From Candidatus Aenigmatarchaeota archaeon (GTDB lineage Archaea; Aenigmatarchaeota; Aenigmatarchaeia; CG10238-14; SCSR01), in NCBI GenBank assembly GCA_018304615.1, contig JAGVVV010000009.1, forward strand, positions 1 through 45,159: 45,159 nt of DNA, written 5' to 3'. A program made the position numbers and the translations under genes. The notes under the pieces were generated by a model that saw nothing but the letters and a program-made list of their open reading frames with translations, ran no database searches and was not told the origin of the DNA. Of this stretch, positions 1 through 45,159 are shown in pieces (within the stretch, counting starts at the first letter, position 1; each line of letters begins with the position of its first letter).

Positions 1-71
1 GGTTTCTCCTGATCTTCCTTTTTTGCCAAATGAACTTCCTCTAATTCATCTTCTAAGTTTTCGAAAGGCAT
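1..71 (-). CDS. N-terminus of a gene running off the left edge (MPFENLEDELEEVHLAKKEDQEK...)
   Basis: ATG at 71 on the minus strand, open to the window edge; TATA-like TTATATAAA upstream. Confidence 0.5.
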   Translation of the reverse strand, partial: MPFENLEDELEEVHLAKKEDQEK

Positions 72-119
72 ATACTTACTTGACTCCACTTGTTTATATA
101 ATTTACTACTTGATAGTAA

Positions 120-1886
120 CTATCCTCTAATCTCTTCCTTCTTGACTTCCTCTGGTCTCTTGCCCTTCTCTATTGCTGATTTGCTTAGCTGGCCGTGCGT
201 CTCTTCAGGAACCACTAATAATCCTTTAAGCGGATCTCTGCCGTGCTCTTCTATTATTGTCCACTGCCTAGCTTCGGATGCTACTTGTCCGGGCTCAATT
301 CCGTAGAATTCTAATGGTAGTTTGTCAAAAGGTACATCCATTTCCAAGAATTTCTTGATCAAACGCAAGGACAAAACTGATTGTTTTATTGGATCTTCTC
401 CTCCACCTCTTTCAAAAATGAGATATACATCATCTTTCCCTTCTTTTTTTACATCCATTCCCTTTTTAGCCAGCTCCCGATACATCTTGTAAAGGTATTG
501 ATGCTGTTCTGAACCTATCGGGATTGGAATATGTGCTGGACCGAGGGGAGAAGGCCATCCACTATGAATGACACGTATGTATTTTCCGGCACCATCAGGA
601 AGAACTTGAAATGCTAAATCAGGATCAATACCATCCATAAGAAGATGTTCTAAATCAATTGCAATGCCCACATAAGGTGAAGTTATCTCTTTGATAAGGA
701 AAAACATCTGACCTGGTTGTGGAAATCTTAGTAAATCTTCGCTTCCATGCCCAGCCATTGGAGTCTCGAACAAAAATAAAACTTGTTTTTTTGCTAAAAC
801 TTGTTTTGGATCTTTATCTAAGTAGGGCCCTACACCAGGGCATTTATCTTGCATGAAATGACCCCAGACATATTTTGCAGAAACGGATGGGACCCAGAGT
901 TGATAAAATTGTCTAAATCCAGGATTTTCAATTGACCACTTTCCATTTACTTTTTTTATTCCTTTCCATTCCATCCATTTTTCTATATCACCTTTGAATG
1001 TTCCAAAATCATCTTTGAGAGCGTAATATTTTGCAGTGACATTAATAATATTATCCCAAAGGGGGTCATTTTCTCTTTCCATCCATTTTGCGGTTATGTA
1101 ATATGCAGTCCTCTCTGGTCCATAATGAAGAGATTTTGATTTAATTTGTCTTCTGAAATAATCATAGTAAACTTCGATTACGTATTTTGTTACATCCTCT
1201 CTAATCTCTTTTTTATCTTCGTCGGTTAATGTTTTCTTTTGTTCAACAGTTTCACCACTTTGAGTGATAAGTTTCTTTGTTTGGGACGATGAAAGAATTG
1301 TTCTTTTCACTTCTATGTCAATTATTCCTTGGAGAGTATCGGTGAATAGGTCTATCCAAATGTATCCTTGATTAATATCAATAAGCCATTTCTTAACCCA
1401 TTCATCTTTTTTATTCTCTTCATCAATGAATGTATTGAATGGTCTTCCCCAAACATCAACAAGATCGGTCGGTTGCATTTCTCTACTTAAAAAAATAAAT
1501 GGAGTTGATTCAGAAGAGTGAACTAAGACGTATTTTGCTCGGATTCTGTTTGCGTTTTCCAAAATTATCCACATCCTCTCATGACCTCTTCTGTAATCAA
1601 CGTCGATTGCAGAATCAAGATGCGGAAATTCTCTCTGGCCGAATGCCGGCGTCTCGCTATGAAGACCAAAAGTTATTCCCAGTTTCTCAACATTTTTCAC
1701 TCCATCATCTAGAGATGGGTCAAGAAATTCGGAGATTGATTCAAGGTCAACCTGAACGAAATTAACTCCTTTTGTGATTGAGTACATTGCCTTCCTAGGA
1801 ATTCCTGCGTACTGCATCGCCTCTTCGTGCCCTTTCTCTTTGGCAATTCCAAAAATTCCGCTCGATACACCGATTTTGATTGGCAA
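120..1886 (-). CDS. AP endonuclease 2/xylose isomerase-like TIM-barrel protein with a large internal insertion
   Basis: 588 aa; His/Glu/Asp-rich metal-site-like motifs in order: FGLHSE, YVLVHSS, FLFETPMAGHG, IAIDLEH, VIHSGWP, LIFERGGGED. Confidence 0.6.
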   Translation of the reverse strand: MPIKIGVSSGIFGIAKEKGHEEAMQYAGIPRKAMYSITKGVNFVQVDLESISEFLDPSLDDGVKNVEKLGITFGLHSETPAFGQREFPHLDSAIDVDYRRGHERMWIILENANRIRAKYVLVHSSESTPFIFLSREMQPTDLVDVWGRPFNTFIDEENKKDEWVKKWLIDINQGYIWIDLFTDTLQGIIDIEVKRTILSSSQTKKLITQSGETVEQKKTLTDEDKKEIREDVTKYVIEVYYDYFRRQIKSKSLHYGPERTAYYITAKWMERENDPLWDNIINVTAKYYALKDDFGTFKGDIEKWMEWKGIKKVNGKWSIENPGFRQFYQLWVPSVSAKYVWGHFMQDKCPGVGPYLDKDPKQVLAKKQVLFLFETPMAGHGSEDLLRFPQPGQMFFLIKEITSPYVGIAIDLEHLLMDGIDPDLAFQVLPDGAGKYIRVIHSGWPSPLGPAHIPIPIGSEQHQYLYKMYRELAKKGMDVKKEGKDDVYLIFERGGGEDPIKQSVLSLRLIKKFLEMDVPFDKLPLEFYGIEPGQVASEARQWTIIEEHGRDPLKGLLVVPEETHGQLSKSAIEKGKRPEEVKKEEIRG

Positions 1887-1891
1887 TTAAA

Positions 1892-3700
1892 TCACCAGGG
1901 CACGCCTTCATATCCAGGAACGTCAAACTTTGATTTCAAGAACGAAGCGACTCTCAAGAACTCAGGGCCTGTGATAGGCTGGTAGAATTTAGTGACTCTT
2001 TGGTGGATAGCGAACTCATAAGGACCATGGGCTTGCAGAAAACTGACATTCAATCCAGTCTTAGAAAGAACATCCCCAACTATATTTTTGGATTTGTTAG
2101 CAACTTTCATCGCCATCTCCTTTTGTTTTTTCATTTTTTCCATGAACTTATCGTATTCCTCTTCTTTTGTGATGAAAATTTCAGGAAATTCTTCTTTCAT
2201 GATCTCATCGGTTGCAAGAAGCCTATTCTTTTCAGTGTCTTTATCCATATACCCCATCTCCCCCAAAAGTTCAGCCATATAGTTGTCAAGTTGTTTTTCT
2301 TTTGCAACCAGTTCTAGCAGATGGATAATAATGAGGTTTTGCGTCTGTGTTGATCCTGACATGTCTTCTATCTGGACATCCTCTATTTCCTCTCCGTTTG
2401 GAAGCCTCAGTACAGTTCTAAACATTGGGATATCAAGAAATACGAAATAAGGGCTCCATATCCATGGCTCCCTCCCGCCCAAACCGACTATAGTTTCTTT
2501 GAATTGAGTGACAAGAATTTGTCTAGCTTTATAAATATCCACAGCAGAAAGTTTCACTCCCCATTCGCTCTGAATAGCTGGAATGAAACGTCTGACTACT
2601 TTGTCAATTGACGGTTCCATAGGCAAACTATCTACAGTGCCTTTGAACTTAATTGTCGTGTCTTTTTTCAATTCTTCTATATCATCTTTCGTGAATCCTG
2701 CTTCGAACGGAGATATTTTGTCAGGAGATTCCCTGGCAATCTTGTATTTTTCGTTCGGTGCGACTGGTTTCCACGCCCAAAGTGTCATCCAATCTGCGGA
2801 CTGAGCCTGAGCCTCGGGATGCAACCAAGACCTCTGAATATCAGTCCTTCGTTCCTTATTCGAAAGGGCATCATTGAGCATTTTGTATCTGGCTATGGTG
2901 GGCCTGAGCATGTTCCTGTATTCATCGACGGATTTTTTTCTTGCTTCTAGAATAATCAACAAGTTCTTGTATCTTCTTTTGACTGTGTCGAAAAATATCT
3001 TGTCCCTCCATTGGACATAAAGTTTGTTCTTAGTCGCTAGGACAACTCCTTCTGCCTCGGAGATCTCGTGCTTCTTTGATATTTCTTTGCCATCGACCTC
3101 ATCATCGGAAAGCTGCATGAAGTCAGCAATTATTGTCGGCCATCTTGGAGCAATTGATTTCAGAGCTATCAGTTCCCCTGTGTGGACGTCGACCTCGTCG
3201 ATGAAAATTGCCTTGATTGTCTGCTCGCCTTTTTTCTTTATCGTTTCTCCTTCCTCTTTCTTCCCTTTCTTTATTAGAATTTTTCCTTGTTCTATCCATG
3301 TCATGTATTCGAGGTAATCCCTGTACTTCCTTATGTCGTGATAGACTAGCTCCATGTCAGAAATTGCAGTGCTTATGCTTGCAAGACCCTGCTTGATCTG
3401 AGCTTCTATTTGCTCCCTCTGCCTGACTGTCAGTTCATAGTATTCTCTGAAAACCGGAGAAACGAATGTAGCTTCGGTGATCTTGGCTCTGACATAACCC
3501 CACTTTGGTAGTTGGAAAAAAAGCGAATAGGAACCGCTTGTCCAACCTCCGATTTTCGTGGTGAAGTCGATTCTCATCCTCCCTTCCAGAGGGTACCAAT
3601 TACCGGCCTCCCCCCTTTCGAATTCCTTGACTGTAAATTCTTCCCATGAAAGTGGTGGTGGACCGGAGGGAAGTTCTATAGGCATAATGATAATTTGCAT
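1892..3700 (-). CDS. hypothetical protein, 602 aa
   Basis: long ORF in operon-like arrangement upstream of the TIM-barrel gene; no family recognised. Confidence 0.75.
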   Translation of the reverse strand: MQIIIMPIELPSGPPPLSWEEFTVKEFERGEAGNWYPLEGRMRIDFTTKIGGWTSGSYSLFFQLPKWGYVRAKITEATFVSPVFREYYELTVRQREQIEAQIKQGLASISTAISDMELVYHDIRKYRDYLEYMTWIEQGKILIKKGKKEEGETIKKKGEQTIKAIFIDEVDVHTGELIALKSIAPRWPTIIADFMQLSDDEVDGKEISKKHEISEAEGVVLATKNKLYVQWRDKIFFDTVKRRYKNLLIILEARKKSVDEYRNMLRPTIARYKMLNDALSNKERRTDIQRSWLHPEAQAQSADWMTLWAWKPVAPNEKYKIARESPDKISPFEAGFTKDDIEELKKDTTIKFKGTVDSLPMEPSIDKVVRRFIPAIQSEWGVKLSAVDIYKARQILVTQFKETIVGLGGREPWIWSPYFVFLDIPMFRTVLRLPNGEEIEDVQIEDMSGSTQTQNLIIIHLLELVAKEKQLDNYMAELLGEMGYMDKDTEKNRLLATDEIMKEEFPEIFITKEEEYDKFMEKMKKQKEMAMKVANKSKNIVGDVLSKTGLNVSFLQAHGPYEFAIHQRVTKFYQPITGPEFLRVASFLKSKFDVPGYEGVPW

Positions 3701-3727
3701 TCCATTCTGCTTAAATTTTCTGTCGAT

Positions 3728-3895
3728 TCAGAGAGTCATGAGCCAGATGCCGATTCCCATGAGTATTAGGCCGAAAATGACACCGCCCCTTCCCATTGAC
3801 GCTGGCTGGTATTCGGTCAGCCAAGGGAAACCTATCACAATAACCAGCCCGACGAAGAAGACAATCCCTCCACCAATTTTGGTGAGTAAACTCAT
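3728..3895 (-). CDS. small two-TM membrane protein, 55 aa (MSLLTKIGGGIVFFVGLVIVIGFPWLTEYQPASMGRGGVIFGLILMGIGIWLMTL)
   Basis: hand translation of the minus strand; two hydrophobic helices; just upstream of the 602 aa gene; absent from the ORF track. Confidence 0.65.
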   Translation of the reverse strand: MSLLTKIGGGIVFFVGLVIVIGFPWLTEYQPASMGRGGVIFGLILMGIGIWLMTL

Positions 3896-3901
3896 TCTCT
3901 C

Positions 3902-4045
3902 TTATAACAATTGCCAGCCGATGCTTATAAGTACTGGACCGCCGATTAGCTCGGCCATGAAGAACATGGAGTCTTTAGTAACCCAAGCTGCGAAAAATAG
4001 TATCAATCCTAAGGTAATCAATGCTGGACCCAGTATTCCTGCCAT
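3902..4045 (-). CDS. small membrane protein, 47 aa (MAGILGPALITLGLILFFAAWVTKDSMFFMAELIGGPVLISIGWQLL)
   Basis: hand translation of the minus strand; 6 bp upstream of the 55 aa ORF, same strand; absent from the ORF track. Confidence 0.65.
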   Translation of the reverse strand: MAGILGPALITLGLILFFAAWVTKDSMFFMAELIGGPVLISIGWQLL

Positions 4046-4064
4046 GCCCTTGTATTGAAAACTC

Positions 4065-4076
4065 AGATTTAAATCT
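4065..4076. promoter_or_regulatory. perfect 12-bp palindrome AGATTTAAATCT in the divergent intergenic region
   Basis: direct reading; lies between divergent genes starting at 4045(-) and 4116(+); TATA-like. Confidence 0.4.
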
Positions 4077-4115
4077 TTTTAGCTTATCAGAACGAAATTA
4101 TATTTCAGTGAAAGC

Positions 4116-4652
4116 ATGCCAATATTCGCGAGAACCAAGCTTCTGATCGAGGACGAGTGCCTAGCTCCGCCGGGTGTGGTTTACATAACCTTGAACTACA
4201 ATGGACCGAATCCTGACAAATTGTATGTGAAGATCAAAGAACTGATTTATACAATCTGGAAAGTTGAGTTGAACGAACTGCAAGAAAAGGATTTTTCGTG
4301 GGATAGGAGCGGGGGGGCTGAGAAGTTCAGCGTGAGGTTTGAAGTTACGAAGGACTTGGACCAGTTTTCGTACATGTATATCATAATTGTATTGAGCGGT
4401 GAGGCAAGACCAAGTAAGGAATTTGGAAAAGAAGGTTCAGCGACTGTGAGGATGGAAGGAAAAATGAGGACAGAATACCCTCAAGACACAATCTGGCAGA
4501 GGAGTTTCTTCTACGAGATGTTCAGAGTGTTTTACCATCGAGTGATTTACGAAGATGCGAGAAAGAGGTTCAGAGAAACATGCCGTGAAAATATTCTCAC
4601 ATTTCAAGATGAAGTGAAATCATTTTTGAATATATTACCGAAGGTGGCTTAG
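4116..4652 (+). CDS. hypothetical protein, paralogue of the next gene
   Basis: shares IED[ED]CLAP...GPNP...[DK]F.WD with 4653-5204. Confidence 0.75.
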   Translation: MPIFARTKLLIEDECLAPPGVVYITLNYNGPNPDKLYVKIKELIYTIWKVELNELQEKDFSWDRSGGAEKFSVRFEVTKDLDQFSYMYIIIVLSGEARPSKEFGKEGSATVRMEGKMRTEYPQDTIWQRSFFYEMFRVFYHRVIYEDARKRFRETCRENILTFQDEVKSFLNILPKVA

Positions 4653-5204
4653 TTGGCGACTTGGAAAATCGAAGACGATTGTTTGGCACCAGGAAATAAA
4701 TATAGGGTGGATTATATAGGACCGAATCCTTTTAGGATTGCAAATGCGATTAAAGGAATTCTCAGAAGGGTGATGGAAGTTGAGACCAAGGATGTTTGGG
4801 AGAGAGATTTCAGATGGGACAACACAGGAGATCCTCGCGGATTTTTCAACCGATGGTATGTGCTGAAACCAAGAGATTTGTATTCGAAAGTTTTTCTTGA
4901 GGTCACTCTTCAAGGACTTCAACCATCTGATCCAAACAAGGATGGAAAGTTAGTAATGTTAATCGGAGGAAGAGTCAGAACTGATTTTAATTTAAACTCA
5001 GCTTTCAAAAAATCTCCCCTGTACTCAGGAAGAACCAACTTAGGGGGACTTGGAGAAATCGGCGGTCTTCTCTGGTTCTGGAACAGGATTTTTTACAATG
5101 ATATTCGAAGACAGCATATAAGATGGTGCAATTCAAAAGTGGATTTGGTGTGGAGGGAACTGAGGGGGATGCTGAAGATGCCGGTGCCTGAGAGGACGAT
5201 ATAA
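4653..5204 (+). CDS. hypothetical protein, paralogue of the preceding gene (TTG start)
   Basis: IEDDCLAP...GPNP...ERDFRWD; start abuts the previous stop. Confidence 0.75.
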   Translation: MATWKIEDDCLAPGNKYRVDYIGPNPFRIANAIKGILRRVMEVETKDVWERDFRWDNTGDPRGFFNRWYVLKPRDLYSKVFLEVTLQGLQPSDPNKDGKLVMLIGGRVRTDFNLNSAFKKSPLYSGRTNLGGLGEIGGLLWFWNRIFYNDIRRQHIRWCNSKVDLVWRELRGMLKMPVPERTI

Positions 5205-5205
5205 G

Positions 5206-5502
5206 ATGGCTTTCCCGAAATTGAATTTGCATTTTGGAAAAAAGAAAGATGTCACTGATTATGAGAAGGGTTTGCCTCCTCTTCCTCCTTTGGATAGAAA
5301 TCTCCCGTCGATGGAACCTCTTCCTGCCTTCACAAGAAGAGAGGTCACCATGGAATCTGCAAACGCGGACAACGTGAAGTCGAAGATAGATTTGATGACC
5401 ACACAGTTGGATAATCTGAACATCAAGTACGAGACTTTGAATCAGAAGATTGAGCAAATCCAGAAGATGATTACTGAAATTTACAGAATGGCGAAGAGCT
5501 AG
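5206..5502 (+). CDS. small protein with C-terminal coiled coil
   Basis: 98 aa; heptad-like SKIDLMTTQLDNLNIKYETLNQKIEQIQKMI; third gene of the + operon. Confidence 0.65.
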   Translation: MAFPKLNLHFGKKKDVTDYEKGLPPLPPLDRNLPSMEPLPAFTRREVTMESANADNVKSKIDLMTTQLDNLNIKYETLNQKIEQIQKMITEIYRMAKS

Positions 5503-7292
5503 ACGTAATAATAGTTTTTGGATTCTTTCTGTTCCATGTCGAGTTGGGAGTTGAGTTTGTTCGCACGCGGCCTGCCTGACTGAGGATCTTTTCTGAACGT
5601 CACTCCTACTTGGCTGAGGAATTTGTTGAAGGCGTTTTTAGTTGAAGTGATTTCCTCGACATATCCGTCCTTGCTTGATTCGCCTAGGAATACCATAGCC
5701 CGAGTCCCGATCTGGCTCAGGAAAAGGAGGTCGTGGTCGATGACAAGAGCGGATTTCTCATTTACTTCCACTAATCTGTTGATGAGTTTGGCTATCTCTA
5801 GCCTCTGTTCCACATCCAAAAAGGCAGAAGGCTCGTCAAGAAGATAGATGTCAGCAGGCTGGGAGAGGCATGCTGCTATCGAAACTCTCTGCAGTTCTCC
5901 TCCGGAAAGATGATTGATATTTCTTTCGAAAAGTTTTTCCAATTCTAGAGGCCTGACGAAATCTGATTTGAAAATTTCGTTCTCGACATCCCCGAAACTT
6001 GAAATGAATTCCCTGACAGTTTGCTCTGAACTCGTTTTCAAATATTGTGGTTTGTATGAGATTTTGACTGGGACGTCGATTTTCCCTTTGTCAGGTGTTA
6101 TTTCTCCGGCCAAGATTTTCGCGAAGGTCGTCTTTCCTAAACCGTTAGCTCCTAAGACTGCCAAGACTTCTTTTTTCCTTATGTTGCCTGATTTGACCTT
6201 TAGATGGAATCCTTCAAAAGATTTTTCCATGTCGCCGAACGAAACCATTATTTCGGATGAGGCTGTTTTGTCCTGAAGACTCGAGAAAAATTTAATCGGT
6301 TCTTTCCTGATTCTGACGTTGTCTTCTTTAATATAGCCGTCGAGAAAAGTGTTTATTCCGACTCTAACTCCATACGGTTTGGAGACTATCCCGTAAACTG
6401 CAGGAGCTCCGTAGAAAATGTGCACCCTGTCTGCAAGAAAATCAAGTGCTGCGAGGTCGTGATCTGCAATTAGAACTGATTTGCCATGGCAGAAACTCCT
6501 GATTATCCTGGCCATCGACAGCCTCTGGGAAACATCAAGAAAACTTGTCGGCTCGTCGAAGTAGTAGATGTCAGCATCTTTCAAAAGAGTTGCCGCTATT
6601 GCAACTTTTTGGAGTTCTCCTCCGGAGATTTGATCAATTTTTCTTTCTAAGATATCTTTCATGTCGAAGGATTCGACGATCTCGTCCAATCTGTTCTTCT
6701 CATCCGCCTTTTCCAGAAGTTTCCTCACGCTTCCCTTGTGGAATTTTGGAATCTCGTCTACTCGCTGAGGCTTGTAGGAAATTTTCACTTGCCCTTTTTT
6801 CAAATTCTCAAGATAAGACTGGAGTTCTGTCCCGCGAAAAAGTTTTATCAGTTCGTCGGCGAAAATTTCTTTTTCCATCTGGCCCAAGTTGGGTTTGACT
6901 TCTCCGACGAGGATCCTCAAAGCCGTGGTTTTTCCAGACCCGTTCGGCCCGACTATTCCAACAATTTCATTTTTCATAGGGAAAGGGAGTCTGTATAGGA
7001 CAAACTCATTCACACCAAATCTATGAACTGGAGATTCTTCAAGTTCGTGTGGAAGATTCACGATTGAAATTGCGTAATAACCGGAGTTGTCAGAAATTTT
7101 TATGCACAGTCCGCAGCCTATGCAAAGATTCTCATCGATAACAGGAAACCCCGTCTCTTTATCTACAAATATGCACGGCTGGTCTGCGCGGTTGATCGGA
7201 CAAATTTTCATTATCTGGTTGTTGAAATCCTCAAGCCTGCGAGTATCTTTGGGAAGGATTTCTTTGTCTATAACAGCTATTCTTTCAATCAT
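5499..7292 (-). CDS. abce1: ABCE1/RLI ribosome-recycling ABC ATPase with degenerate Fe-S domain
   Basis: two ABC domains (GPNGSGKTT, GANGLGKTT, SGGELQ x2), LCIGCGLC remnant, HRFGVNEFVLYRLP. Confidence 0.93.
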   Translation of the reverse strand: MIERIAVIDKEILPKDTRRLEDFNNQIMKICPINRADQPCIFVDKETGFPVIDENLCIGCGLCIKISDNSGYYAISIVNLPHELEESPVHRFGVNEFVLYRLPFPMKNEIVGIVGPNGSGKTTALRILVGEVKPNLGQMEKEIFADELIKLFRGTELQSYLENLKKGQVKISYKPQRVDEIPKFHKGSVRKLLEKADEKNRLDEIVESFDMKDILERKIDQISGGELQKVAIAATLLKDADIYYFDEPTSFLDVSQRLSMARIIRSFCHGKSVLIADHDLAALDFLADRVHIFYGAPAVYGIVSKPYGVRVGINTFLDGYIKEDNVRIRKEPIKFFSSLQDKTASSEIMVSFGDMEKSFEGFHLKVKSGNIRKKEVLAVLGANGLGKTTFAKILAGEITPDKGKIDVPVKISYKPQYLKTSSEQTVREFISSFGDVENEIFKSDFVRPLELEKLFERNINHLSGGELQRVSIAACLSQPADIYLLDEPSAFLDVEQRLEIAKLINRLVEVNEKSALVIDHDLLFLSQIGTRAMVFLGESSKDGYVEEITSTKNAFNKFLSQVGVTFRKDPQSGRPRANKLNSQLDMEQKESKNYYYV

Positions 7293-7296
7293 TAAA

Positions 7297-8163
7297 TCAC
7301 TGATTTGATGTCTTTTTCAGAAGTTCAAGATAGAAGTAGGTCCTTGCAAAGATGTAGAATGTGTAAGCGCCGGCTGCGAAATAGGAAATGAAAATTGAAA
7401 GCAGATATAAGTATGGATAGTTGTCGAGAATCACTCCGACTACCTGAATCCAGGCTTGCTTGTCTGAGGAAAAGGAATCGAAGCTGGAAATAGATGAAAG
7501 GGATTTGAACAGCACAGGTGTGATAGAAGCAGCTATTGAAAACGCGAGAGCCATGAAAATTAGAATTAAAATTACGAATAGAGAGAGCCAGAAGATCACT
7601 GTTTTCAGAATGTTCTTGCTGAAAAGGCTGATGCTTTTCTTGATAGCAGGAATCAGTTGGTAATTCTTGATCACTATTGCAGGCAGTGCGAAAAATAGAA
7701 GCAAGTCCAAGATTATGCGGATTATGTTCCCGATGACCGAGAGCTGGTATGCGATGAAGCCGATGAAGATTGTGATGAAAGACAAGGCGAGAAGCCTCCA
7801 GTATGCTGGCTGAGATTTTTTAAGGCTGAACCTGAATGATTTTTTCGAATATGCCTGATAAGTCAGGGCACCTACGAACCATAGGTTAACCAGCATCAAA
7901 ATCAAGAAGAGAATTAAGATTGTAGTGAAAGTCACTCCGATAATTCCAAAAGAGAATTTGGTGAACTGTAGGGACAGAAGGTCTGGAAGAATCTTCAGAA
8001 CTGGCTGCATGAATGTGAGTAACGCAGTCAGGAATACGAAATACAGGACGAAAAGTGGGAGTAGTTTCTTGCTAAGGAATCCTTCCTTCAAACTCCTGAT
8101 TATAATGTGCGGGATGCTCATCATTTTAACTTGAAACTCATCGGTATATAAGTCTTGTTGCAT
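7297..8163 (-). CDS. multi-pass membrane protein, 288 aa
   Basis: about six hydrophobic segments. Confidence 0.7.
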   Translation of the reverse strand: MQQDLYTDEFQVKMMSIPHIIIRSLKEGFLSKKLLPLFVLYFVFLTALLTFMQPVLKILPDLLSLQFTKFSFGIIGVTFTTILILFLILMLVNLWFVGALTYQAYSKKSFRFSLKKSQPAYWRLLALSFITIFIGFIAYQLSVIGNIIRIILDLLLFFALPAIVIKNYQLIPAIKKSISLFSKNILKTVIFWLSLFVILILIFMALAFSIAASITPVLFKSLSSISSFDSFSSDKQAWIQVVGVILDNYPYLYLLSIFISYFAAGAYTFYIFARTYFYLELLKKTSNQ

Positions 8164-8177
8164 TTATTTGAATTAGT

Positions 8178-9341
8178 ATGTTGGAAGTCGGAATTGTCGG
8201 CAAGCCTTCGTCGGGAAAATCAAGTTTTTTCAAAGCTGCAACTCTGATTGACGTGAAGATTTCTCCGGTGCCGTTCACGACGATAAAACCCAACAGAGGG
8301 ACTTCATATATCATCATAGATTGTGTTTGTAGAGAGATGGGAACCCAGTGCACGCCCAAGTACGGGATGTGTAAGAAGGGGAAGAGATTCATACCAATTC
8401 TCTTGTGGGATGTGGCCGGATTGGTTCCTGATGCGCATTTGGGAAAAGGGATGGGGATAAATTTTCTTGATGATATTCGCCAGGCCTCGGCTCTGATACA
8501 CATTGTAGACGCGAGCGGGATGACCGACGAAGAAGGAAGAATGACTTCAGGTCATGATCCTGAAAAGGATGTGGAATTTTTGGAGAAGGAGATTGATCTT
8601 TGGTTTGCTAGTGTGATCAAGAAGGCTGTGACTAAGTTTGAAAGGCAGTTAGGAAAGATGTCTCATTCAGATTTGTTGCAGATGCTGTCAGAACAGTTGA
8701 GTGGGTTGGAGGTTGATAAGAAATATATTGAGGAAGCTCTGAACAAAGTTCCTATTGCTGAGGTAGAGAAATTTGCAGCCGAACTCAGGAGAATTTCAAA
8801 ACCGATTATCATTGCTGCGAATAAGGTTGATTTGAAGGAGGCTCAGGAGAATTTAGAGAAGATGAAGATGAAGCATAATCTCGTGATCCCCACGTCTGCT
8901 GAGGCGGAGATTGCTTTGAAGAAGGCGGCTGAGAAGAATCTGATTGAATATCTGCCTGGAAATGATTTCTCAATTTCGGACCAGACTAAACTTGCAGGAC
9001 CTCAGTTGCAGGCCTTGGAGATTATAAGAAAAGAAGTGATTGAAAAATACGGTTCCACTGGAGTCCAGACATGTATGAACAAGGCAGTTTTCGAATTGTT
9101 GGATCAAATTGCTGTTTATCCTGTGGCTGATGCTGGAAAGTTGACAGACAAGGATGGGAACGTTCTTCCGGATGTTCATCTTGTTCCTAAAGGAACTACG
9201 GTGAAGGAGTTCGCATTCAAAATCCACACCACGCTCGGAGAGAAATTCATCGCCGGTATTGACGCAAGGACGAAAAGGAGGATGGCAGCAGATCATGTGC
9301 TAAATCATAGAGATGTTGTGGAAATAGTTCATGCGAAATGA
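8178..9341 (+). CDS. ychF: YchF/OLA1-like Obg-family GTPase with C-terminal TGS domain
   Basis: GKPSSGKSS, WDVAGLVP, ANKVDL, C-terminal TGS-like VPKGTTVKEFAFKIHT. Confidence 0.85.
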   Translation: MLEVGIVGKPSSGKSSFFKAATLIDVKISPVPFTTIKPNRGTSYIIIDCVCREMGTQCTPKYGMCKKGKRFIPILLWDVAGLVPDAHLGKGMGINFLDDIRQASALIHIVDASGMTDEEGRMTSGHDPEKDVEFLEKEIDLWFASVIKKAVTKFERQLGKMSHSDLLQMLSEQLSGLEVDKKYIEEALNKVPIAEVEKFAAELRRISKPIIIAANKVDLKEAQENLEKMKMKHNLVIPTSAEAEIALKKAAEKNLIEYLPGNDFSISDQTKLAGPQLQALEIIRKEVIEKYGSTGVQTCMNKAVFELLDQIAVYPVADAGKLTDKDGNVLPDVHLVPKGTTVKEFAFKIHTTLGEKFIAGIDARTKRRMAADHVLNHRDVVEIVHAK

Positions 9342-9403
9342 AGAATTTTTGGGCAACCAATTAATACCAGTATTTCTAACATTTATTTAGAGCAGGTGAA
9401 CTC

Positions 9404-10762
9404 TTGTATTCTCAAGAAATCCAGTCATTAATGAAGAGTAAGAAACTAAAAATTGGAGACCGAGTGAAGGTTCTGAAGGATGGAAAAGAGTTCCAAGGTT
9501 TCTTGATGCCGAGGATAGAGATTGGAGATTTGAATTCTCTTGTAATAAAATTGGATAATGGTTATAACATCGGACTGAAGTATGAGAAGAGGTTGAAGAT
9601 ACAAAAGATGGGACAAGGAATTAAGTTGGGATCGATTCCTAGCAAAAAGTTTTCCAGAAAACCAGGACTTCCGAGCGTTTCCCTGATAGCGACCGGAGGA
9701 ACAATCGGAACCCACGTGGACTATAAAACTGGAGGAGTTTTCATGGTCAGGACTCCGGAGGAAATTGTCGCAACTACTCCAGAACTGGAAAATATAGTGA
9801 ACATGAAGACGATGCTGAGGCCATTCACAGTCGCTTCAGAAGACATGAACCACAAACACTGGCAGGAACTTGCAGAACTGGTGGCAAAAGAACTGAACAA
9901 GGGAGCGAGGGGTGTGATGGTCACACATGGAACAGACACTCTGCATTTCACATCTGCAGCTCTTTCTTTCATGTTGAAAAACCTGACGAAGCCTGTTGCT
10001 TTGGTGGGTGCGCAGAGGTCTCCAGACAGGGGAAGTTTCGACGGAGTGATGAACTTGATCTGTGGATCTTATTTCACAGGATATTCGAACATCGGTGAAG
10101 TTTGTGTAGTGATGCACGGGACCACAAATGACGATTTTTGTTTTGCACACAGGGGAACGAAAGTGAGGAAGATGCACACTTCGAGAAGAGATGCGTTCAG
10201 ATCGATAAACGAGATTCCTCTTGCAAAAATCTGGCCGAATGGGAAGATTGAGATTGGGAACGAGAACTACAGGAGATTTGATGAAAAGAAAGTTGTTGCT
10301 GATACTAAATTCGAACCGAAGGTTGCACTTGTGAAAAGCTATCCAGGTTCTGACCCGGAGATCTTGGACTGGTATGTCCATAAAGGATTCAAAGGGATTG
10401 TGATTGAAGGGAGCGGATTGGGTCACGTTCCCACAGGAGAGAGCGGAGTGAAAATTGGAGAATTCGACCAAAAGTTTTCTTGGATTCCTCAGATCAAGAA
10501 GGCAGTTGAGAATGGTGTGGTAGTTGTGATGACTTCACAGACTCTTTACGGCAGAGTTCACCCGTTTGTTTACAGGAACTTGAGACTTGTTTACGAAGCT
10601 GGAGGAATTTACGGGGAGGACATGCTGCCTGAGGTAGCCTACATAAAACTTGGACATGTTCTCGGACACACGAAAGATGTGGAGAAAGCGAAGCAGATGA
10701 TGCTCATGAATTTGGCAGGGGAGATAAACAAGGAAACTGACCCAAGAAGTTTTCTGGTGTGA
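9404..10762 (+). CDS. gatD: Glu-tRNA(Gln) amidotransferase subunit D (TTG start)
   Basis: asparaginase-like ATGGTIGTHVD and THGTDTLHFT; followed by gatE. Confidence 0.93.
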   Translation: MYSQEIQSLMKSKKLKIGDRVKVLKDGKEFQGFLMPRIEIGDLNSLVIKLDNGYNIGLKYEKRLKIQKMGQGIKLGSIPSKKFSRKPGLPSVSLIATGGTIGTHVDYKTGGVFMVRTPEEIVATTPELENIVNMKTMLRPFTVASEDMNHKHWQELAELVAKELNKGARGVMVTHGTDTLHFTSAALSFMLKNLTKPVALVGAQRSPDRGSFDGVMNLICGSYFTGYSNIGEVCVVMHGTTNDDFCFAHRGTKVRKMHTSRRDAFRSINEIPLAKIWPNGKIEIGNENYRRFDEKKVVADTKFEPKVALVKSYPGSDPEILDWYVHKGFKGIVIEGSGLGHVPTGESGVKIGEFDQKFSWIPQIKKAVENGVVVVMTSQTLYGRVHPFVYRNLRLVYEAGGIYGEDMLPEVAYIKLGHVLGHTKDVEKAKQMMLMNLAGEINKETDPRSFLV

Positions 10763-12606
10763 AGATGGATTACAAGAAGTTGGGATTGAAAGCTGGGATT
10801 GAGATTCATCAACAACTAGATACAAGATACAAACTTTTTTGCAAGTCTTCTTCTGGAATGAGAGAAAAAGAAGTGGTCGGGCTGATCAGGAGGAAGCAGC
10901 ATCCTGTCGCAGGAGAACTCGGGACTGTTGACATTGCGATGATGCACGAGATGATGAGGGACAGGACTTTTCATTATCAGCTGTTTCCGCATGAGAGCTG
11001 CCTGGTTGAAACTGACGAAGAGCCTCCTCATGAACTGAATCTCGAAGCTCTTGAAGTGGCGTTGAAGATCGCGTTGATGCTGAACTGCACTGTGCCGGAT
11101 GAATTGCAGGTCATGAGAAAGAGCATTACTGATGGAAGCAACACATCTGCATTTCAAAGGACGATTGTAGTTGGTCTGGATGGGTTTTTGAAGTACAGGG
11201 GGAAGAAGGTGGAGATAACTTACATAAATTTGGAGGAGGATGCTGCTGCCATTGTCGGAGAAGAAAATGGAAATGTCACTTATAGGTTATCGAGGCTTGG
11301 CGTGCCGCTGATTGAAATAGGAACAGGACTGCTGCAAGGATTTAGTCCAGACGAAATTCAGGACATTGCGTTTAACATAGGGATGCTTCTGAGATCCACA
11401 GGAAAAGTCAAGAGGGGAATCGGAACGATCAGGCAGGATGTGAATGTCTCGATAAAAGTCGGGGAAAGGACAGAACTCAAGGGGATGCAAGACCTGTGGA
11501 CGATGTCTAAAGCAATTCAGAACGAAGTCACGAGACAACTGACGATGAATGATATAAGGAGCGAGATGAGAAGGAAAGGTGTGAGGAGGATTAGAGAAAA
11601 TTTAATGGAAGTCAACTCCCTACTTTCAAACACTCATTCAAAAATTTTGAGGCAGATGCTGGATTCAGGTGCAAGTGTTTTTGCAATCAAACTGAATGTG
11701 TTTGCTGGAATGTTGAAGAGGGAGGTTTATCCGGGAAAGACTCTAGGAAAGGATTTGGCAGAGTATGTTTCGGCATTCGGAGTTAAGGGGATTTTGCATT
11801 CTGATGAGGATTTGGCAAAATATGCGGCGGTTGAAGATTTCCAGAGAATCAGAGAGCATTTGCATGCCGGACACAAGGATGCCGTTGTTCTTATCGGAGA
11901 GCACAAAGACAAGGGAAAAGTTTCCAAACTCCTGATAGAAAGGATAAACGCTTTTCTTGAAAAGCCTGAAAGAGAGACAAGAGCGGTGGGAGATGATGGC
12001 CACATAAGGTTCAACAGGCCTCTTCCAGGTGCGCAGAGATTATATCCGGAAACAGACGTGATTCCTCTTTCAATTTCAAAGGAATGGTTGAAGAAGTTGA
12101 AGAAAGAGTTGCCGGAACCTTGGACGAAGAAGCTGGAGAAGTTCAAGAAGATGAAGCTTTCAGACGATTTGGCAAAGCAAATTCTCAGGTCTGAACATAT
12201 GGAGACGTTTGAGAAGTTTGTGAAGAAGAGATTCCAACCGATTGTTATGGCGAATGTTTTCACTAATACACTCAAAGACTTGCAGAGGCAGAATGTCGAT
12301 GTTTCCAACTTGACTGAGAAGCATTTCGAGGAAGTCTTCCATTCTGTATCTTCAAAAAAAGTCATGAAAGAGGCTCTTCCAGAAATTTTGAAGTATCTTG
12401 CTGAGCATCCTGCAGATTCTGTGAGCGTTTCGATCTCGAAACTGAATCTAAAAGCTCTTTCTAAGACTGAACTCGTGAAGATAGTTAAAGAGGTTGTGAG
12501 TCAGCCTAACATCCAGTTTGACAAGGCTGTCGGTCTTGTGATGAGCCAGGTGAGAGGGCGCGCAGACCCGCAGGAAGTAATCAGACTAGTCAAAAAGTTT
12601 AAGTAA
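10759..12606 (+). CDS. gatE: Glu-tRNA(Gln) amidotransferase subunit E (start GTG 10759 or ATG 10765)
   Basis: GatB/E family: GLKAGIEIHQQLDT, HESCLVETDEEPPHELN, C-terminal YqeY-like tail. Confidence 0.93.
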   Translation: MKMDYKKLGLKAGIEIHQQLDTRYKLFCKSSSGMREKEVVGLIRRKQHPVAGELGTVDIAMMHEMMRDRTFHYQLFPHESCLVETDEEPPHELNLEALEVALKIALMLNCTVPDELQVMRKSITDGSNTSAFQRTIVVGLDGFLKYRGKKVEITYINLEEDAAAIVGEENGNVTYRLSRLGVPLIEIGTGLLQGFSPDEIQDIAFNIGMLLRSTGKVKRGIGTIRQDVNVSIKVGERTELKGMQDLWTMSKAIQNEVTRQLTMNDIRSEMRRKGVRRIRENLMEVNSLLSNTHSKILRQMLDSGASVFAIKLNVFAGMLKREVYPGKTLGKDLAEYVSAFGVKGILHSDEDLAKYAAVEDFQRIREHLHAGHKDAVVLIGEHKDKGKVSKLLIERINAFLEKPERETRAVGDDGHIRFNRPLPGAQRLYPETDVIPLSISKEWLKKLKKELPEPWTKKLEKFKKMKLSDDLAKQILRSEHMETFEKFVKKRFQPIVMANVFTNTLKDLQRQNVDVSNLTEKHFEEVFHSVSSKKVMKEALPEILKYLAEHPADSVSVSISKLNLKALSKTELVKIVKEVVSQPNIQFDKAVGLVMSQVRGRADPQEVIRLVKKFK

Positions 12607-12624
12607 ATGAAACTGGAATGAGTA

Positions 12625-13503
12625 ATGATGAAAATAAATTTCGGCGGCAGCGACGAGGAAGTGCCATTTGCCGACAAGGGAAAATCAAAGGTTTGGGTTT
12701 TTGGAGTCTTGTTTGACGGGACAAGTTCCTACAGGAAAGGATCAAGATACGGCCCTGAAGCAATCAGGAAAGCTTCGTCTGAGACAGAAATCTACGACAT
12801 GGTGACAGGGAAGGAAATTTTTTCCAAGCCTGGGATTTTTGATGATGGAGACATTGAAATAAAAGATTCTAAAGACGTGAGAGAAGAGGTAAAGAAAAAG
12901 GTTCAGGAAATCCTTTCAAAAGGGAAAGTCCCACTGATGTTGGGAGGGGAGCATACAATTACTGCAGGAGCGGTAGAGGCTGTCAAAGAAGAATACGATG
13001 ATGTGGTTGTTGTAAATTTTGATGCGCATGGGGACCTTAGAGACAAATGGTTCGATGAGAAGTTGGAAATGTCAAAAGACAGCCATTCGTGTGTGATGAG
13101 AAGAGTTGTAGAGCTGATTGGAAAAGAAAATCTGATCGAACTTGGGATAAGAGAAGTTTCGAAAGAGGAAGTTTTGAAGTTCAAATCGGTGATGATTGAA
13201 AGTCTGGAGATAAGGAAGGATTTGGAGGAAGTGAAGAAAAGATTGGAGAAGTTCGTGGAAGGGAAGAATGTTTATTTGACGATTGATATTGATGCTTTTG
13301 ACGTGCCTGGGACCGGGACCCCACAGCCAGGAGGAATTGACTATTATGATGCTCTGGAATTGATTTCTGGACTAAAAAAAGCGAAGAAGGTTGTCGGATT
13401 GGATCTTGTGGAAGTTGCGCCGGTTCCAGAGACCAACTATACAGAAGCGTTTGCAGCAAAACTTCTTTTCCAGACTGTTGCGATCTTAGAAGGGAAAATC
13501 TAG
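12625..13503 (+). CDS. speB: agmatinase/arginase-family ureohydrolase
   Basis: GGEHTITAG, VNFDAHGDLRD, TIDIDAFDVPGTGTPQPGG. Confidence 0.9.
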   Translation: MMKINFGGSDEEVPFADKGKSKVWVFGVLFDGTSSYRKGSRYGPEAIRKASSETEIYDMVTGKEIFSKPGIFDDGDIEIKDSKDVREEVKKKVQEILSKGKVPLMLGGEHTITAGAVEAVKEEYDDVVVVNFDAHGDLRDKWFDEKLEMSKDSHSCVMRRVVELIGKENLIELGIREVSKEEVLKFKSVMIESLEIRKDLEEVKKRLEKFVEGKNVYLTIDIDAFDVPGTGTPQPGGIDYYDALELISGLKKAKKVVGLDLVEVAPVPETNYTEAFAAKLLFQTVAILEGKI

Positions 13504-14102
13504 TTCTGGCCGGTGATTCCAAGAACTGGGAAGACGTAATTGACAAAACAAAGCGCTACCAGAGCCGTGGCATACTTTTTCTTTGCGACGAAGCTTTTCG
13601 TTATCAATTTGATGTCTTTCATGTGGTATTTGTCGGAATATCCGTTCTCGTATAGAACTTTTAGACTCTTTTTCAGCTTGTCCGTAGCCTCTTCCTCTGT
13701 CCCGTTCTCGTTGTATTCGCATACTAAACCACCGAACTTCTTGCCAGTTGACTTGTCGTACAACCAGCCGAAAATAATCCCTGCAGTGGCTCTTTGACCC
13801 TTAGCTGCAGTTGAATTGGCCATTATCGACTCCAAAACAGAACCGTGGACAAGCTTGTCGTGATCAGGTTTAGGGATTTCAGTAGCGATTCCACTCAAAA
13901 TTGAGGAATAAACCATAATGTTGCATTGCTCTATGCCTGCTTCCTTCAAGGCCAGGTGATAAGATCCAGCATGAACTGTGATATCACTCTCTCCGATCCC
14001 GGTTGTGATGAAAAAGTCCTTTGGAATTCGAGTTGAAGTGATGATTTTCAATTCCTGAGAGGTTCCTTCCTTCAACAACAACTTTTGAGAATTTTTATTC
14101 AT
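13500..14102 (-). CDS. pdaD: pyruvoyl-dependent arginine decarboxylase
   Basis: PvlArgDC-like ITTGIGESDITVHAGSYHLAL and SSI self-cleavage-type motif (VYSSILSGIATEI); next to agmatinase. Confidence 0.88.
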   Translation of the reverse strand: MNKNSQKLLLKEGTSQELKIITSTRIPKDFFITTGIGESDITVHAGSYHLALKEAGIEQCNIMVYSSILSGIATEIPKPDHDKLVHGSVLESIMANSTAAKGQRATAGIIFGWLYDKSTGKKFGGLVCEYNENGTEEEATDKLKKSLKVLYENGYSDKYHMKDIKLITKSFVAKKKYATALVALCFVNYVFPVLGITGQN

Positions 14103-14195
14103 TTTTCTAACCTTTTCACTTCTTTATCAGAAGAATTTTTGGAAAATTTTCTAAGAAATTGTCAGTAAGTGTTACGTTCCCTGTGAAATTTTTTA

Positions 14196-14226
14196 GTGAA
14201 TAGGGTGAATCAAGTGAATGTTGAAT
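14196..14226. repeat. tandem GTGAAT repeats (14196, 14205, 14214; degenerate TTGAAT 14221)
   Basis: direct reading; 9-bp period; upstream of pdaD. Confidence 0.45.
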
Positions 14227-14330
14227 TAACATTTTCTTTTCTGTGCGACTCCTACTATCAATTTATTATTTAGTGTTCAGTTATATTTAAATATTTATAC
14301 TTTTTTGTATATGTTTTTTCAGAAAAATTT

Positions 14331-15608
14331 TCAGAAATTTTTTTCTGAAATTAAAAAATTGGTGCTCGCATCGGAAATTTTTACAGAAATCTTTTTCCCT
14401 AAAATATTTTCTTCACTTTCGACAAAAACATATTTGTAGCTGGAATTTTTCCCCAAAAATCCTTTTTCGACCCTTTCCGAGATGAAAATTTTCCCCTTCC
14501 AGCCTATCCACTGCTTGTTTTTCTCCAAGGAGATTTTTCTGGCGATTTTGTGGAGCTTTTGTGTGCGTTTGTTGATGTTTTTTCTGTCAATTTGGGGCAT
14601 TTTTGCTGCTTCGGTACCCATTCGCGGCCAGAATTTCGATATGTTTGTCACGTCTGGTCTCACTTTTTTGACTAAATCGACGGTTTTTTTGAAATCTCCG
14701 TCAGATTCTGTAGGATAACCGACTATGATGTCTGTAGAAAGACAAATTTCGGGTATTTTTTCCCTGAAAGAGTCGACAAAATACAAGAAATCTTTGACTG
14801 AATAGCCTCTTCTCATGGACCTCAAAACCGAGTCGCTGGCTGATTGCAAGGGTAAATGTAGGAATTTGAAGATTTTTTCGTTGTTGTATGACTCGACGAG
14901 TCTTGGTAGAAATTTCTTCAAGTGAAGAGGATTCATCATCCCGACTCTGACAAAAAAATCTCCTCCGACTTTACCTATTTCTTCGAGCAAAACTGACAGA
15001 TTTATGCCGTTTTCAAGGCCGTAACAGGAATTGTCTTGAGAAGTGAGCCAGATTTCCCTGAATCCAGAGTTTTTTGCTTCCCTGACTTCTTTTATGATTA
15101 AATCTAGAGGGTAGCTGAATAGTTCCCCTCTTGCAAACTTCGTCTGACAGAAAGTGCATCTGGAAGTGCATCCGTTCAGGATTTGAATGATGCTGACAAA
15201 AGGCTGTGTAGAAACTTTAGGGAGGTTGATTTTTGGAGTGCTTGGAGATGCAAGAGTGACGATTCTATGCCCGTCGAGAGTATTATTTACTGTTTCTAGA
15301 ATTTCGTGAGCTGAATTCGGCGCTATCAGGCTTGCTTGAGGATTTATTTCTTCGATAACTGATTGCTCAGTTTTTGTCATACATCCTGCAACTACCAGCG
15401 GTTTGTTGGTTTTCGTCATTTTTTTAATCCTGTGGATCATTTTCTGCTCTGTCGGAGTCTTGACTATGCATGTGTTTATAATGTTCAAGTCCGATTCTGC
15501 CTCTGTTTTCACCAATTCGAAGCCGTTTTCTTTAAGAATTCCTGACATGATTTCAGAATCAGAAAAATTGGCAGAACATCCATGAGTTTCGATAAAAATT
15601 TTCGCCAT
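14331..15608 (-). CDS. tRNA-t6A37 methylthiotransferase (CDKAL1/MtaB type radical SAM)
   Basis: ETHGCSANFSDSEIM, NTCIVKTPTEQKM, LNGCTSRCTFCQTKFARG. Confidence 0.92.
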   Translation of the reverse strand: MAKIFIETHGCSANFSDSEIMSGILKENGFELVKTEAESDLNIINTCIVKTPTEQKMIHRIKKMTKTNKPLVVAGCMTKTEQSVIEEINPQASLIAPNSAHEILETVNNTLDGHRIVTLASPSTPKINLPKVSTQPFVSIIQILNGCTSRCTFCQTKFARGELFSYPLDLIIKEVREAKNSGFREIWLTSQDNSCYGLENGINLSVLLEEIGKVGGDFFVRVGMMNPLHLKKFLPRLVESYNNEKIFKFLHLPLQSASDSVLRSMRRGYSVKDFLYFVDSFREKIPEICLSTDIIVGYPTESDGDFKKTVDLVKKVRPDVTNISKFWPRMGTEAAKMPQIDRKNINKRTQKLHKIARKISLEKNKQWIGWKGKIFISERVEKGFLGKNSSYKYVFVESEENILGKKISVKISDASTNFLISEKNF

Positions 15609-15646
15609 ACTAAAACTATATACAATAAAAATCTTAAGTTTAGATT

Positions 15647-16321
15647 ATGTCTACTTTGCCTGGATTAATTAGGTCTATTTCTTCTGGAAAAGGAGGTATT
15701 TTTGCATCTGCTTATCTTGAACTAGCAAAGAGAATTACAGAACTTTTTGATTATAGGTTCGAACGTTTGAGTTATGAAGATAATAGAGTTCGGGAATCAG
15801 CACCGCCTGAAGGAATGTATACAAAAGATTTCAACATAAAACTCAAACGCTATGGAGAAAGAGCAGCAAAAGAAGCAGGCTACTGGCTCGCCGACATAGA
15901 TCAGTTACTTCGAATTTCTGAAAGATACAACCTTATCGAAACAAAATACTTGAGACCAACAAGAGAAAATTTGGTAAAAGGAATGGAACTCATGTACAGA
16001 GGATACTGGCAAAAAGCTATTGATACTTTCAAGAAAAAAGTTTTTACCCCATTAAATAAGTTTGGAAAATATCTAAATCCTCTTCCTTCTTATGAACAAG
16101 AGGCCGGAAATCTAGGTAAGAAGAAAGAAAAAAGACAAGAATCTAATTTTGCCAGGGTAGCTCAGATGATTGCAGTAATTGGATTTTTTGCAATCTTCCT
16201 CTATTCTATGAGTCCTTCGACTACAGGAGCAAGCATAGCATTTTCTGGATTCAATCTGTATCTTATTGCAATATTCACATTCATCACCATTATTGCGCTA
16301 TACTTCGTCTACAAGATGTAG
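15647..16321 (+). CDS. hypothetical protein with C-terminal TM hairpin
   Basis: 224 aa; two hydrophobic helices around SMSPSTTGASIAF. Confidence 0.7.
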   Translation: MSTLPGLIRSISSGKGGIFASAYLELAKRITELFDYRFERLSYEDNRVRESAPPEGMYTKDFNIKLKRYGERAAKEAGYWLADIDQLLRISERYNLIETKYLRPTRENLVKGMELMYRGYWQKAIDTFKKKVFTPLNKFGKYLNPLPSYEQEAGNLGKKKEKRQESNFARVAQMIAVIGFFAIFLYSMSPSTTGASIAFSGFNLYLIAIFTFITIIALYFVYKM

Positions 16322-17200
16322 TCACTTGGTGTGAATTTCTACAACATCCAAATCGTTCAACTGGAAGTCCAAACCAACCTTCTGGCCGCTGAATTGAGAG
16401 CTGTTGAAAACCCGGGCAAAATGAAAAGTTTTCAGAAAGTCTTTGTGTATGGACTTGGCTACTTCTTTGACTGTCGACCCTTTGCGGAGAGTTACCGGTG
16501 GGACTACTTTCTCTTTTCCTGGGGATTTGGTGTAAACTCTTATCAGACCTAAGCGATTCCAAATCTCCTCCTTCAACTTATTCAAACCAACTTTTGCAAT
16601 TGCAGAAATGTTGATCATTCCCAGATGGGTTCTTCTCTCAGCTTTGTTCAAAACCCAAATGATCTTGTCGTCGGCTTTGTTTTTCAAGATGATCTTGTTC
16701 AGCTCCTCTATCTGGTTTCCGATCTCCTGTTCGCCGTCAATGAGGGCGATGATCTCATCAGCTGTCTGCATCAATGGAGTAGTGTCGGGATCGAATGTCG
16801 ATGGGATTTCTATCAATTGGATTAAGACGTCTGCATAGTTCATCATTCCGACTACCGGCTCTTTGGTAGTATAAGGATAATCTGCTATCTCAACGTCGAC
16901 GTTAGTCAATGCCCTGAGCAAAGTGCTTTTTCCGGAGTTAGTCAACCCTATTATGCAGACCTGGCCCGCACCCTCTTTCCTTATGGAGAATTTTGGCTTG
17001 GATGAGGATTTTCCTTTCTTTGATTCTTCCTTTAATTTTTTCAATCTCTGTTTCAGTTGGGCGAGGAGATTATGTCCACCCTTGTGCCTTGGTGCAAACT
17101 TTATCATCTCCTCTAAGGCTGCAATCTTCTCCTCTTTGGATTTGGCTTCAGAATATTTCTTTTCAGCAAGAAAATATTCTGCTTTTGCGTTTATCGGAAT
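16322..17200 (-). CDS. DRG/Obg-like GTPase with TGS domain; probable ATT start at 17198-17200
   Basis: GLTNSGKSTLLRALT, NKAE, C-terminal TGS. Upstream in-frame extension encodes PINAKAEYFLAEKKYSEAKSKEEKIAALEE; SD-like GGTGG at 17206-17210; in-frame TGA directly before ATT. Confidence 0.8.
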   Translation of the reverse strand: MPINAKAEYFLAEKKYSEAKSKEEKIAALEEMIKFAPRHKGGHNLLAQLKQRLKKLKEESKKGKSSSKPKFSIRKEGAGQVCIIGLTNSGKSTLLRALTNVDVEIADYPYTTKEPVVGMMNYADVLIQLIEIPSTFDPDTTPLMQTADEIIALIDGEQEIGNQIEELNKIILKNKADDKIIWVLNKAERRTHLGMINISAIAKVGLNKLKEEIWNRLGLIRVYTKSPGKEKVVPPVTLRKGSTVKEVAKSIHKDFLKTFHFARVFNSSQFSGQKVGLDFQLNDLDVVEIHTK

Positions 17201-17225
17201 TCAAACCACCTAAAATAATTGAAGT

Positions 17226-18338
17226 TCATTCTCTTATATTTCTGAGTCCGTAGAAGGTGCCGACTACAAAAAAGATAGCTGAAAGTGAAAATAGGGTGAC
17301 GAATCCGTATGAAGCTATCAACCAGCCTGATATGGAGAGGTTTATTGTCCTCGCAAAATGATATCCTAAGAGAAGAGTTCCAATGTCTGTCCCGTAAGAT
17401 TTGCTGCTTGTGATTCTACTCATTATTCCCTCACCACTACTTGTGATGAAGCCGCCAGTTACGCCAATGAGAATAATCATGATCGAAAGTATTGTGCCAG
17501 TAAAATTCGGGATCATGAAAAGCAATGCAGCGTAAGACAAAGCAAGGGCCATTGCAGTAGTGATTTTTAATTTCCTAAACAAAAACACTGAAAATCCGGC
17601 TATCAGGCTTTGAAGACCTAGGAGTACGCCAATCAGCTCTGGAGAGAAAGAATTTTGTGAAAGGAAAAGAGGAAAAATATAGGCTGTTGCAAATCCGTCC
17701 GACAACCCCATGATAAACCAAAATATCATGACTTTTTTGAATACTGGCTCTTTTTTCATGAAATTGAGTGAAGAAGTAAGCTTCTTCAAACTTCCGCCAG
17801 AAGTTTTCTGATCCTTCAAAAAAAAGGCGAAAGGAAAAACAAACAAACCCATCAGTATTGCAAAAAGAATCGTATTGGGAAAGAAGAAATAGGCGATCAG
17901 AAATCCTGCGATTAAAATTCCTAATGCGCCAAATATGTAATCAAACATCCTCAGAAATATGAGACCTCGTTTTTTGTTTTCTGCATGATCAAGAACCATA
18001 GGACGATTGATCCCCCAAATACTTGCATCTTTAATTGACTGTGTAAGTTTTCCTGCAAGAAATTGCAATGGAGTGTACGCGAAGTAAAAAATAGTAGAGC
18101 TGAATGCTGTAGTTATTCCATGAAGAATCACGAATTTTTTTCTACCGTAATGGTCTGAGAGGGTAGCGAAAAAGAATCTCAGAAGTTGGAATGTGATTGG
18201 GAGTGATGCGAAGATTAAACCCATGGTGACAATGTTTATCTTCCTCTCTATCATCAACAAGGGAATGACAATTATCAGAATTCCGTCAACGAAAGCGTAG
18301 ATACCTTGAATAAAAAGGATGTTTCTTATTTTTTGCAC
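17226..18338 (-). CDS. major facilitator superfamily transporter
   Basis: 370 aa; about 11-12 TM; LSDHYGRKKFVILHG motif. Confidence 0.85.
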   Translation of the reverse strand: MQKIRNILFIQGIYAFVDGILIIVIPLLMIERKINIVTMGLIFASLPITFQLLRFFFATLSDHYGRKKFVILHGITTAFSSTIFYFAYTPLQFLAGKLTQSIKDASIWGINRPMVLDHAENKKRGLIFLRMFDYIFGALGILIAGFLIAYFFFPNTILFAILMGLFVFPFAFFLKDQKTSGGSLKKLTSSLNFMKKEPVFKKVMIFWFIMGLSDGFATAYIFPLFLSQNSFSPELIGVLLGLQSLIAGFSVFLFRKLKITTAMALALSYAALLFMIPNFTGTILSIMIILIGVTGGFITSSGEGIMSRITSSKSYGTDIGTLLLGYHFARTINLSISGWLIASYGFVTLFSLSAIFFVVGTFYGLRNIRE

Positions 18339-18345
18339 AGAACCA

Positions 18346-18882
18346 CTATTCTTGTTGCTGCTCTTTCATCAGCTTGCTTCTCATCAGGCTTATTTTGTTT
18401 TTAATCATGTTGTGGAGCTCGTCAGGATTTTTCACTCCTTTGATTGTGATTTCTCCGCCTTCCTTGAATCCTCTTATATGGACAGTCCCGAAATTGAAAA
18501 TCCTGCCGATGACTCCTTTGTGGACCTGGACATCAGCGACGCTCGCATACGGAAGAGTCAGTTTGTGTTTCCTGAAGAATCCTTCGAGTTTTATAATCTC
18601 ATGGTTAGTGACCATATAGCTTCGAAGAATCCTCTCTATCGTCGGCTCTTCGATGAGATAAGTCATCACCAACAAGAAACCGAACCCTATCAAAGTTGAT
18701 TGGAATTGAAAATATGTTCTGGGAAATAAAGTAAATTCCAAATTAAACTTCACCCAGACGAGGAAAAACAAGATTAAGACAAGACCGACGAGTATGTAAT
18801 TTCCTACGTAAGAAATTCTAGAAGTCTTGTATACTACTCCTTTTTCAACATTTTCTTTCACAGTTTTCCCACATCCACCCAC
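18346..18882 (-). CDS. membrane protein with bacterial PH-like (DUF304/bPH2) domain
   Basis: two TM segments then YMVTNHEIIKLEGFFRKHKLTLPYASVADVQVHKGVIGRIFNFGTVHIRG. Confidence 0.8.
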   Translation of the reverse strand: MGGCGKTVKENVEKGVVYKTSRISYVGNYILVGLVLILFFLVWVKFNLEFTLFPRTYFQFQSTLIGFGFLLVMTYLIEEPTIERILRSYMVTNHEIIKLEGFFRKHKLTLPYASVADVQVHKGVIGRIFNFGTVHIRGFKEGGEITIKGVKNPDELHNMIKNKISLMRSKLMKEQQQE

Positions 18883-19610
18883 TCATGGGATAATAAATAT
18901 CCGAAAAGTTTTCCATCCTTCGCAACTGAAGGAAATATTTCTGTCTCTAAACTTATTTTGGATTTTGTAGGATAATAATGGAATACTGATGGTTCCATGA
19001 GGAAAACTCCGGCATTGATTAGATAGGTTGAAGAAGTTTTTGGTTTCTCGACGAATTCAACGACTTGAGAGCCGCTGACTTTCACGACCCCGAACTTGCC
19101 AGGGTCTTTTACAGAGGAGAGGGCCATTGTAATCACACCGCCGTTCTCCCTGTGGAATTTTAAAAATTCTTCTAGATTGATTTTGAAATGCACGTCGCCG
19201 TAAACTACAAGAAAGGTCTCCTTGAGCTGATCTCTGAATTGTTTTATTGCCCCGGCTGTTCCAAGCGGAGAGGATTCAGGAATTATTTCAATTTCTTGTT
19301 CGCCTACAAGATTTTTTACAAGCTGGAAATTGGATTGGTTGACTGTGACGATTGTTCTTGAGATTCCTTCATTCTTCAACCAGTTGACTATCTGTTTGAG
19401 GATCTCTTCGCCATCAATTTTTTTCATAAAGTACTGCTTCTCGCCACCTAGAAGAATTATAGCTGGTATGGAGCTGTGCTGACCGAAATATGAATTCATT
19501 ATCAAATTCAAGGCGTGGGATCTGCTCTTCGCCTTTCCAGATTTGACTCGCTGGTCGACTTTCCTCAGTAGCTCTTCCTCGATAGTTATCGTTACTCTCT
19601 CGATTCCCAT
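18858..19610 (-). CDS. RHH DNA-binding domain fused to sugar nucleotidyltransferase-like domain
   Basis: N-term VTITIEEELLRKVDQRVKSGKAKSRSHALNLIM (RHH); then IPAIILLGGE..., VVYGDVHFKINLEEFL, FVEKPK, INAGVFLMEP. Confidence 0.82.
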   Translation of the reverse strand: MGIERVTITIEEELLRKVDQRVKSGKAKSRSHALNLIMNSYFGQHSSIPAIILLGGEKQYFMKKIDGEEILKQIVNWLKNEGISRTIVTVNQSNFQLVKNLVGEQEIEIIPESSPLGTAGAIKQFRDQLKETFLVVYGDVHFKINLEEFLKFHRENGGVITMALSSVKDPGKFGVVKVSGSQVVEFVEKPKTSSTYLINAGVFLMEPSVFHYYPTKSKISLETEIFPSVAKDGKLFGYLLSHEWVDVGKL

Positions 19611-19622
19611 ATTTTATATTTA

Positions 19623-19687
19623 GTATGAAAGAATATGAAAAAGTATTTATACGTATTAAACCAATAGAAAGTATGAAAAAGTATGAA
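19623..19687. promoter_or_regulatory. operator-like array of GTATGAA-type repeats between divergent genes
   Basis: GTATGAA 19623, ATATGAA 19633, GTATTTA 19643, GTATTAA 19653, GTATGAA 19671, GTATGAA 19681. Confidence 0.65.
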
Positions 19688-19703
19688 TTTTGGAGGTGTG
19701 AAC

Positions 19704-19907
19704 ATGAGCAGGATTCCTGACCCGGATGATTCGATGCATGAAGTTGATCCTTCAGTTCTAGAAATTTGGGAAGACGGGAATGGTTGCAGGCACACATTGT
19801 ACTCTGTAGGACGGAGAATGTATGAATCAGTTGCTGTTCCTCCTGACTCTCATAAAGAAATGGAAAATGGAACTTACAAACTTCAAAATTGGAGATTGAA
19901 AGGATGA
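19704..19907 (+). CDS. small hypothetical protein, 67 aa (start at ATG 19704 rather than 19683)
   Basis: GGAGGTG SD precedes ATG 19704; the track start at 19683 lies inside the repeat array. Confidence 0.55.
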   Translation: MSRIPDPDDSMHEVDPSVLEIWEDGNGCRHTLYSVGRRMYESVAVPPDSHKEMENGTYKLQNWRLKG

Positions 19908-20020
19908 GAAATTCGAAGATTTACTCTTATTATCGACACCCAGAAAACGATGGTCCTCCAGCGGCTCCAACCGACTCGGGTTCTTATGTTGGGGGACCAT
20001 CGCCTACTTCTCAAACTTAA
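19904..20020 (+). CDS. short ORF, 38 aa, ATGA-coupled; in frame with the next ORF across TAA
   Basis: MRNSKIYSYYRHPENDGPPAAPTDSGSYVGGPSPTSQT*. Confidence 0.4.
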   Translation: MRNSKIYSYYRHPENDGPPAAPTDSGSYVGGPSPTSQT

Positions 20021-20392
20021 TATTCGAAAATAGAGAAGGGAGATTCTATCAATTACCCAAATGCAGCAAAAAAATTTCTTGCCATATATGTTGAAAAATG
20101 TGGAGTTCCAGAATCCGTACATGAAATGGCATCGTTTCTTTTACAGAAAGTAGGTCAATACAACAGTGTTGTCGGTTCTTATGAATTGAGTGGAATTCCT
20201 GTCAGAAGGAAACCTGATAACTTAGGATTTGCATCTATGTGGTATTCTAGTGAAAAGCTTGGAATAAAATTAATGAACGGGATTTCATATGTAAAATTAT
20301 CAGAAATGATGGGACTGAAGTACGCATCAGTTAGAGATGCTATATCAGATATACAAAAAGTAGATTCACTTATTCCTTTGCCAGAAAAATAA
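20021..20392 (+). CDS. cyclin-fold/TFB-repeat-like small protein; start uncertain (ORF track uses ATG 20126)
   Basis: open frame YSKIEKGDSINYPNAAKKFLAIYVEKCGVPESVHEMASFLLQKV...GFASMWYSSEKLGIKLMNGISYVKLSEMMGLKYASVRDAISDI; no ATG before 20126. Confidence 0.4.
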   Translation, partial: YSKIEKGDSINYPNAAKKFLAIYVEKCGVPESVHEMASFLLQKVGQYNSVVGSYELSGIPVRRKPDNLGFASMWYSSEKLGIKLMNGISYVKLSEMMGLKYASVRDAISDIQKVDSLIPLPEK

Positions 20393-20431
20393 AATAAAGA
20401 AAGTAAAAAATCTCAGTCGAAATTTAGTTGC

Positions 20432-20833
20432 TCACGCTTCGGACTTTTCTTCCTCTTCTTCTTCGGATTCTTCGTCCTCGTCTTCGTCGTCGCTTGCTTT
20501 TTCGGTTTCAGTTTCGCTTGTCTTTTCGGTTTCAGTTTCGGTTTTTTCCTCTGCCACTGATTCCTCAGCCGCTTCGGATTCTCCTCCGACTTTCTCACCG
20601 ATTGCGAATCTGTTTCGGACATCCTTGATCTTTATCTTCAGCTTCTCGCCTTGCTTGGCACCGTTCACGAAGACGACAAAGTTCTTCACTCTGGCGATTC
20701 CGTCTCCACGCGAGCCGACCTCTGAAATCTCAACGTCGTATTCTTCGCCGACATTGACAGGTTTAGGCAAGTCTACGCCAGGACCGTAAGATCTATCTCG
20801 GTCTCCAAAACCTCTTCTTTCAAATCTAGCCAT
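20432..20833 (-). CDS. TRAM-domain protein with highly acidic C-terminal tail
   Basis: VNVGEEYDVEISEVGSRGDGIARVKNFVVFVNGAKQGEKLKIKIKDVRNRFAIGE, then a D/E-rich tail. Confidence 0.88.
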   Translation of the reverse strand: MARFERRGFGDRDRSYGPGVDLPKPVNVGEEYDVEISEVGSRGDGIARVKNFVVFVNGAKQGEKLKIKIKDVRNRFAIGEKVGGESEAAEESVAEEKTETETEKTSETETEKASDDEDEDEESEEEEEEKSEA

Positions 20834-20978
20834 TAATTTTACCTCCGTTTCACGAGTTCTGAGTTAACGTAAGAAATAGTTCTTAGTAACTTCGAATCTC
20901 TATTTTTAGAATTAAGTGGGCAGATATTTAAGCTTGATTTTGGCAAGCTTTTATTCTCTTCTGTGCAACAGAATTTTA

Positions 20979-21539
20979 ATGGTAGAGAAGAGTGTCGAAG
21001 AACTTTACATCAGCTCGGCCAGGAACTTGAGGGCTAACTTCCCGAAGTTCGTTGTCTTCCTGGGGATGGCGTACATAGTCTGGCTGATTGGAACTACCTT
21101 TTTCATACCTTTGAACAAGGGGCAGTTCCTCGGAGCCATTGAGGCTAGCAGGTTGGATTCAATTATCATTTTAGCTGCTGTTGTTGTCTTGCTCTTCGCA
21201 TCCTTCATTGAGATAGGGAATGTGTCAGATGGGGTGGCAGGAATGATTGTCGCTTACATACTCCACGGAAGTACGAAGATCGATGATTTGAGGTTGAGGA
21301 AGATGAAGAGGACTTTCAGGACTGTCTTCTATATTTTCCCTGTTACTGTTGCGTTCTTGATTTTCTCGAACTTGCTGAACGATATTAATCCTTTGACAGT
21401 AACTTTGTGGCCGATCTTTGTTGTGATTTGGACTGTAATCGGAGCGGTGATGATGACTATTGTAGTTGGATCTGAGGTCGAGGAAGCCGCGAGGGCGTTC
21501 ACTGACAAGATGAAAAAGAAGATGAATGGAAAGAAATGA
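20979..21539 (+). CDS. membrane protein, about 4 TM (ATG 20979 preferred over GTG 20916)
   Basis: hydrophobic segments; ATG in frame with the track ORF. Confidence 0.65.
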   Translation: MVEKSVEELYISSARNLRANFPKFVVFLGMAYIVWLIGTTFFIPLNKGQFLGAIEASRLDSIIILAAVVVLLFASFIEIGNVSDGVAGMIVAYILHGSTKIDDLRLRKMKRTFRTVFYIFPVTVAFLIFSNLLNDINPLTVTLWPIFVVIWTVIGAVMMTIVVGSEVEEAARAFTDKMKKKMNGKK

Positions 21540-21541
21540 AT

Positions 21542-22693
21542 TTAAGCCGCGTTAACCGCTGCTAAGGCGTCTATTCTTCCGTAACCATAAGATGTGTCAT
21601 ATCCAACTTTACCCAAATCTTTTGCAGTATTGAACAAAGCTGATTCAACTTGAGTAACAGTGTAAGTAGGATGAGCTGATTTTATTAACGCAACAGTTCC
21701 ACTTACAACTGGGGTTGCCATACTTGTTCCACTAGCAGTTGCATATCCTGTTCCAAGCCAGGTTGAATACAAACTAACACCAGGGGCAGTGATGTCAACT
21801 CCCTTGCCTTTACCTGACCAACTTGCGACTTTATCAGTACTGTCAACGGCTCCAACAGTTGTAGAATAACTAATGCAACCTGGAATTGAAACTCCTGCAC
21901 CACCGCTATTTCCAGCTGCAACAACTACTAAAACTCCTTTGCTTCTCGCATAAATTATCGCATTTGTCAAAGATGGCAAAACATTGTTACAGTATCCTTT
22001 GTATGTATAAGGAGGAGAAGTTCCCAAACTCATGCTAATTGCGTCTGCATTGAAATCATCTGCAGTTCCATAAACACCATCAGGTCCATCAACTGCCCAA
22101 TAAATTGCTGCAACTACATCGCTAAAGTAACCTGATCCAGAAGCGCTCAAGACTTTTCCTGCAAGCACTGTAGCATCTGGAGCTACACCCTTTGCTCTTG
22201 AAACTAGCCCATCAGCAGTAATCAATCCAGCAACATGAGTTCCATGTCCATTATCGTCAAACGGATCATTGTCATTATTAACAAAGTCCTTTCCACCACC
22301 ATAACTTGAAGACAATTCTGGATGATTGTAATTATAACCTGTGTCTAAAACTACAACTTTCCTTCCTGCACCTGTGTTTCCACCTGTGTGAACCAAATCC
22401 GCACGAATTTGGCTATTCGCTCCTGTGTCAACAGCAAAGACTCTAACATCTTCTTGCAGGTTTAATTCAGTTGCAATCGCCTCAGAACATTTCAAAACTA
22501 TTAGTGATTTTACTTGCTTAATTTCAGTACATCCTTTTGATAAGGCAAGCGCAGCTTCGTCTGCTGATTCTGTAATTACTCTTTTTCCAGAATTACCAAA
22601 ATTGAAATTATTAGGTAAAGCTAAAACAATAGGCAAGAGTAACAAAGGTAGAATCAGTAATGGAATCAATTTCTTGTTCACTCTCATTATCAT
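21542..22693 (-). CDS. secreted subtilisin-like serine protease (S8)
   Basis: signal peptide; VLDTGYNYNHP, NGHGTHVAG, SGTSMATPVVSG. Confidence 0.95.
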   Translation of the reverse strand: MIMRVNKKLIPLLILPLLLLPIVLALPNNFNFGNSGKRVITESADEAALALSKGCTEIKQVKSLIVLKCSEAIATELNLQEDVRVFAVDTGANSQIRADLVHTGGNTGAGRKVVVLDTGYNYNHPELSSSYGGGKDFVNNDNDPFDDNGHGTHVAGLITADGLVSRAKGVAPDATVLAGKVLSASGSGYFSDVVAAIYWAVDGPDGVYGTADDFNADAISMSLGTSPPYTYKGYCNNVLPSLTNAIIYARSKGVLVVVAAGNSGGAGVSIPGCISYSTTVGAVDSTDKVASWSGKGKGVDITAPGVSLYSTWLGTGYATASGTSMATPVVSGTVALIKSAHPTYTVTQVESALFNTAKDLGKVGYDTSYGYGRIDALAAVNAA

Positions 22694-22723
22694 ATCATCT
22701 CATGGAAAACAATTTAAAGGTAT

Positions 22724-23071
22724 CTATACGATGCCTAGCTGGAGTTTTGCTTCCTGGCTCATCTTCTCTGGTGTCCATGGAGGGTCCCAGAGCATCTCCA
22801 CTTCGACGTCTTTGACTCCTTTTATTTGGCTGACCTTGCTTTTTATCTCATCCATTATCATTCCTGACATAGGACATCCGGGAGCAGTCAGAGTCATCTT
22901 TATTCCGACTTTGTTTTTGTTAATGTCAATGTTGTAGATCAACCCTAAATCTACGATATTAACAGGAATCTCAGGATCGTAGCATGTCTTCAGGACTTCG
23001 GTAATCTGGTCTTTAGTTGGCATCGAATCAATTATAACAGTGTTATATTTTCCTATATAAATCTTTCTCAA
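22724..23071 (-). CDS. MIP18/DUF59 family protein (SufT-like Fe-S assembly factor)
   Basis: YDPEIPVNIVDLGLIYNI, TAPGCPMSGMI, LWDPPWTPEKMS. Confidence 0.92.
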   Translation of the reverse strand: MRKIYIGKYNTVIIDSMPTKDQITEVLKTCYDPEIPVNIVDLGLIYNIDINKNKVGIKMTLTAPGCPMSGMIMDEIKSKVSQIKGVKDVEVEMLWDPPWTPEKMSQEAKLQLGIV

Positions 23072-23128
23072 AATTGAGCGCCGAGGCAGAACGTTTAACT
23101 ACAAGTTCAATATACTTACAAGAATGAG

Positions 23129-24151
23129 TTACTTGGGTGCGAGTTTTTTCACTAATTCTTCTATTCTCCCCATTTCTTTTTCGACAACCTTGCTTTCTAT
23201 GTATTGCAAAGCAGCATCTTTGTGTCTCTCAAATTCAATCCTAACTGCCTCGATATCCTTAAATGGAACGTTCTGCCTTATTTTGTTAACTTCCTCTAAA
23301 AGTAATCTTCCTCTTTCAGGATCTGATTTCAAAGTTCTATACAAATTTCCCCACGCTTGTGCTTTTCCCCAGCTTATTAGAAATCCTATTACTGGATCGC
23401 TGACTTCCGAAGAGGTATATGGAACTTTCATTTGAGGATGCATTTTTATCACATCTCTTATAACTCCGGCACGCTCTCCATAGTCGTACAATCGGCGAAG
23501 AAAATCAATCTCATTTCTTTCTCGTTCCTCAGGACTTCTACCCCAACCTGATCCAGTTGAAATATATTTTAGTCCATAGACAATATCGTTTGGTCTACGC
23601 TGTCCTTCAGTTTGAATTGAAGGTTGAAGAGCAACTTCGGTTTTTAATGCGTGGCTTGAGGCTCCAGAACCAGCATATGCTGCTAAAACATAATCTGCAT
23701 TTCTAACTGATCTCTGAAAATCTTCCAAGTATCTCGCAGGAATCCTTGCACGTAAAAGGGTATAATTTTTGTTTCCAGTAACTTTTTGGTCAATAACATA
23801 ACCTCTGAAATCGTGTACTAAGTGCTCTGCAATTCCAGCCTGAGAATAAGGTGCTTTCAAATAAATGGTAGGAGTTACTTGTCCTAATTCTTTTCCTTCA
23901 TATAGTGCCTGTAGATAGGCTTTTTCTCTTTGAACCCTACTGTCGTGTCTAACATTGTCAGAACTTGAGTTAAACATCAAAACAACACTAAACAGACTTG
24001 TTATCAACCCTATTGCAATCGAAAATATTGAACCAGCAAATAATGGTAGCACAAAATTACCTGTAACCGAATTAACTCTCAACAAAGAAAAAGTGAGGAT
24101 TCCAACTATTGTAAGAAATAAGCCCAGAATAAAAAACCCTTTATTTTTCAT
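23129..24151 (-). CDS. hypothetical protein with N-terminal TM hairpin
   Basis: 340 aa; two TMs around RVNSVTGNFVLP. Confidence 0.7.
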   Translation of the reverse strand: MKNKGFFILGLFLTIVGILTFSLLRVNSVTGNFVLPLFAGSIFSIAIGLITSLFSVVLMFNSSSDNVRHDSRVQREKAYLQALYEGKELGQVTPTIYLKAPYSQAGIAEHLVHDFRGYVIDQKVTGNKNYTLLRARIPARYLEDFQRSVRNADYVLAAYAGSGASSHALKTEVALQPSIQTEGQRRPNDIVYGLKYISTGSGWGRSPEERERNEIDFLRRLYDYGERAGVIRDVIKMHPQMKVPYTSSEVSDPVIGFLISWGKAQAWGNLYRTLKSDPERGRLLLEEVNKIRQNVPFKDIEAVRIEFERHKDAALQYIESKVVEKEMGRIEELVKKLAPK

Positions 24152-24239
24152 ATTCTGAATTTAGTTTTTTAGCTTAATCAAATAGCAAATGCTAATCAAA
24201 AATTCTGTGCTGCAAAATGTATATCAAATATTAAAAAGG

Positions 24240-24335
24240 CGCCGAGGCAGGGATTTGAACCCTGATGGGATTTCTCCCGCTGGTTTTCTTGAATAAATTC
24301 GAGACCAGTGCACTACCGGGTTATGCGACCTCGGC
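24240..24335 (-). tRNA. tRNA-Ser(CGA) with a 12-nt intron at position 37/38
   Basis: GCCGAGG/CCTCGGC acceptor, GCAT/GTGC D-stem, CTGGT/ACCAG anticodon stem around a 19-nt loop CTCGAA-TTTATTCAAGAA-A, long variable arm, CAGGG-TTCAAAT-CCCTG T-arm, G73. Confidence 0.88.
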
Positions 24336-24365
24336 ATATATTAATTGGTCTTTAAAGAATTCAAA

Positions 24366-25058
24366 CTACTTCGACGAGAGTACTGCATTTTTTATTTCCA
24401 AATATCCAGAACTAGTCTTTGAATCCCAAATCTTTTCAGAATCAATAATTTCTATCTTTTTCTTAAAGAATGGAGCATCAACAACAAAAGTATTAGCTGA
24501 TCCGCCTTCAAAAAGTATATCAAAGCCGAATTTCTCGCTCAAACGTTTCAAATCAATTTTAGTTTCAGAATCGAGTTTTTTCCCAATCCAGTCAGGTCCA
24601 AGTCCATCAACCGCCACATCTGTGATTCTTATGTCAAATCCAGATTTCAGTTCTTCATCAAGAAGTTCTTCACTAGAAAGTTTTTCATAAGGAACCAAAA
24701 CTTTAATTCCAAATTTCTTCGCGATTTCTTTGACAGCATTGATCTGAGTCTTCTGCAAACCGACTCCTCCTAAAAGAACTGCATCTACTTTTAATTTCTC
24801 AAATACTTTGTTCAAAACATTTGCCTCAGTCTCGGCGCCGATGTCATCTGTCTTTGCAAGAATCAACGGAATTCCCATTGATTGAGCTTGTAAAATGCTC
24901 CACTCGACAGTCGGATAGTGCCAGATGTACGCTTCAGAATTCTTCGGCTTGATAGCAATCAATGCTTCTACATTATGACCGTTGTCCAAGGCCCACTTCA
25001 CGGCCTGGCAGGAGTCCTTTCCTCCTGAAAATAAAATGGCTACTCTCATGTCTGTCAA
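24366..25058 (-). CDS. PP-loop ATPase, diphthine-ammonia ligase (Dph6) type
   Basis: VAILFSGGKDSCQAVKWAL; GGVGLQKTQINAVKEIAKKFG. Confidence 0.85.
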   Translation of the reverse strand: MTDMRVAILFSGGKDSCQAVKWALDNGHNVEALIAIKPKNSEAYIWHYPTVEWSILQAQSMGIPLILAKTDDIGAETEANVLNKVFEKLKVDAVLLGGVGLQKTQINAVKEIAKKFGIKVLVPYEKLSSEELLDEELKSGFDIRITDVAVDGLGPDWIGKKLDSETKIDLKRLSEKFGFDILFEGGSANTFVVDAPFFKKKIEIIDSEKIWDSKTSSGYLEIKNAVLSSK

Positions 25059-25082
25059 TTAATCTTTTCAAGCTTATAAGTT

Positions 25083-25520
25083 TTAAGCTTTGACTACGAC
25101 AGTCTTGGCCAGGATGTCTCCCAATCTCTGTTTCTTCTCGGTAACAGCGATTAGAATCACACCAACTAGACCGATGACTTGATTGTCTATTATCCTCAGG
25201 ATATTTCTGATCACAGACTGCTCCATGGTAATGTACTTCCTAGTCTTGTCATCTACAACCCTGATTTTCATAACCATCTTTCCGACTGTCTGGCCTTGTC
25301 TAGTTCCCTCGAAGTAGATTGTGTATCCGAATATCACGATGAACATCACAAGAAGTGTGGTGACTCCGAATACTGCTGCGAATGGATTTGCGGTCAAAGC
25401 TCCCAAGAAAATAGAACCAAAAGCCAATCCACCAAGGATACCTGCTATTATTCCGATGATTATCAGATCGACAATCCACGCAAGAATTCTTTGTCCAAGC
25501 GTTGCCAATGGTTTCTTCAT
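25083..25520 (-). CDS. RDD-family membrane protein
   Basis: LGQRILAWIVDLIIIGI; GQTVGKMVMKIRVVD. Confidence 0.82.
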   Translation of the reverse strand: MKKPLATLGQRILAWIVDLIIIGIIAGILGGLAFGSIFLGALTANPFAAVFGVTTLLVMFIVIFGYTIYFEGTRQGQTVGKMVMKIRVVDDKTRKYITMEQSVIRNILRIIDNQVIGLVGVILIAVTEKKQRLGDILAKTVVVKA

Positions 25521-25542
25521 GAAAATACTTGTAAAAGTATTC

Positions 25543-26457
25543 TTATAAATCAGGATTTGAAAATTGTGAAACTATAAGGGGGGCCACAGAGATTCTGCTA
25601 TAGGGGCCTGGTATGCTATTGGTCCCTATTATTTCAGTTATGCCAGCTTCGGTTAATATTTCAACTGAACCTTCCAGCATAATAGGATGCGAACATACGG
25701 CAATCATTTTTTCTGGACTGAATTTTTTCTTGAGTTTCTTGGCCACTTCAGAAATAGTTGTACCGCCTCTGATAGTGTCATCCCTGATGAAATAAGTAGA
25801 AGCCTTGGGAATTCTTCCTTTAGCAACGACTTGGACTTGTGATTCGGAAATCCTTTTTTTGTAGAAAGACCCATAAGGAACCCCTAGCCTCCTAGCAAGA
25901 GCCACTGCTTGGTTTAGAGCATTTTCATCAGGAGCGATTACAGCTGCATCTCCGATATCAAATTTATTTAGTTCGTTGGCTATCAGTTCTGTATCGTCGA
26001 GAATTTTTCTAAATGGTGCACAATAAGTTGCTAAGGTTTTAGCGTCATGGGGATTTACGACAAACAAGCCATCAAGATAAAGATGTTTATTAGTATCTCT
26101 TCCATTAAATTGTCGGAGCTTTGATTCAGCAATGGGGACTTCATTGTATTTAAGATGAATTTCAGATTGGCTCAAGAAAGCGAGATAAGGAATAAATTCA
26201 TAGACTTTTATTGCACCATTCCTCTTCAAGTAAGGAGGAAGTGCAGCAAGAGCATCAAACATTTTATGTTGATCATCTGGATAAGTCGATTGGATAATAA
26301 GAAATTCCTCTCCAGCAACAACATTTATGTTTCCATTATAAGATAGAGAAAGCTCTTTATCTCCATGACTTCCGTAATTGAAGAATAAAAGCTCGGAGTC
26401 CAATCCTTTGGCTACTTCTTCTGCCAAACTCCTTGATGTCAGAGCTATCGTTTTCAT
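25543..26457 (-). CDS. ribose-phosphate pyrophosphokinase (PRPP synthetase)-like protein
   Basis: two PRTase-like halves; PRPP-loop-like IRDDTIRGGTTISEVAKKL; VCSHPIMLEGS; divergent at the classical ATP-site motif. Confidence 0.75.
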   Translation of the reverse strand: MKTIALTSRSLAEEVAKGLDSELLFFNYGSHGDKELSLSYNGNINVVAGEEFLIIQSTYPDDQHKMFDALAALPPYLKRNGAIKVYEFIPYLAFLSQSEIHLKYNEVPIAESKLRQFNGRDTNKHLYLDGLFVVNPHDAKTLATYCAPFRKILDDTELIANELNKFDIGDAAVIAPDENALNQAVALARRLGVPYGSFYKKRISESQVQVVAKGRIPKASTYFIRDDTIRGGTTISEVAKKLKKKFSPEKMIAVCSHPIMLEGSVEILTEAGITEIIGTNSIPGPYSRISVAPLIVSQFSNPDL

Positions 26458-26509
26458 ATCAAAAACATATCAATGAAATTTTAAATACTAGAAACCAAGT
26501 CTCACATGT

Positions 26510-28039
26510 ATGGGTCTGCTCAAAGAGGATATTCAACCAAGAGACTACCAGAAAAATATTGCAAAGAACGCATCCAAAAAAAACACTCTGGTAGTTCTGC
26601 CAACTGGTTTGGGAAAAACTTTGATATCTGTTTTAGTCTCAATAGAAAGGCTCGAGAAATTTCCTGATAGTAAGGTTTTGATTACAGCTCCGACAAGACC
26701 TCTGAATGCCCAGCATAAGAAGAGTTTCGAGAAGGTAACAAATATGGATCCTGATAAAATAGTTCTCATCACAGGAAAAATAAAACCTGAAGACAGAGCT
26801 ATACTTTACAAGAATGCGACAGTCGTGATCGCTACTCCGCAGACGATAGAGAATGATCTAGAAAACGGAAAGATAAATTTGAAAAACTTTTCTTTTGTTA
26901 CTTTTGATGAAGCTCACAGGTCAATGAAAGAATATTCATACACATACATCGCGAAAAAATACAAAGAACAGGCTGAACATCCTCTGATAATGGGACTGAC
27001 CGCATCTCCAGGAGGAACTGAAGAGAAGATAAAAGATATTACGAAAAATCTTTTCATAGAAAACGTGGAGATAAGGACGGAAGAGGAAGAAGATGTCAAG
27101 CAATACGTGAAGGAAATAGTGAAAGATTGGATTTATGTTGATTTCCCTGAAGAATTCCAAATGATTAAAGGATTTCTTGAGGAAGTTTTGAAAGAAAACA
27201 TCTATTGGCTGAAGGAGCACCATTTCACTTCATCATACAAACCGAACAAGACTCAGTTATTGATGTTACAAAAAAGTATTGGGGCGAAGTATTCATTCGG
27301 GAAGAAAAATTATTCTCTGTTATTTCCAATGCTAAGGGTCGCAGAGTCGATTAAATTGATTCATGCGATAGAATTGCTGGAAACCCAAGGAATATCTTCC
27401 CTGTACGAATACATGAAGAAGCTGGAGATGAGCAAGAAGAACATAGACAGAAAGATTTCAAAAGACCCGCGAACAAGAGAGGCGATGAAGAGGGTAGAAA
27501 ATCTTTATTCGCAAGGAGTAAATCATCCAAAACTTGTGAAGTTGAAGGAAATTATTTTGGGATTAGTTAAAGAGAATCCGAGAATCAAGATAATCGTTTT
27601 TGCAAATTACAGGACTACTGTGGATAAGATAAACAAAATGATTCTGGACGCAGGGATAAAATCGGACATCTTAATCGGGCAGACTATCAAGGCTGGAAGA
27701 GGAATGTCTCAAGACCAGCAGATAGAAACCTTGAAGAGATTTGGAGAAGGTGAGTTCAATGTTCTAGTAGGAAGTTCTATATCTGAAGAAGGATTGGATG
27801 TCCCGTCTGTTGATTATGCTATTTTCTACGAGCCCGTTGCATCTGAGATCAGGACTATCCAGAGAAGAGGGAGGATAGGAAGACAGACTACAGGAAAACT
27901 GATTTTCTTGATTACAAAAGACACGAGAGATGAAGCTTACTACTACTCGGCGTTGCATAAGGAGAAAAAGATGAAAGGTATTTTATATGATATGAAAGAG
28001 AAGATGGACAAGAAAGAGACTCTCAAGGATTGGGTTTGA
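26510..28039 (+). CDS. Hef/FANCM-type SF2 helicase (helicase half)
   Basis: VVLPTGLGKTLIS, FDEAHR, LTASPGGTEEKI, GSSISEEGLDVPSVDYAIFYEPVASEIRTIQRRGRIGR. Confidence 0.93.
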   Translation: MGLLKEDIQPRDYQKNIAKNASKKNTLVVLPTGLGKTLISVLVSIERLEKFPDSKVLITAPTRPLNAQHKKSFEKVTNMDPDKIVLITGKIKPEDRAILYKNATVVIATPQTIENDLENGKINLKNFSFVTFDEAHRSMKEYSYTYIAKKYKEQAEHPLIMGLTASPGGTEEKIKDITKNLFIENVEIRTEEEEDVKQYVKEIVKDWIYVDFPEEFQMIKGFLEEVLKENIYWLKEHHFTSSYKPNKTQLLMLQKSIGAKYSFGKKNYSLLFPMLRVAESIKLIHAIELLETQGISSLYEYMKKLEMSKKNIDRKISKDPRTREAMKRVENLYSQGVNHPKLVKLKEIILGLVKENPRIKIIVFANYRTTVDKINKMILDAGIKSDILIGQTIKAGRGMSQDQQIETLKRFGEGEFNVLVGSSISEEGLDVPSVDYAIFYEPVASEIRTIQRRGRIGRQTTGKLIFLITKDTRDEAYYYSALHKEKKMKGILYDMKEKMDKKETLKDWV

Positions 28040-28653
28040 TGGAGATTCAAAAATTATTAAAGCCTACGAACAAAGTTGTGATCGTTTCTGATTTCAGGGA
28101 AAAAAAGGTGATTGACAACTTGAAGAGACTTGGAGCTTCAGTGAACGAACAGTCTTTGGAAGTAGGAGATTTCATCTGCTCGTCATCGGTAATCGACGGA
28201 AGAGTTTTCGAGCAGGCTGAAAATCTGAAAAAGAATTTCAAGAAGCCGATAATAATAATCGAAGGATATTCGAACAGGGAATTTAACGACAATGCCTTCA
28301 AAGCTGCGGTCGCAAGTTTGTTGGTAGATTTTGATGTTTCCTTATTGAACACAAGGAATGAATACGAAACGGCAAAGAATATTTTCTGGATAGCGAAGAA
28401 AGAACAGTCTGAAGGAAGAACAGGGGTTTCTATAAGAGTAGGTAAGAAACCCAAAGATGAAAATCAATTGATCGAGTTTGTTTTCTCAAGCTTGCCAGGG
28501 GTTTCGACTAAAACGGCTAAAAAAATAATGGAAAACTTCAATTCGCTAAAAGATTTCTTCTCGTCTTCTGAAAAGCAGATGGTAAAGATTTTGGGAAATA
28601 AAAAAGGTAAGAAAGTATGGAAACTTCTGAACACGAGGCTGAAAAAGAAGTGA
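28039..28653 (+). CDS. ERCC4/XPF-type nuclease-like domain plus HhH (C-terminal half of Hef), catalytic segment missing
   Basis: VVIVSDFREKKVIDNLKRLGA, LEVGDFICSSS-VIDGRVFEQ, PIIIIEGY, LPGVSTKTAKKIMENF; TGATG overlap with the helicase stop. Confidence 0.85.
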   Translation: MEIQKLLKPTNKVVIVSDFREKKVIDNLKRLGASVNEQSLEVGDFICSSSVIDGRVFEQAENLKKNFKKPIIIIEGYSNREFNDNAFKAAVASLLVDFDVSLLNTRNEYETAKNIFWIAKKEQSEGRTGVSIRVGKKPKDENQLIEFVFSSLPGVSTKTAKKIMENFNSLKDFFSSSEKQMVKILGNKKGKKVWKLLNTRLKKK

Positions 28654-28657
28654 TGAG

Positions 28658-29797
28658 TTGCAGCAGCCAATCATAGTTGGTTTGGATCCGGGGATAACAG
28701 TTGGTTTGGCAATTCTTGATTTGAAGGGGAATCTTCTCTTCCTCACAAGCAGAAGGGACATGCAGAGAAGCGATGTGATAAAAGAGATAGACGAATATGG
28801 CAGACCAATCATAATAGCTTGTGATGTCAAACCTGCTCCTGATTCTGTGGAGAAAATAGCCTCTACATTCGGAAGCAAATTATTTTCTCCTGAAGATGAT
28901 TTGTCTGTTAATGAAAAGGTAGAACTGACGAAAGGCATCAAACTAAAAGACGACCACCAACAAGATGCTCTTGCATCTGCGATAAAAGCATACAGAAGTT
29001 ATCGGAAAGTAATCGAGAAAATAGAACAAACTCTTGAAAGGGCTAATCAGATGGATTTGTTTTCTGAAGTTGTGATTAGGATGTTGAGAGAAGGAACAGA
29101 AAATGTTTCTGATGTTGTGAATAAGATTCTAGATGAAAGAAAGAAACCTGTGGAAGAACCGGTTGTGATTCCGAAGAAAGTTCTCTCAACTCAAGAATTC
29201 CAGAATCTAGTGGACAAACTACAGAGGAAACTCTCACAAAAAGATTCTGACCTAGAAATAATGAAACAGCATGCAGAATCTCTGACTAAACAGATGGAAT
29301 CACTGCAAAAAGAAATTAAAAATCTGGATCAGACTAAAATCGTCGACAAAGAGATAGACAGACTATGGCACAGGATTTCTATTTTGGAAAAAGAAGTTCA
29401 GACATTAGATAGAACGAATGAAGTCCTGAAGGGAATGAGAAGAATTGAAAATGAAGGAAACATCCCGATGGTAGAGATGGAAAAAATATCTTATGATGAA
29501 ATTTCTGAATTAGACAAGAAGATGGATTTGAAAGGAAGAGTCTTGTTCACGAATTCGACAGATAACTTGAATCTCCTGAACGGATATGAGATTAGAGCTC
29601 TGGTAAGAATCACGCCTCTGGGTGAAAAAGAGCTGGAGAAGCTGGAATTCCCTGTCATCTCAGTCTCTGAAGACTTAATAGACAAGTCTGACCAAATCAA
29701 ATTTATCAAGGAAGATGTTTTTGAAAGAGAATTCAAGTCTGCAAGGAAGAGCGGGTTAATCGGATGGTTGAAGAGGTACAGAGAAAGAAAAGGATAG
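28658..29797 (+). CDS. DUF460 protein: RNase H-like/RuvC-type fold plus coiled coil (TTG start)
   Basis: IIVGLDPGITVGLAILDLKG, IIACDVKPAPDSVEKIA, DDHQQDALASAIKAYRSY. Confidence 0.85.
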   Translation: MQQPIIVGLDPGITVGLAILDLKGNLLFLTSRRDMQRSDVIKEIDEYGRPIIIACDVKPAPDSVEKIASTFGSKLFSPEDDLSVNEKVELTKGIKLKDDHQQDALASAIKAYRSYRKVIEKIEQTLERANQMDLFSEVVIRMLREGTENVSDVVNKILDERKKPVEEPVVIPKKVLSTQEFQNLVDKLQRKLSQKDSDLEIMKQHAESLTKQMESLQKEIKNLDQTKIVDKEIDRLWHRISILEKEVQTLDRTNEVLKGMRRIENEGNIPMVEMEKISYDEISELDKKMDLKGRVLFTNSTDNLNLLNGYEIRALVRITPLGEKELEKLEFPVISVSEDLIDKSDQIKFIKEDVFEREFKSARKSGLIGWLKRYRERKG

Positions 29798-30312
29798 AGA
29801 ACCTGAAGAAAGTAGGATGGTTCATCATCAAGTCTAATCTACTCGCTATCCCTCTGTATGCACTTATATTCCTAGATTTCTCATGGCCGCCTCTCCAAGA
29901 GTTCATTGCATATGCCAGTTTTATTATTCTGAAAGGACTGCACTACCAAGTTGCTCTGGAAGGGATCACTATACTGACTGCATCAGCAGGAGAACTGAAC
30001 AAAGTCGACATCTCATGGGATTCGACAGGCTGGAAGTCCCTTTACACTCTGGCAGCTCTAACCCTGGCAGTTAGCTACCCTTTGAGAAAGAAGCTGAAAT
30101 TCCTGGTGTTTGCGCTTCCGGCTGTTTTTCTGATAAACATCATCAGGATAGTCTCTACGATCGCCTATTCCATGACATTCGGGTTCAAGTATTTCGATTC
30201 AATACATACTCTGCTGTGGAGGGAAGGATTGATTTTTGTTATTTTAGCCTTCTGGATTGGCTGGCTTCTAAAGGTTAAATATAATATTAGACAAACCCAC
30301 ATTCATATTTAG
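29764..30312 (+). CDS. exosortase/archaeosortase-like membrane protein lacking the catalytic Cys
   Basis: multi-TM; SWDSTGWKSLYTL, FLINIIRIVST, FDSIHTLLWREG in the order of Cys-Arg-His exosortase motifs. Confidence 0.7.
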   Translation: MVEEVQRKKRIENLKKVGWFIIKSNLLAIPLYALIFLDFSWPPLQEFIAYASFIILKGLHYQVALEGITILTASAGELNKVDISWDSTGWKSLYTLAALTLAVSYPLRKKLKFLVFALPAVFLINIIRIVSTIAYSMTFGFKYFDSIHTLLWREGLIFVILAFWIGWLLKVKYNIRQTHIHI

Positions 30313-30317
30313 GGAGC

Positions 30318-31841
30318 ATGTCAGAAACTAACCTCGAGGATAAATTCAAACTCACACTTCTGCAGATTGAGAAAAGATTCGTTGACCTAGAGATTGGTCT
30401 GAGCGAAATCAAGGACAAGATGAAGGACGTTTCACCTGAACAGCTCACTTCTTTGAACCAAAGGTTGGATGACATTGAAGATTTGACCATGGTCGAGAAT
30501 GCGGCTGTGATAGAACTCAAGAAAATGCTCGAGGACATTAGCCAGAAGTTCTCGCCTGTGCCCGCTGCCATGTCCGAGATGCCAAAATTGACTGGAAGAT
30601 TGGATGCTATTGAGAAAGAAGTTGACGAAGTATCGGCAAGGCCGGCTGGAATAGAAGTCGCTGAACGTGTGACTAAATTGGAAACTGAACTTTTGGGCAT
30701 GCAGTCCAAGAAAACACAGATTCCTCCGGAGATGGATGAGTTACAAAAAAGAATCGGCGACATGAGCCAAAGACTGACAAACCTGAAGATGGAATATGAA
30801 GATGCTGCGAAGAATATAGAGGTCAGATTAAAGGGGATAATGAGTTCTGTTTCAGGGGTGCCTGTTGCTGATTTGGATTTCATTGATTCCAGATTGCAGT
30901 CGTTAAGAACTGCAGTTGACATGATGTCTGACAAGAAAGTTGAAACTGATTTGAAAATGGCAGGACTGGAGGAAAAGATTTTACTTTTAAATCAGAAGAT
31001 AAAGGAAGCTATTTCTCAGAGGTTTGTAGACGAGATAAAGTCTCATAAGAGGGACATAATGGCAAATGTGATCAGAGTCGAGTCTGCTGAACGAGTGATT
31101 AAAGAGCTGAGCGCAGAGATGCAGGAATTGCAGAAGGCTGTGAGGAAGTTCGAAGGGTTCGAGAAACTAACTCTTTTGAACAGACAGGTGGAAGACAAAC
31201 TGGAAAGATTCAAATTCATCGAGGACCAAACTGCCAGACTGTCTTCAAGGATAGAAGTCATGTACGACGACGTAAACAAAAACTTTTCAGGATTCAAGAA
31301 TATGGAGAAGAGGCTCGGGGACACAATGCAGAATGTGAATAGACTAATGGCCGAAAAGACTCAATCGAACCTCCAAAGCGTCGGTGATTTGAGAAATTCT
31401 CTTAACCAGACGGTAAAAGTCGTGAGCGAGGTTGAAGACAAGGTCAACAGGTTGAACAGAGAAGTCCCAGCAATTTTTGTGGAAAAATCGGAGATCAAGA
31501 ATGTAGTTTATGGGATGAGGGATAAAGTGAACGCCCTTGATGCGAGGACGAAAGAACTAAACCAACTCCTCGGAAGCATGAAGCCGGAGAATGTTCAGAA
31601 GTTCGGCGAGACGCTAAATAAAATCGGAGATTTGTCGCAGAGAATTGCTAATTTGGAGGAGAAGATGGACGAACTCAAGCTAACCACTCCTGACATAGCT
31701 GAAATGGTTCCGCAGAGTGGATATCTAGACGAGCAGATAAGCGAACTGCTAGGAAAATTAGTCTTCATGGAGAGCAGGATAGCTGCGATAGAACAATCTG
31801 TCAGCGACAGGCCTGGAATGCAACCGATAATTCTTGAATAA
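30318..31841 (+). CDS. long coiled-coil protein, 507 aa
   Basis: continuous heptad-like Leu/Ile/Val pattern. Confidence 0.75.
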   Translation: MSETNLEDKFKLTLLQIEKRFVDLEIGLSEIKDKMKDVSPEQLTSLNQRLDDIEDLTMVENAAVIELKKMLEDISQKFSPVPAAMSEMPKLTGRLDAIEKEVDEVSARPAGIEVAERVTKLETELLGMQSKKTQIPPEMDELQKRIGDMSQRLTNLKMEYEDAAKNIEVRLKGIMSSVSGVPVADLDFIDSRLQSLRTAVDMMSDKKVETDLKMAGLEEKILLLNQKIKEAISQRFVDEIKSHKRDIMANVIRVESAERVIKELSAEMQELQKAVRKFEGFEKLTLLNRQVEDKLERFKFIEDQTARLSSRIEVMYDDVNKNFSGFKNMEKRLGDTMQNVNRLMAEKTQSNLQSVGDLRNSLNQTVKVVSEVEDKVNRLNREVPAIFVEKSEIKNVVYGMRDKVNALDARTKELNQLLGSMKPENVQKFGETLNKIGDLSQRIANLEEKMDELKLTTPDIAEMVPQSGYLDEQISELLGKLVFMESRIAAIEQSVSDRPGMQPIILE

Positions 31842-31870
31842 AAATACTTTTTAGATTAATAATTGATACT

Positions 31871-33835
31871 ATGAAGTCTGATTATACTGTTATTATCGCT
31901 GAGAAGCCAGACTCCTCGAAAAAAATAGCAGAAGCACTAGCAGAAGACAGGCCTGTAAAAAAGGAAAACAACTCAGCATACTGGTTTGAAATCAGAAGAG
32001 GAGATAAAAAAATACTTGTTGTCCCTGCTGTCGGGCACTTGTTTGTTTTGGATACGATAAAAAAACGTGGATGGAATTATCCGACGTTCGACGTCCAGTG
32101 GGTCCCTACTCACACGAAGAAAGGTGGTGAATTTTCTAAAAAATATTTCGACAACATTCAGAAAATCGTTGAGTTGGGAAAAGAATTCATAGTTGCGACG
32201 GATTACGATACTGAAGGCTCTGTTATAGGATTCAATATTTTGAAAATGTTGGCTAAAAAAAACGATGGGAAGAGGATGAAGTTCTCGACTTTGACAAAGG
32301 ATGAATTGATTGATTCGTTTGAAAATGCTTCTTCACATTTGGACTTTCCTCAGATTGAAGCCGGCCTGACAAGGCATTATCTGGACTTTTTCTGGGGAAT
32401 TAACCTGACACGAGCACTGACTCTGGCGATGAAGAACGCTGCCGGAAAAGGTTTCACTGTTTTGTCGACTGGAAGAGTCCAAGGCCCCACGCTTTCGATT
32501 CTACTCGAGAAAGAGCTGGAGATTAGGAAATTCAAACCGACTCCGTTCTGGCAATTAGATCTCCATGTGAAGATTGGAGATGAAGAAGTAATCGCATCGT
32601 ATGAGAAGGACAGATTGTGGAAGGAGGAAGAAGCAGACAAAGTCGTTTCAACTGCCAGGGGAAAAGATGCTGTGGTAAAAGATGTAAGGAAAAAAGAATA
32701 TAATCAACTTCCTCCAGTCCCATTCAACACTACAGATCTTCAAGCTGAGGCATATTCTTTGTTCAGATTTTCTCCAACCCAGACGATGGCTGTAGCAGAG
32801 AGTCTGTATCAGGCTGGAATAATCTCCTACCCAAGATCTTCATCTCAAAAACTTCCGACAAGCATCAACTACCAAAAAATTCTGAGAGCTTTGAGGAATG
32901 TGAGCGCTTACAAGAAATTCGCAGACCAAATTCTTTCAAAATCCGAAATAAAACCGAACGAGGGAGTGAGGGAAGATTCGGCACACCCCGCTATCTATCC
33001 GACATCCGAAGTTGCAGATTTGAAAAGTTTGACGTCTCAGCAGAAGAAAATATACGATCTGATCGTCAGAAGATTCCTATCAGTGTTTTCAGATTCAGCT
33101 CTCAGGGAGAGTGTGAATGTCGTCTTGGATGTAGGAGGGAATAATTTTGTTGCTGTGGGTAAAAGAACAATCGAACCAGGATGGACGAAGATTTACGAGC
33201 CTTATCTTGATTTCGAAGAACAGATACTTCCAGAGTTGGAAATCGGAGAGAAGATGAATGTTTTGAACATGGAAAAATTGAACAAAGAAACCCAGCCTCC
33301 AGGAAGATATTCGCAAGGTTCAATCCTGAAGGAGATGGAGAAGAGGGAACTGGGAACAAGAGCTACGCGAGCGGAGATTCTCAAAACCCTTTATGACAGG
33401 GGATACATTTCCGGGCAGAGTATAAAAGTGACCAAACTAGGTGAAGTTGTTACAGAAGCTCTGCAAGAATATTCTCCGAAGATTTTGAGCGAAGAGCTTT
33501 CAAGAAAATTCGAATCTGACATGGACGAAGTGTCCAATGGAAAGATGAAGAGAGAAGAGGTCGTAGAAGGAGCGGAAAAAACTCTCGGAGAGATCTTGGA
33601 AGAGTTCAGGAAGAATGAGAAAGAAATCGGAAAGAAATTGTTTGACGGACTCGTGGAAGCTCGAAGAGAACAAAATACATTGGGAACTTGCCCGAACTGC
33701 AAGACAGGGGAGCTGAGGATGATGTTTTCCAAGAAATCAGGAAAAAGATTCGTCGGCTGTTCTAATTATCCTAAATGCGTGACAGGGTTCCCGCTGCCCC
33801 AGTTGGGGTTCATAATCCCGCTGGGAAAATTATGA
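31871..33835 (+). CDS. topA: DNA topoisomerase I (type IA)
   Basis: TOPRIM VIIAEKPDSSKKIAEAL; active-site region GIISYPRSSSQKLP; C-terminal CPNC...CSNYPKC zinc finger. Confidence 0.95.
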   Translation: MKSDYTVIIAEKPDSSKKIAEALAEDRPVKKENNSAYWFEIRRGDKKILVVPAVGHLFVLDTIKKRGWNYPTFDVQWVPTHTKKGGEFSKKYFDNIQKIVELGKEFIVATDYDTEGSVIGFNILKMLAKKNDGKRMKFSTLTKDELIDSFENASSHLDFPQIEAGLTRHYLDFFWGINLTRALTLAMKNAAGKGFTVLSTGRVQGPTLSILLEKELEIRKFKPTPFWQLDLHVKIGDEEVIASYEKDRLWKEEEADKVVSTARGKDAVVKDVRKKEYNQLPPVPFNTTDLQAEAYSLFRFSPTQTMAVAESLYQAGIISYPRSSSQKLPTSINYQKILRALRNVSAYKKFADQILSKSEIKPNEGVREDSAHPAIYPTSEVADLKSLTSQQKKIYDLIVRRFLSVFSDSALRESVNVVLDVGGNNFVAVGKRTIEPGWTKIYEPYLDFEEQILPELEIGEKMNVLNMEKLNKETQPPGRYSQGSILKEMEKRELGTRATRAEILKTLYDRGYISGQSIKVTKLGEVVTEALQEYSPKILSEELSRKFESDMDEVSNGKMKREEVVEGAEKTLGEILEEFRKNEKEIGKKLFDGLVEARREQNTLGTCPNCKTGELRMMFSKKSGKRFVGCSNYPKCVTGFPLPQLGFIIPLGKL

Positions 33836-33913
33836 AGGCCTTTCAGGATGTGCATCAATCACAAGTGCGTTACCAAAGAAGGCTGGGGAAAGAGAAAATC
33901 AAGCAAAAGCTAA
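33836..33913 (+). pseudogene. in-frame remnant of the topoisomerase C-terminal zinc-finger tail beyond a TGA stop
   Basis: same frame as topA after TGA 33833-33835: RPFRMCINHKCVTKEGWGKRKSSKS*. Confidence 0.65.
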
Positions 33914-33938
33914 TTAATGGACAAAACAAATTCTGAAT

Positions 33939-34139
33939 ATGAAACTCAACTACATTCCGTTGATTGTCATGCTACTTTTGGCAGCTACGCTGGTCTTGAC
34001 TGTAGTCTTGATCCCTATAGTAGTTATAAGTCTTGGTAATGTCGGTGTTCCAATTGTAACCATAATTTTGATAATTGTGATCACTACTGTTGCAAGTCTC
34101 GTATCTCTACTGATTTACATCATGCTTGAGAAGAGATAG
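33939..34139 (+). CDS. small two-TM membrane protein, 66 aa
   Basis: MKLNYIPLIVMLLLAATLVLTVVLIPIVVISLG... Confidence 0.65.
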   Translation: MKLNYIPLIVMLLLAATLVLTVVLIPIVVISLGNVGVPIVTIILIIVITTVASLVSLLIYIMLEKR

Positions 34140-34799
34140 TCACTTTTCGTTCTTGTCGCACTTGTTCTTGTATTCGCAGTATCTGCACATCCAGTTCATG
34201 TCAGAGACTTTTTTTGCCTCATCAACTGGAAGCTCGTCTTTTTTCAAGTGTTTGTGAAGAAAGGAGAATCTGTCAACTATTTCAGCGGATTTTATCTGGT
34301 CGAAGGGGACTTCAAATATTTTTGATTTGAGATTATTTTTGTCCACATAGAGAACCAGGCCTTCGTGGATTTCCAATGCCGTCATGTAGAAGAGAAGTTG
34401 CATGACGTGATTGTGTTGCGGTTTGCCAATTGCGTCGAGATTCTTGGTCGACTTCACCTCAATGAGCATTTTTTTCCCGTTAGAACTGACAATTACCAAA
34501 TCATCGACTCTTCCGGAAATCATATAATCTTCCATCTCTATCTTGAACGGGATCTCAGATTGCAGAAGTTGGACTTCCTTGTTCTTCTCGGATTTCAAGA
34601 CCTCGACGACAAACCCGTGGATGATGTTTCCTGCTTCGAATATTTTCAATAAATCAGGCTCGATCTTCTGCGGATACTTGTACGAATACCAGAGCTTCCT
34701 CAGGCAGTTTCCAATCTCCGAAGGGTAGTATCTGCCAATCTGCTTGGGTTTGTGCTCTCGAGCTATGTGGTCGTCGACCATCTTGTCGAAGTCGATCAT
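34140..34799 (-). CDS. Cas4/RecB-like PD-(D/E)XK nuclease, solitary
   Basis: GNIIHGF, GRVDDLVIV, LIEVKS, C-terminal CRYCEYKNKC plus GNCLRK. Confidence 0.85.
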   Translation of the reverse strand: MIDFDKMVDDHIAREHKPKQIGRYYPSEIGNCLRKLWYSYKYPQKIEPDLLKIFEAGNIIHGFVVEVLKSEKNKEVQLLQSEIPFKIEMEDYMISGRVDDLVIVSSNGKKMLIEVKSTKNLDAIGKPQHNHVMQLLFYMTALEIHEGLVLYVDKNNLKSKIFEVPFDQIKSAEIVDRFSFLHKHLKKDELPVDEAKKVSDMNWMCRYCEYKNKCDKNEK

Positions 34800-34938
34800 A
34801 TGATTAAACAGCCATCTTTCAAATAAGAGGTTGACTGCCCAGGGTTCTGTTAATTCTTTGAGTGTTTATCCAATTTTTAGTTATCTGTGGCTTACGATTC
34901 ATCTGTGGAATTCGTTTTACAGATTTCTTGCTCAGGTA

Positions 34939-35808
34939 TTAAAGATATTGTTTAAACCAGTCTATGGCCAATTGAACCGATTTGTCAAAATACTCTCCTG
35001 TATAGATATCGTAATGTCCGATTGGAAATGTAGCGAGCTTCTTAGGTTCTTTAGCTTTTTCAAACAGAATTTTGGATTCCTCCACTGGCGTGACTACGTC
35101 TTTCTCTGCTGCTATCAAAAGCAGTGCACTGGGAAAAATTTTGTCAACTACACTTTCAGGTTTGTATTCATATATTGCTTCTACAGCTTCCAAAGGCAGT
35201 TCGCATTTTAAGGTTGGAAACTGCTTTATAGCTTCTGTAAAGAATCTTACGGATCCTTGGTCATTTAAAATATGTAGCGGGCTTATTGTCGCGGATTTAC
35301 CAGTTAGAATTCGGGTTTTCCTATCTTCTTCAAAGAACTTTGCTAACACCTGGAGTTCTTCTAAGCTTCTTTTCTTCAAAATCCTTTCAACATCCCCAAA
35401 ACCAACTTGGGACACAATGACTTTTATCCTCTTGTCTATTCCTGCAGTATAGATTGCATTTGCAGCTCCAAAGCTAGTCCCCCACAAGGCCATCCTTTGT
35501 GAGTCAACTTCTTTCTGAAGTTGCAAAAAACTTATGGCATTTCTGATATCTGTAACCTGTTCATGAGGAATTAGGTTTCCTCTTTTCCCTTCGCTTTCAC
35601 CAAAGCCTCGATAATCAAATATTAGGGAAACAAACCCGGCCCTAGCAAACCTTGACGCATAATCAGGCAGGATCAATTCCTTTATACAAGTAAAACCATG
35701 GCAGAGTACAATTCCCGGTCTTTTCTCACTTTCGTTAAGATCATCTGGTATAAATAGCGTTGCTGCAATTTTATTTCCATCTGAATAAAAATTTTCTTTT
35801 CTCTGCAT
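34939..35808 (-). CDS. alpha/beta hydrolase
   Basis: GIVLCHGFTC, LIFDYRGFGESEG, LWGTSFGAANA, C-terminal GHYDIYTG. Confidence 0.88.
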   Translation of the reverse strand: MQRKENFYSDGNKIAATLFIPDDLNESEKRPGIVLCHGFTCIKELILPDYASRFARAGFVSLIFDYRGFGESEGKRGNLIPHEQVTDIRNAISFLQLQKEVDSQRMALWGTSFGAANAIYTAGIDKRIKVIVSQVGFGDVERILKKRSLEELQVLAKFFEEDRKTRILTGKSATISPLHILNDQGSVRFFTEAIKQFPTLKCELPLEAVEAIYEYKPESVVDKIFPSALLLIAAEKDVVTPVEESKILFEKAKEPKKLATFPIGHYDIYTGEYFDKSVQLAIDWFKQYL

Positions 35809-35959
35809 ATCTCACACTTTATTTTAGACTAACTTGGAATTTTTATATCAAATAGATTATTATTTTTGAAAGTCAACCTAACTGAAAAATCAATTTTACC
35901 AATTAACAACTTAACACAACCCTGACCCAGTTTTCCTCAAATAGTTTAGTTTAAAAGAA

Positions 35960-35985
35960 CACAAAAGTTTATATACTTTTACACC
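35960..35985 (+). promoter_or_regulatory. TATA-box promoter of the cdc48 operon
   Basis: AAAAGTTTATATACTTTT about 30 nt before ATG 36002. Confidence 0.5.
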
Positions 35986-36001
35986 CTAAATTTTAGGAGT
36001 T

Positions 36002-36343
36002 ATGAAAGCAGAGAAAAAGGCAATAATGATATGCTTCTCCGTCAGGTCTGGAGAAATGGATTCCAACTACGAGAGGAACAAGTTCTTCAGGGGCCTGTAC
36101 GGCTGGAAGCAGGTCATCAACAAGGACGGCAAGAAGTACGAGTATCACAGAGAGGGGATACTCACGGACATGCCTCACGAGAAAGTCGACCAGTCAAGCT
36201 TTATAGTCCCTGAGGGTTCATTCAAAGAGATGATGGAATTTATGCAGGAATGGCAAAATAAGGTTATGTGGAAGACATTCAAAATACTATTAGAAGGCAA
36301 AGATCCTTTCTCTGATTGGGAAGAGGAGGAAGAAGATGTCTGA
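36002..36343 (+). CDS. small protein of unknown function upstream of cdc48
   Basis: 113 aa; MKAEKKAIMICFSVRSGEMDSNYERNKFFRGLYGWKQ; acidic C-terminus. Confidence 0.8.
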   Translation: MKAEKKAIMICFSVRSGEMDSNYERNKFFRGLYGWKQVINKDGKKYEYHREGILTDMPHEKVDQSSFIVPEGSFKEMMEFMQEWQNKVMWKTFKILLEGKDPFSDWEEEEEDV

Positions 36344-36575
36344 TACTGAAGAGCAGAAATTCGCGGTTGCGATAACTAGGATAGTAGACAAGAAAACAAA
36401 ACAAGCCAGAGTAGAAATGAAGACTATGGGACAGGGAATTCCAATATCCGAAGCGATAATAATTTTGGAAGGATGGATGGAAAAGGTGAAGAAAGAACTG
36501 CAAAAGCCTTTCAATTTCGACAAGATGGTGTTCGAGATAGTTCCAAAGGAAAAGAAGGACGACGAAAATGGCTGA
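36336..36575 (+). CDS. small protein of unknown function, overlaps both neighbours
   Basis: 79 aa; 8-nt overlaps on both sides. Confidence 0.8.
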
Positions 36576-38856
36576 TGAAAAAGAACTCAGATTGAAAGTT
36601 GGGGAGCTGACAGCTAGAGAAGAGGCTGGAAGAGGTATAGTAAGAATCGATTCGAACATCATGCACAGGCTCGGCGTGAGAGAAGGGGATGTAATCGAGA
36701 TTGAAGGCGGGAGGAAGACTGCAGTCATCGCGGTTCGCGCTTATCCTGCTGATGTCGGTTTGAATATTGTCAGGATGGACGGGATAGTCAGAAGAAATTC
36801 TGAATCAGGAGTCGGGGAATTTGTCAAGCTGAGAAAAGCTGATGTAAAAGAGGCGAAAAAAGTTTCGATTGCTCCTGCTGAGAGAGGTTTGATAATCCAC
36901 ATTTCACCGAACTTGATCAAGCAGAACATTTACATGAGGCCTGTGACGAAAGGGGACATAATCGTTCCTTCGCCAGTGGTCAGGAAAAAGGCCAGAGGGA
37001 CCATGTTCGAAGATTTCTTCGGTTTTGATTTTGATGATTTCTTCTTCACGCCATTCCCTGGAGAGACCAGATTCGTGGTCACAAGCACAGAACCGCATGG
37101 AATAGTGAAGATCGGAGAGGTAACTGATTTGGAAATTTTGCCAGAACTTCCTGAGTCCATGAAGATGGAAGAGACAACGGTTCCTTCTGCAACTTATGAA
37201 GACATCGGTGGGATGAAGGTAGTCATACAGAAAGTCAGGGAGATGATAGAGCTGCCGTTGAGGCATCCTGAACTGTTTGAAAGACTGGGTGTGGAACCAC
37301 CGAAGGGAGTTATGCTGTATGGAGCTCCTGGTACTGGTAAGACTTTGCTTGCGAGAGCTGTTGCAAGTGAGTCTGGAGCGCATTTCATTTCGATTTCAGG
37401 CCCAGAAGTCATGAGCAAGTGGTACGGACAGTCTGAAGAGAACTTGAGAAAGATTTTCGAAGACGCCGAGAAAAATTCTCCATCGATAATTTTCATAGAT
37501 GAGATTGATTCTATTGCTCCTAAGAGAGAGGAGGTTACAGGAGAAGTTGAAAGGAGAGTGGTTTCTCAGTTGTTGACGTTGATGGACGGGTTGAAGAAAA
37601 GAGGAAAGGTTGTTGTTATCGCTGCGACCAACAGACCAAACGCAGTCGATCCGGCATTGAGAAGGCCTGGAAGGTTCGACAGGGAGATTGAGATTCCTGT
37701 TCCAAATAGAAATGGAAGATTGGAAATTTTGAAGATCCACACAAGAAACATGCCGATGAGTAAAGACGTTGATTTGAATTGGTTATCTGATATCACTTAT
37801 GGTTATGTCGGAGCAGACTTGTGGGCTTTGGCAAAAGAAGCTGCGATGTCTGCGTTGAGGAGAGTTCTACCAGAAATAAAATGGAAAGATGAAACAGAAC
37901 TGCCAAGAGAAGTGATGGAAAAACTCATTGTGACAAAAGAGGATTTCGAGAATGCTCTGCACATGGTAGAGCCTTCAGCGATGAGAGAAGTGTTGGTCGA
38001 GATTCCGAAGGTGAAGTGGACAGACATAGGTGGATTGGAAGAAGTGAAACAAGGCCTGAAAGAAATGGTCGAGTGGCCTTTGAAATCTCCTGAAAGTTTT
38101 GAAAGATTGGGAATCCAGCCACCGAGAGGTGTTCTCCTTTATGGGCCTCCGGGAACAGGGAAGACACTTCTTGCGAAAGCTGTTGCAAACGAATCCGGAG
38201 CTAACTTCATCTCTGTGAAAGGACCTGAACTAAAATCTAAATGGGTTGGAGAATCTGAGAGACTGGTCAGAGATTTGTTCAAGAGAGCCAAACAAGTAGC
38301 TCCTACTGTGATTTTCTTTGATGAGATTGACGCTCTGGCTCCGAAAAGAGGTGGATACTATGGTGAGCATGCAACCGAAAGCATAGTCTCTCAGTTATTG
38401 AGTGAATTGTCTGGAATAGAAGAGATGAAAGGTGTGGTTGTTATCGCTGCGACTAACAGACCGGACATGGTTGATCCTGCACTACTCAGACCAGGAAGAT
38501 TTGATAGGCAGATTCTCGTTCCAGCCCCTGATTTAGAATCCAGACTAGAGATTCTAAAAATTCAAACGAAGAGTATGCCTCTCAAGGATGTTGATTTGAA
38601 GAAGATTGCAGCTGAGACTGAAGGCTACAGCGGCGCTGACCTTGAATCTCTGGTGAGAGAAGCTGCGCTGGATGCTATGAGAGAGAACATGAAAGCAAAA
38701 GAAGTTAGGAAGGTTCATTTTGAAGAGGGCTTGAAAAGAGTGAGAGGATCGATGACAAAAGAAGTCCAAGCGCACTATGAGAAATTCATAGAAAGGCAGA
38801 AGAGGGTTAGAGGGACAGACGAAGAAATGAAAGAACAGTATGGTTACATTGGATAA
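36568..38856 (+). CDS. cdc48: Cdc48/VCP-type AAA+ ATPase
   Basis: N-domain; two AAA modules ([54 protein letters not shown]). Confidence 0.97.
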
Positions 38857-38857
38857 T

Positions 38858-39595
38858 TTAAAGTGCTTTCCATAAAATTTTAAAATACGTTCTCAAACTA
38901 TCTGCAATTTCACTATTCTCTATTAAAATTCCTGTTGGTTCTGACCACATGATTATAGAAATTTTATCCCCATATATGTTAATCGCAATTTGGCCTACCG
39001 TATCTTTTGATAAATATTTGACCTTTGTATAAGGAAGTTTGGAAAGTTTAAATGCTCTGTTATTATCGTTTTTACTGAAAATCATTTTTATCGGGATTTT
39101 TTTATTTATTCTTCTTTTATGGAAATTAATCAAATAATTTTTAATCGGTTCTGGTGGTTTGTGAGCATGCAAAACTAAATTTTCTTTACCAGTAACAAGA
39201 ATGTCGTTGAGCAATGATTTGACACCTTTAATGCCTTTGTGTATACTAACAAAATTTTCTTCCTTAGGAATTTGCTTGATTTGTAAAAGATCAGAAAGAA
39301 TGGAACTTACGTTGACTTCTTTTCTTTTTAGTTTTTCCTTCTCTTCTTCCAGAATTTCCAAGAAATAATTGGGGTTAGAAGCTTTGAAATATCTCTTCTT
39401 ATTTTTCACGATATAACCAACCAAACCCATCTTCATCAAATCATCAAGGGAGTCGTAGACATTCCTTCTGTGAACGCCAGAAGATTTTGCTATATTTTCA
39501 GCAGTAGAAGAACCTGATTTCAGAAGGGAAAGATAAATTTTTGCCTTATTCCTTGAGAGTCCAAGCTGTTCGAGTTTTTTTAATCTATCAGGCAT
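38858..39595 (-). CDS. TrmB-family transcriptional regulator (paralogue 1)
   Basis: wHTH LGLSRNKAKIYLSLLKSG...SGVHRRNVYDSLDDLMKMGLV; TrmB-like C-domain. Confidence 0.87.
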   Translation of the reverse strand: MPDRLKKLEQLGLSRNKAKIYLSLLKSGSSTAENIAKSSGVHRRNVYDSLDDLMKMGLVGYIVKNKKRYFKASNPNYFLEILEEEKEKLKRKEVNVSSILSDLLQIKQIPKEENFVSIHKGIKGVKSLLNDILVTGKENLVLHAHKPPEPIKNYLINFHKRRINKKIPIKMIFSKNDNNRAFKLSKLPYTKVKYLSKDTVGQIAINIYGDKISIIMWSEPTGILIENSEIADSLRTYFKILWKAL

Positions 39596-40199
39596 GGACT
39601 AACACCTCCACTGGAGCAACAGAATTAGGATTGAACACATCAGCTTTAAGTCCAGCCAAGCGTGCTCCTCGTACCATCCTATCTTGATCATCTTTATATT
39701 CAATCAATTCAGGAGGCATTCTCATTCTGTCAACTAATTCTTCCCAATAACCATAATCAGGTTTTCTTACACCGATATCAGAAGGAATAAGAATTACATC
39801 AAAAGTTTGGCTCAAAGAATATTTCTTATCCCACCATTCTAACCATGGTCTGGGGCTGTTTGTAGCTAAACCAATCTTAAAATGACCTCTCAGATTTCTG
39901 AACCATTTCATTACATATGCGTATGGATAATGCGATTCAAGCACTTCATAATTTATTCGGTCCAGTTCAGAATCAGTGAATCCCTTTCCGTTTTCCTTAA
40001 AAACTGCATACCAAAAATCTCGTGGGGACATTTCCCCCAAAGAAAATGGAATCCAGTACTTATCTTTCGTTTGTTGTAAGACATCATTCTCAATGCCTAA
40101 TCTTTTTCCAATTTTTGTTACTGTAGGTGGAAATCCGTCGTAAATACAAACTCCACACAAATCTACTACTACACCTAAGGTTGCTTCAAGTTCTAACAT
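39588..40199 (-). CDS. HAD-superfamily hydrolase
   Basis: VVVDLCGVCIYDG, IGLATNSPRPWL, VRKPDYGYWEEL; overlaps the TrmB gene. Confidence 0.8.
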   Translation of the reverse strand: MLELEATLGVVVDLCGVCIYDGFPPTVTKIGKRLGIENDVLQQTKDKYWIPFSLGEMSPRDFWYAVFKENGKGFTDSELDRINYEVLESHYPYAYVMKWFRNLRGHFKIGLATNSPRPWLEWWDKKYSLSQTFDVILIPSDIGVRKPDYGYWEELVDRMRMPPELIEYKDDQDRMVRGARLAGLKADVFNPNSVAPVEVLVHA

Positions 40200-40274
40200 C
40201 CATTATTAGATAGTAAGAAAAACATAAGAGGTTTTGAAAAAATTTCTATTATGTAGGATAATTCAGAAAAAAAG

Positions 40275-40292
40275 TGGTGGTATAGGTAACCA
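40275..40292. promoter_or_regulatory. operator-like site A: TGGTGGTATAGGTAACCA
   Basis: matches reverse complement of site C (TGGTGGTGAAAATCACCA) at the same length; abuts TATA-like ATATATTG. Confidence 0.65.
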
Positions 40293-40335
40293 TATATTGA
40301 CATATCGTCTCTTTTCCATTTAACAAACAGATAAA

Positions 40336-41103
40336 ATGGGTGGACTGAAAGAGGCTCCTGGGATTGTTCCTGCTTTGGACACGACATTAGGAAAAGCGTT
40401 GTCACTCGCTTATGAACTCCGCGATTCCAAGGATAAAATAACTTTCTTGAAGTACGGAAGTTTCATCATGGATCCATGGGGGTATAAAAATTCTTTACCG
40501 CATTTCCAAGAGGTTGCTCCTGAATTGCCGATAGTGATAGACCGTCACAAAGGTGGCACGGATATACCGGAAGTTGTTAGGAATCAGGTTTTAGAAGTTA
40601 AGAACTATTCAAATGTCGTAGGGATGATTGCCGCACCTCTGGGTGCAGGAAGTTATAGAGACCTGAATGATCTAAAGAAAATTGGAACATTAGAAGCTTT
40701 TGTCGATACCTGTTTTGAACATCCTGCTATAACACCAATTATTGTTGTTGAGATGTCGCAGCCGGGAGCGCTTGCGTTCAGTGAGGAAAAGTATGCAGAC
40801 AAATTATGCAAAACCTGTTTGGATTATAATGTCAAATATATTGTTGCACCTGCTACACGACCACAAAGGATAACGAATCATAAGAGAATAGCACACGAAC
40901 TTAATAAAGAGGGAATTGAAATAATTTCTCCAGCCGTCGGACCTCAAAAAACTGGTGACCCGCTCAAGGACGCGATAGATGCAGTTGCAGCTGGTACAGA
41001 TCATGTAGTGGCAGGAAGGTCTATTTTAAAAGCCTCGAATCCCAAACAAGCAACAATTGACCTTTACGAGGCAATATTGCCAGTACATACAGCGCGACAA
41101 TAG
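40336..41103 (+). CDS. pyrF: orotidine 5'-phosphate decarboxylase family protein (archaeal type)
   Basis: PALDTTLG, FLKYGSFIM, DRHKGGTDIPEVV, VEMSQPGALAF, APATRPQRI, AGRSIL. Confidence 0.87.
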   Translation: MGGLKEAPGIVPALDTTLGKALSLAYELRDSKDKITFLKYGSFIMDPWGYKNSLPHFQEVAPELPIVIDRHKGGTDIPEVVRNQVLEVKNYSNVVGMIAAPLGAGSYRDLNDLKKIGTLEAFVDTCFEHPAITPIIVVEMSQPGALAFSEEKYADKLCKTCLDYNVKYIVAPATRPQRITNHKRIAHELNKEGIEIISPAVGPQKTGDPLKDAIDAVAAGTDHVVAGRSILKASNPKQATIDLYEAILPVHTARQ

Positions 41104-41143
41104 ACTAAAGAATTTTAACGAATAAAATGTAAAGAAGGATTTC

Positions 41144-42034
41144 ATGGATTTAAGTTGGCAGGAAGAAAAGGATGCACTAGGTGAAGAATTAGTTAGATTG
41201 GCTTATCAGTCACGATGTATAGAAACAATTTTCAACACAAGAGATCCAGAAAAAAGAAGGAATGGTTGGACTCTGAAAAATGGAACAAACAGCATTTATT
41301 ATATCAATTTTAGGAATGCTGGGAATTCGGCTGAATTCACAGCAAAGTTAGGCTATCTGATGGGAAGAGTTCTCCAAGAAGAAGTTAGAGATTTTGATTA
41401 TGATAATGATGTGATAATAGGAGTTGACATGGCTGGTGTTCCTTTAGTTTCGGCAGTCTCTACGTCTATGTACTATAGAACAAATGGTAGAGTTAAAATA
41501 AAATGGGGGTATACAAGACCTCTTCCAGGAGAGAAAATAAGAAACGTCGAAGATGCAAGAACAGTCCTTGAAGAATTAAAACGAAAAAATCTAAGTCTTG
41601 GTGAATGGGGTTCTCACAATCTTATTGAAGGAGAAATTTTGGATGGGCATCGAGCACTAATTTTTGATGATATGGTTACAGATTTTGCAAGTAAACTAAT
41701 TGCAAGGGAAGTAATCAGGTACGATGCAGATAGACGTAGAATAAGGGTAGTGTGCAACACATCAGTAGTTGGTGTAGATAGGGAACAGGGCGCAGACAAA
41801 ACAGCAAAAGAAGAGGGAATGAAATTGTTCCATGGAGTACCAATGAAGACTAAAGGTATGGCGTGGCTTGCAGGTGCGATGCCTCAAGAGCAGTACAAGT
41901 ATTTAATGGCGTTTGTCTATAAACCAGATTTATTTCAGGATATAGACAGAGATCCAAAAATAGATAAGGAAAAAGGAATAAGTTCTCCGGCCATGCGAGA
42001 AGCTCTTGAATTAGCTGCAAAGAGTGGTAATTAG
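41144..42034 (+). CDS. pyrE: orotate phosphoribosyltransferase-like protein
   Basis: LKNGTNSIYYINFR, VIIGVDMAGVPLVSAVS, HRALIFDDMVTDFASK, VVGVDREQGADKTAKEEG. Confidence 0.8.
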   Translation: MDLSWQEEKDALGEELVRLAYQSRCIETIFNTRDPEKRRNGWTLKNGTNSIYYINFRNAGNSAEFTAKLGYLMGRVLQEEVRDFDYDNDVIIGVDMAGVPLVSAVSTSMYYRTNGRVKIKWGYTRPLPGEKIRNVEDARTVLEELKRKNLSLGEWGSHNLIEGEILDGHRALIFDDMVTDFASKLIAREVIRYDADRRRIRVVCNTSVVGVDREQGADKTAKEEGMKLFHGVPMKTKGMAWLAGAMPQEQYKYLMAFVYKPDLFQDIDRDPKIDKEKGISSPAMREALELAAKSGN

Positions 42035-42045
42035 GTATCACCACT
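42023..42045. promoter_or_regulatory. operator-like site B: AGTGGTAATTAGGTATCACCACT
   Basis: inverted AGTGGT...ACCACT; shares TAGGTA core with site A; abuts TATA-like TTAATAAAAT before ATG 42082. Confidence 0.6.
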
Positions 42046-42081
42046 TAATAAAATCTTCTCATATCCCCATTAAAAGCTACC

Positions 42082-42609
42082 ATGACTTTGACAACTTTAA
42101 CCTTGGAAACGGAATCAAGAACTTTGAAAGATGTCATTGCTTATTTAGGAACACCGGCTCTTTATCCATACAAACATGAAGAATTGCCCAATCCAAAAGT
42201 TCAGGAATATGTTGCTGAGGTTTCATTTGGGTTAACTAAAACTGTTAAATCAGAGATTCTGGGGAAACGTACATATTTCTTTGATGGACACGGCTCTAGG
42301 AACGGAACTGATCAATATGAAAAACTTAAATTGATTTGTGGCGGTATTCCTGATGGAGAAAATGCAGTTTTAGTTTTTGGCAGACCGGAAGATAATAAAC
42401 CTGTTGGTATATTTATCCAAGGACTTGGGGATTTATTGGAGGCGTATCATATGCTTGGTATTTTGGGTGATAATGTCTTCTACTGGGACAGAAATAAACG
42501 TCAATTTGTCAACAAAAGGATAGAAAAACCGGAAGAAATGATTGAAATTGCAGATGCTATAAGTGAATTGAAAACCTTGGGTACAGAAGGAATTTTTGAA
42601 TTCAGTTAA
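42082..42609 (+). CDS. protein of unknown function in the TrmB-bracketed cluster
   Basis: 175 aa; no family recognised. Confidence 0.75.
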   Translation: MTLTTLTLETESRTLKDVIAYLGTPALYPYKHEELPNPKVQEYVAEVSFGLTKTVKSEILGKRTYFFDGHGSRNGTDQYEKLKLICGGIPDGENAVLVFGRPEDNKPVGIFIQGLGDLLEAYHMLGILGDNVFYWDRNKRQFVNKRIEKPEEMIEIADAISELKTLGTEGIFEFS

Positions 42610-42610
42610 T

Positions 42611-43600
42611 TTACCATCTTGATTTGTGAGCTTTTACTACTGCATCATTGATTCTCTCATCCATGTCAATTGCTGCATCTCTAGCTGCAAATTCAAATTT
42701 TTCATCTCCATACTTATCGAAATATTCAGGTTCTTTCCACGCAGCAATTATCCCTCTGGAAGAATTTACAAAAGCACCTCTTCCGTCATTACCTAAAAGG
42801 AAAGGTACATCTTCAGGCTTTCCTCCCTGCTGTTTTTTCTGTTTTAAACCAATGCCAGGTGATAGCCAAAGACTTCTAGGCATAAACCCCCTTAGAGATG
42901 GGCCGTCTACTGATGCATAAGTGAGTCCTACTACAGCACCAACTGATTTCCAACCTTCTTCTCCTTCCGTACCTTCACCCCATTTGTCTATATATTTAGC
43001 CACATGTTCGCAAACTTTCAATCCTGATTGAAGCTTTTCATCTTGTAGTTCAGTAGCAGATGGATTTGATGTCTTGTCTAAAACTTGTATTCCTTTTTTA
43101 TGGGCAATAACGTCGTTCCTGAATTGTCCAATGGAATCAGTCATTAAATAACTATTAACAGTCAAACAATCTAGATCGTAAGATGGTACTCTTTCCCCAC
43201 TCAATAATTTCACTCTGCCTAAGTGACCTTCAGAATATTTTTTTGCAGTCTCTTCAACTTCATCCCTCTTTCCGTCCTCTAATACCTGAAGACCTTTTGA
43301 ACGTGCATATAATATAGCTTCGGCAAAAGCTCTAATCCCAGGACCTTGATAACATTCATAAAAAGCTATGTTGAGCTTAGCAGCAGATAAAAGAGGATGA
43401 AGGGCATCTATAAGTCGTTTATCAAATTCTAAAAATGCAGCTCCAACTGCTTCAAAACTATCACCATATTTATCTAAATACCGTCTTTTCAAATGCTCAG
43501 GAATAAAATCTACATTTGGATCCAAACCTACAATGACATAACTTTCTTTTTCGTCAATAGCACGAAGCATTCTGTCAGAAAAGCTGTTTACAATTACCAT
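42611..43600 (-). CDS. pyrF: orotidine 5'-phosphate decarboxylase, bacterial type 2
   Basis: YVIVGLDPNVDFIPEHL, AKLNIAFYE, LEDGKRDEVEETAKKY, VLDKTSNPSATELQD, GAVVGLTY, FVNSSRGI. Confidence 0.9.
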   Translation of the reverse strand: MVIVNSFSDRMLRAIDEKESYVIVGLDPNVDFIPEHLKRRYLDKYGDSFEAVGAAFLEFDKRLIDALHPLLSAAKLNIAFYECYQGPGIRAFAEAILYARSKGLQVLEDGKRDEVEETAKKYSEGHLGRVKLLSGERVPSYDLDCLTVNSYLMTDSIGQFRNDVIAHKKGIQVLDKTSNPSATELQDEKLQSGLKVCEHVAKYIDKWGEGTEGEEGWKSVGAVVGLTYASVDGPSLRGFMPRSLWLSPGIGLKQKKQQGGKPEDVPFLLGNDGRGAFVNSSRGIIAAWKEPEYFDKYGDEKFEFAARDAAIDMDERINDAVVKAHKSRW

Positions 43601-43642
43601 TCTATCTGCTAACTATTCAAATATTATTGAAATAAGTCTATT

Positions 43643-43660
43643 TGGTGATTTTCACCACCA
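43643..43660. promoter_or_regulatory. operator-like site C: TGGTGATTTTCACCACCA
   Basis: perfect inverted TGGTGA-TTT-TCACCA; between divergent pyrF(-) and TrmB(+). Confidence 0.7.
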
Positions 43661-43693
43661 AAGTTAAATCTTTAAACTACAAGTAAAAAACTG

Positions 43694-44419
43694 ATGATAC
43701 AAGAATATCTGAGAGAAATTGGACTTTCAAGGAACGAAGCTAAAATTTACCAAGTACTAGTAGAACTTGGACCTTCACCTATAGGAGAAATTAGTTCAAA
43801 AACAAAAATCCACAGAAGGAATGTTTATGACTCCATAGAAAAACTGAAAGAAAAAGGTTTTGTTTCATGGACAATTAGAAATGAGAGGAAATATTTTGAG
43901 GCAACAAATCCTCAGAGAATAATCGATATCATAGAAGAGAAGAAAGAAAAGATAAAAGAAATTATACCAAAACTGCTTGCGAGCCAAAAGCCTAGTGACA
44001 AACAAAATGTTCGAATCTACACGGGAATTGAAAGCGAAAAAAGAATCTTTGATGACAAGCTAAAATTTAAAGAAGAACAGCTTGTTTTAGGGGCTCACAA
44101 TCCCTCGGATCATATCTCTAAACACCTCATGCTTTACCATAAAAAAAGGATTGCTAGGAAAATTCCGCTAAAAATGCTATATCCTAAAAATGAAACTAAG
44201 ACAGCAAAAAAGTTTGCCAAACTCAAATATATGAAAATTAGAATCCTGCCTTTATCGTTTAATTCTCCAATCGCAATCAATGTCTACGGAAATAAAGTGG
44301 CAATTCTCACTGGCTCTGGCAAAAGCTCTCCTATTTCTATATTAATTGAGGATAAGAATCTCAGTAATAATTTTAGAAATTACTTTTATGCTCTATGGAA
44401 AATTTCTCAGCCACTTTAA
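43694..44419 (+). CDS. TrmB-family transcriptional regulator (paralogue 2)
   Basis: wHTH IGLSRNEAKIYQVLVELG...TKIHRRNVYDSIEKLKEKGFV; clear paralogue of 38858-39595. Confidence 0.88.
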   Translation: MIQEYLREIGLSRNEAKIYQVLVELGPSPIGEISSKTKIHRRNVYDSIEKLKEKGFVSWTIRNERKYFEATNPQRIIDIIEEKKEKIKEIIPKLLASQKPSDKQNVRIYTGIESEKRIFDDKLKFKEEQLVLGAHNPSDHISKHLMLYHKKRIARKIPLKMLYPKNETKTAKKFAKLKYMKIRILPLSFNSPIAINVYGNKVAILTGSGKSSPISILIEDKNLSNNFRNYFYALWKISQPL

Positions 44420-44466
44420 AAGAAATCCTTTTTATACCCTCAAATCAAATTTAATGTAGTGATACA

Positions 44467-44568
44467 ATGAGCAACATGATGAAATACCTACTAATCGCAT
44501 TGGTAGTAATCGTTCTAGTAGTAGTCGTAATGGGCAACACTCTCGGACTAGGTTTCGGCCTATACTGA
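44467..44568 (+). CDS. 33-aa single-TM peptide (MSNMMKYLLIALVVIVLVVVVMGNTLGLGFGLY)
   Basis: hand translation; TATA-like TTTTTATACC about 35 nt upstream; absent from the ORF track. Confidence 0.6.
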   Translation: MSNMMKYLLIALVVIVLVVVVMGNTLGLGFGLY

Positions 44569-44597
44569 TTAGAAATTTTTTGATTTTTTACAAATTT

Positions 44598-45159
44598 TTA
44601 TCTTAATCCATAGAATTTTGTTAACTTGGATTGCGTCTTTCTGTTTTTCAGAATCTTGCTTTTATTAATCCACTCGTCCTTCGAAAGTATTCTTGATGAG
44701 ATCACTTTCACTGCCTCTTCGACAGAATTGAACCTCTCGCAGGGTTTGTTGAACGCGTCTCTGACAGCTTCCCTCATCTGCCAGATTCCAACAGGGGCGA
44801 AATAATCAGATCTGACTTCTCTAATGATGATTATCCCAGCCTGTCTTCTGATTTTGTTCAGATATTCTAAAACTCCAAGTCTTCCAGAGTAGAAAGCCCC
44901 AGCAGTCTTCTCTGCATATTCCTTCTTCCCCCAATAAGGCTCGTAATCAGAATCGATCATGGCCCTTCCGTATAGATTCCATATCTCAACTAATTCATAC
45001 TCGTAACTACTGGGGACTAGAAGAATCTGATAATGGTTTCCGATATATTCGTTCTTGAACAGCATGACTTCAGAAAGTTCCTGGAAATCCTTCATCTTTT
45101 CTCGGAGATGCTTGCCGATGATATCGTCTATAGCAGTGACACCCCATTTCGTCGGTACA
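44598..45159 (-). CDS. nreA: archaeal DNA repair protein NreA, C-terminal part; continues past the right edge
   Basis: frame is open to the edge: VPTKWGVTAIDDIIGKHLREK...EYIGNHYQILLVP...FYSGRLGVLEYLNKIRRQA...YFAPVGIWQMREAVRDAF; C-terminal QSKLTKFY. Confidence 0.82.
   Translation of the reverse strand, partial: VPTKWGVTAIDDIIGKHLREKMKDFQELSEVMLFKNEYIGNHYQILLVPSSYEYELVEIWNLYGRAMIDSDYEPYWGKKEYAEKTAGAFYSGRLGVLEYLNKIRRQAGIIIIREVRSDYFAPVGIWQMREAVRDAFNKPCERFNSVEEAVKVISSRILSKDEWINKSKILKNRKTQSKLTKFYGLR

Follow-up and report, generated by a model that had tools for sequence, protein, structure and literature searches.

Does a gene cluster with a TrmB-family regulator at each end, and pyrimidine genes in between, form a regulon of its own? 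The described roles of TrmB regulators lie in sugar metabolism, chromatin, oxidative stress and, in one haloarchaeon, purine synthesis. The initial annotation of the contig analysed here, from a Candidatus Aenigmatarchaeota archaeon (45,159 nucleotides, hereafter the window), had nevertheless suggested that the cluster is a self-contained pyrimidine regulon under TrmB control, with an operator of the TGGTG type. This proposal is supported by the ranks of the sites under an external matrix, by their recurrence across phyla, and by a correlation between recognition helix and operator base. On this comparative evidence, control of UMP synthesis by TrmB through the operator is well supported and appears highly likely.

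Gene cluster and candidate operators

The cluster comprises the following features, given by position in the window.

38858..39595, minus strand: TrmB1, wHTH regulator, recognition helix HRRNVYDSL (PF01978, 59.9 bits)
39588..40199, minus strand: HAD-family hydrolase (PF00702, E 8e-7), leading the HAD-TrmB1 pair
40273..40294: operator A, AGTGGTGGTATAGGTAACCATA (matrix score 15.6, window rank 2)
40336..41103, plus strand: OMPDC1, archaeal-type orotidine 5'-phosphate decarboxylase (PF00215, 43.1 bits)
41144..42034, plus strand: OPRT, orotate phosphoribosyltransferase (TIGR00336, E 9e-14, below cut-off)
42023..42045: operator B, AGTGGTAATTAGGTATCACCACT (matrix score 17.6, window rank 1)
42082..42609, plus strand: ORF for an orphan protein of 175 aa, behind operator B
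42611..43600, minus strand: OMPDC2, PyrF subfamily 2, TIGR02127-type (TIGR02127, 185.6 bits, cut-off 110.6)
43641..43662: operator C, TTTGGTGATTTTCACCACCAAA (matrix score 15.2, window rank 3)
43694..44419, plus strand: TrmB2, wHTH and PLD-like C-terminal domain, recognition helix HRRNVYDSI (PF01978, 56.7 bits)

Both TrmB paralogues with their helices, and each of the five genes between them, were found as first annotated. OMPDC1 has the catalytic pattern of its DPANN relatives, D-x-x-K-x-x-x-D-I-P, with D-K-D kept at their spacing. OMPDC2 carries the active-site motif DGKRDEV, compared with D-x-K-R-x-D-I in relatives, and has Glu at the position of the last catalytic Asp. A first GTDB scan with the OPRT as query gave no matches; relatives 67% and 55% identical to it are present in two DPANN genomes. 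The best match of the HAD hydrolase is the pyrimidine 5'-nucleotidase YjjG (TIGR02254), a weak one with 33.6 bits, far under the cut-off of 159.9. For the orphan protein, a profile search returned no family, no relative was found among 195 genomes, and a single-sequence fold model was unusable (pLDDT 40). It shows no similarity to the unknown gene that precedes OMPDC/OPRT in genome G009.

The reduced genome retains pyrB (unlinked), OPRT and OMPDC. Pattern and family searches of the genome found neither the CPSase small chain nor DHODH, and the sole amidohydrolase match shows no clear sign of being a dihydroorotase. Imported orotate may be the starting point of the pathway, or the absent genes may be located in the tenth of the genome that is missing. 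With neither DHODH nor the CPSase small chain detected, a switch acting from orotate to UMP may reflect that a host supplies pyrimidines.

Each of the operators A, B and C is a copy of the same inverted repeat, 22-23 bp long, with the form TGTGGTGAT-N4/5-ATCACCACA. The palindromic elements of the initial annotation, described as intergenic, are all present, but B overlaps the 3' end of the OPRT ORF, covering its last 12 bases, and A and C extend to 22 bp; the identity between A and C, given as about 12/18, is 13/18 on recount. Operator A abuts a TATA-like ATATATTG, with the OMPDC1 ATG 41 nt further on, and the ATG of the orphan gene follows B after 36 nt. Operator C is located between the divergent OMPDC2 and TrmB2 genes, 31 nt from the TrmB2 ATG.

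Ranked as plain palindromes, the three sites are unexceptional in strength, so that the original case was weak on this window alone. A weight matrix was trained solely on 34 sites from other archaea, each in front of a non-pyrimidine TrmB gene with an HRR helix. Across the window, its three best matches are B, A and C, and the next-best score, 11.1, falls inside a gene. In 10 shuffled windows the best scores were 8.1-15.8, which means that one such score may be due to chance, but not three, each at a promoter. Genome-wide questions were addressed by pattern and family searches and in a restricted set of stretches. Without the full half-site, neither of the loose patterns, TGGTN7ACCA and TGGTN10-11ACCA, is enriched genome-wide. 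Elsewhere in the genome, however, the motif is not as common: TGGTN10-11ACCA occurs at 17 places, of which A, B and C alone exceed a score of 2.0. For the unlinked pyrB gene, the stretch that was scanned holds no operator.

Recurrence in related archaea

Linkage of TrmB with pyrimidine genes recurs in Aenigmatarchaeota, Pacearchaeota and Nanohaloarchaea, and most of the linked loci have the site before the pyrimidine genes. In other phyla, too, the motif precedes pyrimidine genes that adjoin orthologous TrmBs. A TrmB-OMPDC/OPRT linkage was detected in G117, G144, G153, G132 (twice), G089, L196 and L197. The top matrix match of the entire locus lies at the promoter of a pyrimidine gene in G153, G132, G089, L196 and L197; the sites of G117 and G144 are diverged and have low matrix scores. 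In G089 the OMPDC was confirmed, and the gene between it and TrmB has no family match. A duplication of the TrmB1/TrmB2 type is present in G132 too. Among OPRT loci without TrmB, the matrix scan found no comparable site in G009 and G055, and a partial match (score 11.7) in G091.

Individual sites are also closely similar. The site adjoining a nanohaloarchaeal TrmB-OMPDC pair, TGTGGTGGTATATAATACCATA, is a near match to operator A, and TGTGGTGATTTCCACCACC, which precedes an OMPDC gene in G132, is near-identical to operator C. For operator B, the comparison site is TGTGGTGATACATAATCACCATA, upstream of a Woesearchaeota TrmB. The gap between the six-base arms differs among genomes, from 6 to 11. 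Upstream regions carry the site in 37/60 cases for HRR-TrmB genes, compared with 0/475 for control genes of the same loci and 3/1200 for shuffles, counts that are uncorrected for shared ancestry. The same operator type also adjoins HRR-helix TrmBs whose neighbour genes are unrelated to pyrimidines, so that pyrimidine control cannot be deduced from the operator by itself.

A proposed pyrimidine-linked TrmB clade and its recognition helix

Both proteins belong to the TrmB family, as their PF01978 scores lie well above the gathering cut-off of 25.6 bits. In the HRRNVYD helix, Tyr and Asp are invariant in both alignments (A1, A2); these residues, which close the helix, correspond to the DNA-contacting Y50 and D51 of the Pyrococcus furiosus TrmB (PMC4158304). 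In family searches of 11 members, the families listed up to E 1 do not include the sugar-binding TrmB domain PF11495. The operator consensus fits none of TACTN3AGTA, TATCACN5GTGATA and TACTN7-8GAGTA (compared with Table 1 of PMC4158304). The AlphaFold2 model of TrmB2 (pLDDT 93.9) has its best structural matches in TrmBL2 and PLD/Nuc.

The pyrimidine-linked TrmBs form approximately one clade, with 2 label changes compared with 9.5 in shuffles (0/500 shuffles as low), in which TrmB1 groups with L154/L155/L156. Two of its members are exceptions: L165, and L183, which stands at the end of a contig. The clade has its own signature in the effector domain, H135, P137 and H149.

The type of protein is tied to the type of site by a further correlation. 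Among relatives, where helix position 3 is Arg the fourth base of the half-site is G in 47/47 TrmBs, and with other residues it is G in 0/18, again uncorrected for shared ancestry. This Arg is R44 in TrmB1 and R42 in TrmB2. A strict one-base mapping for every non-Arg helix was dropped, as HRTTIYD pairs with T twice and with A once. We consider it reasonably probable that DPANN TrmBs use one operator plan of 22-23 bp, TGTnGT-N9-11-ACnACA, in which helix residue 3 sets base 4 (Arg G; Thr mostly T; Ser, Ala and Gln mostly A) and the C-terminal domain sets the metabolite. If true, regulons could be read straight from the genome sequence in mostly unculturable lineages, with the pyrimidine clade as the first branch to be assigned. 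The correlation is simple, and could make it possible to predict regulons from the TrmB genes of thousands of uncultured genomes.

Proposed regulon, alternatives and known systems

Building on the computed sites, recurrence, clade and helix-base correlation, we propose that a pyrimidine-specialised TrmB branch of DPANN archaea has a local regulon in this cluster. The two paralogues, TrmB1 and TrmB2, which arose by duplication, would bind the operators as dimers through their HRRNVYD helices. The operators are placed directly against BRE/TATA elements, A for OMPDC1-OPRT, B for the orphan gene and C for OMPDC2/TrmB2; TrmB2 would thereby be controlled jointly with the two final steps of UMP synthesis. 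The PLD-like C-terminal domain, with its clade-specific residues, probably senses a metabolite of the pyrimidine pathway. Repression, with TFB blocked at the BRE, is slightly favoured over activation.

Could the HRR-TrmBs instead be mainly autoregulators, with operators for self-control and pyrimidine genes as chance neighbours? Most relatives do have the site before the TrmB gene itself, and their neighbours are diverse. However, A, B and the sites of G132, G153 and G089 precede pyrimidine or cluster genes and not TrmB, and the pyrimidine link is almost limited to one clade with effector-domain residues of its own, which makes autoregulation an improbable explanation. It is still harder to assign A-C to another DNA-binding protein, with the TrmBs binding elsewhere or acting as chromatin proteins like TrmBL2. 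The nearest solved folds are indeed those of TrmBL2, yet the site is concentrated upstream of TrmB and absent from the other genes of the same loci, and its half-site base tracks the TrmB helix residue; we regard this assignment as very unlikely.

That A-C are chance inverted repeats is largely refuted already and hardly credible, despite their ordinary strength as palindromes, the lack of enrichment of the loose patterns, and a single score near 15.6 in the shuffled windows. An independent matrix picks precisely these three sites in 45 kb, all at promoters of one cluster, and near-identical sites stand at the homologous promoters of relatives.

The literature searched contains no description of this TrmB-pyrimidine operator system, nor of any transcriptional regulator of the DPANN pyrimidine pathway. 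The TrmBL1/Tgr system of Thermococcales (TGM TATCAC-N5-GTGATA) likewise combines a TrmB-type wHTH with an inverted repeat beside BRE/TATA, and one type of site serves several metabolic promoters (PMC4158304, PMC4706686). It is, however, sugar-responsive, has a PF11495 effector domain, targets glycolysis and gluconeogenesis, and uses another operator and half-site order, whereas the TrmBs described here have no PF11495 match, go with a TGTGGTGAT/ATCACCACA operator and have predicted targets in the pyrimidine pathway. The TrmBL2 protein of P. furiosus also lacks the sugar-binding domain, and gives the best profile coverage past the wHTH (residues 11-195) and the best fold match. It is described as a chromatin protein, while the TrmBs here accompany a specific, locally placed operator. 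The OPRT is a marginal match (E 0.036) to GfcR, the OPRT-like glycolytic regulator of Haloferax; by score it is not GfcR, as the enzyme family fits better and OMPDC genes adjoin. The haloarchaeal TrmBs (VNG1451C, Har. hispanica TrmB) likewise recognise a partly palindromic motif near promoter elements, and the Hbt. salinarum TrmB affects purine synthesis too (PMC10817205). In contrast to the system proposed here, they are glucose-responsive, with a motif of the TACT-N7-8-GAGTA type, and the Har. hispanica paper is silent on pyrimidine genes. With a branch dedicated to UMP synthesis, the TrmB family would have a broader role.

Gene cluster and pathway context

The gene content and positions described in the initial annotation were borne out. 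Three candidate operators lie within the cluster:

38858-39595 (-): TrmB1, a regulator with recognition helix HRRNVYDSL
39588-40199 (-): HAD hydrolase
40273-40294: site A, before OMPDC1
40336-41103 (+): OMPDC1
41144-42034 (+): OPRT
42023-42045: site B, before the orphan gene
42082-42609 (+): orphan gene
42611-43600 (-): OMPDC2
43641-43662: site C, between OMPDC2 and TrmB2
43694-44419 (+): TrmB2, a regulator with recognition helix HRRNVYDSI

HAD and TrmB1 form an overlapping leftward pair, OMPDC1 and OPRT both run rightward and are followed by the orphan gene, and TrmB2 (rightward) diverges from OMPDC2 (leftward). Among named organisms, both regulators have their nearest relatives in Candidatus Aenigmatarchaeota. 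The OPRT scores below the family cut-off, yet is clearly OPRT-like. OMPDC2 may be altered or non-catalytic, because DGKRDEV, with Glu at the position of the last catalytic Asp, replaces the D-x-K-R-x-D-I of about 15 relatives. A second OMPDC gene, 1.5 kb away, has the motif of its own relatives. The orphan protein (175 aa) had no family match and no relatives in 195 genomes; its gene stands behind the best-scoring operator of the window.

The genome (785 kb, 22 contigs) encodes OPRT, OMPDC and, on a separate contig, the aspartate carbamoyltransferase pyrB (TIGR00670, 306 bits). Neither DHODH nor the CPSase small chain was found in this 89% complete assembly, and its sole amidohydrolase match, next to MetK, is not clearly a dihydroorotase. 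This gene set suggests either that orotate or a related precursor is taken up, or that the missing genes lie in the unassembled part.

Operator sites and recognition helices

As plain palindromes, A, B and C are unremarkable within the window; A and C, previously said to match at about 12 of 18 positions, match at 13 on recount. The decisive evidence for the sites is external and comes from relatives. A half-site matrix trained on 34 relatives' sites, none from pyrimidine-linked loci or from this genome, ranked B (17.6), A (15.6) and C (15.2) as the top three matches of the 45-kb window, followed by an intragenic match at 11.1. Top scores in ten shuffled windows reached up to 15.8, and the weight therefore rests on three matches at three promoters of one cluster. 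The motif is not equally frequent elsewhere: TGGTN10-11ACCA occurs 17 times genome-wide, and only A, B and C exceed 2.0 by the matrix. A, B and C end 41, 36 and 31 nt, respectively, before their start codons.

A scan of 84,980 GTDB genomes with a TrmB alignment as query yielded 80 loci. The operator TGTGGTGAT-N4/5-ATCACCACA was present within 150 bp upstream of 37 of the 60 TrmBs with an Arg-Arg recognition helix (HRR type). For other genes of these loci the count was 0 of 475 upstream regions, and for shuffles 3 of 1200. The operator usually ends 28-38 nt 5' of the start codon, abutting a AAATTTAAAT-like TATA region, and was found also with unrelated genes in other genomes. An uncharacterised, divergent small gene family (~155-190 aa) occurs beside TrmB relatives in 12 DPANN loci (L159, L162, L166, L168, L171, L172, L176, L185, L193, L195, L208, L225); in most of these the TrmB has an HRR helix and the operator lies between the two genes.

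Arg-guanine contacts are usual in protein-DNA recognition. Taking the best-matching upstream site of each TrmB, distant TrmBs with other helices included, position 4 of the half-site was G in 47/47 cases with Arg at helix position 3 and in 0/18 with another residue there, a significance inflated by shared ancestry. The Arg-G pairing is also seen with DRRN, ERRN and ERRT helices; Thr goes with T in 6/8, and Ser, Ala or Gln with A in 7/10. The correlation fits such a contact and links protein type to site type. At three loci (L098, L114, L142), TrmB ORFs of double length with an HRST or HRAT helix are preceded by near-perfect 22-bp TGTAGT-N10-ACTACA sites. At L118 and L140, TrmBs with HRAN and NRTT helices and TGTTGT-type sites lie near CTP synthase-like genes, identified by eye, another possible pyrimidine link.

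Pyrimidine-linked regulators in other DPANN genomes

In further DPANN genomes, TrmB2 relatives share contigs with OMPDC and DHODH matches.

Genes at TrmB-pyrimidine loci of five other genomes
G117: TrmB, OPRT, OMPDC2
G144: TrmB, OMPDC, OPRT
G153: OMPDC2, TrmB, OPRT, DHODH, DHOase
G132: DHODH, TrmB, OMPDC, OMPDC-like gene without family match, TrmB, OMPDC1, OPRT
G089: TrmB, gene without family assignment, OMPDC

Several genes in these loci are preceded by inverted repeats of TGTGGT/ACCACA type. In G153, G132, G089 and the scanned loci L196 and L197, the locus-wide best site is at the promoter beside the pyrimidine gene; in G117 and G144 the sites are diverged and low-scoring. Among OPRT loci without TrmB, the matrix found no comparable site in G009 and G055 and a single partial match (11.7) in G091. 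A HAD-like gene follows TrmB in the nanohaloarchaeal TrmB-OMPDC locus (L197:6847-7503), as HAD adjoins TrmB1.

On a tree of 68 TrmBs, ten of them pyrimidine-linked, this label changes twice, against 9.5 times in shuffles (0/500). Two more TrmBs group with them: L183, which lies at a contig end, and L165, which adjoins a gene that looks like PurM by eye. TrmB1 and TrmB2 fall in different halves of the group, as do the two TrmBs of G132, so the pair is an old duplication. All nine alignment rows counted as the pyrimidine clade, L183 among them, have H149 and P137, and most have H135. In the other rows H135 and P137 are absent and H149 reaches 3%. Thus the recognition helix is shared more broadly than the effector domain, which would be expected of a clade set apart by its ligand. 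The AlphaFold2 model of TrmB2 is confident (pLDDT 93.9) and best matches TrmBL2 and TrmB, then PLD/Nuc for the C-terminal part. Profile matches listed for 11 members (E up to 1) did not include PF11495, the sugar-binding domain.

Proposed control

Beyond the computed sites, their recurrence and promoter placement, the regulator clade and the helix-base correlation, we infer that TrmB binds as a dimer, regulates these genes and responds to a ligand, which for the pyrimidine clade would most likely be a pyrimidine-pathway metabolite. Neither this operator nor pyrimidine genes under TrmB control turned up in the paper library searched, which lacks most subscription titles. For TrmBL1, a site upstream of the promoter leads to activation and one downstream to repression (PMC4706686), and genes repressed in Har. 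hispanica carry sites that overlap the BRE (PMC10817205). Sites A-C adjoin the TATA region and probably touch the BRE as well, a placement compatible with either repression or activation, and we lean slightly towards repression.
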